Shown piece after piece: positions 1 through 64,000 of a DNA stretch of 64,000 bases. The translations under genes were made by a program, and so were the position numbers. The notes under the pieces are model-generated. The model was not told the origin of the DNA. It saw only the letters and a list, made by a program, of their open reading frames with translations, and searched no databases. Positions within the stretch are counted from its first letter, which is position 1. The number at the start of each line of letters is the position of its first letter. The DNA is from Desulfobacter vibrioformis DSM 8776 (GTDB lineage Bacteria; Desulfobacterota; Desulfobacteria; Desulfobacterales; Desulfobacteraceae): positions 1 through 64,000 of the forward strand of contig NZ_JQKJ01000007.1 in NCBI RefSeq assembly GCF_000745975.1. The letters are read 5' to 3'.

Positions 1-137
1 CTTTAAATAAGGATCTTAGAGCGGTTCAAAAAAAAGTATCTGATTGTTGAAAACAGGTTCAAAATATGTCGAGAAGATTAAAACGGCATCTGAACGGATT
101 CCTGGAAAAGGAGTTTGGGGCGAGTGTAGCGAGTCCT

Positions 138-3032
138 TTAAGGCATAAAAGCAGCATCATAAATCTGGGCCACTTTGGCTGCCTGTGCACTGAACTGGTC
201 CTCATCCACTATGGCGGGCCGCTCCTGGAGGGTGAGCCGGTGCATGGCCTTTCGCATGCTCACATAGGCGTTCTGGAGAATACTGCTTTCCTCACCGGTG
301 ATCAAAGCATCCACACTCAGGGCCTGGAGCAGACGGATATTATCCGTCCATTCCACAACGTCGGGATAATCACAGGCATGGCGCAGCACAAGATATTGAA
401 CAAGGAATTCAATATCCACAATCCCCCCCCTGCCCTGCTTGAGATTAAATAGTCCGGGTTCGTACTTTAACCGTTGAACCCGCATTTTTTCACGCATCTG
501 CCCGACTTCTGTTTTTAATATTGAATCATCGCGCTTCCGGGTCAGGATCTTTTTGCGAATGGTATCAAAGCGGTCGAACAATGCCGGATCACCGGCCACG
601 GGGCGGGCCCGGATCAGGGCCTGGTGTTCAAATGTCCAGGCCCGGTCCTTCAGGTAATCCTCATATGCCTGAATATGGGTGACAATGGTACCTGACGCCC
701 CGCCGGGCCGAAGCCGCATATCTGCGCCGTAAAGGGTACCAGCCGGGGTATGGATGGTCAGGGCATGGATAATGCGCTGGCCCAGATTGGAATAAAAACG
801 GCCGATATCTATGGAACGTTCCGTTCCGCTGGTATATCCGGGTTCCGCATCAAAAATAAAAACCAGATCCAGGTCAGATTTATACCCCATTTCAAGGCCG
901 CCCACCTTACCGTAGGCAATGACAATAAACCCGCATCCTTCTACGCCTTTGCCTTCCATACCCTTGGGATATCCGTATTTTCCGGTTATGATCCGCCAGG
1001 ATGACGCCACCACCTGATTAAGAATGGTTTGGGCAATCCAGGTCAGATGATCGCTGACCTTCATCAGCGGGAAATTGCCTGATACATCTGCCGCCGCCAC
1101 CCTGAGCGTATTGATCTGACGAAAAATATTGAGCGCTTCGATCAGGTGTTCCGGATCATCCTCCGGAACCCGGGCCATCAGTCGTTCCATTTCCCGTTCA
1201 AGCATATCCCGTTTGGGCGGCGAATACAGTGTAAGCGGATGCATAAGTTCATCTAAAAGAACCGGATGCTGGCTTAAAAACGAAATAATCCATGGGCTTT
1301 TACGGGCAAGAACGATCAAGGTGTCAAGGGCGCCTTTATTTTCAATGAGCAAAGACAGGTAACAGGTACGCCGTTCAATGGTCGCCACCAGATCAATGAG
1401 TTTGGCCATCACCTCTTCTGCGTCCGGATGCTCACCCACTTTTTTAATCAGACGGGGCACCAGCCGGGCCAGTTTACTGCGCCCGGTATGGGAAAGCTGC
1501 CGGGTGTTGGGATGCGCTGCCAGGGTTTTAAGAAGCCGCACCACAGATCCTGTATCCTGGTAACCGAAAATAGAGATATCTTCACCATGAAACTGGGGAT
1601 CTGTGATACTGTCCCATATCTGTTTCAATTCCTGGTTGCCACTGTCTTTGTCTTCCTCATCGGCTTGTACCAGAAGCCTGGAAAAATGTTTATGCACAAC
1701 ACCCTGGATCCTGGACAGTTCAGCATAAAATGCATCTTCTTCATCATATCCCATGGACAGGGCAAGGATATTTCTTTGAACCGGATCTTCGGGGATGTCG
1801 TGGGTCTGCCGGTCCTGGTAAGCCTGGAGCCGATTCTCCACAAGCCGGAGAAAATGATAGGCGTCTTTGAGTTCATCACACACTTTTTTATCTATGCACT
1901 TTTTTTCCACCAACATGTCCAGAACCAGCAATATGGGCCTGGCCTGAAGTTCGGGTTCCACCCCGCCTCTGATGAGCTGAAAAAGCTGGCCGAAAAATTC
2001 AATTTCCCTGATACCGCCGGCCCCGATTTTAATATTATGCTTCAGTCTGGCACTTTTCACCTGCAGTGTGATGCGCTGTTTCATATCCCTGAAGGAATCA
2101 AAGGCGCCGTAATCCAGATATCTGCGGAAAATAAAGGGTTTCAGGGCTTGAAGGATTGTGTGGCCCGCTGCAATATCCCCTGCCACCGGACTTGCCTTGA
2201 TCATGGCATAGCGTTCCCATTCCCGGCCCTGGGACTGGTAATAATGTTCAAAAGCATCCGCATCCATGACCAGGGGCCCGCTATCCCCGAACGGACGCAG
2301 GCGGGTATCCACCCGGTAAAAATGGGTGCCGTTATCCATTGAAAACAGCTTGATGAATTCCCGGCACAGTTTTGTGAAAAATTCATCATTGGATATGGAT
2401 CTGTCTCCATCGGTCTGACCTGTTTTGGGGAATACAAAAATAAGATCAATATCCGAAGAAAAATTCAACTCGCCGGCCCCAAGTTTACCCATGCCCAACA
2501 CCACAATGTTCTGGGCATGGCCATTGCTGTCTTTCGGGGTTCCCCATTTTTGGGTCAACACGGGATACAATTGTTCAAAACCCAAGGAGATGCAGGCACA
2601 GGCAAGACCGGACAGATCTGCCATGGTTTCGGATAACGGTGCCGCACCTGTAAGATCCCGCCAGGCAATGCGGATGATTTCGTACACCTTGAATTCAAGC
2701 ATCCGGGATTTAAGCCCTGCCCTGTCCTGACTCTCCCCGATAAAAGCAGCAAGCTTTTTTTTGATGGCACCCGGGGCATAGGATGTGTCAAGATCGCCGC
2801 TTGCACCAAACCGTTCAAGTATCAAGGGGTTTGCTGTAATGTGTTCAGCCGTAAAGGGGCTGAACAGCATCATTCTGGTAAAATCCAGGGCAGTGACAGG
2901 CAATTGGCTGATATCCTGTATATCCCCGGCGGAAAAATAATCTTGAAGGCGCCGCTGCAAGGCCTGGCAAAGGGTTTGGGGAAGCGCGGGAAAAACACGG
3001 GATATTAACTGTTCTGTTGCTTCTTGGGTCAT
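138..3032 (-). CDS. glnE: Bifunctional glutamine synthetase adenylyltransferase/adenylyl-removing enzyme
   Basis: GlnE sets the activity of cytosolic glutamine synthetase by adding AMP to it or removing AMP, in response to PII and glutamine. The 964 residues match the family's usual length (about 950). Both nucleotidyltransferase cores are visible: the first near residues 178-200 with GMGKLGAGELNFSSDIDL, the second near 705-735 with AYGKVGGLEMGYKSDLDL. The GS and DxD acidic pairs are intact in each, so both activities should be present. The ATG at 3032 lies 36 bases beyond the stop of the DisA-domain gene, and both read leftward, so co-transcription is possible. The ribosome site is weak. The identification is firm; the exact start is a little less so. 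Confidence 0.96.
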   Translation of the reverse strand: MTQEATEQLISRVFPALPQTLCQALQRRLQDYFSAGDIQDISQLPVTALDFTRMMLFSPFTAEHITANPLILERFGASGDLDTSYAPGAIKKKLAAFIGESQDRAGLKSRMLEFKVYEIIRIAWRDLTGAAPLSETMADLSGLACACISLGFEQLYPVLTQKWGTPKDSNGHAQNIVVLGMGKLGAGELNFSSDIDLIFVFPKTGQTDGDRSISNDEFFTKLCREFIKLFSMDNGTHFYRVDTRLRPFGDSGPLVMDADAFEHYYQSQGREWERYAMIKASPVAGDIAAGHTILQALKPFIFRRYLDYGAFDSFRDMKQRITLQVKSARLKHNIKIGAGGIREIEFFGQLFQLIRGGVEPELQARPILLVLDMLVEKKCIDKKVCDELKDAYHFLRLVENRLQAYQDRQTHDIPEDPVQRNILALSMGYDEEDAFYAELSRIQGVVHKHFSRLLVQADEEDKDSGNQELKQIWDSITDPQFHGEDISIFGYQDTGSVVRLLKTLAAHPNTRQLSHTGRSKLARLVPRLIKKVGEHPDAEEVMAKLIDLVATIERRTCYLSLLIENKGALDTLIVLARKSPWIISFLSQHPVLLDELMHPLTLYSPPKRDMLEREMERLMARVPEDDPEHLIEALNIFRQINTLRVAAADVSGNFPLMKVSDHLTWIAQTILNQVVASSWRIITGKYGYPKGMEGKGVEGCGFIVIAYGKVGGLEMGYKSDLDLVFIFDAEPGYTSGTERSIDIGRFYSNLGQRIIHALTIHTPAGTLYGADMRLRPGGASGTIVTHIQAYEDYLKDRAWTFEHQALIRARPVAGDPALFDRFDTIRKKILTRKRDDSILKTEVGQMREKMRVQRLKYEPGLFNLKQGRGGIVDIEFLVQYLVLRHACDYPDVVEWTDNIRLLQALSVDALITGEESSILQNAYVSMRKAMHRLTLQERPAIVDEDQFSAQAAKVAQIYDAAFMP

Positions 3033-3068
3033 GGCATGGCTTTCATATTATAATTCATGGTTTGGGTA

Positions 3069-4574
3069 TTATTTACTGGCAACAACCCATTTTTCCAAGG
3101 GGACGGGGATACTGCATATGCGAGAGGTTTCCAGTTTCCATTTGGTTTCTTGTACCGCACCTCCCATCATGACCGAGACCGGGGCGTCAGAGGAAACGAC
3201 TATCACAATAACATTTTCGTGTTCTGCCGTGAACCGCAAAGCTGAATTGAACCTGGCACCCCTGGCCCTGTTTTCACCAGGCACATTCCTGCCTTGCAAA
3301 AGGCAGGCAAATCCATGCAGCTTTATATCAGCCCCTATGTGCAGGGCCCCGTCCACCTTGGACAGGGATCTGGCCAGATCATAATTATCCTGATTTTTCA
3401 GGTCCATGGGGTGCAGTAATGAATGGCCCATGATAAAAACCGGGGACTCATTCAGGTCAATCACAATGCTGCATCCATGCCGGTGGCTGGCAGCACTGTG
3501 AACGATCCCGGCAACTATTTTAAATAAAGCAGTTGCGTTTTCAGTATCCATATCAGCGTCCATTAATGCCTCTTCCACCTGGACCAGCTTTGCCTTATGC
3601 GTGGTGGATTTGAAGTGGCCGTCGGAGAAAGAGCACACCGGCTTGTCATTGACTGCAAGAAAACCGTACCGGCCTTTAAAATCCACTGAGATGGAAAAAT
3701 CAGGATGATCTTCCCTGGTAATGCCAATGATCTTATTTTCAGTGACAACCAGTTTCAAATCTGAATTTTCAACCGACTGAAGCAGTTTTCTGATATGCTT
3801 GACATTGTCCAGGACTGGCTGTTCTGCCCCGGGAAGCTCTAAAATAAAATTCATTTTAGGGATGGATTCTTTTTCCACAAAAATAAGCTTACCTTTAGGC
3901 CATTCCCCTTCTTCCGGGGTTCTTGAAATTTTAAGCACTGCCTCTAGAACAGGGTAAACCCTGATTCTGGTATCCCAGCCGATCAGGACATTCATTTCAT
4001 CCACAATAAAATCTCTGACCGCATGGGTGGCGTATTCCTTGAGAAAACAGCCGGAAATACCTGTGTATAATTCTTCTTCATTGGCCATGTCATGGGAGAA
4101 CCTGTAAACAGCATGTTCCAGCCACCGCTCGGTCGGACCTATGGTACACATGTCCGGGTGGTGGTCGGTAAACCACATCTGATAAACAATAGAGCTTGAT
4201 CTGCCGCCATAGGATATCAGCCCGGCCAGCCCAAGGTTTTTTTCGGGAATCAGATTGCTGAATTTCTTTTTGTCATATTTGACTGAACTCTTATTTCGCC
4301 AGTGATCTGAATCAATGTATAATTCTTTGAATTTAGGCTCGTGCCCGGCCAGAAGGTTCTGGGGATCAAAGATGCACATGGGATCGTCGGGTGTGATGGC
4401 ATAAATGACTGCTGCCCTGCTGGGTCCGGAAAAATGGGTCAGACCTTCCCTCAGTCCCTCTAGGGTCTCCGTGATGCACCTGCGGATAAAGCCATGGTTT
4501 GCCAAACAGGAATTCTCCCTTAAATCATTCACCGAACTGAAGTTCGAATGGGGCCACAGACAACCACCTGTCAA
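3069..4574 (-). CDS. DisA-N (diadenylate cyclase-like) domain protein with a large N-terminal sensor region
   Basis: The C-terminal third resembles the DisA_N/DAC fold that makes c-di-AMP. DGALHIG stands at residues 408-414 and RGARFNSALRFT at 438-449, followed by a hydrophobic strand IVIVVSS, in the order found in DAC domains. In classical enzymes the second motif is RHR; here the equivalent triplet is RFN (441-443). The N-terminal 400 residues resemble no enzyme I know and may be a sensor, as in DAC proteins with DACNV/DACNG-type modules (from memory). There is no signal peptide or membrane segment. The start is uncertain: 4574 is a TTG with a poor ribosome site, and a TTG at 4505 follows AAGGGAG at a good distance. 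It lies between an MCP gene and glnE, all leftward. Activity cannot be judged from sequence; it could be a cyclase, a different nucleotide synthase or a binding protein. Confidence 0.72.
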   Translation of the reverse strand: MTGGCLWPHSNFSSVNDLRENSCLANHGFIRRCITETLEGLREGLTHFSGPSRAAVIYAITPDDPMCIFDPQNLLAGHEPKFKELYIDSDHWRNKSSVKYDKKKFSNLIPEKNLGLAGLISYGGRSSSIVYQMWFTDHHPDMCTIGPTERWLEHAVYRFSHDMANEEELYTGISGCFLKEYATHAVRDFIVDEMNVLIGWDTRIRVYPVLEAVLKISRTPEEGEWPKGKLIFVEKESIPKMNFILELPGAEQPVLDNVKHIRKLLQSVENSDLKLVVTENKIIGITREDHPDFSISVDFKGRYGFLAVNDKPVCSFSDGHFKSTTHKAKLVQVEEALMDADMDTENATALFKIVAGIVHSAASHRHGCSIVIDLNESPVFIMGHSLLHPMDLKNQDNYDLARSLSKVDGALHIGADIKLHGFACLLQGRNVPGENRARGARFNSALRFTAEHENVIVIVVSSDAPVSVMMGGAVQETKWKLETSRICSIPVPLEKWVVASK

Positions 4575-4706
4575 GCCCCAAAATCCCCATAGGATAGAAG
4601 CTGTTTTACCAAGGCTTCGTCAGCCGTGAGTATCGGCCTTTCCTTTTATGGAGAGGACGGTATTTTTTGTCAAGCAAAAAGGCTCGGATTCCAGTTCCAT
4701 GGGAGA

Positions 4707-6464
4707 TCACCGACGGGATTGGCCGGGAACGGACAGATGCATTGTGATGCGCTCCCCGCTGTCCCCTGTGACCATGCACATCAATTCGCCCACAAAATCC
4801 CGGAGTTGTTCCGCCTGGGCGTTCAACTCTTCGCAAGCGGCTGCAGACTCCTCGGCATTGGCAGCATTCTGCTGGACCACCGTATCCATCTTCCCCACGG
4901 CCTGGTTCACCTGGGCAATGCCCGCGGCCTGTTCCCGGGAGGCCTGGGAAATTTCGGTGATGAGATCGGCGACCTTGTTCACACTGTCCGCCACTTTATT
5001 AAAGGACTGATTGGTGCCAAAGACAAGTTCAGCCCCCTCGTTCACGCGGCTGATGGTGGACTCGATCAGTGTGGCCGTATTCCTGGCTGCCTCCGACGCC
5101 CGGATGGCCAGGCTCCTTACCTCGTCAGCCACCACGGCAAATCCTGCGCCCACCTCTCCGGCCCGGGCTGCCTCAACTGCGGCATTCAGGGCCAGAAGAT
5201 TGGTCTGGAAGGCAATTTCATCAATGGTTTTGACAATTTTAGAAGTTTCCTCGCTGGCCGAGGTGACCTCCGCCATGGACCGGGTAAGCCGGGCCATGGC
5301 CGTGACCGCCTCGGAAACCACCTGGCTGACTTTTTTCATTAAAAGATCCGCACGTCCTGCATGTCCGGCCGTGGTTCCCGTCATCGCCGACATCTCTTCC
5401 ATGGATGAGGAGGTCTCTTCAATGGCGGCGGCCTGCTGGATGGCCCCGTCTGCCTGGGTCTGGCTGGCCGAAGAAATCTCACCGGCGGCCAACGCCACCT
5501 GGTTAGCCCCTTCGTCCATACCGCTGATTACCTGGTTGATGGGGGTGACAATGGAGCGGGTGACCATGAGGATAAAAAAAGAGATTAAAAAAATTCCCAC
5601 GCAGGCCACCATGAGGTTGAGATTGCGAAGGGCAATAACCGGGGCAAAAAGCTCATCCCGGTTGGCGGTGGACGCGATGACCCAGCCGGTTTTCTTCTCC
5701 CGGACAAAGGCCACGATTTTGTCTATATCCAGGTAGGTGTATTCAATGATACCCGATTCCCGGGCCAGAATTTGGCGGCCAAAGTCAAACCGACTAAGGT
5801 TCAAGGCCAGGATATTGGCCTTGTTGGGGTGAGCCAGAACAATCCCTTTTCTGTCAGTGGCGTAGACATATCCGGTTTTTCCCACCCGCTCGGGATCAAT
5901 GAATTTTTTGGAAAATTCTTCAAGCCTGATCACCCCGAGCAACACTCCGGGATTGCCGTCCCCAAGGCTCACCGGGGCGGAAATCACAAACACGGGCCGG
6001 CCCGAGTCTTTGCTTTTCACCACCTCCGAAATGGCGGTGTCCCCAATAATCGATGCCTTGAAATAGGCCCTGTCCGACACATCCACCCTGCCGATGAGTT
6101 TGGGCACGGACGAGGCTATGATCTTTCCGTCCGGGCCGGCCAGGGAGATGCCCTCGTAAAGGGTTGAGGAATCCATGATTTCGCCCAATCGTAAATTGGC
6201 AGGGGTCACCTTGTCTTCTGCCCCCGGTGTCACCCTTTTGAACAGCCCCTCCATGGCAAAGTTCACAAGGTCCCTTTCCCGCTCCGAAATCCAGTTGGTC
6301 ACCTGCTTGGCCACCGAAGCCGACACATAGGTCACCTGTTCCCGGATGATATTGTCCAGGGCCGCACTGGATTTCACATAGGAAATCACGGAGATCACGG
6401 CAAAGCTGATAATGGTTGCAGCCATCGTGGGGATTAAAATCTTTTGTTTCAAACTCAGTTTCAT
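4707..6464 (-). CDS. Methyl-accepting chemotaxis protein with a Cache-type periplasmic sensor
   Basis: An inner-membrane chemoreceptor of 585 residues that passes a periplasmic ligand signal to CheA/CheW. TM1 is near residues 10-30, a dCache-like sensor spans 31-280 (it contains DRAYFKAS and GRPVFVIS, typical of the fold), and TM2 is near 282-302. The cytoplasmic signalling hairpin centres on [20 protein letters not shown] at about 414-433. Only a short HAMP-like stretch follows TM2. The ATG at 6464 has a clear GAGG ribosome site (GAATGAGGAAATTCA). The ligand cannot be read from sequence. The next gene downstream, the DisA-domain protein, lies 132 bases away in the same direction. Confidence 0.94.
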
Positions 6465-6954
6465 TGAATTTCCTCATTCTGGTTTTTAAAGGTATAGCGG
6501 CTGTGAATACCTCATAACAAAAAGATCACATTGTTCTTAAAATTTGGGTACAAGACTCTCACCGTCACGGAAACCACAACGAGGAGGCCTGGTACGTACT
6601 GGCTATAATGAAAAAAGGAATACGTTTTGGTAATTGAATTACTATATGGGGAAAACCCTGTTTTGTCAAAAAAACCCCCCAAAACTTCTGAAATACAGAC
6701 CCTGTGGCTATCAAGGTTTTATAAGAAACTAGAGACAAGATACAGGAAACAAGAGGGTGAAGCGCCTGGGGCGCCTATTTTAGCCCCGCATGGGTGTCGT
6801 CTTTGGTTTCATTTGACCATAAAAACCGGCTATATTTGTTTTGTATGAACCCCAGGGCTTGAAAATCAAAGCTTTTTCATGATATTTAAACAGGTTCTAA
6901 ATAAATTGCGGAACGCTTTTTACCATAATATTTAAGGGACAGGTACTAATCCAT
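6465..6954. other. Divergent intergenic region between the MCP gene and carA
   Basis: A 490-base stretch that should hold the MCP promoter (leftward) and the carA promoter (rightward). It contains one copy of a dispersed hairpin repeat at 6723-6782 and an A/T-rich segment just before carA with CATAATATTT near 6923-6932, a possible -10 region. A 73-codon frame at 6627-6848 runs through the repeat and has no ribosome site, so I do not call it a gene. No riboswitch or PurR/ArgR-type operator was recognised. Confidence 0.5.
6723..6782 (+). repeat. Dispersed hairpin repeat, copy 1
   Basis: It starts with AAGAAACTAGAGACAAGA and ends with GAAGCGCCTGGGGCGCCTA, whose GCGCC and GGCGC arms can pair. 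The same two blocks, in the same order, occur at 12823-12868 without the roughly 16 bases that separate them here. Both copies lie in gaps between genes, so they look like members of a small non-coding repeat family rather than gene remnants. With only two copies in view the family is tentative. Confidence 0.45.
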
Positions 6955-8097
6955 ATGAAAGCATTGTTAGCCCTGGAAGATGGAAGAACATTTTCCTGCA
7001 GAAGTTTTACAGGGCCGGGCGAAGCCCAGGGAGAGGTGGTGTTCAACACCAGCATGACCGGTTACCAGGAAATTTTGACCGACCCGTCCTATTACGGGCA
7101 GATGGTCACCATGACCTATCCGCTCATAGGCAACTACGGGGTATGTCCGGAAGATGTTGAATCAGACCGTATTCATGTGGCAGGTTTTATTGTCAAGGAA
7201 TACCAGGAGTTTCCAAGCAATTTCAGATCAAAGGGAACCCTTGCGGACTATCTGATAAAATCCCATGTCCTGGGCATTGAAGACCTTGATACAAGGGCGC
7301 TTACCCGGCATATCCGAAAATCCGGGGCCATGAGAGCCATGATCTCCACCACGGACCTGGACCCTGAATCCCTTGTGGCCCGGGCAAAATTGATCCCCTC
7401 AATGGAAGGATCGGATCTGGTGGGATATGTCACAACCAAAAAACCCTATTTCTGGAAATATAACAAACCGGATTATGTGGATGCCAAAAACCTTGAAGCC
7501 CCTTTTATATGGCGCCACAAAGGCAAAAAACATTCTGTGGTGGCCCTGGATTTCGGCATAAAATACAATATTATCCGCTGCCTTGAAGGCGCCGGGTGCG
7601 AGGTGCTGGTGGTTCCGGCAAAAACCGATGCCCAAATCATAAAACGCTTGAACCCGGACGGCATTTTCCTGTCCAACGGTCCCGGCGATCCCGAGCCCTT
7701 GACCTATGCCGTGGAAACCATACGCGAACTTCTCGATAATTTTCCAATCTTTGGGATATGCCTTGGAATGCAGCTTTTGGGGCTTGCCATGGGCGGTAAA
7801 ACCATGAAGATTAAATTCGGCCACAGGGGCGGCAATCAGCCGGTGAAGAATATGGATACCGGCAAAGTGGAGATCACCTCCCAGAACCACGGGTTTGCCG
7901 TGGATCTGAATACCCTTGACAAAAACAAGTGCCACCTGACCCACATCAACCTGAACGAAGACTCCCTGGAAGGGCTTAAAAACGATACGATCCGGGCGTT
8001 TGCAGTCCAGTACCACCCCGAAGCCTCCCCGGGCCCCCATGATGCGGCCTATCTTTTTAACCAGTTTGCAAAAGTGATGGAAAATGCCAAAGCGTAA
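6955..8097 (+). CDS. carA: Carbamoyl-phosphate synthase small (glutamine amidotransferase) subunit
   Basis: It hydrolyses glutamine and channels ammonia to CarB for carbamoyl phosphate, the precursor of arginine and pyrimidines. The 380 residues match the family. The N-terminal CPSase_sm domain ([26 protein letters not shown] region) is followed from about residue 193 by a class I amidotransferase domain with nucleophile Cys269 in [11 protein letters not shown] and the catalytic pair His354/Glu356 in [11 protein letters not shown]. The gene overlaps carB by 14 bases, so the two are translationally coupled. The start is an ATG, with AAGGGACAGG upstream as a plausible ribosome site. Confidence 0.97.
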
Positions 8098-11000
8098 CGA
8101 CATCCACAAGATTCTGATCATAGGTGCCGGCCCGATCATCATCAGCCAGGCCTGCGAGTTTGACTATTCCGGCACCCAGGCCTGCAAGGCCCTGAAGGAA
8201 GAAGGGTTTGAGGTTGTCCTGATCAACTCCAATCCGGCCACCATCATGACCGACCCTGAAACCGCAGACCGGGTCTATATTGAGCCGGTAACGGCTGAAA
8301 CCCTGTGCAAGGTGATCGAAATTGAGCGTCCCGATGCGGTGCTGCCCACCCTTGGGGGCCAGACCGCCCTGAACACCACCATTGATGCAGCCAAAACAGG
8401 GATATTTGAAAAATACAATATCGAACTGATCGGTGCCTCCATTGACGCCATCAACAAGGCCGAAGACCGGGAACTGTTCCGGGATGCCATGAATAAGATC
8501 GGTTTGAGAATTCCCAAATCCGGGTTTGCCGTCAATATGACTGAAGTGGAAGAAGTGGCCCGGCGCATCGGATTTCCCATTATTGTCCGGCCCAGCTTTA
8601 CCCTGGGCGGCACCGGCGGCGGCGTGGCATATAATATGGAAGAGCTTGCAAATCTTGCCAAGGCCGGCCTTGACGCCTCCCTGATCACCCAGGTGATGCT
8701 TGAGGAATCTGTTCTGGGATGGAAGGAGTTTGAACTGGAGGTGATGCGGGACCACGCGGACAATGTGGTAATCATCTGCTCTATTGAAAATGTTGACGCC
8801 ATGGGGGTTCACACGGGTGATTCCATTACCGTGGCCCCGGCCCAGACCCTGTCCGACAAGGAGTACCAGGCCCTGCGCGATGCCTCCATTGCCATTATCA
8901 GAGAAATCGGCGTGGATACGGGGGGTTCCAATGTCCAGTTTGCCGTGAACCCGGACAACGGGGATATTATCGTGGTTGAGATGAACCCCCGGGTTTCCAG
9001 GTCTTCTGCCCTTGCCTCCAAGGCCACAGGCTTTCCCATTGCCAAAATTGCAGCCAAGCTTGCGGTGGGGTATACCCTGGATGAGATCCCCAATGATATC
9101 ACCGGCGAAACCATGGCCTGTTTTGAGCCGTCCATTGATTATTGTGTGGTGAAAATTCCGCGCTGGACCTTTGAAAAATTTCCCGAAGCTGACGATGTAC
9201 TCACCACGGCCATGAAATCCGTGGGGGAAACCATGGCCATCGGCAGAACATTTAAAGAAGCACTTCAGAAGGGTCTGCGCTCCCTTGAAATCGGCCGGGC
9301 CGGTTTTGGTGGCGACGGAAAAGATCCTGCCCCCGGATCTGTTGCGGGTACGGATCTGGAATACAAATTATCCACCCCCAATTCCCAGCGCCTTTTTTAC
9401 ATCAAATACGCCATTGAACACGGCATGCCCATCACCATGATCCATGAGCTGACCGACATTGATCCCTGGTTTCTGTACCAGATGAAGCAGATTGTGGACC
9501 TTGAAAAGCAGCTGAAACTGGCCGGCATGAACCTGCCAAGGGATCTTTTTGAAAAGGCCAAAAAATACGGGTTCTCCGACATGCAGCTGGCCTATCTGTC
9601 CGGGGGACTGACAGACAAGCAGATCGAACAGAAACGAAAAGACTTGGGCATTGTTCCGGTATATAAGCTGGTGGATACCTGTGCCGCAGAATTCAGGGCT
9701 GTTACCCCTTACTATTACTCCACCTATGAAAGCGAATGCGAGGCCCGGGTGGCGGACAGAAAAAAGGTGATTATCCTGGGCGGCGGTCCCAACCGCATCG
9801 GCCAGGGCATTGAATTTGACTACTGCTGTGTTCACGCTTCCTTTGCCCTAAGGGAAGAAGGGGTGGAATCCATCATGGTCAACTCCAACCCGGAAACGGT
9901 CTCCACTGACTACGACACATCTGACAAGCTCTACTTTGAACCTTTGACCAGAGAAGATGTGCTCCACATCGTGGAAAAGGAAAACCCCTTTGGGGTGATT
10001 GTCCAGTTTGGCGGCCAGACCCCTTTGAACCTTGCCACGGATCTTCAAAAAGCAGGGGTTCCCATCATCGGCACAAGCCCGGAAAGCATTGACCGGGCCG
10101 AGGACCGGGATCTGTTTGCAGCCATGCTTAAAAAACTGAACCTGCGCCAGCCGGATAACGGCATTGCATATTCTTATAAAGAAGCTGTGGCTGTGGCCAG
10201 GGACATCGGATACCCGGTCATGGTCCGCCCCTCTTTTGTCCTAGGCGGCCGGGCCATGAAAATCGTCTATGATGAAAAAGACCTGGAAGAATATTTCAAC
10301 CTGGCAGTCCTGGCCTCACCGGACAAGCCCGTGCTCATTGACAAGTTCCTGGAAGAAGCGTTTGAGTTGGATGTGGACGCCATTTCCGACGGTGAGGATA
10401 CCATCATCGGCGGCATGATGGAGCATATTGAAGAGGCCGGCATTCATTCCGGCGATTCCGCCTGTGTACTGCCGCCCTATTCCATTGAAGCCCACCATAT
10501 CAAAGAGATGTCGGATGCGGCAAAAGCCATTGCCAGAGAACTTAATGTCAAAGGTCTGATGAACATCCAGTTCGGGATTATGAATGACACGGTGTACATC
10601 ATTGAGGTCAATCCCAGGGCATCCCGGACCATCCCCTTTGTTTCCAAGGCAATCGGTATGCCTCTGGCAAAGCTGGCCACCAAGGTCATGCTGGGCAAAA
10701 CCTTAAAGGAACTTGGGGTGACAAAGGAAATCATCCCGCCCTATTATTGTGTCAAGGAAGCGGTGATGCCATTTGACCGCTTTGAAAAAGTGGATCCTGT
10801 TCTTGGGCCTGAGATGAAATCCACGGGCGAAGTCATGGGCATTGACAAGGATCTTGGCGCGGCTGTGGCCAAATCCCAGTTTGCTGCAGGACAAAAACTG
10901 CCCAGGGAAGGCTCTGTATTTATCTCTGTCCAGGATAAAGATAAAAATGCGGCACTGCCTGTGGCCCAACGTTTCCATGACATGGGATTCACCATTATGG

Positions 11001-11308
11001 CCACCCGGGGAACTGTCACATTTCTGGAAGAAAACAAAATTCCATCCACATTTGTGAAAAAAGTATCGGCAGGCAGGCCCCATGTGGTGGATGCCGTGAA
11101 AAACGGTGAAATCCAGCTTATTCTAAATACAGGTGCCTCCAGCCAGACCCAGAGAGACGGATATGCAATCCGCAGGGCCGCCATTAAATATAAAATACCC
11201 TATGCCACCACCACGGACGGGGCCCGGGCCATCAGTCTGGCTATCCAGGCCATGAAAAAGGAAAACCTGACGGTTAAACCTCTTCAGGATTATCACAAAG
11301 AAAACTAA
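8084..11308 (+). CDS. carB: Carbamoyl-phosphate synthase large subunit
   Basis: The synthetase subunit makes carbamoyl phosphate from bicarbonate, ammonia and two ATP. The 1074 residues match the normal length and hold two tandem ATP-grasp halves. The first begins [22 protein letters not shown] and the second near residue 560 with [21 protein letters not shown]; each has the expected glycine-rich loop and the glutamate/asparagine metal ligands ([24 protein letters not shown]). The last 140 residues form the MGS-like regulatory domain, where UMP, IMP or ornithine act in characterised enzymes. The start codon lies inside carA. No truncation or frameshift was seen. Confidence 0.98.
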
Positions 11309-11362
11309 ATAATGTTCAAACGCAAATTTTTGTTCATACAATAAATATTGGAAAAACCAGAA

Positions 11363-12814
11363 ATGAATACCATCCAATCCAACTGCTCCGGCCCGGTGTT
11401 TGCGCCCAGCGAGCGGCCTAAAGATGAATGTGGGGTTTTTGGCCTGTACAAACACCCGGAAGCGGCAAAAATTACCTATTTCGGACTTTATGCACTTCAG
11501 CACAGGGGCCAGGAAAGCGCGGGCATCTCCGTGAACAGGGGGATCAACGACAAAATTTTCTCCCATAAAGGCATGGGACTTGTACCGGAAATTTTTGACA
11601 TTGAAGACCTTGAACGTATTGAAGGCGGGTCTGCCATCGGCCATGTCCGGTACTCCACCACCGGTGACTCGGTATTGGCCAATGCCCAGCCTTTTGTGGT
11701 CAACCACCGGCACCGCTCCTATGCCCTGGCCCACAACGGCAATCTGGTCAATGCCCACACCATCAGAGAAGAGCTCGAGGAACAGGGCTCCATCTTCCAG
11801 ACCACCATGGATTCGGAAGTATTTTTGCATCTGTTCATTAAAAACCTGATAAATGGCGATTATGAATCCGCGATATTAAGGGCAGCCTCAAAGGTCGAAG
11901 GGGCTTATTCCATGATACTGCTCACCTGCAAAGGAGAGATTATCGGCCTGAAAGACCCCAACGGGTTCAGGCCCCTGGCTCTTGGAAAACTGAACGGGCA
12001 CTATGTATTGGCGTCTGAAACCTGTGCCTTTGATCTGATCCAGGCCGAATTTATCCGGGAACTGGACCCCGGTGAAATCGTCATTATCAATGAAGACGGT
12101 ATCAGAAGTATCAAACATCCTAATGCGGCTGCCAAAAAATCTTTGTGCATATTTGAATATATCTATTTTGCCCGCCCTGACTCCACAATTGACGGCACAA
12201 ATGTCTATGAGATGAGAAAGGCCCATGGAAGGCGCCTGGCCCAGGAATCCCATGTGGATGCAGACCTGGTCATGCCGTTTCCCGATTCCGGCAACTATGC
12301 GGCCATCGGCTATGCCGCAGAATCGGGTATCCCTTTTGAAATGGGCATGATACGCAACCATTATGTGGGCAGAAGCTTTATCCAGCCCACCCAGTCCATG
12401 CGGGATTTTGCCGTGCGGGTAAAACTGAATCCGGTGCGGGAACTGATAAAAGGTAAAGATATTATCATTGTTGAAGATTCCATTATCCGGGGCACCACAG
12501 CCAAAACCCGTGTCAAAGCCCTCAAGGAGCTGGGAGCCGGAAAAATACACATGCGGGTCTCCTGTCCGCCCCATAAGTTCCCCTGTTACTACGGCATTGA
12601 TTTTTCATCCAAGGGAGAGTTGATTGCGGCCCAAAAACCCCTGGATGAACTGACCGAGTACCTTGGACTGGATTCCCTGCATTACCTGTCCATTGAGGGC
12701 ATGCTGGAAGCATCCGGGGTAAATGACCCCGAAGCCAATTTTTGCAAAGCCTGTTTTGACGGGAGCTATCCCGTGCCCTTTGATCCCAATTTTACCAAAC
12801 AGTGTATGGGATAA
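11363..12814 (+). CDS. purF: Amidophosphoribosyltransferase (glutamine PRPP amidotransferase)
   Basis: It catalyses the first committed step of purine synthesis, PRPP plus glutamine to phosphoribosylamine. The reading frame opens with a TTG at 11348, but the ATG at 11363 has a GGA at a suitable distance and is preferred (483 residues). Nucleophile Cys23 in KDECGVFG would be exposed by removal of a 22-residue propeptide. The PRPP loop is IIVEDSIIRGTT. The C-terminal NFCKACF and the additional cysteines in CIFEYIYFARP and VSCPPHKFPC fit the Bacillus type with a [4Fe-4S] cluster. It follows carB by 54 bases, so co-expression is likely. Confidence 0.96.
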   Translation: MNTIQSNCSGPVFAPSERPKDECGVFGLYKHPEAAKITYFGLYALQHRGQESAGISVNRGINDKIFSHKGMGLVPEIFDIEDLERIEGGSAIGHVRYSTTGDSVLANAQPFVVNHRHRSYALAHNGNLVNAHTIREELEEQGSIFQTTMDSEVFLHLFIKNLINGDYESAILRAASKVEGAYSMILLTCKGEIIGLKDPNGFRPLALGKLNGHYVLASETCAFDLIQAEFIRELDPGEIVIINEDGIRSIKHPNAAAKKSLCIFEYIYFARPDSTIDGTNVYEMRKAHGRRLAQESHVDADLVMPFPDSGNYAAIGYAAESGIPFEMGMIRNHYVGRSFIQPTQSMRDFAVRVKLNPVRELIKGKDIIIVEDSIIRGTTAKTRVKALKELGAGKIHMRVSCPPHKFPCYYGIDFSSKGELIAAQKPLDELTEYLGLDSLHYLSIEGMLEASGVNDPEANFCKACFDGSYPVPFDPNFTKQCMG

Positions 12815-12822
12815 CAGGTGTC

Positions 12823-12868
12823 AAGAAACTGGAAACAAGAAGACGAAGCGCCGTTGGCGCCCATTTTA
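12823..12868 (+). repeat. Dispersed hairpin repeat, copy 2
   Basis: Contains AAGAAACTGGAAACAAGA followed directly by a GCGCC-GTT-GGCGC hairpin and CCATTTTA. It matches both blocks of the copy at 6723-6782. It sits 8 bases after the purF stop and could also end the purF transcript, though the T-rich run after the stem is poor. Confidence 0.45.
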
Positions 12869-12897
12869 TAACCCATTAGCTAGAATATCTAATAAAA

Positions 12898-13893
12898 GTG
12901 AAAAAAAAAACCGTTGCATTTTCAAGGCAGAGCACCAATCTGTTTTTTCACATACTGACACGGTGTAACCTGCGCTGTGCCCACTGCTATATCAACCGGG
13001 ACCAGCATGGAAGCAACACCCTTTCCATGGACACGATCAGGGACTGGCTTGGCATTTTTTCTTCAAAGGCAAAGGATACCAACCTGATCTTGCTCGGGGG
13101 CGAACCCACCCTTCATCCGAATCTTGCGTCAGTCATAGGCATCTGCGGATCCATGGGATTCAAATCCATCACCATCGATACCAACGGTTTTTTATTTCAT
13201 AACATCCTGGACAATATCACACCCAATCAGATTGACTTTTTTTCATTTTCCCTGGACGGTGTCAGCAAAGGAATCAATGATTCTATCCGGGGAGACGGAA
13301 GTTTTGATGCAGTCATGTCCGGTATACGCCGTGCTGTGAAAAAAGGGTTCTCCTGCTCAATGATCTATACGGTCTCTGAAAAAAATATTCATGAGGTCCC
13401 AAAACTTCCTGAATTGGTAAAGGATCTTGGGATTTCCCGGTTTTTTATCCAGGTGGTGGGTCTGCGGGGCGAATCGGAAAACACCGGTGCAAGGCACCAG
13501 GTATCAAAATTAATCTGGCAGGATACCATCCCCAAAACCGCGGAACAGATTGCAGAACAGGGAATTATCGTTACCTACCCCAAGGTGTTTCTCTCCGGTG
13601 AAGAAACCTTTGAATGTGCTGCCAATGTGGCGGACAACTATTTTATCTTCCCCAACGGACGGGTGTATCAATGTCCTTTATGTGAGGATTTTCCCTTTCA
13701 TTCCTATGAGATCATAAACAATAAACTTATACCCCGTCCCAGAATTAATGAAACGGATTTTTTCTCTTTGCAGATTCCCGAAGGTTGTGTAATGAACAAA
13801 TTAATACAGCCGGGAAATCTGTCCTACGATGATAACGGATTACCCCGCTATAAAATTGCTTGTTGTATGCTCAAAGAAGAACTGCACCCTTAA
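12898..13893 (+). CDS. Radical SAM protein with C-terminal cysteine-rich (SPASM-like) region
   Basis: A 331-residue radical SAM enzyme. The cluster-binding CX3CX2C (CNLRCAHC) is at residues 23-30, LLGGEPTLHP supplies the GGE motif near 66-74, and the TIM-barrel strands follow. The C-terminal third carries Cys240, Cys259, Cys262, Cys297, Cys322 and Cys323, suggesting an auxiliary Fe-S cluster as in SPASM-type maturases. The substrate is unknown: no short precursor peptide gene was recognised nearby, and purF and a DUF1573 protein are the neighbours. The start is a GTG in an A-rich stretch with no recognisable Shine-Dalgarno sequence, unlike most genes in this window. Fold assignment is firm; function is open. 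Confidence 0.85.
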   Translation: MKKKTVAFSRQSTNLFFHILTRCNLRCAHCYINRDQHGSNTLSMDTIRDWLGIFSSKAKDTNLILLGGEPTLHPNLASVIGICGSMGFKSITIDTNGFLFHNILDNITPNQIDFFSFSLDGVSKGINDSIRGDGSFDAVMSGIRRAVKKGFSCSMIYTVSEKNIHEVPKLPELVKDLGISRFFIQVVGLRGESENTGARHQVSKLIWQDTIPKTAEQIAEQGIIVTYPKVFLSGEETFECAANVADNYFIFPNGRVYQCPLCEDFPFHSYEIINNKLIPRPRINETDFFSLQIPEGCVMNKLIQPGNLSYDDNGLPRYKIACCMLKEELHP

Positions 13894-14045
13894 GACAGAC
13901 CGCTCAAAAGAAAAAATACAAAATACCAGAGACTTCTTTTATGTATTATTTTTTTGGCTTTACCTGAGTGTATACAGGAAATTTACCCGTGGGGTAAATC
14001 AGCTTGGAAAAGGGTCTATATGAACAACATTGAAAGGAGAATCTC

Positions 14046-14477
14046 ATGTCTAAGCAATTCAAGGGTGGTCATGGCAACAAGAAAAATCACATGAAAAAAT
14101 TATCCATCAAAATTATTTTTACAGCCGGTATTATATGGATGGCTGCAGCAGGCATGTCATATGCCGGTGCAGATATTATGGTGGAGGAACCTGTGTTTTT
14201 ATTTGGCAGCGTAACCGAAGGAACCCAGGTCATCCATGACTTTATCATCAGTAATCCCGGGGATGATGTATTATCCATCCGGAAGGTGGTCACCTCATGC
14301 GGCTGTACAGTTGCCGATTATCCGGAAACCGTCTCTCCGGGGGGAACAGGTATCGTACATGTTCAAGGTAACACTTCTGGCTACGGCGGCAGATCATTCA
14401 GGCGACAGATCATTATCCGAACCAATGTGCCTGGAAAAGAGTCTGTCAGATTGCAGCTAGAAGGGGTTGTGAAATAA
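14046..14477 (+). CDS. DUF1573 family exported protein
   Basis: A 143-residue protein with one Ig-like DUF1573 (ASH-related) domain: FGSVTEGTQVIHDFIISNPGD leads into SCGCT at residues 84-88, the family's conserved cysteine pair. An N-terminal hydrophobic segment (about 17-40, ending MSYAGA) looks like a signal peptide. The ribosome site GAAAGGAGA supports the ATG at 14046, giving a 15-residue charged extension before the signal core; the ATG at 14091 would give an ordinary signal peptide but lacks a ribosome site. DUF1573 proteins are periplasmic and of unknown role. Confidence 0.8.
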   Translation: MSKQFKGGHGNKKNHMKKLSIKIIFTAGIIWMAAAGMSYAGADIMVEEPVFLFGSVTEGTQVIHDFIISNPGDDVLSIRKVVTSCGCTVADYPETVSPGGTGIVHVQGNTSGYGGRSFRRQIIIRTNVPGKESVRLQLEGVVK

Positions 14478-14529
14478 TTTTTCCCGGCCTCATATTTAAT
14501 TTGCACATATAAAAAAAACAGGAGTTACC

Positions 14530-15150
14530 ATGGGATTAATTTCTTCCACCCATTCCATCAGCCGGTATTATGTTGATGGTAATTTTTTTGACGGTGCTGC
14601 AGAAGGTATCCGCCAGGGACTGATTGAAAACGCCATCCCTGAAATTGAAAACGAATACGATGAAATTTCAGCCGGATGGACCCCGCTTGAAACCCCGTAC
14701 AATCCGGATTTTGAATCAGCTTCATTTATATTCGGAACCTATTTTGCCTTTTCCCTGCGAATTGATAAAAAATCAATCCCGGCGAAACTTGTTCAAAAAC
14801 ATATGGCCATTGAGACGGAGAAGAAAAAGAAAGAGAGCGGCAGACCCTTTATTTCAAAAAATGAAAAAGCTGAAATAAAGGAAATGGTCATTGATATTCT
14901 GATGCATAAAACGCCTTTTATTCCAAATATTTATGATGTGTTATGGGATTATGACAACAGAAATCTGATTTTATTTTCCACCCAGAATGCGGCCAATGAA
15001 CTGTTTGAAACCCTGTTTTTCAAATCCTTTGACCATAAACCCATCAGGATTTTTCCGTACACCCTGATCGAAAAGTCAGGCAATTTTGCAAGCGATAAAA
15101 AAGACCGGGTGACGGCATTGGCCCCGTTAAATATGAAAGGTGTTCAATAA
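14530..15150 (+). CDS. Short RdgC-family (recombination-associated) protein
   Basis: The 206 residues resemble the shorter RdgC-like proteins of delta-type proteobacteria. GWTPLETPYNPDF corresponds to the RdgC GWxxP segment, and VLWDYDNRNLILFSTQNAANEL to the strand-helix near the end of the RdgC core. Classical RdgC (about 300 residues) forms a DNA-encircling ring that modulates RecA. The last helical third is missing here, so whether this version forms a ring is not known. The ribosome site ACAGGAG precedes the ATG. Its stop overlaps the start of the next gene by one base, a strong sign of translational coupling. Confidence 0.68.
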   Translation: MGLISSTHSISRYYVDGNFFDGAAEGIRQGLIENAIPEIENEYDEISAGWTPLETPYNPDFESASFIFGTYFAFSLRIDKKSIPAKLVQKHMAIETEKKKKESGRPFISKNEKAEIKEMVIDILMHKTPFIPNIYDVLWDYDNRNLILFSTQNAANELFETLFFKSFDHKPIRIFPYTLIEKSGNFASDKKDRVTALAPLNMKGVQ

Positions 15151-15680
15151 TGCTGGATATTGCGACCGCTTATAATAAATACGGCTTTCTGGGCAATGAA
15201 TTTTTAACCTGGATCTGGTACCTCGTTGAAACGGATCAGGATATTACAGCCCTTTCAGGCTCAGAAAATCCGGTAACCCTTGAGATTGGCAATTCCATCA
15301 GCCTGGAAAACAACCTGGGCGATAAATCAAAAGAAAAAATCAGCATTAAAGGGGATCAGGCCGGTCTTGAAGAAGGAACCACAGCCCTTAAAAAAGGGGC
15401 ATGGGTGACAGATATGAACCTGATCTGCAGGATAGGCGAAGAAGAGTATAAATTTTCCATCAAAGGTGAAAGTTTCAATATCACCGGTTTAAAGACACCA
15501 ACCATTGACACATCCTCATCAGAAGACGAAATAGAGGGTTTAATTATTGAAAAAACCTTTTTAATCATGAAGGTTATCAAAGTTATTGACACCCTTTTTT
15601 TAAAATTTATTGAGAAAAGAATTTCAGATGACTGGAATACATCGGATTTAAAGGATATCAGGGCGTGGATTCAGTCCTGA
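15150..15680 (+). CDS. Conserved protein coupled to the RdgC-like gene, function unknown
   Basis: A 176-residue soluble protein. It begins with YNKYGFLGNEFLTWIWYLVE, a motif I associate with a gene that accompanies short rdgC genes in delta-type proteobacteria (from memory, not checked). A mixed beta region (VTLEIGNSISLENNLGDKS and following) is followed by an acidic linker SSSEDE near residue 125 and a helical C-terminus. The last 43 codons, with the terminator hairpin behind them, are repeated almost exactly at 19231-19559. The coupling to the RdgC-like gene suggests a shared task in DNA metabolism; this is inference. Confidence 0.7.
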   Translation: MLDIATAYNKYGFLGNEFLTWIWYLVETDQDITALSGSENPVTLEIGNSISLENNLGDKSKEKISIKGDQAGLEEGTTALKKGAWVTDMNLICRIGEEEYKFSIKGESFNITGLKTPTIDTSSSEDEIEGLIIEKTFLIMKVIKVIDTLFLKFIEKRISDDWNTSDLKDIRAWIQS

Positions 15681-15879
15681 CAACAAATTGTTCAAAAAGC
15701 CTGTTTTATAGACCACTAAAAAACAGGCTCTCAATACCTTGTATTTTTAAAAATCTTTTATTCAACATTGTTAACAAAAAAACATTTGATATAATCAATT
15801 ATATTAAATTGTTAAGCTGATTATAAACATTTAAGCCTTGGTTATTATTACGATTATATTTTTTTAAAATAATACTTAA
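15551..15879 (+). repeat. Parent copy of a 329-bp direct repeat (partner at 19231-19559)
   Basis: Covers the last 43 codons of the RdgC partner gene, the terminator-like hairpin and the A/T-rich leader of the antiporter. It matches 19231-19559 at a constant offset of 3680 bases with fewer than ten differences, mostly in a short block near 15781-15790. It is the left part of a larger duplicated segment that continues into the antiporter gene. Confidence 0.9.
15698..15729 (+). terminator. Hairpin after the RdgC operon
   Basis: AGCCTGTTTT and AAAACAGGCT form a perfect 10-bp stem with a 12-base loop, 18 bases after the stop codon. There is no T-run behind it, so it may be an inefficient terminator or an mRNA-stabilising hairpin. 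An identical hairpin lies at 19378-19409 in the duplicated segment. Confidence 0.6.
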
Positions 15880-15918
15880 GCAAACCGTTATCAATTTAAT
15901 TCAGGTACAAATATAAAG

Positions 15919-17883
15919 ATGGGTATAGCTTCTGATATTGCAATTATTGTGGTGGCCGGTTTAATTGGCGGCCTTATTGCCCAGTGGTTGAGACAGCCGT
16001 TAATCCTGGGATACATTCTGGTTGGCGTCATGGTTGGCCCGTTTACCGGCGGCGTTACGGTTTCCAATATCCACGATATTGAATTGTTAGCCGAGATTGG
16101 TGTTGCGCTTTTACTTTTTGCCCTGGGACTGGAATTTTCATTAAAGGAATTAAAACCGGTTGCCCGGATTGCGTTGATCGGCACCCCGATACAGATGCTG
16201 CTTTCAATTCTCCTTGGCTTTGGCATCGGAAAAATATTTAACTGGCCTTTTACCGACGCGCTCTGGTTTGGGGGGCTCATTGCCTTGTCCAGTACCATGG
16301 TGATTCTCAAAACACTGATGAGCCAGGGGAGAATGGGCACCCTTTCAAGCAGGGTCATGATCGGCATGTTGATTGTTCAGGATCTGGCCGTTGTCCCCTT
16401 AATGATTATTCTGCCTAAGTTAAATCAACCGGAAGCAGGGATACCCGCCCTTGGCTGGGCAGCGGCCAAGGCGATGACATTCCTGTGTCTGATGATTTTT
16501 ATAGGAACACGGCTCATTCCAAAATTGCTGGCCTATATTGCCAGACGCAATTGCCGGGAATTATTCCTGCTGGCAATCACCGCACTTGGCCTGGGCGTGG
16601 GATATGGCACCTATTTATTTGGATTATCCTTTGCCTTTGGTGCCTTTATTGCCGGAATGGTGCTCAGCGAATCTGATTACGGTCACCAGGCATTGAGCGA
16701 TATTATTCCCCTGCGTGATATCTTTGGTTTGCTTTTTTTTGTATCGGTGGGCATGCTCCTGGATCCGGTCTTTTTGGTTACGCACTGGCAAACCATCCTG
16801 ATCGTGGTGTTATGTGTATCCGCTGGCAAAGGGCTCATTTTCAGCACATTAAGCCGCTTATTCGGCTACGGCAACGTCATACCGCTGGCCTTGGGATTAG
16901 GCATGTTCCAGGTGGGGGAGTTTTCATTTGTGCTGGCCAGGGTTGGCATCAGCACCCAATCCATATCCAATGATCTTTATTCCCTGACACTGGCAACCGC
17001 CATTGTAACCATGTTATTGACACCGCTTGTTTCCGGACTGACCGCACCATTGTACGGGCTGCGAAAGCGGATGTTTAAAAAAGAGCCTGTACAGACCATC
17101 AATCTGCCTGACACAGACCTGCGCAACCATGTGGTTATTGCCGGCGGGGGCCGGATCGGATTTCATATAGGTCAGGTTCTGCAGCGCCTGGAACTGGCTT
17201 TTGTCATTATTGAAATTGATTACCGGCGGGTGACCCAGGCCAAGAGCGCAGGGTTTCCGGTGATTTACGGGGATGTCACCCGGGATGTTGTCCTGGAGGC
17301 AGGCAAAGTAAAAGAGGCCAACCTTGTGCTTATTACCACACCCAGACTTGATGTCACCGGAACTGTCTGCGACCAGATCCGTAGTTTAAACCCCAGGGTA
17401 AATATTGTGGCACGGGCTGAAGGGGTGGAACAGATGCAGGCCCTGCATGACCAGGGTATACAGGAGGTGGTTCAGCCGGAATTTGAGGCCGGCCTGCAAT
17501 TCACCCGCCAGGCGTTGCTGCACCTAAATATCCCGGCCACAGATATCCAGACATATACCGACGCCTTTCGCAGGGAGCTGTATGCCCCGTTCTTCAAGGT
17601 TTCCCAGAGATATCGAACCCTGTCTCAACTGCAGAAAGCGTGTGACCTGCTGGAGTTTAACTGGGTAAAACTGGTGGCTGACAGCCCTGTGGTTGGCCGG
17701 ACAATTAAAGAGTTGGAGCTCCGCAAAAAAATCGGCATATCCGTGGTTGGCGTGATGCATGACGGCGTGATGCATCCCAACCCCATTGCGGATTATCAGT
17801 TCAAAGCAGGGGAATTAATCGCCGTCATGGGCAGCACCCAGCAACTGGCGGAGTTCCAAACGCTGATTTCGCCCCCACAGTAG
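15919..17883 (+). CDS. CPA2-family cation:proton antiporter with TrkA-N/TrkA-C domains (KefB/YbaL type)
   Basis: A 654-residue inner-membrane transporter exchanging K+ or Na+ for protons. About 12-13 membrane segments fill residues 5-380; the ion-pathway aspartate is D155 in [11 protein letters not shown] cytoplasmic TrkA-N (RCK) domain follows with the nucleotide-binding loop [14 protein letters not shown] at 405-418, then a TrkA-C domain near 565-650. The order matches YbaL/KefB. The leader is A/T rich. The 3' end overlaps the converging LysR gene by 59 bases. Parts of this gene are present as a decayed second copy at 19567-19842. Confidence 0.93.
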
Positions 17884-18754
17884 TGACAGGCACGTCAAAG
17901 GAGCCGGCAATGTGCCGGGACAGGCAGGACTTTGCCTTGTCTTCCGGGCCGTTGCCGGAATAAAGCGTGATGCAGACACACGGTAGCGGCGGCAGGGTTT
18001 CAATGATGCGAAATTCCTGGGAGACACTGCTTTTGCCCACAGGCGCCACAGCCACCCCCGAGCGAACCGCTGCCAGAATTCCTGTGAAGCTGGGACTGGA
18101 GTATGCGATCCGGAAGGGAATATCCTTTTGGGCCAGTGCCTGCATCCCCCATTTGCGATACATACATCCCTGGTGAAACAAGGCCAGGGGCAGGGGCGAC
18201 TCCATTTCCGGTGCCGCATCCCTTGGGGCAATCCAGACCACAGGCTCATTTCGGAGAAAATATCCTGTCCTGCTGCCGGTTTCATCATTGGCCAGGCACA
18301 GATCCAGTTGCCCCCCTTCCACCATCTCCTTTAACCGGTTTGAGAAATCACAGTAAATGTCCACGGAAATCAGAGGATATCGGGCGGAAAAGCTACGCAG
18401 AATTCCGGGCAGATACCGGTAGGATAATTCTTCGGGAACACCAAGGCGGATCTGCCCATTCAGGTTCGGCCCGGTTAAAGCGGCAACCGCTTTGTCGTGG
18501 ATCTGGAGCAGACGGCGGGCATATCTAAGCAACCTCTCCCCGTGGGTTGTCAGCTCCACCCCCCGTGTGATTCTGTTAAAAAGCGGTTTTCCAATGTCAG
18601 ATTCCAGGCGGCTGATCTGCATACTCACCGCAGACTGGGTTAAATGGACCTTTTTGGCTGCATGGGTAAAGTTGCCGGCCTGGGCCGCTGCCACAAAGGT
18701 TCTGAGTATATCCGGTGTCAGATTTATGATTGGTATGTCGTGGATATCCATCAT
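17825..18754 (-). CDS. LysR-family transcriptional regulator
   Basis: A 309-residue DNA-binding regulator. The winged helix-turn-helix is at residues 15-75 ([40 protein letters not shown] region), followed by the two-lobe co-inducer domain (about 95-290). It is divergent from the AhpD-like gene with 95 bases between them, the usual arrangement for a LysR regulator and its target. Its last roughly 20 residues (ending [11 protein letters not shown]) lie inside the antiporter gene and read as an extension past the normal LysR end, so the original stop may have been lost. Met1 and Met2 are both possible starts. Confidence 0.92.
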
Positions 18755-18782
18755 GATTTTTGATGGGTATCATCATACCAAT
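18729..18782. promoter_or_regulatory. Inverted repeat between the LysR gene and the AhpD-like gene
   Basis: ATTGGTATG (18729-18737) and CATACCAAT (18774-18782) are exact inverted copies. The right arm is also part of a tighter dyad, GGTAT-CATC-ATACC (18766-18779). The left arm falls in the first codons of the LysR gene. Position and symmetry suit autoregulation and control of the divergent gene, but this is not tested. Confidence 0.45.
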
Positions 18783-18849
18783 TCGTTTGTCAAATGGATT
18801 ATCGGAATATACGCTGTTTACATGTTAACCCATTAAAACGGAGGATGAT

Positions 18850-19224
18850 ATGCTTGAAAATCAAACTGAACTGAAAAACCGGATCCATGAACAGGCAGAT
18901 ACGTTTAGAAGATTGAGCCCGGAACTTTGGCGGGCCAAAGACGAAATGACCCAATGCGCTTACAAGAACGGTGTACTAAGTGCCAAAACCAAGCGCCTGA
19001 TGGCCATGACCGCCGCCATTGTCCAAGGCTGCCGGGCCTGCATCCTCTACCAGACCGAAGCGGCTTTAAATCTTGGTGCCAGTGTTGATGAAATTCTTGA
19101 ATGCATCGGAGTGGCTGTCAGTCTTGGCGGCACCCTGGCCGAGGGTCAGGCCACAAGAGTCATTGAATTTTTGGAAGAGAAAAAACCCAATACCCCAAAA
19201 CTCACCCCCAAAAAGGTGGAATAA
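18850..19224 (+). CDS. Carboxymuconolactone decarboxylase/AhpD-like protein
   Basis: A 124-residue all-helical protein of the AhpD/CMD family, with the redox pair Cys61/Cys64 in GCRACILYQTEAAL. Many family members act as alkylhydroperoxidases with a catalytic CxxC and a His three or four residues later; here that place is Gln68, so the proton relay is altered. A good ribosome site (CGGAGG) precedes the ATG. The divergent LysR gene probably regulates it. The K/P-rich end (KKPNTPKLTPKK) abuts the duplicated segment and may have been altered by that event. Confidence 0.87.
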   Translation: MLENQTELKNRIHEQADTFRRLSPELWRAKDEMTQCAYKNGVLSAKTKRLMAMTAAIVQGCRACILYQTEAALNLGASVDEILECIGVAVSLGGTLAEGQATRVIEFLEEKKPNTPKLTPKKVE

Positions 19225-19230
19225 TTGCGA

Positions 19231-19559
19231 AAAAAACTTTTTAATCATGAAGGTTATCAAAGTTATTGACACCCTTTTTTTAAAATTCATTGAGAAAAGA
19301 ATTTCAGATGACTGGAATACATCGGATTTAAAGGATATCAGGGCGTGGATTCAGTCCTGACAACAAATTGTTCAAAAAGCCTGTTTTATAGACCACTAAA
19401 AAACAGGCTCTCAATACCTTGTATTTTTAAAAATCTTTTATTCAACATTGTTAACAAAAAAATATTAAATATAATCAATTATATTAAGTTGTTAAGCTGA
19501 TTATAAACATTTAAGCCTTGGTTATTATTACGATTATATTTTTTTAAAATAATACTTAA
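19231..19559 (+). repeat. Second copy of the 329-bp direct repeat
   Basis: Repeats the last 43 codons of the RdgC partner gene (with the in-frame ATG that begins MKVIKVIDTLFL), its stop codon, the terminator-like hairpin (here 19378-19409) and the A/T-rich leader. Identity to 15551-15879 is about 97 percent by eye. It begins within a few bases of the end of the AhpD-like gene. Confidence 0.9.
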
Positions 19560-19566
19560 ATAAATG

Positions 19567-19842
19567 TTTGGTGCCTTTATTACCGGCGGGCAACCCAGGT
19601 CAAGAACGCGAGATTTCCAGTAATTTACAGAGATGTCACTCGAGGTGTTGTCCTGGAGGCAGGCAAAGTAAAAGAGGCCAACCTTGTGCTCATTACCACA
19701 CCCAGGCTTGATGTCACCGGAACTGCCTGTGACCAGATCCGCCATTTAAACTCCAGGGTAAATGTTGTGGCACGGGTTGAAGGGAGAGTATACAGGAAAC
19801 AGTAGCGACAGGCACGTCAAAGGAGCCGGCAATGTGCTGGCT
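19567..19842 (+). pseudogene. Remnant of a duplicated CPA2 antiporter gene
   Basis: Three blocks match the upstream antiporter in order: 19567-19580 to 16636-16650; 19581-19785 to 17221-17425 (about 88 percent identical, nearly all differences being transitions); and 19800-19842 to 17878-17918. About 570 bases are missing between the first two blocks, at a shared T(G/A)CCGG, and roughly 410-450 before the third. Nothing remains that could encode a transporter. Confidence 0.88.
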
Positions 19843-19921
19843 CGTACTTATTGGGAAGTTACCTTAATTCATAGATATTGATATCCTTACTTTCTACCTG
19901 TTTCGGTTCTTTCTTTTTCAG

Positions 19922-20010
19922 CTCGTGAGTCGTAAGTTTTTTCAAAAAAGACGTGACATTTAAAAAAAAGGTAGCATTTTATATGGCCTCCCAAAGTTAG
20001 GACTCACGAG
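19922..20010. repeat. 89-bp element bounded by an inverted repeat
   Basis: CTCGTGAGTC (19922-19931) and GACTCACGAG (20001-20010) are perfect inverted copies, and three of the next five bases inside also pair. The enclosed sequence is A/T rich with runs of T and A. It ends four bases before the ybhR-like stop codon region, so it may be the operon's transcript end or a small remnant of a mobile element. Confidence 0.5.
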
Positions 20011-20014
20011 TTAT

Positions 20015-21136
20015 TTACACCGATCGGCGTCTGAACAACCACGCGGCCAGGGGCAGGGTGACACACGCCATGATCAGTAACGGCCAGATCTGGGGCCAGA
20101 CTGTACCAAGATCTGCGCCTTCAAGAAAGATCCGGCGAAGGGCCGTGATAATGTGGCGCACCGGATTGAACATGTTTGCCTGCTGGAGCCACATGGGCAT
20201 GTTTTCCACGGGCGTGGCAAGCCCTGACAACGTGATCGCAGGCATCAGGAACAAAAACGCGCCTAAAAGCCCCTGCTGCATGGTGGTGGACAAAGACGAC
20301 ACCAGCAGTCCGATGCCCACAATGGTGATGATAAAGCACAAAAGGGAAACCATAAGGGCGCTGACTGTTCCCCGGAAGGGGATGTGGAACCAGAGCACTG
20401 CGCCGCCGGCAAAGATCAGGGCGTCCAGCATACCAAAGACAATGCCGGGCATGGATTTTCCCACCAGGATTTCCACCGGACTGAAAGGGGCCACCAGGAG
20501 CTGGTCAAAGGTGCCGAACTCCCGCTCCCTGGCAACGGAGAGGCTGGTCAGAATCATCACCACCACTGTGCTGATCACCCCGCCAAGCGCTGAGACCATG
20601 AACCACCGGCTGCTCAGGTTTTCGTTGAACCAGGCCCGTTCCACCAGGGCCAGACCAGGCCTGCTGCCCTGGGCCAGGCCTTGTTCCAAAAGGGTTCTGT
20701 TAAAATTTTCCACAATGGTGCCAAGATATCCAATGGCAATCATGGCCACATTGGGGCTTCTGCCGTCGGCAATGACCTGGATCTGAACAGACCGGCCGGA
20801 TTGCAGGCGCTCTTCAAACCGGGGACCGATATGGATCACCAGACGGGCTTTTTCATTGTCAATGGTCTGTTTCACCTGTCCGGCATCTTCAAGATATCCT
20901 GTGAGCCTGAACCGCCCAGTACCTTCAACATCGGCCAGAAAAGACCTGGACAGCACGGACCGGCTTTCGTCAAACACGGCATACCGGACATTTTCCAGGT
21001 CAAAGGTGGCGCCATAGCTGAAGATAAAGAACTGGATAATAGGCGGAACAATCACCACAAACCGGCTTTTGGGATCCTTTATGATGGTGAGGAATTCCTT
21101 TAATATCAGGGCTGACAGGCGTCTCAGGGTCTGCAT
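20015..21136 (-). CDS. ybhR: ABC-2 type exporter permease (YbhR-like)
   Basis: A 373-residue inner-membrane permease: one N-terminal membrane segment (about 25-45), a large extracytoplasmic loop (about 50-170), then five further segments, the ABC2_membrane layout. VAREREFGTFDQLLVAPFSPVEILVGK is the conserved cytoplasmic coupling region. It follows the second permease gene with a 2-base gap and is the last gene of a ybhG-F-S-R type set whose order equals that in E. coli. The half-transporters should pair around the tandem ATPase. Substrate is not known; the E. coli system affects cefoperazone, chloramphenicol and cation sensitivity. Confidence 0.9.
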   Translation of the reverse strand: MQTLRRLSALILKEFLTIIKDPKSRFVVIVPPIIQFFIFSYGATFDLENVRYAVFDESRSVLSRSFLADVEGTGRFRLTGYLEDAGQVKQTIDNEKARLVIHIGPRFEERLQSGRSVQIQVIADGRSPNVAMIAIGYLGTIVENFNRTLLEQGLAQGSRPGLALVERAWFNENLSSRWFMVSALGGVISTVVVMILTSLSVAREREFGTFDQLLVAPFSPVEILVGKSMPGIVFGMLDALIFAGGAVLWFHIPFRGTVSALMVSLLCFIITIVGIGLLVSSLSTTMQQGLLGAFLFLMPAITLSGLATPVENMPMWLQQANMFNPVRHIITALRRIFLEGADLGTVWPQIWPLLIMACVTLPLAAWLFRRRSV

Positions 21137-21138
21137 GG

Positions 21139-22281
21139 CTACTCCAGTCGCTTTGACATTTTGCGATATGCCAGGCCCAGGAACAAAAACGCCATGAATG
21201 CCAGCACCATGGCATTGGGAAGAAGTACGGGCCAGACATCTCCCGCAGCAAACAGGGTATGGGCGATGGTGACAAAATACCGGGCCGGGAAGATATAGCT
21301 GATGATCTGAATGAATTTCGGTGTGGATTCAAGATCAAATATCAGGCCGGAGAGAAAAAATGCCGGTAAATACCCCGCCACAATGGAAATTTGGGCCGCC
21401 ACAAACTGGATTCGTATGGCCGCGGAAAGAAAAAGCCCGAACCCAAGGCAGGTGAGCAGGAACAGGGAACTTAAGCCGACAAGCGCGCCCACAGACCCCC
21501 GGAAAGGCACCCCGAAAAGGGTTGTGCCCACCACCACGGACATACCCATGCCGAACATGCCCAGAAAATAATAGGGCAGGGTTTTTCCCAGCAGGATATC
21601 GACCTTACGCAGGGGCGTCACCAGCATAGCTTCCATGGTGCCGCGCTCCCACTCCCGGGCAATGACCAGGGCCGTGAGAAGGATGCCGATGAGGGTCATG
21701 ATCAAGGTGATCAGGCCCGGAATCAGAAAGTAACGGCTGATGGCAGCCTCGTTGAACCAGATGCGCTGGGATATGGAGACCAGGGGTGCCATGGCGGTCT
21801 GTCCCCGGGCCACCCGCATGGATGCCCATTTTGCGCCAATACTTTTTATATATCCTTCAATGAGCCGGGCACGGTTTGCGTCAGTCCCGTTGATGATGAC
21901 CTGGACCGGGGCTAGGTACCCTGTGCCGGTTCCTGCAGCCGCGCCGCCAAGAATTGCCGTGAAATTATTCTGTAAGATGATAATGCCCTCAGCCTTGCGT
22001 GCCAGAACAAGCGATTGCGCCTGGGTCATGCTCCCGGCGGTTTTTATTTTGAAATTGGCGGAACCGGCGAAGCGCGCCGCAAGTTCCCGGGACATGGGGC
22101 CTTTGTCATTATTGACAAGGACCATGGGCACATGTTCGGCATCCAGGCTCACGCCATATCCGAAAATTATCAGCAACACCAGGGGCATGACCAGGGCCAG
22201 GATAATGGAGCTGGGGTCCCTTAAAATCTGGAGGGTCTCCTTGCGAAGCACCCCGAAAAGGCGCATGAAAAACCGGGTCAT
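21139..22281 (-). CDS. ybhS: ABC-2 type exporter permease (YbhS-like)
   Basis: A 380-residue permease with the same architecture as its neighbour: TM1 near 25-45, a periplasmic loop to about 175, then five segments including LIMTLIGILLTALVIAREWERGTMEAML, the EWERGTxE signature of this subfamily. Its start overlaps the ATPase gene's stop by 4 bases (ATGA-type coupling), so the stoichiometry is probably enforced in translation. It partners YbhR-like protein and the tandem ATPase. Confidence 0.92.
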   Translation of the reverse strand: MTRFFMRLFGVLRKETLQILRDPSSIILALVMPLVLLIIFGYGVSLDAEHVPMVLVNNDKGPMSRELAARFAGSANFKIKTAGSMTQAQSLVLARKAEGIIILQNNFTAILGGAAAGTGTGYLAPVQVIINGTDANRARLIEGYIKSIGAKWASMRVARGQTAMAPLVSISQRIWFNEAAISRYFLIPGLITLIMTLIGILLTALVIAREWERGTMEAMLVTPLRKVDILLGKTLPYYFLGMFGMGMSVVVGTTLFGVPFRGSVGALVGLSSLFLLTCLGFGLFLSAAIRIQFVAAQISIVAGYLPAFFLSGLIFDLESTPKFIQIISYIFPARYFVTIAHTLFAAGDVWPVLLPNAMVLAFMAFLFLGLAYRKMSKRLE

Positions 22282-24113
22282 GGCCGGTCTCCTTGTGAAA
22301 GGGCGATAAAGGCATCATCCATGGTGGGGTCCGGATTTTCAGGTGTCCGGGCCAGGCTGCGAATTTCCCCGGGGGTGCCCATGGCCAGGGTTTTGCCCCG
22401 GCTGATGATTACCATGCGGTCACAGTATTCCGCCTCTTCCATGAAATGGGTGGTGACGATGACGGTGACCCCCTGTTCGGCAAACCCGTTGATGCGCAGC
22501 CAGAACTCCCGCCGGGCAAAGGGGTCCACCCCTGAGGTGGGCTCATCCAGAAACAGGATGTCCGGTTCATGGAGCAATGCCGTGGCCATGGAAAGACGCT
22601 GTTTGTACCCGCCGGGAAGGGCTCCGGCCGGCTTGTCCTGCCAGGGGTCCAGCCCGAATTCGGCAAAGGCCCAGGCCATTCTGATTTTAAGCTGTTTGCC
22701 GGAAAGGCCGTAGGCCCTGCCGAAAAATTTAAAGTTCTCCTTCACACTGAGTTGGCCGTAAAGGGAAAACTGCTGGGCCATATATCCCAGACGTGCCCTG
22801 GCTTTGGCCCGGGATCGCCGCAGATTGCGGCCCGCCACCCGGATTTCTCCGGATGTGGCGGGTAACAGCCCGCACAGCATGCGGAATGTGGTGCTTTTGC
22901 CGGCGCCATTGGGACCCAGTAATCCAAAGATTTCACCCCGGCGGACATCAAGGGTAAGGTTGGAAACGGCCGTAAAATCCCCAAACTTTTTGCATAGATT
23001 GTTTGTTATGACGGCTGCATCCTCTCCGGATGACGGTTCCGGGGTCCAGGGCTTATCCTGATCCGTTGACGGGGTGTGAAGCTGGGCATCCCCCCTTGGG
23101 ATCAGGGCCATAAACGCATCTTCAAAAACCGGTACTGCCGTTGTTATTGTACTGGCGGAGCGGTTCAGCAGACTTGCAATTTTCTGCTTTCCGGTTTCCT
23201 GGTTGTTGCCGTTTTCCGGGGATAACGGGCTGTTAAGCACCACCCGCACCCGCCCGGACCGGATGGTGGCGTCTGCAATGCCTTCCTGTCCGGCCAGCCG
23301 GGTGTAAATCTGTCTGGCCCGCATCTGTTCATCCGGGGCAGCCAGGAATACCCGGCCCTGCATCCCGGCGGTAAAGCTGTCCGGGCTTCCCTGGGCCAGA
23401 AGGCGTCCCTGGTGCAGCACCTTGACCTGGTCGCAGCGTTGGGCTTCATCCAGGTAGGCTGTGGAGACCAGGACCCCGATCCTGTCCTTTTCCACCAGGT
23501 CATAGACGATTTTCCAAAGCTCGCGCCGGGACACCGGGTCCACGCCCACGGTGGGTTCGTCCAGAAGGAGTAATTCAGGGGATTTCACCAGGGCACAGGC
23601 CAGGCCCAGTTTTTGTTTCATGCCGCCGGAAAGGGCACCTGCCCGCCTTTTGGTATACGGGGCCAGATCGGTCATAGTCAGCAGTTTGTCAAATCGGTCG
23701 TGCCGCGTTTTTAAAGCAACCCCCTGGAGGTCTGCATAAAGTCTTAAATTTTCAATCACGGTCAGGTCCTGGTACAAGCCGAATTTCTGGGGCATATACC
23801 CCACACGGCTCTGGATTTCCAGACTATGGTCCACGCTGTCCAGGCCCAGCAGGGTCATTTGACCGGCAGTGGGCACCAAAAGCCCAGCGGCAATGCGGAT
23901 GAGTGTGGTCTTTCCCGCACCGTCCGCGCCCACAAGGCCTGTCACCCGGCCCTGGAAAATTTTGAGGCTCACCCCATCCAGGGCCGGGATTTTTTTACCG
24001 CCTGGGGTGTCAAAGGTTTTGCATACGCGGTCGGCATGCATCAGGGGCGCGGTTTCAACGCCTGTGTCCTTTGTTGTCAATGCCACGCTTACGCTGCTCA
24101 CGCTGCTGTTCAT
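22278..24113 (-). CDS. ybhF: Tandem ABC exporter ATPase (YbhF-like)
   Basis: Two nucleotide-binding domains in one 611-residue chain. NBD1 has Walker A GADGAGKTT near residue 56, signature LSGGMKQ and Walker B LLLLDEPTVG; NBD2, from about residue 365, has Walker A GPNGAGKST, a variant signature LPGGYKQ and Walker B ILFLDEPTSG. The GADGAGK form and the LPGG signature are typical of the YbhF/RbbA group. The linker region (about 265-355) is rich in charged residues. It powers the two adjacent permeases at the inner face of the membrane. Confidence 0.94.
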   Translation of the reverse strand: MNSSVSSVSVALTTKDTGVETAPLMHADRVCKTFDTPGGKKIPALDGVSLKIFQGRVTGLVGADGAGKTTLIRIAAGLLVPTAGQMTLLGLDSVDHSLEIQSRVGYMPQKFGLYQDLTVIENLRLYADLQGVALKTRHDRFDKLLTMTDLAPYTKRRAGALSGGMKQKLGLACALVKSPELLLLDEPTVGVDPVSRRELWKIVYDLVEKDRIGVLVSTAYLDEAQRCDQVKVLHQGRLLAQGSPDSFTAGMQGRVFLAAPDEQMRARQIYTRLAGQEGIADATIRSGRVRVVLNSPLSPENGNNQETGKQKIASLLNRSASTITTAVPVFEDAFMALIPRGDAQLHTPSTDQDKPWTPEPSSGEDAAVITNNLCKKFGDFTAVSNLTLDVRRGEIFGLLGPNGAGKSTTFRMLCGLLPATSGEIRVAGRNLRRSRAKARARLGYMAQQFSLYGQLSVKENFKFFGRAYGLSGKQLKIRMAWAFAEFGLDPWQDKPAGALPGGYKQRLSMATALLHEPDILFLDEPTSGVDPFARREFWLRINGFAEQGVTVIVTTHFMEEAEYCDRMVIISRGKTLAMGTPGEIRSLARTPENPDPTMDDAFIALSQGDRP

Positions 24114-24137
24114 AACGTATTCCGCCGATTTCCGGGG

Positions 24138-25172
24138 TCAGTCCGCAGACCCCGCTGCCGGAGCAGCGGCACGGGATTCGGTCTGATCTTCATGAATGGC
24201 CACGGTCACGGGGGTGCCCAGACGTAGAATATCCTTGGGATCTTTTACAAAAACCCGGGTTTCGTACACCAGTTTGGTGCGCAGGTCTTCAGTGGCCACG
24301 GCCCGGGGGGTGAATTCCGCCACGGGTGAAATAAACCCCACCCACCCGTCCAGGGGTTGGCCGGGTAACGTGTCCGTAAAAATTTGGGCGGTCATGCCCA
24401 GATTGATTTTTCCCAGCATGGGCTCGGGGATGTACGCCCGTACCCATTTTGGATCACAGAGCGCCAGGACAAAAGCGGGCTTGGAAGGCCCTGCCAGTTC
24501 CCCCTGTTCCAGGATTCTGGATTGGATGACCCCGTCGGCAGGGGCGGTCAGGATCATGTCTGACAGGCGCACCTGAAGCTGGTCAAGGTTTGCCCCAAGG
24601 GCTTCAAGCTGATGGCGGGCCGCAGCAATGTCCTCTTTGCGCGGTCCTTCAATGAGCAGATCCAGGGCTTTACGGCTGACGGCCAGCTGGGCTTGTTCAA
24701 CCAATAGCTGTGCTTTTGCGTCATCATAGTTCTGAATGCTGGTGGCCCCGGACCGGGAAGTGGCCTTGAGTCGTTTTGCGGTGCGGGAGACATTTTCCGC
24801 CCGGGCCCTGGCAGCCTGCACCTCGGCCCGGGCCTGCTCGATCTCCTGGGGACGACTGCCCGTTGAAAGTTTGGCCACGGTCTCCTGCTGGGCCGCGATC
24901 CGGGCTTGAAGCTCCTTGATGGCGGCATCGAGCTTCGCGGTGCGAAGTTTTGCCAGCACCTGGCCTTTTTTTACACGCATGCCTTCTTCGACCAGAACTG
25001 CTTCAATCCGTTCCTGTTCGGTGAACGCAAGGGATGCGTCGCGGATATCAATGGTGCCGTAAATTTTGAGGATGCCGGTATTTTCATTCTGTTTTTTATT
25101 CTGATCCTGCCAATACAGGTATGCACCGGCAGCCGCAAGGATCAGTATGATGACAGGGAAAACTTTTTTCAT
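24138..25172 (-). CDS. ybhG: HlyD-family periplasmic adaptor (YbhG-like)
   Basis: A 344-residue membrane-fusion protein: an N-terminal anchor (about 4-21), a lipoyl-like half motif (EEGMRVKKGQVLAKL), a long coiled-coil hairpin (about 80-195, rich in Ala, Glu, Gln and Arg) and the second lipoyl half (DGVIQSRILEQGELA), then a beta-barrel. It would link the ABC permeases to an outer-membrane channel; no TolC-type gene lies in this window. The ribosome site AAGGAAATTGTC precedes the ATG. It is second in the operon, after the TetR gene. Confidence 0.93.
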   Translation of the reverse strand: MKKVFPVIILILAAAGAYLYWQDQNKKQNENTGILKIYGTIDIRDASLAFTEQERIEAVLVEEGMRVKKGQVLAKLRTAKLDAAIKELQARIAAQQETVAKLSTGSRPQEIEQARAEVQAARARAENVSRTAKRLKATSRSGATSIQNYDDAKAQLLVEQAQLAVSRKALDLLIEGPRKEDIAAARHQLEALGANLDQLQVRLSDMILTAPADGVIQSRILEQGELAGPSKPAFVLALCDPKWVRAYIPEPMLGKINLGMTAQIFTDTLPGQPLDGWVGFISPVAEFTPRAVATEDLRTKLVYETRVFVKDPKDILRLGTPVTVAIHEDQTESRAAAPAAGSAD

Positions 25173-25189
25173 GACAATTTCCTTATGGT

Positions 25190-25855
25190 CTATTCGCTTG
25201 GCATTGCAGTGATTGCCAGGGCATTGGCCACAACCACCCGGCGGATTTCTTCCAGTTCTCCAGGGGAATACCCTTCAAGGTCAAGCCCCCGGACAATGGT
25301 TTCCCGGGCCACCCGAAAAATCAGCACCTGGCCCATGAGCGTCATGGCCCTGAATGTTGCCTGCCTGGGATCAGATTCGCCGGATGCCGCCATGATCAGG
25401 GTGGACAAGGCATTGAGCACAGGTTTCAGGAACCCTTCAAAAATAGTGTCATAGGCAGAACTTGGAAACATCTGCTCCCGCAGTATGATTCTGGAGACAC
25501 GCGGGCCTTGTTCCGAACCGGCAATGAAATTAATAAATCGTTCCAGAACAGCCTGGATCAGTTCCCGGGCCTGATGCCGGCCGGTATCTTTGGTGAAGGT
25601 CGTCCTGCCAATTTGTTCCAGCAGCTCTCCGGCTTCCTTTTTGATCTGGTCAACAATATAGTCGATAACGGCCTGGTAAAGCCCGCCCTTGCCCCCGAAA
25701 TAATAGGGGATGGCGGCAATATTCACGTTGGCGGCTTTGGCAATCATCCGGGTGGTGGCCGGGTCAAAACCATGCCTGCCGAATATGTCTATGGCGGCTT
25801 CTAGCAGACGCTCTCTGGTGCCGGGTGCCGGGGTATTATTTTTTTTTGCCACCAT
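25190..25855 (-). CDS. cecR: TetR-family repressor (CecR/YbiH type)
   Basis: A regulator of about 221 residues with an N-terminal TetR helix-turn-helix (TRERLLEAAIDIFGRHGF ... TTRMIAKAANVNIAAIPYYFGGKGGLY) and a CecR-type ligand-binding domain. In E. coli CecR represses ybhGFSR, and here the gene is the first of the same cluster. A TTG at 25864 opens the frame; the ATG at 25855 (MVAKKNN) follows GGGAG closely and is preferred. A repeated palindromic site just upstream (25897-25943) is the likely operator. Confidence 0.9.
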   Translation of the reverse strand: MVAKKNNTPAPGTRERLLEAAIDIFGRHGFDPATTRMIAKAANVNIAAIPYYFGGKGGLYQAVIDYIVDQIKKEAGELLEQIGRTTFTKDTGRHQARELIQAVLERFINFIAGSEQGPRVSRIILREQMFPSSAYDTIFEGFLKPVLNALSTLIMAASGESDPRQATFRAMTLMGQVLIFRVARETIVRGLDLEGYSPGELEEIRRVVVANALAITAMPSE

Positions 25856-25896
25856 GTCTCCCAATTTATGTTTTTAACGTATTTTGGATATTTAAT

Positions 25897-25943
25897 TCAA
25901 TTGATTGATTAAGTCAAATGATTAAATCAATTGATTGATTAAG
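25897..25943. promoter_or_regulatory. Double operator upstream of the TetR/exporter operon
   Basis: TCAATTGATTGATTAAG occurs at 25897-25913 and again at 25927-25943, 30 bases apart. The second copy contains the perfect palindrome AATCAATTGATT (25925-25936) and the first a near-perfect one. Spacing of about three helical turns would place two dimers on one face. This fits autoregulation by the TetR protein that starts 42 bases away; the radical SAM gene ending at 25974 reads toward the site from the other side. Confidence 0.7.
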
Positions 25944-25973
25944 GCGAAATGCCGGACTCCATAGCCCTGAACA

Positions 25974-27026
25974 CTACATATGAAGAAATCGGACAGGTTC
26001 TTGTTTAAAGGCAAGCCCCAGTTCGATGCGGTCCAGGACCATCTGTTTCTCATCCGGGAACTGATATCCTTCATACTCATGATGGAAAACCAGGTCGCCC
26101 GAGGCGGTGCGCCAGTAGTTGCCCATGTGGTCAAAGCAGACTTTGGATGTTACATCCAGGGCCCGGATCATGCGGCGCAGTTCAAGTAACTGTTCCCTGG
26201 GATCAAGCAGGGTGATCCGCCCCTGTTTGACCTGGTCGGACATCGGAGTGCCGTGGGCGGGCCTGAAGGGCCGGGACCGGATATAATGGGGATTGACCTC
26301 GCTGAGGACCCGGGCGGTATTTTCGGCGTGCTGGTCTGTCATCTCCTTGCCGCCAAGGCCGGGCATCCAGTATTCCGATACCTGAAAACCGGCTTCCATG
26401 GCCTTTTTACCTCCCTCAATATGGCCTTGGGCCGTTACCCCCTTTTTGATCTGCTTGAGCAGGGCATCATCCCCGGTTTCAAGACCCAGGTGGAGCCGGT
26501 CAAGACCGGCTGCACGAATGACCTTCAAATCCCCAAGGGAGCGCTGGGCCAGGGTCCGTGCCCTGGCATATGTGGTGATTCTTTCAATGGAGGGAAAAGT
26601 TTCCTTAAGATGGGTCAGTGCTGCAATCAGGTCCTGGGGCGGCATGATCATGGAGTTGCCGTCCTGTATGAATGCGGTTTTTCCGCCCACCGCCATCCAC
26701 TGGATCAGCATGTCCGCACCTGGATGGTGGTTCAAGCCCGGTGCTTTTCCAAGCAATGCCAGAATGGCATCCCGGGTGACCTGGCCGCCGTGCCCCAGGG
26801 CTTTTGACTCGGCCTGGAGATCGGCAACAAGATCTGCCATGGCATTGATGTCGGCTTTGATTTCCTCCAGGGGTCGCAGGTTAAATTTTTTCCCCTTATA
26901 CATCGTACAGAAGGTGCAGTGGTTCCAGGGACAGTTGCGTGTAAAGCGGACCAGCAGCGAAGCACTGCCCCCTTCACTGGGCGGGCGGTATACGCCGGTT
27001 TCAAACGGGTAGTTTCGGCTCATCAT
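25974..27026 (-). CDS. Radical SAM protein with a CX4CX2C cluster motif
   Basis: A 350-residue protein with the radical SAM fold. The cluster-binding segment is NCPWNHCTFC at residues 31-40, so Cys32, Cys37 and Cys40 stand in a CX4CX2C arrangement instead of the standard CX3CX2C. Barrel features follow: AFIQDGNSMIMPP around residue 115, LDRLHLGLETGDDALL near 180-195, and a helical C-terminus. I have seen similar CxxNxCTFC proteins labelled only as radical SAM. The frame starts ATGATG; the second ATG has the better-spaced AAGGA. No partner gene suggests a substrate. Confidence 0.85.
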   Translation of the reverse strand: MMSRNYPFETGVYRPPSEGGSASLLVRFTRNCPWNHCTFCTMYKGKKFNLRPLEEIKADINAMADLVADLQAESKALGHGGQVTRDAILALLGKAPGLNHHPGADMLIQWMAVGGKTAFIQDGNSMIMPPQDLIAALTHLKETFPSIERITTYARARTLAQRSLGDLKVIRAAGLDRLHLGLETGDDALLKQIKKGVTAQGHIEGGKKAMEAGFQVSEYWMPGLGGKEMTDQHAENTARVLSEVNPHYIRSRPFRPAHGTPMSDQVKQGRITLLDPREQLLELRRMIRALDVTSKVCFDHMGNYWRTASGDLVFHHEYEGYQFPDEKQMVLDRIELGLAFKQEPVRFLHM

Positions 27027-27411
27027 TACATCCTTAATTTTATTATCGTTTATTATAGAATGCTAATAAAATCCAGGAAGTCAACCTTCATTGCTTTTAC
27101 ACCCCGCTTCTTCTTCATCTAATTGACGGGCATACTCAGCGATCTTCGCCAAGTGTTCTATAATCTGCTTTAAAGACCGGATTACGGCTTCTTCGCCAGT
27201 GAAAAAAATCCAACTGCTTTTCACAATAGTTCGGACAGTTTTCAGCAAATTTTTGTAAAAAAGAGTGGACAAGAGTTCTCCAAAGTTGAGAAAGTTTTCT
27301 TGTGAAGTAAAATTTTCATATCAACAAAAGAAGAATTCTATGGAATAAATAAAGCGTATTTTATCTCAAATGTCCAAAAATTTATTAAACAACAAAAACG
27401 AAAGGGTTGAA
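27027..27411. other. Divergent gap between the radical SAM gene and the acyltransferase gene
   Basis: This A/T-rich gap of 385 bases should hold both promoters. It contains one possible small gene on the minus strand (27081-27272) and no clear terminator or operator. Base composition shifts toward A/T here and stays so through the acyltransferase gene. Confidence 0.5.
27081..27272 (-). CDS. Possible small helical protein
   Basis: A 63-residue frame starting with TTG, preceded by TTTGGAGAACTC, which is a usable ribosome site. It encodes a basic, hydrophobic N-terminal part and a helical second half (VIRSLKQIIEHLAKIAEYARQLDEEE) that reads like a real amphipathic helix. I do not recognise a family. 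It may be a remnant or chance frame. Confidence 0.3.
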   Translation of the reverse strand: MSTLFYKNLLKTVRTIVKSSWIFFTGEEAVIRSLKQIIEHLAKIAEYARQLDEEEAGCKSNEG

Positions 27412-28059
27412 ATGAACAGATTTCTGGCATGGCTGGTGGTACAAATTGTATTTTTTATTTTGTTTACCTGTAGAATAGAAGAAAAGGGAAAACAGAACGT
27501 TGAAAAGATTATTAAAAGTAAAAAGTATATCTATGCAAGCTGGCATGGGCGGCTGATCCTGTTTTTTCTTTGCGCCCGAACGAATAACACTGCCGTAATT
27601 ACAAGTAAATCAAAAGATGGGGAAATTGCAGCTTCAATGCAGAAAATAGGCGGTTGTAAAATTTTCAGGGGGTCTTCTAAAAAAGGCGGAAAAAATGCCC
27701 TTGAAAAGATTACCGAATATATGAAAAAGGAAGGGCGCCCTGCAATGCTCTCTGTGGATGGACCTACGGGGCCTGTTTTCAAGTCAAAAATAGGCGTTGC
27801 AAAACTTGGTCTGGACACAGGTTATCCCATTATTCCAATTACATTTTCCGGGAAAAAAGTTAAAGTGATGAGAAGCTGGGACAGGTGCCTTATTCCCATG
27901 TTTTTTTCCAAATGCACAGTGGCTTATGGAAATCCCATCTACGCAACAAAAGACCTTGAAAATACCGTTGCAAAAATAGACAGCAGCCTGAATAAAATGA
28001 CAAAAGAGCTTGATGATTTCTATGGGATAGATCTTAATCCCAAAACAAGCGTGAAATAA
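27412..28059 (+). CDS. DUF374 lysophospholipid acyltransferase-like protein
   Basis: A 215-residue protein of the DUF374/LPLAT family, probably acting on lipid or lipid A precursors at the inner membrane. It has an N-terminal membrane segment (WLVVQIVFFILF), the ASWHGRLILFF block that carries the acceptor histidine, and SVDGPTGP plus GYPIIPITFSG downstream. An ATG at 27370 opens the frame, but only the ATG at 27412 has a suitable ribosome site (GAAAGGG), and it starts right before the membrane segment. The gene is A/T richer than its neighbours, a possible sign of transfer. The acyl acceptor is unknown. Confidence 0.85.
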   Translation: MNRFLAWLVVQIVFFILFTCRIEEKGKQNVEKIIKSKKYIYASWHGRLILFFLCARTNNTAVITSKSKDGEIAASMQKIGGCKIFRGSSKKGGKNALEKITEYMKKEGRPAMLSVDGPTGPVFKSKIGVAKLGLDTGYPIIPITFSGKKVKVMRSWDRCLIPMFFSKCTVAYGNPIYATKDLENTVAKIDSSLNKMTKELDDFYGIDLNPKTSVK

Positions 28060-28216
28060 GTAATCAAAATGGCAAATAGTGCCTGACCAATGTCATCTTA
28101 TTTAAAATATAAAGTCATGTGAGCGGCACTATAGTTAAGATCCTGTTACCCGGACTTTACTTTTTAAAACAGGTGATTATCGTTGTTGGGGTAACCCAAA
28201 ACAAACCTGGTGACCC

Positions 28217-31189
28217 ATGAAGAAAAATACTGCTGCCGCTGTAACCCAGACAGCTGATAATTATGCTGCTGATAGTCTGACACCCCTGCACCCTCTGGAA
28301 GATGATTCACCGACCAAGGAACTGGACCGGATCATTGTCCGGGGTGCCAAGGAACACAATCTTAAAAATATTGATGTAGAGATCCCCAAGAAAAAACTGG
28401 TGGTGGTGACGGGGGTGTCCGGGTCGGGCAAGTCAAGCCTGGCCTTTGATACCATTTTTGCCGAAGGCCAGCGCCGGTATGTGGAGTCCTTGTCCTCCTA
28501 TGCCCGGCAGTTCATCGGGCAGATGGAAAAACCGCGCTACGATACCATCCGGGGGCTTTCTCCCACCATTGCCATTGAACAGAAGTCGGCGTCCAAAAAT
28601 CCCAGATCCACCGTGGGCACCATCACCGAAATTTACGACTACCTGCGGGTGCTCTTTGCCCGGGTGGGGACCCAGTACTGCTGTAAATGCGGGAAAAAGG
28701 TGGGCCGGGGCCATGCCCAGGCCATGGTCTCCCAGATTATGGATCTGCCTGACGGTTCCAAGATCCTGATTCTGGCGCCCATTGTGGAAAACCGCAAGGG
28801 TGAACACCGGGAGCGACTTGACGATCTCAAGCGCGATGGCTATGCCAGGGTCCGGGTGGACGGGGTGGTCCAGGACCTTGAAAATGTCCAGACCCTGGCC
28901 CGCAACAAAAAGCACCACATTGAGGTGGTGGTGGACCGGCTGGTGGTAAAATCCGATGGTGGGTTTGAAAAACGGCTCACCGATTCCGTGGAAGCGGCCC
29001 TGAAACTGGGTGCAGGCCAGCTCATTGTCCACATGGTGGGCCGCGAAGACCTGAAAATGAGCGAGGCCCGCTCCTGTTGCGGGATCGCCTATCCCGAACT
29101 CATTCCCCAGATTTTTTCCTTTAACTCGCCGCTGGGCATGTGCCCGGACTGCAACGGCATTGGCACCCTTTTGGCCATTGATCCGGATAAGGTGGTGCCG
29201 GATACTAATCTATCCATCCGTGAGGGTGCAGTGGTCCCCTGGAAAAATTATTTTATCAAGAACCCGCGGTTCAACAATGAAAATTCCTGGGGCAAGGGCC
29301 AGCTTCTGGCCATGGAGGAACAATGGGAAATTAATTTTGATCTGCCCTGGAAAAAACTGCCCAAAAAACACCGGGATCTGCTGCTTTACGGCTCCGGCGA
29401 TAAACAGATGACCGTAAACTGGAACTCCTCAAAGATCCAGGGCAAATTTTCCCGCACCCACGAAGGCCTGATCCACACCCTGATGCGCCGGTACAGGAAC
29501 ACCCAGTCCGAACACCAGAAAAAGTACTATACTGATTTCATGACCGCGGCCATCTGCCCGTCCTGTAAGGGACGACGGTTGCGGGAGGAGATTCTGCATG
29601 TCAGAATCAATGAAAAATCCATTATAGATGTCACTGAGATGACAGTGAAAGAGGCATATAATTTTATCTCTTCGCTGGCGTTGACCGGCAGCAAAAAGCT
29701 CATTGCCGCCGAACTGCTCAAGGAGATCCGGGATCGTCTGGGTTTCCTGGTGAACGTGGGCCTGGATTATCTCTCCCTGGACCGGTCCGGTCCCACGCTG
29801 TCCGGCGGGGAATCCCAGCGCATCCGCCTGGCTTCCCAGGTGGGGTCTGAACTGACAGGGGTGCTTTATATCCTGGACGAACCCTCCATCGGCCTTCACC
29901 AAAGAGACAACATCAAGTTGCTGGCCACACTGAAGCATCTGCGGGACATCGGCAACACCCTGCTCATTGTGGAGCATGACCAGGAAACCATGGAGGCCTC
30001 GGACTGGATTGTAGACATGGGGCCGGGTGCCGGCCACCTGGGCGGGGAGATCGTGGCCCAGGGCACACCTGTACAGATTCGGAAAAACCCGGTCTCCCTC
30101 ACCGGTCAATTTTTAAGCGGACGTGAGACCATTGCCGTGCCAAACCTCCGCCGGACACCCGGTGCCATGGGGAATAAATGGCTCACCATCCACGGGGCAT
30201 GTGAAAACAACCTGGCCGACATCACAGCCAAAATTCCCGTGGGGCTTTTAACGGCCGTCACCGGCGTGTCCGGGGCCGGTAAATCCACCCTGATCAACCA
30301 GATTCTCTACCCGGCCCTGGCGGTAAAACTGCATGGTTCCCAGATGAGTGTGGGAAAACATAAAAAGATCACCGGGCTGTCCCACATCAACAAAGTCATC
30401 AACATTGACCAGAAACCCATCGGCCGGACCCCGCGCAGCAATCCCGCCACATATACCAAGCTGTTTGACCCCATCCGGGATCTGTTTGCCATGCTGCCCG
30501 AATCCCAGGCCAGGGGATATAAAAAAGGACGGTACTCTTTTAATGTCAAGGGTGGCCGGTGTGAGGCGTGCCAGGGGGACGGATACATCAAGGTGGAAAT
30601 GCATTTTCTGGCTGATGTGTTTGTACCCTGTGACGTATGCCACGGCAAACGGTTCAACAAGTCCACCCTGGAGATCAAGTATAAGGATCACTCCATTGCC
30701 GATGTGCTGGATCTCTCCGTAGTACAGGCCAGGGACCTGTTTGACGCCCATCCCAGGATCACCAGGATTCTGGATACCCTGGTGGATGTGGGGCTCTCTT
30801 ATATCAAACTGGGCCAGGCCGCCACGACCCTGTCCGGCGGCGAAGCCCAGCGGATCAAACTGGCCCGGGAGCTTGCCAGAAAGGACACCGGCGACACCCT
30901 TTATATTCTGGACGAACCCACCACCGGGCTGCACTTCCAGGACATCCGCATGCTGCTGCAGGTGCTCCAGCGTCTTACCCATGCCGGCAACACCGTGGTG
31001 ATCATTGAGCATAATCTGGATGTGATTAAAACCGCAGACTGGATTATGGATATTGGTCCCGAGGGCGGCAGCGGCGGAGGCCGGATTGTGGCAGCCGGTC
31101 CGCCCGAAGATGTGGCTAAAGATCCCGGCAGCTACACCGGTCAATATTTAATCTCCATCCTTAACCCCGGCGGCTATAATCCGGCATGA
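28217..31189 (+). CDS. uvrA: Excinuclease ABC subunit A
   Basis: The damage-recognition ATPase of nucleotide excision repair. It has 990 residues, slightly longer than E. coli UvrA because of an N-terminal extension of about 35 residues (rich in Ala and Thr). Walker A motifs are GVSGSGKSS (near 71) and GVSGAGKST (near 684); signature motifs are [10 protein letters not shown] and [10 protein letters not shown]. The second zinc module is [16 protein letters not shown] with CDVCHG; the first is short (CCKCGKK). Both ATPase halves are intact. A strong hairpin with a T-rich tail follows. I did not find a recognisable LexA box upstream. Confidence 0.97.
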
Positions 31190-31196
31190 TAAATTA

Positions 31197-31226
31197 CCGC
31201 CCTTGGGGCGGGTTGTTAAATTTTAG
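31197..31226 (+). terminator. Intrinsic terminator of uvrA
   Basis: CCGCCC-TTG-GGGCGG at 31197-31211 is followed by GTTGTTAAATTTT. It lies 8 bases after the uvrA stop codon. Confidence 0.8.
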
Positions 31227-31371
31227 GTGTTAGGAAATGGAAATTGCTGCACTTTCAAGTTACGATTTTTGCACCTTTTGGGGGTAAAAAATGAAAATTT
31301 TGTAACTCATTTTTTATTCACAGAACGCGTCTATTTTGAAATATTTAAAAAAAAACAATGAGTTATATTAT

Positions 31372-31387
31372 TGGCATGCCCTTTGCT
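31372..31387 (+). promoter_or_regulatory. Sigma-54 (-24/-12) promoter of the hairpin-rich element
   Basis: TGGCATGCCCTTTGCT matches the TGGCACG-N4-TTGCW consensus at all but one defining base. The GG (31373-31374) and GC (31385-31386) are exactly 10 bases apart. Transcription would start near 31398. The same 16 bases occur at 31965-31980. An activator site was not recognised. Confidence 0.75.
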
Positions 31388-31397
31388 GTCTGTTATA

Positions 31398-31637
31398 TAC
31401 AAAGGACAGGTATGACAAAGGTCACCCAATCCCTACTTCATATCTTCACCTGTCCTTGTCTCTCTATCATCCTCACCCTGTGCCGGAAAAAAATATTCCG
31501 CACAGGGCTTCACCATTAAATGGTGACTCAAAAAAGGAAAAGTATTGTGATCGGGCAGGAATTCATATCCTGTCCGTCAAACCGATTCAAATATCAAATG
31601 TCCTGGGAATTCTTGATTCCCAGGACATTTGATATTT
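31398..31637 (+). ncRNA. Candidate sigma-54-dependent structured small RNA
   Basis: About 240 bases between the predicted start of the sigma-54 promoter and a long terminal stem. Pairing elements in order: AAGGACAGGT with ACCTGTCCTT (31402-31411 and 31448-31457); CCCTGTG/CGGAA with TTCCG/CACAGGG (31476-31507); TCACCAT with ATGGTGA (31510-31526); CGGGCAGGA with TCCTGTCCG (31552-31576, one G-T pair); and a perfect 22-bp stem with a 5-base loop (31589-31637). No convincing ORF. Several GGA triplets occur, so a Csr/Rsm-binding role is conceivable, but none is clearly in a loop. The transcript itself is inferred. Confidence 0.45.
31589..31637 (+). terminator. 22-bp perfect hairpin
   Basis: Arms at 31589-31610 and 31616-31637 are perfect inverted copies around the loop TCTTG. 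The downstream sequence is GTTGTTC rather than a T-run, so termination is plausible but the hairpin could instead stabilise an RNA 3' end. Confidence 0.55.
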
Positions 31638-31824
31638 GTTGTTCAGGTTCGGTTTAAAGGGTGTTGAAATCGATAATGCCTGTTTAATGCAATTTAATAA
31701 ATTTCCGGTAAGTTAGGAGTTGAAAAAGCCTTTGTTTAGTTGTAATTTCCAAACGACTCAACCCCCAAAAAAACATCACCACAAGAGGTTTTATGTATAG
31801 AAGGAATATCAGGTGGTATCGTTA

Positions 31825-31844
31825 CAAATCAAATCAAATCAAAT
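31825..31844. repeat. (CAAAT)4 tandem repeat
   Basis: Four uninterrupted CAAAT units lie about 120 bases upstream of the glycosyltransferase sigma-54 promoter, where an enhancer-binding protein would sit. Slippage could alter spacing; no direct evidence. Confidence 0.6.
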
Positions 31845-31964
31845 CAATTCAATGAAAACAAACAAATTGAAATTTTCGTTCCCGGAGATGAAATTTTGGT
31901 AACCAGGTTGTATCTGAACTTTCATATCGAAATAAATATCTTTGTAATTCAGTGTATTACATTA

Positions 31965-31980
31965 TGGCATGCCCTTTGCT
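31965..31980 (+). promoter_or_regulatory. Sigma-54 (-24/-12) promoter of the glycosyltransferase gene
   Basis: TGGCATGCCCTTTGCT, identical to 31372-31387, with GG and GC 10 bases apart. The start site would be near 31991, leaving a leader of about 30 bases with an AAGGAG ribosome site before the ATG at 32021. Confidence 0.78.
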
Positions 31981-32020
31981 TTGATGCTGATAGATTTTAT
32001 AGAATAAGGAGATGTAAATT

Positions 32021-33403
32021 ATGGTAACAACCAGACAGATCATCGAAAATAAAAAAAAATTTATCACCCTGGCCTGTATCCTGGCAGTTGTGGTAACGGC
32101 CTGCCGGTATGGTGCCGGCGGTTTATCTGCCACCCAATTTCTTAGAGGAATGGCCTGGTGGGGAGATGCATTGATTGTCTCATTTTCCGTTTTTTCCTGC
32201 CTGGCCCTGGCAGAGCTGGTATGGAGAATCATCCTGGTACTGAAATACAGGCCCATTCCGGGTGTGTCCGATGATCAGCTGCCGACATGTACGGTCGTAG
32301 TACCGGCTTACAATGAAGGCCGCCAAGTATTTGACACCCTTAAAAGTCTTGCTGACAGCGACTATCCCAGGAAAAAAATTCAACTGATTGCCGTGGATGA
32401 CGGCAGTGCGGATGACACCTGGGAATGGATTAAACAGGCCAAAAGAACACTTGCAGTACCTATCCTGACCATACGCCAGCCCCGGAACCAGGGCAAGCGC
32501 CAGGCCCTTTATGACGGGTTTAAGAGAAGCACCGGAAAAGTACTGGTGACCGTGGACAGTGACTCCATGGTGGCGCCTGACACCCTTAGAAATCTGGTGA
32601 CACCTTTGGCTATAAATCCCGGCATCGGCGCTGTTGCAGGCAATGTCCGCGTACTCAACCAGGCCCAGGGTATTATCCCCAGGATGGTGGACATTGTTTT
32701 TGTGTTCAGCTTTGATTTCATGCGTGCCAGCCAGAGCATGGTCCGCACAGTGACCTGCACGCCCGGGGCCCTGTCTGCATACCGCAAATCCGCTGCCATT
32801 GGTGTGCTTGATAAATGGCTGAACCAGACTTTCCTTGGCCGGCCAGCCAATATTGGCGAAGACCGCGCATTGACAAACATGATTCTTCGCCAGGGATATG
32901 AAGTCGTGTTTCAGCAGAACGCCAAGGTCTTTACCGAGGTACCGGTGGGCTATGCCCAGCTTTGCAAAATGTATTTGAGATGGGCCAGGAGCAATGTGCG
33001 TGAGACCATTGCCATGACAACCTTTATCTTTACGCGCTTTCGCCGGGGATCAATGCTTGGGGCGCGGATCAACCTGGTCTCCGACGTGATCAAACTTACC
33101 GTGGCCCAGCTTTTTTTCTTGATTTCCTGGGGACTGCTTCTGTGGCACCCGGCCATATTCGGGAGCAAGGCCATTATCGGCATTGTGATGGGTTCCAGCC
33201 TGTCCGCCACAATCTACGCCTTGAAATCTGGCAGGTTCTCCTCAATACTGGCATTTATCTATGGGTTTTTCTTTTTTGCCACCCTGACCTGGATCAAACC
33301 CTATGCCCTGATCACGCCTCACCACTCCCGCTGGCTGACACGGGCCTGCCCAAAGGTCAAGCCGGATCTTCACCACCAATTGAGCGCCCGGCAGCTGACC
33401 TGA
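32021..33403 (+). CDS. Family 2 membrane glycosyltransferase (hyaluronan/chitin/cellulose synthase-like)
   Basis: A processive-type GT2 enzyme of 460 residues that would make or extend a polysaccharide at the inner membrane. TM segments lie near 14-30 and 48-75, the catalytic domain spans about 88-325, and two or three TM segments follow. Key sites: D126/D127 in AVDDGS, D179xD181 in TVDSDS, the catalytic-base motif GED at 279-281, and RW at 320-321 in the QxxRW-like block (KMYLRWARS). It has its own sigma-54 promoter and a strong downstream hairpin, so it is probably a single-gene transcript. The sugar is unknown; no export or epimerase genes adjoin it. Confidence 0.88.
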   Translation: MVTTRQIIENKKKFITLACILAVVVTACRYGAGGLSATQFLRGMAWWGDALIVSFSVFSCLALAELVWRIILVLKYRPIPGVSDDQLPTCTVVVPAYNEGRQVFDTLKSLADSDYPRKKIQLIAVDDGSADDTWEWIKQAKRTLAVPILTIRQPRNQGKRQALYDGFKRSTGKVLVTVDSDSMVAPDTLRNLVTPLAINPGIGAVAGNVRVLNQAQGIIPRMVDIVFVFSFDFMRASQSMVRTVTCTPGALSAYRKSAAIGVLDKWLNQTFLGRPANIGEDRALTNMILRQGYEVVFQQNAKVFTEVPVGYAQLCKMYLRWARSNVRETIAMTTFIFTRFRRGSMLGARINLVSDVIKLTVAQLFFLISWGLLLWHPAIFGSKAIIGIVMGSSLSATIYALKSGRFSSILAFIYGFFFFATLTWIKPYALITPHHSRWLTRACPKVKPDLHHQLSARQLT

Positions 33404-33422
33404 TCCTTCCTTACGTTCTTTT

Positions 33423-33456
33423 CGGTACGGCGCACTGTTCCGGTGCTGCCGTACCG
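33423..33456 (+). terminator. Terminator hairpin after the glycosyltransferase
   Basis: CGGTACGGC and GCCGTACCG form a 9-bp stem, continued inward by GCAC/GTGC after a one-base bulge, and followed by TGCTTTTC. It lies 20 bases after the stop codon. Confidence 0.7.
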
Positions 33457-33626
33457 TGCTTTTCAACCGGGTCACTTGTGAAGATGCACATGTCTTTTAC
33501 AGAGGACTGAGATTGTCAGTGTCAATCCCGGTTTAAAAATCATCTTGCCATACGCCTGGAAATCAGCCTATCATTATTCATTTCTAAAAATATGAATTTA
33601 AAATCTCTATGGGGTGATAACTACCT

Positions 33627-34022
33627 ATGAATAGAATTCTCATTGTTGATGATGAAGAAATCGGAAAAACCTTAATGGAGGAGATTTTCAGTAAATATGG
33701 TTCGTCTATTTCGGTCTCTTCCGGTACCGATGCACTGAATGTCTATCAAAAAGGCATTGAAAAAGGAAAACCCTTTAATTTGGTTTTGCTGGACATCTCG
33801 CTTAAAGACATCAGCGGGGTGGATGTCTTAAAAAAAATCAAAAAGATTGATGCCGGGCATACAGGTCAAAAATCAATTGTCATTATGGTTACCGCCCATA
33901 GTGAACGAGACATCGTCATCGGTTGCATCAAATCGGGATGCAGGGCCTATTTCATAAAACCGCTGAAGCAGGACGCTGTAGATAAGAAGATGGCCGAACT
34001 GGGAATTTGCCCCGTTAAATAA
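33627..34022 (+). CDS. Stand-alone CheY-like response regulator
   Basis: A 131-residue receiver domain. The phospho-acceptor is Asp56 in VLLDISLKD, with acidic residues D8/D9 in VDDEE, Thr at position 89 (VTAHS) and Lys111 in FIKPL. It has no output domain. It belongs to the same subfamily as the receiver of the REC-HDOD protein at 54684-56027: both have C-x-K-x-GC-x-x-Y-x-x-KP near the end. The HDOD gene follows after 63 bases, suggesting that receiver and HDOD act together as separate chains. Confidence 0.92.
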   Translation: MNRILIVDDEEIGKTLMEEIFSKYGSSISVSSGTDALNVYQKGIEKGKPFNLVLLDISLKDISGVDVLKKIKKIDAGHTGQKSIVIMVTAHSERDIVIGCIKSGCRAYFIKPLKQDAVDKKMAELGICPVK

Positions 34023-34085
34023 ACACCCCGGACAAAATGGCCTCCACCAGTATTATTCTTCAGGGTCATTGATCAGGAATATCAA

Positions 34086-34976
34086 GTGGAATCATCCTCT
34101 TACCACAATACGGCAAAACGATACCTGGATAAATTTACAGGCCTGAAAACGGTTCCCCCTGTTGCCGCCCGTCTGATCAAAATGATTAACGAAGACACCG
34201 CCTCTCTTAATGATTTTGAAACGGTCATCCGGGTTGACCCCACCCTGGTATTACGCATTTTAAAGCTGATCAACTCTGCCTACTTTTCCCTGAGAACAAA
34301 AATCAATAATATATCTGAAGCAGTGGCCTACATCGGGATGGACAACCTGAGAAATATGATTTTTCTCGACGCAGTGAAAAATCTTTTTTGTAAGGACTCA
34401 AATACCATGGAATTTTCCAGAAAAAAACTGTGGGTCCATTGTGCCGTGACAAGCATCTGTTGCCAGATGGTTGCAGAACGCATTTTTGCCCGGAAAGGAG
34501 AGGATGGCTTCTTATGCGGTATTCTTCACGATATCGGCCTGATCGTTGAGGATCAGGTGGCCCAGGAAAAGTTCAAAGGGTTTTGTCGCACATTTGACCC
34601 GGTAAGCCAAAATCTGACGGATCATGAACGGAAAATCATGGGAACGGATCATACCTTCATCGGTTATCTGCTGGCCCAGCAATGGGGGCTGAAACCGGAT
34701 CTTTGCCAGGGAATAAAATATCATCACGATGCCCTGAAAGCGGTGAAACCGGACAGCCATGCCGGTATCCTGCAAATCGCGGAGTATCTGGCCTTCAGAT
34801 CCGGGTATGCAGCATACCCGGAAACACACACAAGGATACAGTCCCCGCCACTTCTTTCCCATATCAAGGAAAATATTATGGGCTATCGTGCCATAATGGA
34901 TGATCTGCCCCAGGAAATTGAGATGATCAGGGAAATTTATTCCTTTGGGGATGACAATGCAGATGAACTTGTTTGA
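34086..34976 (+). CDS. HDOD-domain signalling protein
   Basis: A 296-residue cytosolic protein with an HDOD domain (about 15-215), a catalytically silent relative of HD phosphohydrolases. It includes the [15 protein letters not shown] segment near residue 142 and a C-terminal helical part. The start is a GTG at 34086 with TCAGGA at a good distance. It overlaps the hybrid kinase gene by 20 bases, so the two are coupled. HDOD proteins often accompany receiver and chemotaxis genes, and the partner response regulator is upstream. Confidence 0.9.
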
Positions 34977-37497
34977 TGATATTTTTCAAGAATCGGACAA
35001 CGAGCTTAACGCTGGCTTTTTTGCTCTGCTGAACAAATATTTTCCAGCGGACAGATTTGCAATTTTGCTGGACAAAGGCGGATCCCTGGGCCCGTTAGCA
35101 GACCGTTTTATGGATAACGGCCTTGCGAACCAGTTGCGGCAGGCCGCTGACAGCGGACGGATTTTAACCGGACCCAACGGGCCTTTGGTGTCGCTGTCCC
35201 TAAGAGAAATGAATTCCGTTATTGTATGTGAAATCCCCCGGGACGCTGATCCGGCCACTGCGGTTGCCCTGATCCGGGATATTATCCGCCTGTGCATGGC
35301 GCTTCATAAAAAAGAACGCCTCCTGGCAGAAGAAAAGGCACTGCTCCTAGCCCACAAAGAGCAGCGTGACCGAAAAATCAAGGTTCTAGGGAAAAAATAC
35401 CAGGATATTCTGACCCGGAACCAGACCCAGAGCGCCGAGTACTCCAGACTGCTTCACTCCGAAATCCAGAACCGGACATCTGAACTGGAGCATTCCAACA
35501 AAGCGCTGGCCCGGGCCAAGGAACGGGCAGAAGCGGCGAATATTGCCAAGGACCAATTCCTGGCAAATATGAGTCATGAAATACGAACCCCCATGAACGG
35601 GGTAATCGGCATGGTTGAAATTCTTCTTGGGACACCCCTTACCCAGGAACAGCGCCACTTTGCCATGCTCATGAAAACCTCGTCCGAAGCGCTTCTCAAT
35701 ATCATTAACGATATCCTGGATTATTCAAAGATCGAAGCAGGAAAACTGGAGATTGAGGAGATTGATTTCAATCTAAGACAGGTAATGGAAGAACTGTCAG
35801 ATATTATTTCCATCTCTGTATTTGAAAAAAAGCTCTTTTTTGCCACAATATTTGATGCAGATGTGCCGGTGATGTTAAAGGGCGATCCGGTGCGCCTACG
35901 CCAGATTATAATGAATTTTTGCGGAAATGCCGTTAAATTTACCCGGCAGGGAGGCGTTGTGATTCAGGTCAGCCTGGAATTAAAGGCCTTGTCCGAAGTG
36001 CGGCTGAAATTTTCAGTGACTGACACGGGCATTGGTATCCCAAAGGACCGGATACACGGATTATTCCGCTCTTTTTCCCAGATGGATTCCAGCATGACCC
36101 GGCAATACGGCGGCACCGGACTCGGACTGGCCATTTCCAAGCAGCTGACCGAACTGATGGGCGGCCAGATCGGGGTCTTCTCACAGGAGAATAAGGGGTC
36201 CACCTTCTGGTGCAAACTGGGATTTAAACAGCAGCCTGACGCCGAACCGAGGCCCGATACGGCTTTGGGGCGGGATATTTTGGTATTGATCGCTGATGCC
36301 AACCCGGCTGCCAGGCAGGCTCTGATCGAATATATCAAACCTTTGGAATGCGCTTTCCAGGAAGCTTGCGATATCACCGAGGCCTGCAGCAAAATCTTTT
36401 CCGCCCGGCAGTCCGGCACGCCATTCAGCTATGTTTTTTTTGACCAGGATCTTCCCGGAATGCCGTCAACGGATCTGGTTGAGGCCGCAGCGCAGACTTG
36501 CGACATTTCAGATACGACGTTTGTGCGTCTGGCGTTTCTCGGGCGTCAAAAACCGCACCACAGCGCGTCTGCCCACACCCGTATCATGAGCCTGAACAAA
36601 CCCGTAAAGTATGCGGATTTTATTGCCTGCATGTCATTGGCCGATCCCTTAATTGGCATTGAAACCCAGGATCAAGCTCCGGAGCAGGCCCATCTTGATG
36701 CTGTCTGGGTAACTTGCCCGTGCCGGGTACTCCTTTCAGAAGACGATGAAATGAACCGCATTGTCGCTGAAAACCTTTTGAAAAGAATGAATCTGACAGA
36801 TATCCTGGTGGCTGAAAACGGTCAGGAAGCCTTGGATTTATTTAAAGCCGGTCAATTTGATCTGATATTTATGGATGGTCAGATGCCGGTGATGAGCGGC
36901 CTGGATGCCACTGTAAAAATTCGGGAGTATGAAAAAGAGCACAACCTTGTGCCGGTACCCATCATCGCCCTGACCGCCCACGCAATGAAGCAAGACCGGG
37001 CGTACTTTTTGGCCAGCGGGATGGATGATTACATCACCAAGCCCCTGACGTCCAGGGCCTTGGCAGATGTGATTAAGCGAATTCTGCCGGAAGACTGCTG
37101 TAAAAGCAACGCTTACCGGGAGGACGCATCGGTTCAAAAAGACAAAGAAATTGTGGACATGGCCGAACTCAGGGAGATCATGAACGCAAATAAATCCCTG
37201 CTGGATAAATGCCTCCGGACATTTAAAAAACAACATGGTCCTGTTCTGACCCGGATTATGGACAGTATTTCTGCCGGCGATGGCCCGGGACTGCAAAAAA
37301 GCGCCCACCAGTTAAAGGGTATGTTTAAGTATCTGGCCGCCAAATCTGCCGCAGAAACCGCGTTCCGGCTGGAGCGGATGGGTGCGGACGGAAACATTAA
37401 AGATACCCGCCCTTTGATTTTGCAGTTACAGGAAGCATGCAAAAATATCGTGGACCGTCTTGGGAACGTCTCTGACCGGGATGGCTTCAGTTTTTAA
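34957..37497 (+). CDS. Hybrid sensor histidine kinase with two receivers and an Hpt domain
   Basis: An 846-residue soluble kinase. The first 120 residues form a domain I do not recognise, then comes a coiled coil (about 120-200), HisKA with phospho-accepting His207 in [11 protein letters not shown], HATPase (N and G boxes [22 protein letters not shown]), a degenerate receiver (about 440-560), a full receiver with Asp640 in FMDGQMP, and Hpt with His784 in AHQLKG. There is no membrane segment. A TTG at 34945 opens the frame; the ATG at 34957 lies 6 bases after GGGG and is chosen. It sits in an operon with the response regulator and HDOD genes. Confidence 0.93.
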
Positions 37498-37516
37498 ATC
37501 GCGTTCGGTTTTTTAT

Positions 37517-39931
37517 TCACAGCCCCAGCTTGTCTTTTAAAAATGGGGCATACGCCTTATCTGTTTTCATAATGTGATTTCTCAGCCAGTCCGTAAGAAA
37601 TTTCATCAAATCCATGGAAAGTGCGGCCCGTCCTTGCTCAAACTCCTTGCTAAACGTCAGAACTTTGGCCACAAGGTCTTTATGTATTTTTTTATGATTC
37701 AGGGCATCTGGATATCCATGGGTATCAAACAGCTTTTCTTCATACTCGAAATGATACACCGTATAATTGCCCAAACGCGTCAAGATGGATCCCGCCTCCT
37801 GGGTACCCATTTTCATCCTCATGGCCCGGTGAAGTTCATTAACCATGGAAACCAGCTCCCTGTGCTGCTTGTCAACCTCAGGAATGCCAATAGCCAGACG
37901 TCTTCCCCAGGGCATGAGGTCATTAATGGCCTCGGGTATTATATCCGGTCCGTTATCCACACCGGCCTCTTCAATCGATACTTTAAAAACACCGATCATA
38001 TTTCTTAAATTATTAGAAAGGCTGGAAAGTTCCTGGGCGCTTTGCTTCATTCGGACGCTGCGCTGGGTCATCTCTTCGGACACTTCGTTGACCTCTGAAA
38101 TATCACCGGAAATTTCCGTTGATACCATGGAACTTTTAACGACATTTTCATTGACCTCCCGGATTCCGGACGATGCCTGTTCAATGTTTTCAGCCACTTG
38201 GGATGCATAGCCGGACTGTTCTTCTATGGCCTCGGCAATTTCCGAAACAATCCTTGAGACGTCTGAAATAACCTGGGTGATCTGTTCAACCTCCTGAACA
38301 GTGGCTTTTGAAGAATTTTGAATCTCCTTAATCCTTTGTTTTATGTCCATGGTTGCGTCAGCTGTTTGGGCGGCCAGACCTTTTATTTCTCCTGCCACCA
38401 CGGCAAAGCCTTTACCTGCTTCTCCGGCTCTTGCCGCTTCAATTGTGGCATTCAGGGCTAAAAGGTTTGTCTGTTCGGCAATATCAGTGATCACTTCCGT
38501 AACCCGTGTGATATCCCTGGCAGAGGTGCCTAATCTGGCAACTTTGCTGGTTGCCGCATTCACCGTTTCTGCGGCAGTTCGGGTTATTATCCTGGCTTTT
38601 TCACAGTTTTCAGCCACTTGATTTAAGTTTTGTTTCATCTGTCCTGCAGAATCCGTCACCGATGCCAGATTGCCGGCAGCCTGTTCACTGGCAGCGGCCA
38701 CGGAGTTCATGCTCTGACTCATTTCTCCGGCGGCAGAGGCCACAGCTTCAGACTTGCCCGTAAGGCTTTCTGAATCTTCCAACATGAATTCTGCAACTGA
38801 AAGCAGTTCTTCGGCAGATGCAGAGACCGTCTCCGAATCAATGCCGATATGCACGATTATTTTGTTTAACCTGGCTATAAAAGTATTGACCCACTTTGCC
38901 AGCTCTCCTATTTCATCCCGGCTTTGGATGGCAATACGCTGGGTTAAGTCTCCGTCACCCTCGGAGATATCCTTAAGCGCTGCTACGGTTGCATTGATCG
39001 GCCGGACAATTCTTGAGGCCATTATCCAGACAACGGCTATGGCAAAGAGGATGATCAAAACAGATATGATAAGATTAAAACGGGTAAGGGCGGTGATGGG
39101 TGCGAACATTTCTTCATCATCAGACTGGACAACTGCAATGATATTGATTTTACTTGAATGGGCAAAGGCCTTATGAACCGCTTTTTCATCCACGGTTGCC
39201 GCCAGGCATCCATTATTCCCGTTTATGATCTGCCGCCCGTGTTCTGTCTGGGCCAGGTTCAATCTGTTGATCTTGCTTTTATCCGGATGTGCAACGACCA
39301 TCCCGTTGTTGTTTATCAGATATGCATAGCCTTTTTCTCCGATTTTAACAGGGTCGGTAAATTTTGCTGAAAAGACCTGCAGATCCACCACTGCAAACAA
39401 AATTCCATGAACAGCACTTCCAATTTTTATGGGGCTTGAAATAACAAAAATTGGATTCCCCGAGACTTTGCTCTGTAATATGTCTGAAATTTGGGTCTGG
39501 CCTGCCATGGCTTGTTTAAAATAATATCTGTCCTTAACATTGATTTTTCCTATGATTGAAGCGGGAGACCCCGAGATAATTTCACCGGTTGAATCAGCAA
39601 TATTGAGTGCTTCGTAGAACCCATATCTTTGGCGCCATTCTGTAAACAGCTGGTTCGTGTTTTCCCGGGCCGCCTCTCCTTGTGTCCCCGGTTTAAATGT
39701 ATCCCGGCAAATTTCCATAGTCCGCCATGTCTCAATATCCTTGGTCCGGTCCTCCACCCATGCATCCATTGTTACAACAGTTGATTGGCTGGTTTTGACA
39801 AGCTGGCTCATCATATTGTTTTGAAGCGCGCTTTTGGCTTTCGAACTGGATATAAGCGCCAAACCACCTAAACCGGCGATAAGCAGAATAAATACAGGCA
39901 GAATAATTTTATGCTTAAAATTAAGTTTCAT
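37517..39931 (-). CDS. Methyl-accepting chemotaxis protein with C-terminal hemerythrin domain (DcrH-like)
   Basis: An 804-residue chemoreceptor. TM1 lies near 8-28, a Cache-type periplasmic domain to about 280, TM2 near 288-308, then HAMP, the signalling hairpin ([26 protein letters not shown]) and, from residue 673, a complete hemerythrin domain. All seven di-iron ligands are present with spacing like that of marine-worm hemerythrin: His690, His727, Glu731, His746, His750, His786 and Asp791. DcrH of Desulfovibrio is a precedent for O2 sensing by such a domain. The ATG has an AGGGAGG ribosome site. It converges on the hybrid kinase gene with a 19-base gap. Confidence 0.95.
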
Positions 39932-39956
39932 ACTTTCCCTCCCTTCTTTGAAAAGT

Positions 39957-41744
39957 CTAGGACAATTTGAATTGCGCCATTAATTCACGGAGTCTGGCTG
40001 CCAAACCTGACAACTCCTCGGCTGTTGCCTTAACATGAATGCTGCGGTTTGAGATTTCACCTGACGCATGGCTTACGCTGGATATATTCTCAGCCACTTC
40101 ATCCGCAGCCGTGGCACACTGTCCGACATTTTCAGTCACCTCGGAAATACCAAGGGAAGCCTGGGAGACATTCCGGGCAATCTCTGCCGTGGCCTGGGAT
40201 TGCTGTTCCACAGCGTCCACAATGGCGTTTACGCTCTGGTTAACCGCATTAATTACACGGATAATCTGTTCAATACCTTCTGTGGTCTCCTGGGTGGAGC
40301 CCTGTATCCGCTCAATCTTCCTCCGGATTTCAGTGGTCGCCTCCGCCGTCTGATTGGCCAGCACTTTAATTTCATTGGCCACCACGGCAAATCCCTTGCC
40401 CGCTTCCCCGGCCCGGGCCGCTTCAATGGTGGCATTTAAGGCCAGAAGATTGGTCTGCTCGGAGATATCGGTTATGGTTTCGGTTACTTTTCCAATTTCC
40501 TGGGCAGCCGATCCCAGTTGCACCACTTTTTCCGACACCTGCCCGGCCTGGGATACGGCAGTCTCAGTGACTTGCCTGGACTGTTCCGTATTTTTCACTA
40601 TTTCAGTGATGGTTGCCGTCATCTCTTCAGCTGCTGCTGAGACGGAATTAACGTTGCCGGCGGTATTCTCGATGGATACCCTGACATTGGCCATGCCGGT
40701 ACTCATCTGTTCGGCAGCCGCGGCCACGGATATGGCCAGTTCAGATGCCTCAGTTGATTCGATGGACATGGCCAGGGACGCCTCGGTCAACTGCTCCGAG
40801 GAACCGGATAATGTCGCCACCCCTTGATTGATGTCCGCCATCATCCCCCGCAGGTTGCAGATCATGCTGTTCATGGCCCTGGCCAGTTTCCCTGTCTCAT
40901 CTTCGCACTCAATATCAATGTCATGACTCAAATCTCCTTTGGCCATAACATTGGCAAAATCCACCCCATGTTTTAACCGAACGGTGATGGAACGGGCCAC
41001 CAGGAAAATCACCATGGCGGCCAGAAGAGTCCCGGCAACGACAAGTGCAAGGGCTTTAAAAATTCTATGCCGGAGTTCTGCATCTGCCTCATCCAGGGAC
41101 TGAATGACTTCAAAAGCACCATGGATCTCTCCGGTGTTCCAGTTTTCAATGGGACCGCCGGTGGGATCTTTTCCATCATCCCGTCCCCACAGTGTTTTGG
41201 ACTGCTCTGGATCCCCGTGGCAGATCAGACAGGTCTCAGACAGGCGAATAGGTAAAAAATAACGGACTGAATTGGTATGTGAATCCACCACATAATATTC
41301 ATCCAAATGCTCCTTTTTAATCTTCTCAAGGGCTGGACCTTCAATTTTTTGGGATTGACCAAAATCAGGGGCGTTTTGTGGATTTCGGGGACTGAATTTA
41401 GGAACCCTGAACGTGTAGTCGCCCTGTTCCGCCTTGCGCATGGCCGCCTTCCAGGCCGAAACCACGGGAACGGTTGCCAGAAGTTTATCTATCTGGCCAG
41501 AACGGGCGTAGGATGTAATCGTTTCCAAAGGGAAGAGACCCAGGCGCCACTTCTCCTCCATTTCCTGGCGCACGGATTCACAGACCAGGCAAATGGACCT
41601 TGCTTTTTCTACATATGCATCAACGGTCTCAACTTTGTCAGAGCGAACATAAAAGAAGAGGAGGACACCGATCAGAAGAATTGTTGTAGCAATACCCACA
41701 GTCACAAATTTGATAAAAATTGGCAGATCCAAAATTTTTTTCAT
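39957..41744 (-). CDS. Methyl-accepting chemotaxis protein with a c-type heme (DUF3365-like) sensor
   Basis: A 595-residue chemoreceptor. TM1 is near 12-32; the periplasmic part (33-228) has a DUF3365/Tll0287-like fold with one heme c attachment site, CLICH at 172-176. TM2 lies near 230-252, followed by HAMP and the signalling hairpin ([26 protein letters not shown]). A covalent heme in the sensor suits redox, oxygen or NO detection. The ribosome site GGGGGAAA precedes the ATG. It is transcribed just ahead of the hemerythrin MCP, 25 bases apart, so the two sensors are probably co-expressed. Confidence 0.93.
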
Positions 41745-42059
41745 TTTCCCCCGGATTTAGAAAAGCAAGCGTAAATATTGGAAAGACGTGATTTTCAGCA
41801 ATTTGATAAAATTACCAAATTTATGACCTCAGCTCAACACGAATTTTACGACAGCAACGATTCTGAATTTGCGCCAGGGTGAATATAAAATGCAGCCACA
41901 CAGAGGCTTAAAAATATGGCTATTTTAAATTATGTCCTCCCCTGAATCCGTTATGATCAGCATATCTTAGGTAAGGATGGGAAGCCATCCGGAGAGAGCT
42001 TCCCAAATCAGTGGATTTCTCGATCTTAAAAGCGATAAATGCTTCGGGTGAATTGGGTA
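41745..42059. other. Gap between the heme-MCP gene and the Hsp20 cluster
   Basis: A 315-base stretch containing the MCP operon promoter (leftward) and the 3' region of the Hsp20 genes (also leftward). GGGAAGC (41979-41985) and GCTTCCC (41998-42004) form a 7-bp stem about 56 bases past the last Hsp20 stop, a possible transcript end without a T-run. No gene or other motif was recognised. Confidence 0.45.
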
Positions 42060-42446
42060 TTATGCGGTTTTTATCTCAATCTGCCTGGGTTTGGCTGCTT
42101 CAGATTTTGGCAAATGCAGCTGTAGTACGCCGTTTTTCAGTTCAGCCTCAACTTTTTCAACGTCAATGGTCTGGGGAACAGAAAAATTTCTGACATATTC
42201 AACATTTGAGAACTCTTCGTAGGTGATCGAACCGTTTACAGACAATTTTCTGACACCGGATATCGATAAGGTGCCGTTGTCTATATCAACAGATATATCA
42301 TCTTTTACAACACCGGGCATGTCGGCGTAGACAAGGATTTCTTCCTCATTTTCATAAATATCAACAGCAGGGGGGACTTCATATAATTTTTTTGTTTTTT
42401 CAATGTTTTTTTCTTCCTGTTTGGTTATTTCCTGGCTCCTATCCAT
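42060..42446 (-). CDS. Hsp20 family small heat-shock protein (1)
   Basis: A 128-residue alpha-crystallin-domain chaperone that holds unfolding proteins in the cytosol. The domain covers about 25-125, with YADMPGVVKDDISVDIDNGTLSI near the start and ELKNGVLQLHLPKS at the end (the A-x-x-x-G-V-L motif). There is no C-terminal I-x-I tail, and the N-terminal arm is short. An upstream ATG at 42464 overlaps the AAGGAGG ribosome site, so the start at 42446 is chosen. The start is 37 bases past the stop of Hsp20 (2). Confidence 0.92.
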   Translation of the reverse strand: MDRSQEITKQEEKNIEKTKKLYEVPPAVDIYENEEEILVYADMPGVVKDDISVDIDNGTLSISGVRKLSVNGSITYEEFSNVEYVRNFSVPQTIDVEKVEAELKNGVLQLHLPKSEAAKPRQIEIKTA

Positions 42447-42482
42447 GGCAAACCTCCTTTTCATAAACTTTTCATTAAAAAT

Positions 42483-42923
42483 TTAACTGATGCTTATTTT
42501 TTTGGGTTTAACCGCTTCATTTTTGGGAAGAGTAAGGTACAGCACACCGTCTTTCAATGTGGCGTCAACTCTGGTGGAATCAACATCTTCCGACAATGTA
42601 AAGCTTCTGGAAAAAGATCCGCTGCTACGTTCCGTTTTATGGGTTTTATAACTTTCAGGCGTATCGGATTTTCTTTGACCGCTGATTTCAAGATAGTTTC
42701 CCTGAATTTTGACATTCAAGTCATCTTTTTCAAGTCCGGGCACTTCCGCTCTGATTTCAAAATTGTCGCCGTTTTCATAGAGATTTGTCCGGGGGGTGTT
42801 TTGTTCGAATCCCCATCTGTAACCGGATGATTTTTCGTAGTCGCCGTAAAGATTATCCAGTCTTTTTTGAAGAAGATTCATGGTCTCGAACAATCTGTCA
42901 ATATCACTGATCCTTGTAAACAT
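42483..42923 (-). CDS. Hsp20 family small heat-shock protein (2)
   Basis: A 146-residue small heat-shock protein that begins MFTRISDIDRLFETMNLL and has the full alpha-crystallin domain (RAEVPGLEKDDLNVKIQGN through ATLKDGVLYLTLPKNEA) and an ISIS tail that could serve as the I-x-I anchor. It is close to Hsp20 (4), which has the same opening, so the two look like a recent duplication. The ribosome site is GAGGAGGGAG, and a promoter with TTGACA-N17-TAAATT is found at 43074-43102. Confidence 0.94.
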   Translation of the reverse strand: MFTRISDIDRLFETMNLLQKRLDNLYGDYEKSSGYRWGFEQNTPRTNLYENGDNFEIRAEVPGLEKDDLNVKIQGNYLEISGQRKSDTPESYKTHKTERSSGSFSRSFTLSEDVDSTRVDATLKDGVLYLTLPKNEAVKPKKISIS

Positions 42924-43073
42924 AATTCTCCCTCCTCTTTAAATTAGGTGTCATTTTAGAATATTGCGAGACCGTTCGGGCTGGAAGAATAGACGTCTTC
43001 ATGAAAGTTTTAAGGTGTGTCCATCCTATCCTGCTACCTTTGCTCCCACAAAATCATCTCTGTTTTTTTGTCT

Positions 43074-43102
43074 AATTTAATTCCGTTTTTTTTCATGTCA
43101 AT
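43074..43102 (-). promoter_or_regulatory. Probable promoter of Hsp20 (2) and (1)
   Basis: On the minus strand TTGACA (43097-43102) is followed after 17 bases by TAAATT (43074-43079). ATATTGACAT around the -35 box is shared with the two promoters between Hsp20 (4) and the J-domain gene. Confidence 0.5.
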
Positions 43103-43165
43103 ATTGTGTATTATTTTATGAAAGCCACAATAACTCATGCCATAAACGATCAAAACGTCATTACA

Positions 43166-43732
43166 TCAGGCACATTTTATCTCTATTTTCTTTTTTCTTT
43201 CTTCAGAAACTTCCTTCCGGGGTATGGTAATATTTAACACACCATTTTTAAAATTAGCTTTGATTTTCCCTTTGTCTGCATCACCTGGCAAAGACAGGGT
43301 TCGCCGGAATGACCCGTAGGATCTCTCGAGCCTATAGAAATTTTTATTTTTTTCCTCTTTTTCCTGTTTTTTCTCCCCGTGGATGGTCAGGGTGTCATGA
43401 ACAAGCTCAAGACTTACATCCGTTTCACTGACCCCGGGAATTTCCACGGATACCGTGTATTCTTTTTGGGTTGAACCTATATCAAGTTTGGGTTTCAGTA
43501 CGCTGCCGGTTATCCCTTCGGGCAACCGTAATCCTGAATTGAAACGGGCTTGTCCAGATTCATTGAAAAAACTATCAAATAACCGGTCCACTTCATTTTG
43601 AAAATCACTCAACGAGTGAAGGGGATAACTACCGATGTTTTTATCTGTATTATATTTTACCGGGACAGTATATACGTTATCGTTGTCTTCTTTTTTAAAC
43701 CAATTCCACGGTGCTAATTTTTTGATATCCAT
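43166..43732 (-). CDS. Hsp20 family small heat-shock protein (3)
   Basis: A 188-residue protein, the longest of the four, with an N-terminal arm of about 75 residues (MDIKKLAPWNWFKKEDN ... DFQNEVDRLFDSFF) typical of Hsp20 proteins with a DUF-like basic/aromatic start. The alpha-crystallin domain is about 80-180 (SVEIPGVSETDVSLELVHD to NFKNGVLNITIPRKE) and the C-terminus is charged. The ribosome site AAGGAG lies at a good distance. It is more distant from (2) and (4) than they are from each other. Confidence 0.93.
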   Translation of the reverse strand: MDIKKLAPWNWFKKEDNDNVYTVPVKYNTDKNIGSYPLHSLSDFQNEVDRLFDSFFNESGQARFNSGLRLPEGITGSVLKPKLDIGSTQKEYTVSVEIPGVSETDVSLELVHDTLTIHGEKKQEKEEKNKNFYRLERSYGSFRRTLSLPGDADKGKIKANFKNGVLNITIPRKEVSEERKKKIEIKCA

Positions 43733-43864
43733 TGTTCATCTCCTTTTCCTTTGTTGATGTTTTTCGCGTAGGATGGCTGCATATAGCTTTTCCAGGTGGT
43801 CGGTTCTAAACAGCCATCCTTCGATAAGAGATGAGATTCTTGCGTTATGCTGCTGTAATCTCGA

Positions 43865-44311
43865 TTAGTTAATGGTGATTTGTTTTGGCTTTTCAGCTTC
43901 TGATTTCGGTAGCTTAAGATAAAGGACACCATCTTTCAAGGCTGCTTCCACATTGTCCGCATCCACATCATTGGGCAGAGTGAAACTGCGTGAGAAGGTG
44001 CTTTCTCCTATTTCTTCCCGGTGGACTTTATAGCCCTCTGGTTTGTCAACGAATCGTTTACCGCTGATCTGAAGATAATTACCCTGGACATTGATTTCCA
44101 ATTCATCTTTGGAGATACCGGGGACTTCAGCTTGAATTTCAAAGTTGTCGCCGCTTTCCATTATATTGATTCTGGGCGAATCCGACCCCAATCTGAAAGC
44201 AGATCCCTGCAGCCAGGATCTGCCAGGATCACTGAACAGTCTTTCCATCCTGTTTCGGAGCAGATCCATGGCCCCGAACATTCTGTCGATGTCACTCATT
44301 CTTGTAAACAT
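43865..44311 (-). CDS. Hsp20 family small heat-shock protein (4)
   Basis: A 148-residue small heat-shock protein closely related to Hsp20 (2): MFTRMSDIDRMFGAMDLLRNR, an alpha-crystallin domain with QAEVPGISKDELEINVQGN and AALKDGVLYLKLPKSEA, and a short I-T-I-N end. The frame can be extended upstream to 44383, but AGGAGTTGGAACT lies directly before the ATG at 44311 and the sibling starts with the same residues. First gene of the leftward Hsp20 group, divergent from the J-domain gene. Confidence 0.94.
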   Translation of the reverse strand: MFTRMSDIDRMFGAMDLLRNRMERLFSDPGRSWLQGSAFRLGSDSPRINIMESGDNFEIQAEVPGISKDELEINVQGNYLQISGKRFVDKPEGYKVHREEIGESTFSRSFTLPNDVDADNVEAALKDGVLYLKLPKSEAEKPKQITIN

Positions 44312-44382
44312 AGTTCCAACTCCTTTTATTGTGGTTATTTGTTTAAGAGACTGTTTATAGGTCTCCAGCTTCGTTGAAATCA

Positions 44383-44468
44383 AAAATAAATATAAAAAAT
44401 ATTATGTCAATATAGTTTTCATTACAATTAAGATTGTTATTGACATAGTAATATTTCTTGATTATTTT
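44383..44468. promoter_or_regulatory. Back-to-back promoters between Hsp20 (4) and the J-domain gene
   Basis: Leftward: TTGACA (44405-44410, minus) then TATTTT (44383-44388). Rightward: TTGACA (44440-44445) then TATTTT (44463-44468). The two -35 regions lie in inverted copies of TATTGACATA-AATATT (44398-44412 and 44438-44455). A regulator reading the shared symmetric element could control both sides. Confidence 0.5.
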
Positions 44469-44554
44469 TCTACAAAAAGGAGACCCGAAATAATAAATGA
44501 ATTGATGAAAATCTTGATATTGTTCAAATTGAAGATTTTTTCAGGGGTGATATT

Positions 44555-45028
44555 ATGCCAAAAGATTATTACCTTGTTTTAGGAATTACTTCAGATGCAA
44601 CGCCTTATGATATCAAAGACGCATACCGAAAGCGTGTCAAGGAGTTTCATCCAGATCATTACGGAGGTGAGCATTCTGAGTTTCTTGCCATTCAGGAGGC
44701 ATATTCTGTACTGTCGGATCCAATTAAACGACAGACCCATGATCTTGAGGTCCTAAGTCAAAAAAGAAAGTTGGGACCCCGGTATGGGGAAAGAATGAGG
44801 CCGGGTCCAAGGAGACACGTTGAACCTCTAATCCCTGAGAATAAAATGCCAATAGACCTGGAAGCTGCAAGCCTTGCCCGGTCTTTTCACACGTACGGGT
44901 CATCATTTGATGAATTGTTTGACATAATCTTCAGCAATTTCAGGGAGACGGCGCGATCTAAAAGTGAAGGTCTGAAGAATCGCAATGTTGTTATTACAGG
45001 TCATTTTCGTATTAGTGATATAATTTGA
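44555..45028 (+). CDS. J-domain co-chaperone (DnaJ-like)
   Basis: A 157-residue protein with an N-terminal J domain (4-65) including HPD at 32-34. It lacks the Gly/Phe region, zinc module and C-terminal substrate domains of full DnaJ; the remaining 90 residues (LGPRYGERMRPGPRRH and a helix-rich end) match nothing I know. It should recruit DnaK to a special client or site. The gene is divergent from the Hsp20 group and shares the symmetric promoter region, so co-induction under stress is likely. Confidence 0.9.
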   Translation: MPKDYYLVLGITSDATPYDIKDAYRKRVKEFHPDHYGGEHSEFLAIQEAYSVLSDPIKRQTHDLEVLSQKRKLGPRYGERMRPGPRRHVEPLIPENKMPIDLEAASLARSFHTYGSSFDELFDIIFSNFRETARSKSEGLKNRNVVITGHFRISDII

Positions 45029-45103
45029 CTTCAACAGTCAAGTACAGACCTTGCGTCAGTCCCTGACATGACGGAATGCGATTTTATTTTAAGGAGTACT
45101 TAT

Positions 45104-45442
45104 ATGACAATTGACAAATTTCTTGAACTCAAAGACAATCTTGAATTACAAAAATATTTCAGAAGCCTGGATTTTGATAAAAAAAATTGCTGTTCGTTTT
45201 ACGGCTCTCCTAAAAAACATCCCTATGAAAAAAATAGAGTCATCCTCGTTGCAGATCCCTTTAGTGCCCATACCTTCTACTATGAATTTAATATTCAAAA
45301 TATACTGTGTATAGAGGAGCAGCCAAGTATCACAAACATGGAAGGAGAATCTGTTTCTATGGTAAGAATCTGGGTGAAGAAAAAAAGCAGGGGACTACAA
45401 TGTATGCCCTTCACAGTTGGAACTGTAGCAAAATTGGATTAA
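45104..45442 (+). CDS. Small conserved protein of unknown function
   Basis: A 112-residue soluble protein with a regular alpha/beta pattern: FYGSPKKHPYEKNRVILVADPFSAHTFYYEFNI and SITNMEGESVSMVRIWVKKKSRG. I recall relatives in sulfate reducers carrying a Ppa-like pyrophosphatase label, but no pyrophosphatase active-site aspartate cluster is visible, so I give no function. The frame starts at 45068, yet AAGGAGTACTTAT stands directly before the ATG at 45104, which is taken as the start. It follows the J-domain gene by 75 bases. Confidence 0.75.
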   Translation: MTIDKFLELKDNLELQKYFRSLDFDKKNCCSFYGSPKKHPYEKNRVILVADPFSAHTFYYEFNIQNILCIEEQPSITNMEGESVSMVRIWVKKKSRGLQCMPFTVGTVAKLD

Positions 45443-45485
45443 ATTATTGTCCGGATTCCTTAAGCAAACTCTATTTAAAAAAAAT

Positions 45486-45514
45486 CCGATCCCACCCACA
45501 ATGGGTGAGATCGG
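45486..45514 (-). terminator. Intrinsic terminator of pyc (bidirectional)
   Basis: CCGATC-CCACCC around an ACA/AT loop pairs with GGGTGA-GATCGG (one mismatch). On the minus strand the stem is followed by ATTTTTTTTAAATAG, a strong U-run, 32 bases after the pyc stop. On the plus strand it is followed by CTTTCTTT and may also end the gene at 45104. Confidence 0.88.
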
Positions 45515-45545
45515 CTTTCTTTACGCAACGGCAAGAAATCTAAAA

Positions 45546-48500
45546 TTAATCGTTTACCTGCTTAATAACAACCAACAGATCTTTTGCATCAACTTGTGTT
45601 CCCACGGGTGCGACGATGCGTTCAACAATACCAGAGACATCAGAAACCACATTGGTCTGCATTTTCATGGCTTCGATCGTAACCAAAACATCTCCGCGTT
45701 CAACTTCCTGGTTCTCAGAAACGCAAACTGCAGAAATCAGACCCGGCATTGGTGATCCAACTTCACCAAGCACAGCGGGGTTGGCTTTTTCCCGTGGTGC
45801 TCTTTCCGGAACTTTAGAGCGATCAGGCACTTTAACAATTCTGGATTGGCCGTTCAGTTCAAAAAAGACCTCTCTTTTTCCTTCATCATCAGCCTTTCCC
45901 TTTGCCATGAAACGAATAATAAGCGTTTTTCCGGATGCGATATCAACCGCCAGTTCTTTTTCCCGGGCCATTCCATAGAAAAAATTGAGGGTTGGAAGAA
46001 CACTCACATTTCCATAGGTCCTGCGATGTTTCGTGTAATCAATGAATACATCCGGATACATTAAATAGGACGCAAGTTCGCAGTCGGAAATTTTTCTTTG
46101 TGCCAGCTTTTCCGCTTCAGCCCGCGCGGTGTCCATATCAACAGGTGCAAGCAGTTGTCCGGGACGGACCGTAATGGGTTTTTCACCTTTTAATATCTTT
46201 TTCTGCAGTTCAACCGGAAATCCTCCCGGAGGTTGCCCCATCATGCCTTTAAAAAAGGAAACAACAGATTCGGGAAAAGAAATTTCTTTTTCCGGATCCA
46301 AAACGTCTTCTTTAGTCAGACCGCTGGTAATCATGGACAGAGCCATGTCTCCAACCACTTTGGAACTTGGCGTCACTTTTACAACATCACCGAACATGTC
46401 GTTTACATCTTTATAAACCTTTGCCACTTCAGGCCATCTTTCTTCAATTCCCAGTGCCCTGGCTTGTTGTCTCAGGTTGGTATATTGTCCGCCCGGCATT
46501 TCATGCAGATAAACCTCAGAGGTTCCGCTGTGAAATTCACTTTCAAACCCAACATACATCTGTCTTACTTTTTCCCAGTAGTTGGAAATAATAGCCAGGG
46601 AATTTGAATCCAGGCCGGTATCACGCGGCGTATTCTTAAGTGCGGCGACAATGGAACCTAAATTGGGATGTGAGGTCAATCCGCTCATGGAATCCATTGC
46701 AGCATCAATGGCATCAACGCCTGCATCTGCTGCCGCAAGCAGTGTTGCCGAGGCTATGCCGCTGGTATCATGGCTGTGAAGGTGAATCGGCAGACCGATT
46801 TCATCCTTGAGGGCTTCAACCAGCACTTTTGCAGCAGCCGGCTTTAACAATCCGGCCATATCCTTAATCGCCAGAATATGCGCTCCGGCTTTTTCCAGCT
46901 CTTTTGCCATATCAACATAGTATTTCAGGCTATATTTGCTTCGGTTGGGATCGAGAATATCACCGGTATAACATATGGAGGCCTCACAGATTTTATTGTT
47001 TTCTAAAACCGCATCCATGGCCAACCGCATATTTTCAACCCAGTTCAGGGAATCAAAAATACGGAAAAGGTCCATTCCGTTTTCAGCAGCCTGTTTGACA
47101 AAATATTTAATGGCGTTATCCGGATAATTGGTATACCCCACACCATTGGAAGCCCTCAACAGCATCTGCGTCAAAAGGTTCGGCATGGCCGCGCGCAATC
47201 CTTGAAGCCGTTCCCAGGGACACTCTTTCAAGAATCTCATGGCAACATCAAAGGTTGCGCCGCCCCAGCACTCCACCGAAAACAGGTCGGGCAAAAGGGC
47301 GGCATAGGCCGGTGCAATGTTCAGAAGATCAAAAGTTCTCACCCTAGTGGCAAGAAGCGACTGATGGGCATCACGCATGGCCTTATCGGTAATCAGCAGT
47401 TTTTTCTGCTCTTTCATCCATTGTGCGACAGCCTGGGGGCCTTTACTGTCCAGCAATTGCTTGAGGCCTGGCTGGACCTGCTGGGCAGAATATTTGGGTA
47501 TGCTGGGCTGATGCACGTATGATGCGGGAACGGGTCTGCCTTTGACGTCTTCATTGCCGTTAACAATGACTTCTCCCAGGAATGAAAGAAGTCTGCTTGC
47601 CCGGTCTCGTCTTTTGGTAAAAGTAAAGAGATCTTTGGTTTCATCAATAAACTTGGTGGTATATTCGGCGTTTATAAAGGTTGGATGACAAACCAGATTT
47701 TGCAGAAACTGAAGGTTTGTGGCGACGCCTAGAATCCTGAATTCCGTCAGGGCACGATGCATTCTCAAACGTGCCTCCTCGGGGGTTGCGCCCCACGCGG
47801 TTACTTTTGACAGAAGGGAATCAAAATAACGGGTAACGATTGCCCCGGAATAAGCGGTTCCGCCATCCAGACGAATGCCGAATCCTGCGGCTGTCCGGTA
47901 GGCTGTAATTCTTCCGTAATCAGGAATAAAGTTGTTTTCAGGATCTTCTGTGGTAATACGGCATTGAATTGCATGGCCGCTGAGTGTGACATTCTCCTGG
48001 CTGGGGATATTGCTTTCGGCAGACCCGATCTCCATTCCCTGGGCAATTCTTAATTGTGCCTTGACAATGTCAATCCCGGTTACTTCCTCTGTTACCGTAT
48101 GTTCTACCTGTATTCTTGGGTTAACTTCCATGAAGTAGAACTTTTCACTGTCCATATCCATGAGGAACTCAACGGTTCCGGCACTTTCATATCCAACTGT
48201 TTTAGCAATTGCCAGACCTGCGTTGCACAATTCTTCGCGCTTTTCTTCGGAAAGAAACGTGGATGGCGCCCTTTCAACAACCTTTTGATTTCTTCTTTGA
48301 ACAGAACAGTCCCGTTCGAACAGATGAATAATATTGCCCTGGGAATCCCCCAGAATTTGAACCTCAAGGTGTCTGGCTCTTCTGACAAGTTTTTCAATAT
48401 AAACTTCATCACTTCCGAAAGCAGCGCTGGATTCCTTGCGGGCCGCATCAACCTGGGCCAAAAGCTCATCCGAGCTTTCCACAGCCCGCATGCCTCTGCC

Positions 48501-49013
48501 GCCGCCGCCCCAGCTGGCTTTCAACATAACCGGATAACCAATCTCTTCTGCGATCTCAATGACTTTTTTATCATCATAAGGTAATGGACCACTTGCCGGA
48601 ACAACAGGCGCTCCGGCTTCTACAGCCACATTCCGGGCGGAAACCTTATTCCCCAGCTTTCGCATAACATCCGGTGAGGGACCTACAAATATAATACCCG
48701 CCTGGGCGCAAGCCTCAGCAAATTCGGGCTTTTCCGAGAGAAATCCGTATCCGGGGTGGATCGCATCTACATTGTTTGCCTTTGCAAGCTGGATAATCCC
48801 TTCAATATCCAGGTAGGCTTCAATAGGGCCTTTTCCTTCTCCGATCAAATAACTTTCACCGGTTTTAAACCGGTGAAGCGCAAATCGGTCCTCCTGGGAG
48901 TAAATAGCAATAGTTTCCAGTCCAAGCTCATGAGCAGCGCGTGTTACACGGATGGCTATTTCACCACGGTTGGCAATCAAGAGGCGCTTGATTTGTTTTC
49001 CCATAACATCCAT
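45546..49013 (-). CDS. pyc: Pyruvate carboxylase (single chain)
   Basis: Converts pyruvate, bicarbonate and ATP to oxaloacetate. The 1155-residue chain has biotin carboxylase (about 5-455, starting LIANRGEIAIRV, with ATP-grasp GGGGRGMR), carboxyltransferase (about 540-810, with the conserved metal-site segments) and biotin carboxyl carrier at the end (biotinyl-Lys in EAMKMQTN). In autotrophic or acetate-using sulfate reducers this feeds the TCA cycle. The ATG at 49013 has AAGGA eight bases upstream. A leader of about 130 bases and a repeat-bearing promoter precede it, and a strong terminator follows. Confidence 0.97.
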   Translation of the reverse strand: MDVMGKQIKRLLIANRGEIAIRVTRAAHELGLETIAIYSQEDRFALHRFKTGESYLIGEGKGPIEAYLDIEGIIQLAKANNVDAIHPGYGFLSEKPEFAEACAQAGIIFVGPSPDVMRKLGNKVSARNVAVEAGAPVVPASGPLPYDDKKVIEIAEEIGYPVMLKASWGGGGRGMRAVESSDELLAQVDAARKESSAAFGSDEVYIEKLVRRARHLEVQILGDSQGNIIHLFERDCSVQRRNQKVVERAPSTFLSEEKREELCNAGLAIAKTVGYESAGTVEFLMDMDSEKFYFMEVNPRIQVEHTVTEEVTGIDIVKAQLRIAQGMEIGSAESNIPSQENVTLSGHAIQCRITTEDPENNFIPDYGRITAYRTAAGFGIRLDGGTAYSGAIVTRYFDSLLSKVTAWGATPEEARLRMHRALTEFRILGVATNLQFLQNLVCHPTFINAEYTTKFIDETKDLFTFTKRRDRASRLLSFLGEVIVNGNEDVKGRPVPASYVHQPSIPKYSAQQVQPGLKQLLDSKGPQAVAQWMKEQKKLLITDKAMRDAHQSLLATRVRTFDLLNIAPAYAALLPDLFSVECWGGATFDVAMRFLKECPWERLQGLRAAMPNLLTQMLLRASNGVGYTNYPDNAIKYFVKQAAENGMDLFRIFDSLNWVENMRLAMDAVLENNKICEASICYTGDILDPNRSKYSLKYYVDMAKELEKAGAHILAIKDMAGLLKPAAAKVLVEALKDEIGLPIHLHSHDTSGIASATLLAAADAGVDAIDAAMDSMSGLTSHPNLGSIVAALKNTPRDTGLDSNSLAIISNYWEKVRQMYVGFESEFHSGTSEVYLHEMPGGQYTNLRQQARALGIEERWPEVAKVYKDVNDMFGDVVKVTPSSKVVGDMALSMITSGLTKEDVLDPEKEISFPESVVSFFKGMMGQPPGGFPVELQKKILKGEKPITVRPGQLLAPVDMDTARAEAEKLAQRKISDCELASYLMYPDVFIDYTKHRRTYGNVSVLPTLNFFYGMAREKELAVDIASGKTLIIRFMAKGKADDEGKREVFFELNGQSRIVKVPDRSKVPERAPREKANPAVLGEVGSPMPGLISAVCVSENQEVERGDVLVTIEAMKMQTNVVSDVSGIVERIVAPVGTQVDAKDLLVVIKQVND

Positions 49014-49151
49014 TTTATATGTCCTTATTTTGAATGATAATGCTCCTTGAATCTGTTTGCAGCATTGCCAAAAGATTCTTCAATTCCAAAATCAATAAAA
49101 ATTCTTTCCACAGTCCTGATTTGCACCCTACCATGAAAAAGGAAAGAAAAA

Positions 49152-49207
49152 AATTTAATAAAATAGGAAACGCTTGTCAATCTATATTTTAGGAAACGCT
49201 TATCAAT
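49152..49207 (-). promoter_or_regulatory. pyc promoter with duplicated operator
   Basis: On the minus strand TTGACA (49175-49180), 17-base spacer, TAAATT (49152-49157). TAGGAAACGCTTGTCAAT (49164-49181) covers the -35 box and TAGGAAACGCTTATCAAT (49190-49207) repeats it 26 bases upstream with one change. This is about 2.5 helical turns, suited to a regulator binding directly repeated sites; which regulator is not known. Confidence 0.6.
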
Positions 49208-49209
49208 TC

Positions 49210-49239
49210 AACGCCTGCTTTTCAGGCCGGCGTTTTTTT
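49210..49239 (+). terminator. Rightward intrinsic terminator in the pyc-metR gap
   Basis: AACGCC (49210-49215) with GGCGTT (49229-49234), or the inner pair GCCTG/CAGGC, followed by a run of seven T. No plus-strand gene lies upstream, so it would end a short leader or antisense transcript. Confidence 0.65.
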
Positions 49240-49361
49240 ATTGACCCTGCCACGTTAATCAGGTACTTCATCATAAATAAATAAAAATGATAAAAGTTTA
49301 TAAAACAATTATATATATTTATCGGTATTTTTTTTAAACGACCTTTTCCCGGGAGATATTT

Positions 49362-50237
49362 ATGATTGACCGGATTCATCTGTCCATATTAAACGAAATT
49401 GATCGGAAGGGAACCTTGACAGCGGCAGCCCACGCCCTTTGCCTGACCCAGCCGGCCCTGACCCACACCATGAAAAAACTCGAATCCTGTATCGGCACCC
49501 GGCTCTGGCAAAAAGACGGCCGGGGGCTTCGCCTGACCCGGTCAGGCCGATATTTACTGGAGGTTTCCCGTAAAATACTGCCCCAGTTTGCCCTGGCCGA
49601 GGAGATGCTTGGGCAATATGCACAGGGCAAAAGGGGCATGCTCTGTATCGGCATGGAGTGCCATCCGTGCCAGCGCTGGTTTTCAACTATTGTTGCCGAA
49701 TATCTTGCGCAGTACAAGGATGTGGAAGTTGATGTGAAACAGGCGTTTCAATTTGACGGGATACAGGCGTTACAGGATTTTGAGATCGACCTGCTCATCA
49801 CGCCGGATCCTGTAAAAACAAAAAACCTGTCCTTTACGCCGGTCTTTGGGTATGAACATGTGCTGGCTGTCTCCCGGAACCATCCCCTGGCCCAGCGCGA
49901 TTACATCCTTGCCGAAGATCTGCTGGACCAGGTGCTGATCACCTACCCCGTCCCCTTGGAACGTCTGGATATTTTCACCCGGTGCCTCATTCCGGCCCAA
50001 TGTCGTCCCCAACAGCATAAAACCATTGAAACCACCGATATCATGCTCCAGATGGTGGCTTCGGGCCGGGGGATCACCGCCCTGCCCCGCTGGCTTGTGG
50101 AAGAGAGTCAGGAACGGTTTGGATTAAAAGCCATTTCCATCGGCCGGGCCGGTATCTGGAAAGAGATCAGTGTGGGGATCCGGGACCAGGACAGTACAAC
50201 CGATTATATCCAAGGATTTATCGATCTTGCCGGATAG
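49362..50237 (+). CDS. metR: LysR-family regulator, MetR type
   Basis: A 291-residue LysR protein closest to MetR, the homocysteine-responsive activator of methionine genes. The helix-turn-helix is at 10-60 (GTLTAAAHALCLTQPALTHTMKKLESCIGTRL), and the effector domain carries ECHPCQRWF, matching the ECHxCxxWL segment of MetR, plus ITALPRWLVE, as in MetR. A GGGAG ribosome site precedes the ATG. No methionine biosynthesis gene adjoins it here, so its target is elsewhere. It is divergent from pyc and converges on nothing. Confidence 0.85.
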   Translation: MIDRIHLSILNEIDRKGTLTAAAHALCLTQPALTHTMKKLESCIGTRLWQKDGRGLRLTRSGRYLLEVSRKILPQFALAEEMLGQYAQGKRGMLCIGMECHPCQRWFSTIVAEYLAQYKDVEVDVKQAFQFDGIQALQDFEIDLLITPDPVKTKNLSFTPVFGYEHVLAVSRNHPLAQRDYILAEDLLDQVLITYPVPLERLDIFTRCLIPAQCRPQQHKTIETTDIMLQMVASGRGITALPRWLVEESQERFGLKAISIGRAGIWKEISVGIRDQDSTTDYIQGFIDLAG

Positions 50238-50306
50238 TAAAAGAATCTGATATAAAATCTGCAAAAATCTCGAATTTAAATTTACCAGGAGGCATAGAAA
50301 CCCAAG

Positions 50307-51512
50307 TTGAACACACCCAAAAAGGCCATTCTCCAGAAGGGGCAAGGCAAAACCCGGAAACTGGCCAAGCTTGAATATATTTACGAACGCGAATCCCGCT
50401 ATTTTGCCCAGGTGGCTGAAAGCGTCAAGGATCTGGCTTTAAAAGAGATCCAGGACCTTGGAGGAAACAAGGCTCGGCCTGTGTTCCGGGGTATCTGGTT
50501 TGAAGCGGATAAATCCACATTTTATAAAATCGTTTACCTTTCCCGCCTGGTGTCACGGGTGCTTGTGCCCCTGGTCGAGTTTGACTGCAAGGACAAGGAT
50601 GCATTGTACAAGGGCGCCAGAACAATCCGATGGGAAGAATTTTTAACGCCCAAAAAAACCTTTTCCATCGCGGCCAATGTGTCTGAGTCACAGATTACCC
50701 ACTCCAATTTTGCAGGATTGAGGGTCAAGGATGCCATTGCCGATTATTTCAGGGACAGAACCAACCGCAGGCCTTCGGTAGATACCGAGGCGCCATGGAT
50801 CATGATAAACGTTCATGTGCATAAAGATCGGGCCGCCATTTCCATTGACGCCGGTTCAGGGCCTTTGCACAAGCGCGGATACAGGGAAGCCAGGGTTTCT
50901 GCCCCCATGCAGGAAACCGTGGCCGCAGCCATTATCGCCCTGAGCGGATGGCAGGGAGAAGAACCCTTGCTGGATCCCATGTGCGGGTCCGGGACCCTGC
51001 TGTGCGAAGCCCTGATGCATTACAGCCGGATTCCGGCCCAGATTTTCCGTGAACAGTTTGGATTTGAGCGCCTGCCAGATTTTGATGCCCGGGAATGGGA
51101 AGCGGTGAAAGCGGCGGCAAACGAAGCCATCCGGCCATTACCCAAGGGGCTTATCCGGGGCAGCGATATTGCCGAAACTTCCGTTGACGCCACAAGAACC
51201 AACCTGATGGGGCTCCACCATGGCGGTCAGATTGACGTGGACCTGGCGGATTTCAGACAGCTCGACACGGTGGAAAACGCGGTCATTGTCACCAATCCCC
51301 CTTACGGCATCCGCATGGGCAAGGACCAGAACATGAAATTATTTTACAAAGACCTTGGCCGGTTTTTAAAGGAACAGTGCAAAAGCTGTACAGCCTATGT
51401 CTATTTCGGGGATCCGGGTTTTATCAAACATGTGCCCTTGGCACCCTCTTGGAAAAAAAACCTGGAAATCGGAGGGTTGGATGGAAAGCTTGTAAAATAC
51501 CAGTTATACTAA
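50307..51512 (+). CDS. THUMP-domain rRNA methyltransferase (RlmL/YcbY N-terminal type)
   Basis: A 401-residue AdoMet-dependent methyltransferase of COG0116, which includes RlmL that modifies 23S rRNA guanine. A THUMP-like RNA-binding part covers about 25-185. The methyltransferase part has motif I DPMCGSGT at 223-230 and NPPYG at 330-334. The RlmK-like C-terminal half of E. coli RlmL is missing, as in many bacteria. The frame starts with TTG at 50307; an in-frame stop lies 12 bases before, and AGGAGG sits 15 bases upstream, a longer spacing than usual. The target base is inferred from family only. Confidence 0.85.
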   Translation: MNTPKKAILQKGQGKTRKLAKLEYIYERESRYFAQVAESVKDLALKEIQDLGGNKARPVFRGIWFEADKSTFYKIVYLSRLVSRVLVPLVEFDCKDKDALYKGARTIRWEEFLTPKKTFSIAANVSESQITHSNFAGLRVKDAIADYFRDRTNRRPSVDTEAPWIMINVHVHKDRAAISIDAGSGPLHKRGYREARVSAPMQETVAAAIIALSGWQGEEPLLDPMCGSGTLLCEALMHYSRIPAQIFREQFGFERLPDFDAREWEAVKAAANEAIRPLPKGLIRGSDIAETSVDATRTNLMGLHHGGQIDVDLADFRQLDTVENAVIVTNPPYGIRMGKDQNMKLFYKDLGRFLKEQCKSCTAYVYFGDPGFIKHVPLAPSWKKNLEIGGLDGKLVKYQLY

Positions 51513-51634
51513 ATGAAGGACATGAAGAATATATAACGGGAAATCAATCTTCATGTCCTTCATGCGCTTCATGGTTTTAATTTGGAAGCATCTTAACTTT
51601 ATGGCATTGGGCATGGAGTGACCCGGAAAAAGAA

Positions 51635-54600
51635 ATGAAAACAGACGATACAGGCGCTGAAACCCTTTCCATAAAAATCTATCATGAGCTTATGGCCTAC
51701 AAGGTCGCGGATATCCTTCTGGTATCCAGCCCCTATGATGCCTTTATTATGGAGGAAGAGGGCCGGCTTTCAAACCGGATTATTAATCAATATAGGGGGT
51801 TGAATCTGTCCAAGCCCCCGAAACTGACCCTTGCGTCTTCGGTCACAAAAGCCTTTGAGAACCTTGAACTCAAACCTTTTAACCTGATCCTTGCCATGCC
51901 CGGGCTGGCCGGGATGGATGTCTACGACTTTGGCAGACAGGTAAAAAAGCGATATCCGCAGATCCCCTTTTACCTGCTGTTTCACAACACCTGCGATATT
52001 AATCAGTATGTGAGTGCAGACCAGGAAGCCGCCCATAAAGCGACTATTGACCGGACCTATATCTGGGGAGGAAATGCCGACCTGCTGCTGGCCATTATCA
52101 AAAATTTTGAAGATGAAAAAAACGTGGCCTTTGATACACAAAATGCAAAGGTCCGGGTTATCATAATGGTGGAGGATTCTCCCTATCATTACTCTTCTTT
52201 ACTGCCGGTCCTGTACAAACACATCGTCATCCAGACCCAGTCGGTTATGGATGATTCCATTAATGAAGAACACAGGCTTTTAAAACGGCGGGGCCGGCCC
52301 AAAATTCTGCTGGCCCACAACTATGACCAGGCCCTATACCTGTTTGAGCGCTACAGGCCCTATGTGCTCAGCATTTTAACAGATATGCGCTACGCCATTA
52401 ACGGGCAGGAAGATCCCCATGCCGGCCGCAAGCTTTTAACCCGGATTAAATCGGAAATTCCGGATCTTCCCGTTTTGATTCTGAGTACGGAGGAAGAAAA
52501 CCGGGACATTGCAGCAGCCATACCTGCCCAGTTTATCAATAAAAATTCAAACAACCTCCATGACCAGATCAAAAGCTTTTTTGTCACACATCTGGGATTC
52601 GGGGCCTTTGTGTTCCGCATGCCGGACAACAGTGAAATCGCCCGGGCTTCCAATTTAAGAGAGGTTGAAAAGCTGCTGCCGGATATCCCCGACGCATCCG
52701 TGCTCCACCATGCCAGGCACAATGATTTTTCCCGATGGCTGCTCGCCCGCAGCGAAGTCGATTTTGCCATGAGCCTGAAACCCTATACCATTGACGATTT
52801 CCCCGACGCATCAGAAATTAAGCGGTTTCTCATAGAGCGCATCCGTGCCCGGCGTAAAGACTCCCGCCAGGGGCTTGTCATTGAGTTTGACCCGGAAAAA
52901 TTTGACGCGGACACGGATTTCATGAAAATCGGAACCGGGTCCTTAGGCGGCAAGGCAAGGGGGCTTGCGTTCATGTCCCATCAACTGGGGTTAGACCCGT
53001 CTTTGGGGCAAAAGTTCCCGGATATTGATATAAGCATCCCCCAGACCTTTATCATTGCCACGGACGGATTCAAAATGTTTGTGGAAGAGAACAAGCTGTC
53101 CCGGTTTCTGGAACAGGACCAGGTCCTGGATGACACCCAGGTGGTTGAACGCTTTCTTAACGCAGAACTGCCACACCCGCTGAAAATGAATTTAAGGGCA
53201 TATATTCAAAATGTGCATTACCCCGTTGCCGTCAGATCTTCGTCCCTGTTTGAGGATGCCCATTACCAGCCCTTTGCAGGGCTTTATAAAACCTATATGC
53301 TGCCAAATGCCTGTCCAGGCATTGAAAAACGCCTTGAGCGCCTGATCACGGCCGTAAAACTGGTATATGCCTCAACTTATTTGAAAGCCCCGAGATCCTA
53401 TGCCCGGTCCACCATGCACAGAACCGAGGACGAAGAGATGGCTGTGGTACTTCAGCAGATCACCGGTACCCGGCACAAAAACTATTTTTATCCTTCTATC
53501 TCAGGGGTGGCCCAGTCCTATAATTTTTATCCCATTGCCCATCTCAAAGCGGAAGAGGGCATCTCCTATATTGCGCTGGGGCTTGGAAAAATTGTCATGG
53601 ACGGCGGAAAAACCCTTCGGTTCTGCCCCAAGTATCCCCAGTTTCTGCCCCAGTTTTCCATGATTGATGATATCCTGAAAAATTCACAGAAATATTTTTA
53701 TGCCCTGAAAATGGATGAATTCCCGACCCGTGGAAAAATTTTCGGCATTGGTGAAGATCCGTGCCTGGCCAGGCTGAATATTGCCGAGGCCAAGGACCAT
53801 CCAGCCGTCCGGATGCTGTGCTCCACCTTTAATATACAGGATAACCGTATCCGGGACCGGTTTTCCGACAAGGGATTTCCTGTGCTCACCTTTGCCAATA
53901 TTTTAAAATACAACACCTTCCCCCTGGCAGATATCCTGGCCGAAGTCACGGCCCTGGGGGCTCGCTGGATGGGCACATCCGTTGAAGTGGAATTTGCCGT
54001 GGACCTGCCAGTTCAAGGGGTCCGGTCAAGGCCGCGCTTCTCCCTGCTGCAGATCCGGCCCATGGGCCAATACAAGCAGAATTTTGGGGTAAACATTACG
54101 GAAACGGACATTAAAAACGCATTCTGCCATTCCACCCTTTCCCTTGGCAACGGAGAATACAAGGATATCCGGGATATCGTGTATGTGGATCCCCAGACCT
54201 TTGAAGCGGATAAAATGCCTTTGGTGGCAGGGGAAATTAACAAAATCAATGCCATGTTCAACCATACCGGAACAAAATATGTACTCATCGGACCGGGACG
54301 CTGGGGGTCTTCGGACCGGTGGCTGGGCATTCCCGTGGTATGGAGCGATATTTCCAACGTGGGGGTCATGGTGGAGACCACCATTGAAAGTATCAAGGCG
54401 GATTTTTCCCAGGGTTCCCATTTTTTTCAGAACATCACCTCCCTTGGCATTTCCTATATAACCGTACAGGACAAGGGTAATGATTTTATTGATTATGATT
54501 TTCTCTCCAGCCGGGAACCTGCCACTGCCACCCGGTATCTGAAACACATCCGGTTTGACAGGCCCGTAAGAATCCTGGTGGACGGAACAACGTCCCGGGC

Positions 54601-54667
54601 CGTAATAATGCAGGGCCTTGACGACTCCCAGACACAGATCATGGATGACAGTCCGGAAATAAACTGA
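51635..54667 (+). CDS. PEP/pyruvate-binding (PPDK N-terminal) protein with two receiver-like domains
   Basis: A 1010-residue cytosolic protein. Residues 25-155 and 173-315 look like degenerate response-regulator receivers (the second has EDSP at 180-183 and D250), and about 433-830 is a PEP/pyruvate-binding ATP-grasp domain (GSLGGKARGLAFM; RSSSLFEDAHYQPFAGLYKT). The mobile phosphohistidine and PEP-binding TIM-barrel domains of PEP synthase are absent. It may phosphorylate a separate chain or act as a signal protein. The REC-HDOD gene follows after 16 bases, so the pair is probably co-translated. Confidence 0.83.
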   Translation: MKTDDTGAETLSIKIYHELMAYKVADILLVSSPYDAFIMEEEGRLSNRIINQYRGLNLSKPPKLTLASSVTKAFENLELKPFNLILAMPGLAGMDVYDFGRQVKKRYPQIPFYLLFHNTCDINQYVSADQEAAHKATIDRTYIWGGNADLLLAIIKNFEDEKNVAFDTQNAKVRVIIMVEDSPYHYSSLLPVLYKHIVIQTQSVMDDSINEEHRLLKRRGRPKILLAHNYDQALYLFERYRPYVLSILTDMRYAINGQEDPHAGRKLLTRIKSEIPDLPVLILSTEEENRDIAAAIPAQFINKNSNNLHDQIKSFFVTHLGFGAFVFRMPDNSEIARASNLREVEKLLPDIPDASVLHHARHNDFSRWLLARSEVDFAMSLKPYTIDDFPDASEIKRFLIERIRARRKDSRQGLVIEFDPEKFDADTDFMKIGTGSLGGKARGLAFMSHQLGLDPSLGQKFPDIDISIPQTFIIATDGFKMFVEENKLSRFLEQDQVLDDTQVVERFLNAELPHPLKMNLRAYIQNVHYPVAVRSSSLFEDAHYQPFAGLYKTYMLPNACPGIEKRLERLITAVKLVYASTYLKAPRSYARSTMHRTEDEEMAVVLQQITGTRHKNYFYPSISGVAQSYNFYPIAHLKAEEGISYIALGLGKIVMDGGKTLRFCPKYPQFLPQFSMIDDILKNSQKYFYALKMDEFPTRGKIFGIGEDPCLARLNIAEAKDHPAVRMLCSTFNIQDNRIRDRFSDKGFPVLTFANILKYNTFPLADILAEVTALGARWMGTSVEVEFAVDLPVQGVRSRPRFSLLQIRPMGQYKQNFGVNITETDIKNAFCHSTLSLGNGEYKDIRDIVYVDPQTFEADKMPLVAGEINKINAMFNHTGTKYVLIGPGRWGSSDRWLGIPVVWSDISNVGVMVETTIESIKADFSQGSHFFQNITSLGISYITVQDKGNDFIDYDFLSSREPATATRYLKHIRFDRPVRILVDGTTSRAVIMQGLDDSQTQIMDDSPEIN

Positions 54668-54683
54668 CCATAAGGAGTGATAC

Positions 54684-56027
54684 ATGAAAATTCTCATCGT
54701 GGATGACGAAGAAATCTCCAGAAAAATTCTGCTCTTAAAAATGAAAGATATGGGCACCTGCGTGGCCGTAAACAGCGCCAAAGAGGCCCTGGCAGAACTT
54801 GAGAAGGCAAAGGCGGAAAAACACCCCTTTGATGTCATCACCCTTGATGTGTCCATGCCCGTCATGAACGGCCAGGAACTTCTTGAACATATCCGGAAAA
54901 AGGAGGTTCAGAACAAAATACCCAAAAACGACCGGGTAAAAATCCTGATGATAACCGCCCGGATGAACGTAGGCACCATCAATGCCTGCATCAAACGCGG
55001 GTGCAACGGGTACCTTACAAAACCGGTGAGCCAGGCCCAGCTGGCCCAAAGTTTTTCCCAAATGGGCTTTGAGCCTGCTACCCCGGAAAAAAACGACCAA
55101 CAAGACATGTCCCACAGTACAGGTGTGGCCGAGATTATCAAACGGTTTTATTCGGGAAAAATTATACTGCCGGTGTTCCCGAGCATTGTCAAAGAGATTG
55201 ATGCGCTGATGGCCGGCAAAGACCCCTCTGTTGATGATCTGACAAAAATTGTGGAAAAGGATCTGGTGATCTCAGGCAAGCTTATCACCATTGCCAACTC
55301 CTCACTTTACAAAGGCCTGGAGGATATCAGCAGCCTTAATGATGCGCTGGTGAGGCTCGGCCTTAAACATACCCTGGGCGTATGTTCGGCCCTTGCAACA
55401 AAAAACCTTTTTGATTCGGAAAATGAAGCCCTTAAAACCGAAATGGACAGACTATGGATTCACTCCTTTGCCGTGGCTACCCTGGCAAGACGCCTGGCCG
55501 AAGAAAAAGGGCTTGATAACCTGGAAACCATTTTTCTGGCGGGCCTGGTCCATGATATCGGCAAAATGCTTTTGATGAAGGTCTATGTGGACATGTATCC
55601 GGATGTCTGTGTCACTGATGAAAATCTGCAGCTTGCCATTCATGAAATCCACACCACCTTTGGCGGGGTTCTGCTTAAAAAAATGCACTTTTCCAAACAG
55701 ATTATAAACATTGCCGAAGTTCACCACTGGGAGCAGTTTGAAGATAATACGGACAAGGAACTGCTTGTGGTCAGCCTGGCCAATTCCCTGGCCAAGATAC
55801 TGGGGTTCAGTTTTTTTTCCAGGAAGGGTGAAGACAATCCCCCTGAGTTTGAAGAAGGTGATCTGGCCCTGGAAACCGACGATGAATTTAAGCTGGACCG
55901 TGGTAAAGTCATGGAGGAGCTGTCCGGCCTGTCTGCCTTGAAAGGTCTGGGCCTGGATCCTGAAAAAGTTTTTTCAATCATTGAGCAGATCCATCCTGTG
56001 ATTAAGAAGACCTCGCGTGCGTTCTGA
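54684..56027 (+). CDS. REC-HDOD response regulator
   Basis: A 447-residue protein with an N-terminal receiver (phospho-acceptor Asp55 in ITLDVSMPVMNG, Lys in YLTKPVS) and an HDOD domain (about 150-350, with GLVHDIGKM). It is the fused counterpart of the separate receiver and HDOD proteins at 33627-34976. The ribosome site AAGGAG precedes the ATG; it directly follows the PEP-binding protein gene. The output is unknown. Converges on the large envelope protein gene with a 13-base gap. Confidence 0.93.
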   Translation: MKILIVDDEEISRKILLLKMKDMGTCVAVNSAKEALAELEKAKAEKHPFDVITLDVSMPVMNGQELLEHIRKKEVQNKIPKNDRVKILMITARMNVGTINACIKRGCNGYLTKPVSQAQLAQSFSQMGFEPATPEKNDQQDMSHSTGVAEIIKRFYSGKIILPVFPSIVKEIDALMAGKDPSVDDLTKIVEKDLVISGKLITIANSSLYKGLEDISSLNDALVRLGLKHTLGVCSALATKNLFDSENEALKTEMDRLWIHSFAVATLARRLAEEKGLDNLETIFLAGLVHDIGKMLLMKVYVDMYPDVCVTDENLQLAIHEIHTTFGGVLLKKMHFSKQIINIAEVHHWEQFEDNTDKELLVVSLANSLAKILGFSFFSRKGEDNPPEFEEGDLALETDDEFKLDRGKVMEELSGLSALKGLGLDPEKVFSIIEQIHPVIKKTSRAF

Positions 56028-56040
56028 CGCCAGGCCCACT

Positions 56041-59000
56041 CTATTTGGACATGTATTGTTTGCGCTGGTCCAGCCATTTCTGGTAGGCGGCGTTATCCTT
56101 TTTTTTCCACGCCTTGAGCACCTTGGCAGCCTGGCAGGCCTCAAGGCTTGCCGCATCCGAGGCCGGATGCAGCCGGGTGCACCCCCAGTTGCCCTGAATG
56201 CACACCGGCCCGCCCCTGTCGCAGGCCGGACTTTTGCCTTTGGTGGCCTCGGGATGGTAACTGCAGTTGGAGCCCATGACCGAGTGCCGGTGGCACAGGC
56301 ATTTGATTACATCCACATTGCCGCTGCGCGTCAGCGCCACCACCAGGGCCCGGGTGCCTTTTTCGGATAACGCCTTAATTCTGGACCCGCCTGTGGTCTT
56401 GGGCGGCAGCGGCTTGGGCAGGGCCCCGCAGGCTTGGGCATTGTCCGCCAGCATCTTCTTGTACAGTTCCGGTTCGGACAGGGCCATGCAGGTCAGCTCA
56501 TCCTGCATGCGCAGGTTCTCCCGGGTACCGGCCCGGCAGGCTGGGGCCTTGCCCGTCCATCCGGCCATCTGCTCCATCACCTGGGATCTTAAATCCAGAT
56601 AGCTTTTAAAGGCCATGGCATCTCTGGCACAGCTTATGGATGAATAGGTCTGGGCCCCTGAGATGTATCCGCCCATTTTGCTTTTGGCGTGGGTTCCCAG
56701 TTCCTTCATCGCATCAAACACACTCTGGTTCTTGAACTGGGCTTTATAGGTTTCAAATTTGCATTTGCTGTTGTACCAGGCATCCTTCATGTCGTTATAA
56801 AACCCGTCCTGCTTTTTATCGGCCTTTTCCTGCTGATACCATGTTTCCATGTAGCCCATAATGACATCGTCGATTTCGTTCGGGCTCAGGACAAGGGGTT
56901 CCCCCCTGGATGCCCGTTGCCTGTTTTCCTGTGTCAGGTATTGCGCATAGCCCAGGGGATTGCCTTGGATACGGGTACGCAGAGAGGTCCTCAGATGGTT
57001 GGCGCTTTCCAGGCTCGAGATGCCCATGAAGCCCTTGACCTGATCGACAGTGTCGCCGGAATCTCTGTTTTTTCTGTAGTTTTCCATGAAATTTGCGGTC
57101 TGTTCGTTGATCAGGGCGCCTTTTAAAATGTTCAGGGTTTCATAGTAGGCTTTAACCATTTTCCAACCCGGGACCTTTTCCACCATGGACAGGGTCAGGC
57201 CTTTCATGGTGTTGATGGCCGCAGCCTTGGCCATTTCAAGGGCCTTGGCGCCCGGATCGCCGGACCCGGCCAGATCGCCGGCAATACCGGCATACTTGGC
57301 GGTTTTTTCCCGGAGGGCTTTTTGATCCTCCGGATTCAACAAGATCACCATGGATGCGTAATCTTTTTTCCAGGCCGCCACCTCTTCTTTGGTCATCTTC
57401 AGGGGATTGTACGCTTTTAATTTGATTTCAATGGCTTTTTTACCCAATGTTTCCAGACATTTTCCTGTGCCGCAGGATTCAAGCATGGATTTGGTGGAGT
57501 CCCACAGGGCGTTTTCCACGGTGTTCTGCCACCCGTCCTTATCCACGGTCGCCTTGAGCTTCATGGACTTGTCGTAATACCCTTCTGCCTTGTCATAATA
57601 TTCTTTGGCCTTGGCAACATATTCATTGCCCAGGGCCAGCTCCGTGGTCATATTGGCGGCCAGCTCGCCAACCACCTCCCGGATGTTCACCCCGTCCCCG
57701 AAGTTGATGTTCACCTTGCGAATCTGTTGAAGGGCCAGGTCAATGTCATCTTCGCAAGCGCGTTTGTCCCCGGTGGCAGCACACGCATCATCGGGTCCGA
57801 TATATGACAGAATCCCTGGGGGGATCCGGAAGAGGCCGGAGGTAGTGTCTGCATTCCCAAGCTTTTCGTACAGCTCCGAAGATACGGGAATGGGGGTGAG
57901 CGCCGGCACCTCAAGGGTATCAATATAATTCTGTTTGATGGCCTCTTCCACGGCTGCGGTCTCTTCCTCATCATCGGGCAGGCTTTCCAGGAAAGCATCG
58001 GCCCTGGCATTGGCTTGTGCCTCAAGCTTTGCCATGTCCGGAATGCGCAGGGTGATTTTTTTGTGATACACCATCCGGCCGTTTTTCAGGCCGTCATACA
58101 TGCACAGGACATAGGGGCCGGGCTCTTCGGGGGCCATGAACCCGAAGGTGCCGGCATCTTTGCCGTTCAGGGTCAAAGACCAGACCGCAGCCTTCCGGGC
58201 GGCATCGGCCGTGGCAGATGCCGTGTCAAAGGCCCCCGGCAGAATGCCGATCCAGGCGTCGGCGTCAAAGCCGATGGAGGCGGTGAAGCGGCCTTCGGTG
58301 TTCATGTCCACATAGAGGGTGTCGTCCATGGAGAAATAGGCCCAAAGCTCAATGTCCGGTTTGTGGACCGCGGCATAGGCCGGGTCCAGGGCCACGGTAA
58401 GCGTCCGGGACACGGTTTCCGGGGGCAGTTTGTCCGGGGGCTCTTTACCCGTACCCGGCCAGAAAAGCACCTGGTAGGTACCAGGCCGGTTCGGTGCCGT
58501 GACAGTCGTCTGGATCAGGCCGGTCCCATTGCCCTTGATCGATTTGGGCCCATAGGTGAAAACAGGCTTTCCCTGGCTGTCCGTTCCTGCCAGGGCAAAT
58601 GCCATGTCCCCGGGCCAGGCGCGTGCCGGGATAAGATCCACGGCAGCCCTTGCTTTGGGAATGACTTTTGAACCGGACAGGCGAATCTGTGGGGGGGCCG
58701 TTCCCGGGGCAGGCACTGCTGTCAAGGTGAGCGGAAAGGTCTGGCGCACCCCGTCAATCTTGACCTGGTACTTTCCCGGTGAAAGATCCAGGGGCAATAC
58801 CCCGTGGAACAGCGTATCCGTCACCCGGACAAACGTTGTTTTGGCCGATGATCCGGGCAGCCGGAAAATTGTGTTGATCTCCTCGGGATAGAGATAGACA
58901 GCCTTGAATGTTTTCTTGAATCCGGGTTCAGGCTCCGAGTGCAGCGCAACCACTATCTCGCCTTTTGCACAGGCGCTTTCAGGCATCTGCACCCGGGTAT

Positions 59001-61335
59001 GAAAGGCGTCCCTGACGCTGAAATCCGCCCGGCTGACCAGGGTCGGCGGCCCGGCCTTGGTCCACTGCAGGGTGTCGTAGAGAAAAAGGGTGTAATCTCC
59101 GGGCTCCTGGGGCGGCAGGGAGATCATATTCTTGCCGGCATCCAGCTCCTTTACCAGGACCGCCTGCCCCATGGTCCGGGCCAGGTCATCCGGACCGCTG
59201 TTCTGTTCCCTGTGGGCCACCACAAGACAGGCCGGTACTTTGGGCGGCAGGTGATAGGTGATATGGATCTGCTGGTCCGCTTCAAACCGGGTGCTGTAAA
59301 TATTGAACTTTGCCAGAAAGGCCCCGGGCAGCAGGGACTCATTTTTAAATGCTGCCATGGCCCCGGGACAGATGGGGGAGGGGGCTGTGTCAAAGACCGG
59401 GGGCGGAACATCCTGGGGAAAGGCAAATTCCACACGGGAACTGGCCACGGGTTGTTCAGTTCCGTTGACGAAAAAAAGTACATCGTATGTACCGGGTTCT
59501 CCGGGCGCGGTCACAGCCACAGGATCGTCCAGATACCGGGTGTATAGATCTTTTTTCATCACCTGCTGTCCATCTTTCTGAAATGAGGCATAGCCGTGCT
59601 GGGGCATGCCCTGGGCCGGAGGGAAGGCTTTAAAACAGAAGGGAGCCCCGGTGGGGAAAACGGTTTTGGGGATCATGATCCGGGCGCCTGCCGTTTCCCT
59701 TGGGACAACGGTCAGGGGCAGGGCCGCCCGCAGCATCCAGCCGTCGTACAGGGCCAGAATGTATTTGCCCGGGTCCATGGGGGCTTTGATGTCCACCCAT
59801 CCCTGGCCGCCGGAAAGGGATTTGGCCTCCAGGCGGATCTGGTGCTTTTTCTCCATGATATAGCCGGCCTTGTCCGCCCGGACCTGGAGATAATCAGGTG
59901 CCAGGATGCCCACGGTCATGCGCCCGGCAATGTCACCGGCCATGACTCCGGCATGGACCACGGCCCCCGGCGCAAACGAAGATTCGGGCAGGGCCAGCCG
60001 GGGAACCGCGCTCTCCTTCACCGTCACTCCGGCCAGTTTCTCTGGCAGGGTTTTCCATTTCAACGCCCGCCAATGGGGATAAAAAAGGAGCTGAAACCTG
60101 CCGCCGGCATCGGGCAGGGCCATCTCAACGTCCCGGGTGTTAATGTCCTTGATCGTGGTCAGGGCATGGGTCATGCCGTGGCGGATATTCCTGGGCGTGA
60201 ACCAGGCCGGCAGCAGCAGGCAAAAGGCATCGGGGTTCTTTTCAGGATGGGGCACCAGGGCGTTGCCGGAAATCCTGATCCGCTGTTTGCGCTCAAAGAC
60301 CAGGGCCTCCCCATGGGTGTCAAAGCCCTTCTTTACAACCCTAGGCCGGGGATCACCCACCAGCAGATCGGTTTTCAGCAAAATCTGCCGGTCATCCCTG
60401 TCCTTGTCAAATATGCGCAGCTCGTACTCACCAGGGGCTTTGACCCTGGCAGACACCCGGGTAAATTCGGTTTTCTGTTTGATGTACCAGTAGGTAAGGT
60501 ATTTTTTGCTTTCATCGGGCTCATCCTTTTTGAACAGCCCCACCCAGGGGCGGTCACCGGCGCTTCCCCTGGCCCACTCCGGGGTATTGTGGACTATCAG
60601 GTCCAGGGGGGCATCGGGCTCCAGGGCAGTGCCGCCGAACCCTGCAATGCCCCGGGTTTCGATTTTCAGCTTACCGGCCCAGGAAGGTTCCGGCAGCACC
60701 GTGACATTTTCCTGGGCCAGCAACCGGCCCTGGGAGCTGTAGACCTTGAGGGTATAGGTGCCGGCAGTTTTGGGAATCTCCACCTTGATCCGATCATCCA
60801 GGGCCGCGGCGGTATAGAGGACGGGCAGGGGAAGTTCCAGGTCCGGGAGCCCAGTGGCCCCGTCCGCCGGGGTCACGGTAATCCAGACATTGTCCGGATC
60901 TTTCTGGGTTACCCGGCATTCAGCAAAATTGCCTGGAATCACCTCTTTCCGGAAAAGGGCCAGGGCGTCCGCAGCATTCTTCTGCAGTGTACCGGCCACG
61001 GGATTATCCTGTCTATTTTTCAATTCCGTGATTTTCCGTTTCAGGGCGGGGGAGCGGGCCGGGTCTGCCGGGGGGAATTTCTCCCAGATAAAATCCAGGT
61101 ACTGGTAACAGCGCCGGGCTTCGGAGAAAATACCGGCGGCCTCAAACTGCTCACCGGTTTTTAACAGGGTTTCCTGAAGCGTTTCAGAGTCCTGGGGCAG
61201 GGTCTGGATGGCCTGCTTCAGGGTCTGTTTCAAGGCCTCTGCATTGGTCAGGGCCAGAGCCTGGGAACCAGATAAGAAAACAAAACAAAGCCACAGACAG
61301 GTAAAACACCGTATTTTTCTTTGAAACGCTTTCAT
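56041..61335 (-). CDS. Large secreted protein of repeated beta-sandwich-like domains with a Cys-rich C-terminus
   Basis: A 1764-residue protein with a signal peptide (1-29, LSGSQALALT). Residues 30-130 are helical. From about 150 to 1100 there are about nine units, each ending in a G-x-Y-x-L-x-x-Y/F-D-type strand: near 192, 301, 411, 522, 613, 745, 852, 951 and 1072 (for example GEYELRIFD, GKYILALYDG, GDYTLFLYD, GPYVLCMYDG). Ig-like sandwiches are the likeliest fold. About 1100-1590 is helix-rich, and the last 165 residues carry ten cysteines (1600, 1616, 1636, 1679, 1681, 1691, 1705, 1712, 1719, 1734). I recognise no family. Last gene of the envelope operon. Confidence 0.85.
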   Translation of the reverse strand: MKAFQRKIRCFTCLWLCFVFLSGSQALALTNAEALKQTLKQAIQTLPQDSETLQETLLKTGEQFEAAGIFSEARRCYQYLDFIWEKFPPADPARSPALKRKITELKNRQDNPVAGTLQKNAADALALFRKEVIPGNFAECRVTQKDPDNVWITVTPADGATGLPDLELPLPVLYTAAALDDRIKVEIPKTAGTYTLKVYSSQGRLLAQENVTVLPEPSWAGKLKIETRGIAGFGGTALEPDAPLDLIVHNTPEWARGSAGDRPWVGLFKKDEPDESKKYLTYWYIKQKTEFTRVSARVKAPGEYELRIFDKDRDDRQILLKTDLLVGDPRPRVVKKGFDTHGEALVFERKQRIRISGNALVPHPEKNPDAFCLLLPAWFTPRNIRHGMTHALTTIKDINTRDVEMALPDAGGRFQLLFYPHWRALKWKTLPEKLAGVTVKESAVPRLALPESSFAPGAVVHAGVMAGDIAGRMTVGILAPDYLQVRADKAGYIMEKKHQIRLEAKSLSGGQGWVDIKAPMDPGKYILALYDGWMLRAALPLTVVPRETAGARIMIPKTVFPTGAPFCFKAFPPAQGMPQHGYASFQKDGQQVMKKDLYTRYLDDPVAVTAPGEPGTYDVLFFVNGTEQPVASSRVEFAFPQDVPPPVFDTAPSPICPGAMAAFKNESLLPGAFLAKFNIYSTRFEADQQIHITYHLPPKVPACLVVAHREQNSGPDDLARTMGQAVLVKELDAGKNMISLPPQEPGDYTLFLYDTLQWTKAGPPTLVSRADFSVRDAFHTRVQMPESACAKGEIVVALHSEPEPGFKKTFKAVYLYPEEINTIFRLPGSSAKTTFVRVTDTLFHGVLPLDLSPGKYQVKIDGVRQTFPLTLTAVPAPGTAPPQIRLSGSKVIPKARAAVDLIPARAWPGDMAFALAGTDSQGKPVFTYGPKSIKGNGTGLIQTTVTAPNRPGTYQVLFWPGTGKEPPDKLPPETVSRTLTVALDPAYAAVHKPDIELWAYFSMDDTLYVDMNTEGRFTASIGFDADAWIGILPGAFDTASATADAARKAAVWSLTLNGKDAGTFGFMAPEEPGPYVLCMYDGLKNGRMVYHKKITLRIPDMAKLEAQANARADAFLESLPDDEEETAAVEEAIKQNYIDTLEVPALTPIPVSSELYEKLGNADTTSGLFRIPPGILSYIGPDDACAATGDKRACEDDIDLALQQIRKVNINFGDGVNIREVVGELAANMTTELALGNEYVAKAKEYYDKAEGYYDKSMKLKATVDKDGWQNTVENALWDSTKSMLESCGTGKCLETLGKKAIEIKLKAYNPLKMTKEEVAAWKKDYASMVILLNPEDQKALREKTAKYAGIAGDLAGSGDPGAKALEMAKAAAINTMKGLTLSMVEKVPGWKMVKAYYETLNILKGALINEQTANFMENYRKNRDSGDTVDQVKGFMGISSLESANHLRTSLRTRIQGNPLGYAQYLTQENRQRASRGEPLVLSPNEIDDVIMGYMETWYQQEKADKKQDGFYNDMKDAWYNSKCKFETYKAQFKNQSVFDAMKELGTHAKSKMGGYISGAQTYSSISCARDAMAFKSYLDLRSQVMEQMAGWTGKAPACRAGTRENLRMQDELTCMALSEPELYKKMLADNAQACGALPKPLPPKTTGGSRIKALSEKGTRALVVALTRSGNVDVIKCLCHRHSVMGSNCSYHPEATKGKSPACDRGGPVCIQGNWGCTRLHPASDAASLEACQAAKVLKAWKKKDNAAYQKWLDQRKQYMSK

Positions 61336-61351
61336 CCCGGGAAAAATTCCT

Positions 61352-62461
61352 TTATTTATTCAACGCGTTCAATTGTTTTTGGGTCAGTTGAGCCCAATAC
61401 CGGTTCTGGTCAGGGATTCTGACCACGGGCGTGATGCCGGTGTTCTGCCAGCATCGCCCAATGGGATCCTTCAGCCGTCCCCGGCTGATAATAAGGGCGG
61501 ATCCGTCGGACAATTCCACCACCTTCTGGGTCAATGCCTTGCCAAAGCTTTGGGTGCCGAAATTCAGCCCGGCATGGTTGGTTATGAGTGCGGCAATGAG
61601 CACCTCGGCAGCCGAAGCTGTGAATCCGTTTTGCCAGAGTCCGATGGGACGTCCTTTCCAGATACGGTTTCTGGCCTTGTATCCGGTGGTTTCCGAAGCG
61701 GTTTCAATGGCCAGGACATTCGCGTTTTCCGGCAGGAACAGTCCTGCGATATCCACAGCCGAAAACAGATCTCCCCCGGGATTGTTGCGAAGATCCAGCA
61801 CCAGGGTCCGGTTCTGATTTATTTGTTCCAGGGCTGTCTTTATCTCCTCCAGGGTGGCCGGTGAAAAATGGCTGATACGCAGCACCTGAAGGCCGCTGTC
61901 ATCGGCCCTGAATACGGATTTGTCCTTTAAGGCTGTGCGGATGACGGCCATCTCACGGTGAACCCTGCCCCGGCCGATGGTCAAGGTCACTGGGCTGTTT
62001 TCCCTGCCCCTGATCCGGGTGCCTGCCCAGTAGATGGAATGATCTGCCACGGACTCCCCGTCCACGGCAATCAGCTCATCCCCATCCCGGAGCCCGGCCC
62101 CGGCAGCCGGGCTTTCCGGCCGGGGAAAACAGTAAAACCTGCCGGAACGTTCCATGATCTCCATGCCCACCCCGTGGAAAGAATACTGCTGGGCCGCTTT
62201 CCACTGCCGGTACGCATGGGGCGGCAGATAATGGCCGTAGGGGTCGCTTTCGCGCATATAAGACATCAAGGCATTGGTAACGATATCACCGGTATCCGGG
62301 GCAGCCAGGGCATTTTTCTTGATTTTGGCAACGGCCTCAAAAAAGGTGAGCATGGCCTGGTCATTGGTCCAGGACAGGGGGGGGGCCGCCCGGGTCACAC
62401 CGGCAGGTCCCGCGATCACCACCAGAACCCAGGCAGCCAGCACAAAAAGATGCCTTGCCAT
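61352..62461 (-). CDS. PDZ-containing S41 (C-terminal processing type) protease
   Basis: A 369-residue periplasmic serine protease with a signal peptide (MARHLFVLAAWVLVVIAGPAG...). A PDZ domain is near 95-190 (GVGMEI, DGDELIAVDGESV), followed by the S41 catalytic domain with LRNNPGGD, a probable Ser in GFTASAAE (about residue 283) and Lys308 in FGKALTQK. The frame extends upstream to a GTG at 62473, but the ATG at 62461, one base after the upstream stop, fits coupling better. It lies between a lipoprotein gene and the large secreted protein, which may be its substrate. Confidence 0.92.
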   Translation of the reverse strand: MARHLFVLAAWVLVVIAGPAGVTRAAPPLSWTNDQAMLTFFEAVAKIKKNALAAPDTGDIVTNALMSYMRESDPYGHYLPPHAYRQWKAAQQYSFHGVGMEIMERSGRFYCFPRPESPAAGAGLRDGDELIAVDGESVADHSIYWAGTRIRGRENSPVTLTIGRGRVHREMAVIRTALKDKSVFRADDSGLQVLRISHFSPATLEEIKTALEQINQNRTLVLDLRNNPGGDLFSAVDIAGLFLPENANVLAIETASETTGYKARNRIWKGRPIGLWQNGFTASAAEVLIAALITNHAGLNFGTQSFGKALTQKVVELSDGSALIISRGRLKDPIGRCWQNTGITPVVRIPDQNRYWAQLTQKQLNALNK

Positions 62462-62462
62462 G

Positions 62463-62963
62463 TTACAAAGCACTCAGGGCCTCGGCCTCTTTTAAGAGTT
62501 CATCCATTTTCTTCTGCAGGGCCGCAAGCTTTCCCGCTTTGGTTGAAAGGGATTCTCCGGAATTGTTCATCTGGATGGTGGCGCTCTTTATGGATGCGGC
62601 TTCATCCTGGAGCCGTTTCAATTTTGCCTTCTGGCTGGTATTGATGGCCCTGGCTTTGGCCAGTTGGTCTTCCAGTTTGCTGGTTTGGGCATACAGGCTG
62701 GCCATCCGGGCTTTCAGGTCCTGGTAAGCGACCTGTTTGTGCTGTTTGTCCGCGTCAAGGGCCGCGCCCTCCTGCCGGGCCATGGCATTGGCCTCTTCCG
62801 TGTCGGCCAGGGTGGCTTCCCTGTCTGCTATGCGCTGCTGATAGGCTGTGGGGTTGTAGCTGAACAGCCCGCCCTTGCGGGGGTCGGTTTCCGTGGATGC
62901 ACAGGCCCCAAGGCCCATTAACATAATCAGGCAAAGGCCTGCTGTGGTGATGCGTTTTATCAT
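62463..62963 (-). CDS. Coiled-coil lipoprotein
   Basis: A 166-residue lipoprotein. The signal ends in the lipobox LGAC (MLMGLGACAST), and residues 50-160 form long coiled coils rich in Ala, Lys, Gln and Glu (TLADTEEANAMARQEGAAL, LKARMASLYAQTSKLEDQL, QKKMDELLKEAEALS). An ORF start at 63050 is possible, but AGGAGG just before the ATG at 62963 supports the shorter form. The function is unknown; its gene ends one base before the protease starts. Confidence 0.82.
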   Translation of the reverse strand: MIKRITTAGLCLIMLMGLGACASTETDPRKGGLFSYNPTAYQQRIADREATLADTEEANAMARQEGAALDADKQHKQVAYQDLKARMASLYAQTSKLEDQLAKARAINTSQKAKLKRLQDEAASIKSATIQMNNSGESLSTKAGKLAALQKKMDELLKEAEALSAL

Positions 62964-62973
62964 GATTCCTCCT

Positions 62974-63078
62974 AATTCGTGTTTGAACGAAACGTCAGTC
63001 ATCTGCGGCATTGCATCTGCGGCATTGCATCTGGGCAACGTTCCGTCCAAACCCGGGGGGTGCGTTCAAGCACGAATT
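62974..63078. repeat. Inverted-repeat hairpin with an internal 14-bp tandem repeat
   Basis: AATTCGTGTTTGAACG (62974-62989) and CGTTCAAGCACGAATT (63063-63078) are inverted copies with one mismatch. Between them ATCTGCGGCATTGC is repeated at 63001-63014 and 63015-63028, with part of a third copy. The element fills the gap between the two lipoprotein genes and ends in the upstream stop codon, so it would fold in the message. Confidence 0.7.
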
Positions 63079-63757
63079 AAACTGACATGCGGCCGGACAG
63101 ACTTGCCAGATCCTCACTGTGCTGCTCCAGCTCCTTGATCAGCCCTTCAAGTCTGGCAATTTCAGTGTCCAGGGCCTGGGTCTCATCCTTGGAGTTCTTC
63201 TCCGTGACCTGGGCCACGGCCTGTTTCTGGGAATCCAGCTCAAACTTGGCCCGGGCAAGTGTTTTATCCGTGGCCTTGATGGCAGCGTCAATGGTCTTTT
63301 TTTCGGCCAGAAGCGTTTTTTTACTTGCCTGTCTGGCCGCATATTTCTTTTCAAGGGCCTGGGTTTCAGCATCCAGCCGGGCGATATCGGTACGCAGCTG
63401 GTTATTGTAGGCCAGGGTCTCCTGGTTCACCTGCCGGGCGCTGGCAATGCACTGGTCCAGCCAGTCTTCTTCGCTGGCATATTTGGCTTTCTGGGAGGCC
63501 ACGTGATCGCCGTAGGCATAGCCTGCGGCACCGCCGGCAGCCGCACCAATGGCTGCCCCGATCAAAGCACCCTTGGAATCGCCACCCAGAAGCGCGCCGG
63601 CCAGCCCGCCGATGAGTGCGCCGGCTCCGGCACCCACAGCCGTACCTTCATTTCGGGTTCTTTGGGCATCACTGGAACCTGTTGTGGCGCATCCGGCCAT
63701 GGACACGCACATGGCAAAAATCAGGATAATAGAAATACAACGTGACGTTCTGTACAT
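63077..63757 (-). CDS. Glycine-zipper lipoprotein
   Basis: A 226-residue lipoprotein with lipobox SMAGC (residues 19-23). Residues 40-85 form a glycine-zipper: repeated GxxxG runs such as GAGAGALIGGLAGALLGG and GAAIGAAAGGAAGYAYG, as in outer-membrane-associated proteins. From 90 to 220 it is coiled coil. The clear ribosome site AAAGGAG precedes the ATG. With the coiled-coil lipoprotein it forms a pair of envelope proteins upstream of the protease; a structural or membrane-tethering role is inferred. Confidence 0.86.
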   Translation of the reverse strand: MYRTSRCISIILIFAMCVSMAGCATTGSSDAQRTRNEGTAVGAGAGALIGGLAGALLGGDSKGALIGAAIGAAAGGAAGYAYGDHVASQKAKYASEEDWLDQCIASARQVNQETLAYNNQLRTDIARLDAETQALEKKYAARQASKKTLLAEKKTIDAAIKATDKTLARAKFELDSQKQAVAQVTEKNSKDETQALDTEIARLEGLIKELEQHSEDLASLSGRMSV

Positions 63758-63781
63758 AATGAAACTCCTTTACTATGCCCC

Positions 63782-64000
63782 TTATCTTTCCATGGGAATC
63801 ACAAGGGGGGTTGAATTATCAAAGCTGATGACAAGCTCAAATCTGTGTCTGCCTGCGGCAATGGTGTTATTGTCCTGCACATAAAGATCCAGACTGGCCG
63901 GACTGGCATCCACCGGCCAGTCCAGGGCCCCGGTTTCCGCCTGGTTTAAGGATTTGTTTTTCTTTGCCGCCACCAGCAGCCAGGCCGCATTGCCCGGATC
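63782..64000 (-). CDS. C-terminal part of an unidentified protein (runs off the window)
   Basis: The frame stays open to the window edge, so the gene starts beyond 64000; 72 C-terminal residues are visible. They look like a beta-rich domain (SLDLYVQDNNTIAAGRHRFELVISFDNSTPLVIPMER). It lies 24 bases upstream of the glycine-zipper lipoprotein gene and points the same way, so it is probably the previous gene of the operon. No family can be named. Confidence 0.6.
   Translation of the reverse strand, partial: DPGNAAWLLVAAKKNKSLNQAETGALDWPVDASPASLDLYVQDNNTIAAGRHRFELVISFDNSTPLVIPMER

Follow-up and report, generated by a model that had tools for sequence, protein, structure and literature searches.

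A candidate sigma-54-dependent small RNA gene beside a polysaccharide synthase gene in Desulfobacter

Introduction

What is encoded between uvrA and the glycosyltransferase gene GT2 of Desulfobacter vibrioformis DSM 8776? We address this question in a stretch of 64 kb, called the window below, from a genome of 4.47 Mb that is 95% complete. The two genes are separated by an interval of 831 bases, which holds two identical promoter 16-mers; between the two lie five hairpins, the fifth of which is followed by a T-rich tail. A preliminary description had proposed the first promoter and the hairpins as a candidate regulatory RNA; the present analysis adds the second promoter, a putative activator motif and a synthase gene under a matching promoter. 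The features of the interval and its borders are the following.

28217-31189, plus strand: uvrA, conserved upstream neighbour
31292-31306, plus strand: putative enhancer (activator) site of the RNA promoter, TGAAAATTTTGTAAC
31372-31387, plus strand: distal sigma-54 (-24/-12) promoter, TGGCATGCCCTTTGCT, with a predicted start at about 31398
31398-31646, plus strand: predicted small RNA (about 250 nt), running from the start site to the T-rich tail (fold, model R1)
about 31402-31457, plus strand: hairpin 1 of the predicted fold, with AAAGGACA and the start codon (ATG) of a small ORF in its 5' arm
31412-31519, plus strand: small ORF of 35 aa, judged non-coding, with ribosome site AAAGGACAGGT before its ATG
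31458-31475, plus strand: C/U-rich linker, nearly free of G, mostly single-stranded in predicted ensembles, a candidate pairing segment
31476-31507, plus strand: hairpin 2, the best kept element; all 10 copies carry a GGA near its top
31510-31526, plus strand: hairpin 3
31552-31576, plus strand: hairpin 4
31588-31638, plus strand: hairpin 5, a perfect 23-bp stem with a 5-base loop, followed by the T-rich tail
31868-31882, plus strand: first putative activator site for the GT2 promoter, TGAAATTTTCGTTCC
31889-31903, plus strand: second putative activator site for the GT2 promoter, TGAAATTTTGGTAAC, 21 bases downstream of the first
31965-31980, plus strand: proximal sigma-54 promoter, the same 16 bases as the distal one, preceding GT2
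32021-33403, plus strand: GT2, glycosyltransferase family 2, hyaluronan synthase/NodC/PgaC-like (Pfam PF00535, PF13641)

The synthase gene and its two promoters

The product of GT2 resembles the membrane polysaccharide synthases of the hyaluronan/NodC/PgaC group, with scores below the cut-off of each named family (169.8 bits for the NodC model and 123 bits for the PgaC model). Its best solved relatives are hyaluronan synthases, and it is 83-86% identical to named Desulfobacter records. The preliminary description had expected sigma-54 control to tie the RNA to nitrogen, motility or surface-sugar regulation; the last of these is supported in that the RNA adjoins a gene of surface-sugar type. 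Passages of a survey link sigma-54 to exterior polymers and mention GlmY/GlmZ (PMC3162934).

The near-consensus -24/-12 promoter reported earlier is present at 31372-31387, with GG at 31373-74 and GC at 31385-86, 10 bases apart. Taken by itself, the motif would be weak evidence: with at most one mismatch it occurs 12 times in the window against 13.8 expected, two of these matches being exact. The promoter call gains weight because a second identical 16-mer precedes GT2 and because both sites are conserved across loci. A proximal site was found in all 11 GT2 loci with upstream sequence and two sites in 10 of them, the distal one 397-649 bases and the proximal one 56-186 bases before the GT2 start; the remaining locus (L029) carries the proximal site only. 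A further sigma-54-like element (TGGCGTAGCCTTTGCT or similar) was seen by eye in L029-L031, 3' of the proximal promoter and about 57-58 bases before the GT2 start.

A putative activator motif shared by both promoters

The motif TGAAAWTTTNGTWMC lies upstream of both promoters at near-fixed spacing. Allowing at most one mismatch, all 10 copies have it upstream of the distal promoter, with its start 78-83 bases ahead of the GG, which provides the RNA gene with a putative upstream enhancer site at near-fixed spacing. Before the proximal GG it was found by pattern in 8 of 11 loci, starting at 77-79 bases, and these eight sites have an additional, sometimes weaker, copy 21 bases further up; diverged copies were recognized by eye in the other three. 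The combination of motif and promoter occurs at 11 places in 13 genomes, every one of them at an RNA/GT2 locus, and is found nowhere in 5 of the 13; since the motif was derived from these same loci, the scan demonstrates uniqueness rather than independent discovery. A reversed-pattern control returned no site in the 13 genomes.

Predicted structure of the RNA

The region 31385-31660 folds at -106 kcal/mol compared with -60.1 (sd 4.5) in 200 shuffles, none of which was as good (z -10.2). The reverse strand folds nearly equally well (z -9.8) and folding therefore does not give the strand; the proposed plus orientation rests on the promoter and the T-rich tail. A comparison of G-U with A-C cells did not discriminate the strands: the plus-strand structure has 40 G-U against 7 A-C cells, the reverse fold shows the opposite bias (76 against 8), and the 40 pairs common to both strands yield 7 against 5.

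Of the five stem-loops announced in the preliminary description all were recovered, at 31402-31638, the last stem measuring 23 bp instead of the 22 bp stated. Long perfect stems had been called rare by chance; in the window hairpin 5 is the sole perfect stem of at least 14 bp with a loop of 3-12 bases. Because the T-rich tail follows it on the plus strand, hairpin 5 reads as an intrinsic terminator. The same combination of hairpin and tail occurs in seven full copies of the RNA (hairpin 5 alone: -21 to -36 kcal/mol) and is absent from three short ones.

Hairpin 1, whose inner GUAUG/CAUAC pairs are invariant in the seven full copies, would enclose both the ribosome site and the start codon of the small ORF. 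Two 5' arms, AAAGGACA and GACAAAGG, are alternative pairing partners for its 3' arm, and in G004 (L033) the first of these is lost and the second used; the alternative arms suggest a possible switch. The linker at 31458-31475 is mostly unpaired in predicted ensembles, and only partly so in L035 and L036.

The RNA might simply carry a small leader peptide or protein (MTKGTTTP...) whose translation is controlled by hairpin 1. A good ribosome site and an ATG are indeed found in most copies, and the frame stays open for 29-59 codons in 6 of 10; against this, a stop follows after 8 codons in three copies, the start was not found in one, lengths and C-termini vary, and the synonymous fraction (0.24) lies between those of the other two frames (0.15 and 0.27). 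A protein-coding ORF was rejected on the early stops and the missing synonymous-change signal, and we hold the leader peptide to be very improbable. The preliminary description had seen no credible ORF; it did not mention this 35-aa frame with its good ribosome site, yet its judgement agrees with the lack of a coding signal.

Conservation and covariation

All five hairpins are found in 7 of the 10 copies, whereas hairpins 4-5 are missing in L031, L030 and L037, the last of which also has a broken hairpin 3. In the alignment of the seven full copies 96.1% of cells pair, and seven pairs (11 cells) have changed on both sides compared with 2.6 (2.8) in shuffles, none of 500 being as high; slid versions of the alignment give 0-2 such pairs. 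The preliminary description had named covariation as a check on the pairing, and compensatory changes do exceed shuffles, but they fall mostly in hairpin 5 (five pairs), with one each in hairpins 2 and 4 and none in hairpins 1 and 3. When the three short copies are added, one of the 28 pairs in hairpins 1-3 is compensated, and the covariation term is slightly unfavourable. Since five of the seven compensated pairs belong to the putative terminator, the support for hairpins 1-4 as a regulatory fold is thinner. Fold z-scores range from -3.0 to -10.8 in the seven full copies (60 shuffles each) and are -5.0 in L031, -4.4 in L037 and -1.7 in L030, whose hairpins 1-3 fold little better than shuffles.

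Distribution among genomes

A DNA search over 59 genomes, that of the window included, gave some match at E <= 0.1 in 24, ten of which, all Desulfobacter, matched at E < 1e-4 in the same locus position. The five best relatives are 75-78% identical across most of the query and its hairpins, and partial matches of 70-77% identity were obtained in G004, G018, G017 and G013. The covariance model R1, which covers hairpins 1-3 only, matched 10 of 86 genomes of the family, all Desulfobacter and all with GT2; it was built from the same ten copies, so these matches follow by construction. None of the 67 family genomes outside the 19 Desulfobacter matched R1 under strict filters that could lose weak relatives. 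Among viral contigs 12 pattern matches were found, none of which fits R1, and phage records contained no match to the RNA region.

GT2 itself is present in 23 of the 59 genomes at E <= 1e-40, including 12 of the 19 Desulfobacter. The RNA accompanies it in 10 of these 12 and occurs in none of the seven Desulfobacter genomes that lack GT2, one of which (G001) is only 56% complete. The two other GT2 carriers are G012 (74% complete), which retains hairpin 5 alone, and G006, in which the contig begins 50 bases upstream of GT2. As synteny is fixed, uvrA preceding GT2 in the window and in all 10 relatives for which upstream sequence is available, the co-occurrence partly reflects simple linkage. Because three copies are devoid of hairpins 4-5 and G012 keeps only hairpin 5, the RNA would be dispensable or altered in these genomes.

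No match to R1 was obtained at 18 GT2 loci outside Desulfobacter (L042 and L058 look like one locus). In Desulfamplus, a sigma-54 site lies 283-348 bases upstream of the matched part of GT2, with a second pattern match at -961 in one case, and a similar TGAAATTTTCGTAAT was seen by eye further upstream. Since these loci combine a sigma-54 site with no R1 match, sigma-54 control of GT2 looks older than the RNA.

Could the interval be a relic, or the outcome of chance, in which a duplicated GT2 promoter region is left with a functionless terminator and hairpins? Confinement to one genus and the existence of short copies and one remnant would fit such a history. It is at odds, however, with the 75-78% identity of the five best relatives over most of the hairpins, with the compensatory changes and with the upkeep of promoter and activator site, and we consider it highly unlikely.

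Comparison with known small RNAs

Qrr of Vibrio and CrcZ of Pseudomonas are small RNAs that depend on sigma-54, are activated by an enhancer-binding protein and have a link to Hfq. The Desulfobacter RNA, which would be of the same kind by its promoter, differs from them in matching no Rfam family: with Rfam 15 the window gave no match at the gathering threshold. The 22 sub-threshold matches in 31200-32030 include 12 to microRNA models, 11 of these on hairpin 5, and the best reaches 33 bits for a threshold of 74. Open-licence PMC papers yielded nothing on such an RNA in Desulfobacter. Judged against these two sources, this candidate sigma-54-dependent small RNA seems to form a new family in sulfate reducers, in agreement with the earlier statement that no described RNA of this layout was known to its author.

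A close parallel is offered by GlmY/GlmZ of enterobacteria, for which the cited texts describe, in the parts relevant here, a sigma-54 promoter, upstream activator sites, a small RNA and a tie to amino-sugar and envelope supply (PMC3844500, PMC3162934, PMC6075780). In contrast, the Desulfobacter RNA lacks an Rfam match, belongs to a genus without detected Hfq and adjoins a polymer synthase gene. With McaS and the RNAs of CsrB/RsmZ type it shares several hairpins, some GGA sites and a functional link to polysaccharide; unlike CsrB/RsmZ, it has 2-6 GGA per copy, compared with the 22 given for E. coli CsrB in a section of a review (PMC7652899), and its recurrent GGA sites lie in stems or in a linker, outside hairpin loops. 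The gcsH motif is likewise a rare structured RNA limited to Desulfobacteraceae, and is set apart by its description, in the portion that concerns it, as lying upstream of gcsH (PMC11109978).

Proposed function

The promoter pair, the motif pair, the predicted terminator, the compensatory changes and the co-occurrence with GT2 are features of the sequence; from them we infer an activator protein, a transcript and a mode of action. On balance we think it probable, by a moderate degree, that 31372-31646 is a free-standing sigma-54-dependent small RNA gene whose product is made together with GT2 and acts in trans through Hfq-free pairing of its linker. An enhancer-binding protein recognizing TGAAAWTTTNGTWMC would drive sigma-54 RNA polymerase at the distal promoter, giving a transcript of about 250 nt that starts near 31398 and ends at hairpin 5, and the same activator and sigma factor would transcribe GT2 from the promoter at 31965. 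The shared sites and synteny suggest that RNA and synthase would be produced together when surface polymer is needed. The C-rich linker exposed between hairpins 1 and 2, which hairpins 1-3 would protect and present, may then bind other mRNAs at their purine-rich translation starts, with no need for Hfq, and lower their translation while polymer is made. With its single putative activator motif and its two promoters, for one RNA and for one polysaccharide synthase, the arrangement lends itself to experimental testing.

Alternatively, the RNA could be a 5' leader of GT2, an attenuator or switch, with GT2 transcribed from the distal promoter and read-through governed by the terminator. It is located directly upstream on the same strand, the distal promoter could read into GT2 in the three copies without terminator, and the 3' arm of hairpin 1 has two possible partners. 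GT2 nevertheless is served by a conserved promoter and activator sites of its own, located 3' of the terminator; moreover, the stability of hairpin 5 in the seven full copies would make it hard to undo, and in the window it lies about 380 nt before the GT2 start. We regard a leader function as distinctly unlikely.

How would a free-standing RNA act? Its features comprise the C-rich linker, a hairpin over a ribosome site and an A-rich stretch with GGA. Hfq was searched with PF17209 at E <= 0.001 and matched in none of 19 Desulfobacter genomes, 14 of which have a completeness of 90% or more and a contamination of 5% or less, in a search whose control matched in 5 of 14 known genomes; this counts against an Hfq-dependent pairing RNA. 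Because Hfq went undetected in all 19 and csrA is present beside a presumed FliW-like ORF, our first guess would be Hfq-independent pairing through the C-rich linker, and the second capture of CsrA. The failure to detect Hfq in the 19 genomes also makes Desulfobacter well suited to the question of how a sigma-54 small RNA works in the absence of this chaperone.

Translation starts complementary to the linker number 102 in six genomes (15-20 per genome, compared with 0-3 in the control), an excess that is the expectation for good ribosome sites and includes some instances of the RNA gene's own other strand. No recurring target emerged among the 30 of these 102 sites that were examined, five of which open an ORF of at least 100 aa. 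Some site sequences do recur between genomes (e.g. G005, G017 and G018), and the two examined open only 19 codons. Pairing with the translation start of GT2 itself was rejected as a conserved feature: it ranks 25 of 37 in the window copy against a background of 37 window gene starts picked from ORFs, some of them unchecked, and in relatives it ranks 3 and 1 of 37 (L032 and L033) and 12-22 in the other seven.

As a CsrA sponge, the RNA would bind CsrA at GGA sites and relieve repression of polymer and biofilm genes. csrA is present in the genome of the window, where it overlaps another ORF and lies beside further ones (L072:978-1656); we take the overlapping ORF to be FliW-like, and its surroundings look flagellar. 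Three GGA sites recur: AAAGGA close to the 5' end, a GGA near the tip of hairpin 2, shared by all 10 copies, and AAAAGGAAAAG, present in 6 of 7 full copies. The window copy has 6 GGA compared with 2.3 in base-shuffles. A precedent exists in E. coli, where CsrB and McaS are reported to relieve CsrA repression of pgaA. Overexpression of CsrB, CsrC, McaS and GadY is reported to raise biofilm through CsrA and pgaA (PMC7652899). The GGA excess, however, reaches p <= 0.02 in only 3 of 10 copies, and of the three recurrent sites two fall in predicted stems instead of loops. The FliW-like ORF overlapping csrA also argues against a sponge, given that in sections of the same review fliW is reported to show an anti-correlation with the genes of BarA-UvrY, the driver of Csr sRNAs (PMC7652899). 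We therefore consider a sponge unlikely. A fuller scheme, in which a new RNA family without recognizable Hfq is made with GT2 by a private enhancer and sigma-54, captures CsrA alongside FliW and retunes the cell for polymer production, is a speculation to which we give little credence; the joint action of FliW and sRNAs on CsrA in any species is called undetermined in a part of that 2020 review (PMC7652899).

Flanking genes and a repeat element

The genes downstream of GT2 could be compared in five larger regions: they are common to G009 and G003, and in G005, G017 and G004 each set differs and lies on the other strand. In the window, GT2 is followed at 33627-37497 by genes for a response regulator, an HDOD protein and a hybrid histidine kinase, which had no match in flanks of up to 1.5 kb at 11 other Desulfobacter GT2 loci, and at 37517-39931 by a chemotaxis receptor with a C-terminal hemerythrin domain. 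On the other side of GT2, an element of about 85 bp with inverted ends replaces hairpins 4-5 in G018 (L031:3101-3206). It has 60 matches in G018, 49 in G012, 64 in G017 and one in the genome of the window, counts in which a palindromic copy may figure twice, and in G012 it adjoins the RNA remnant.
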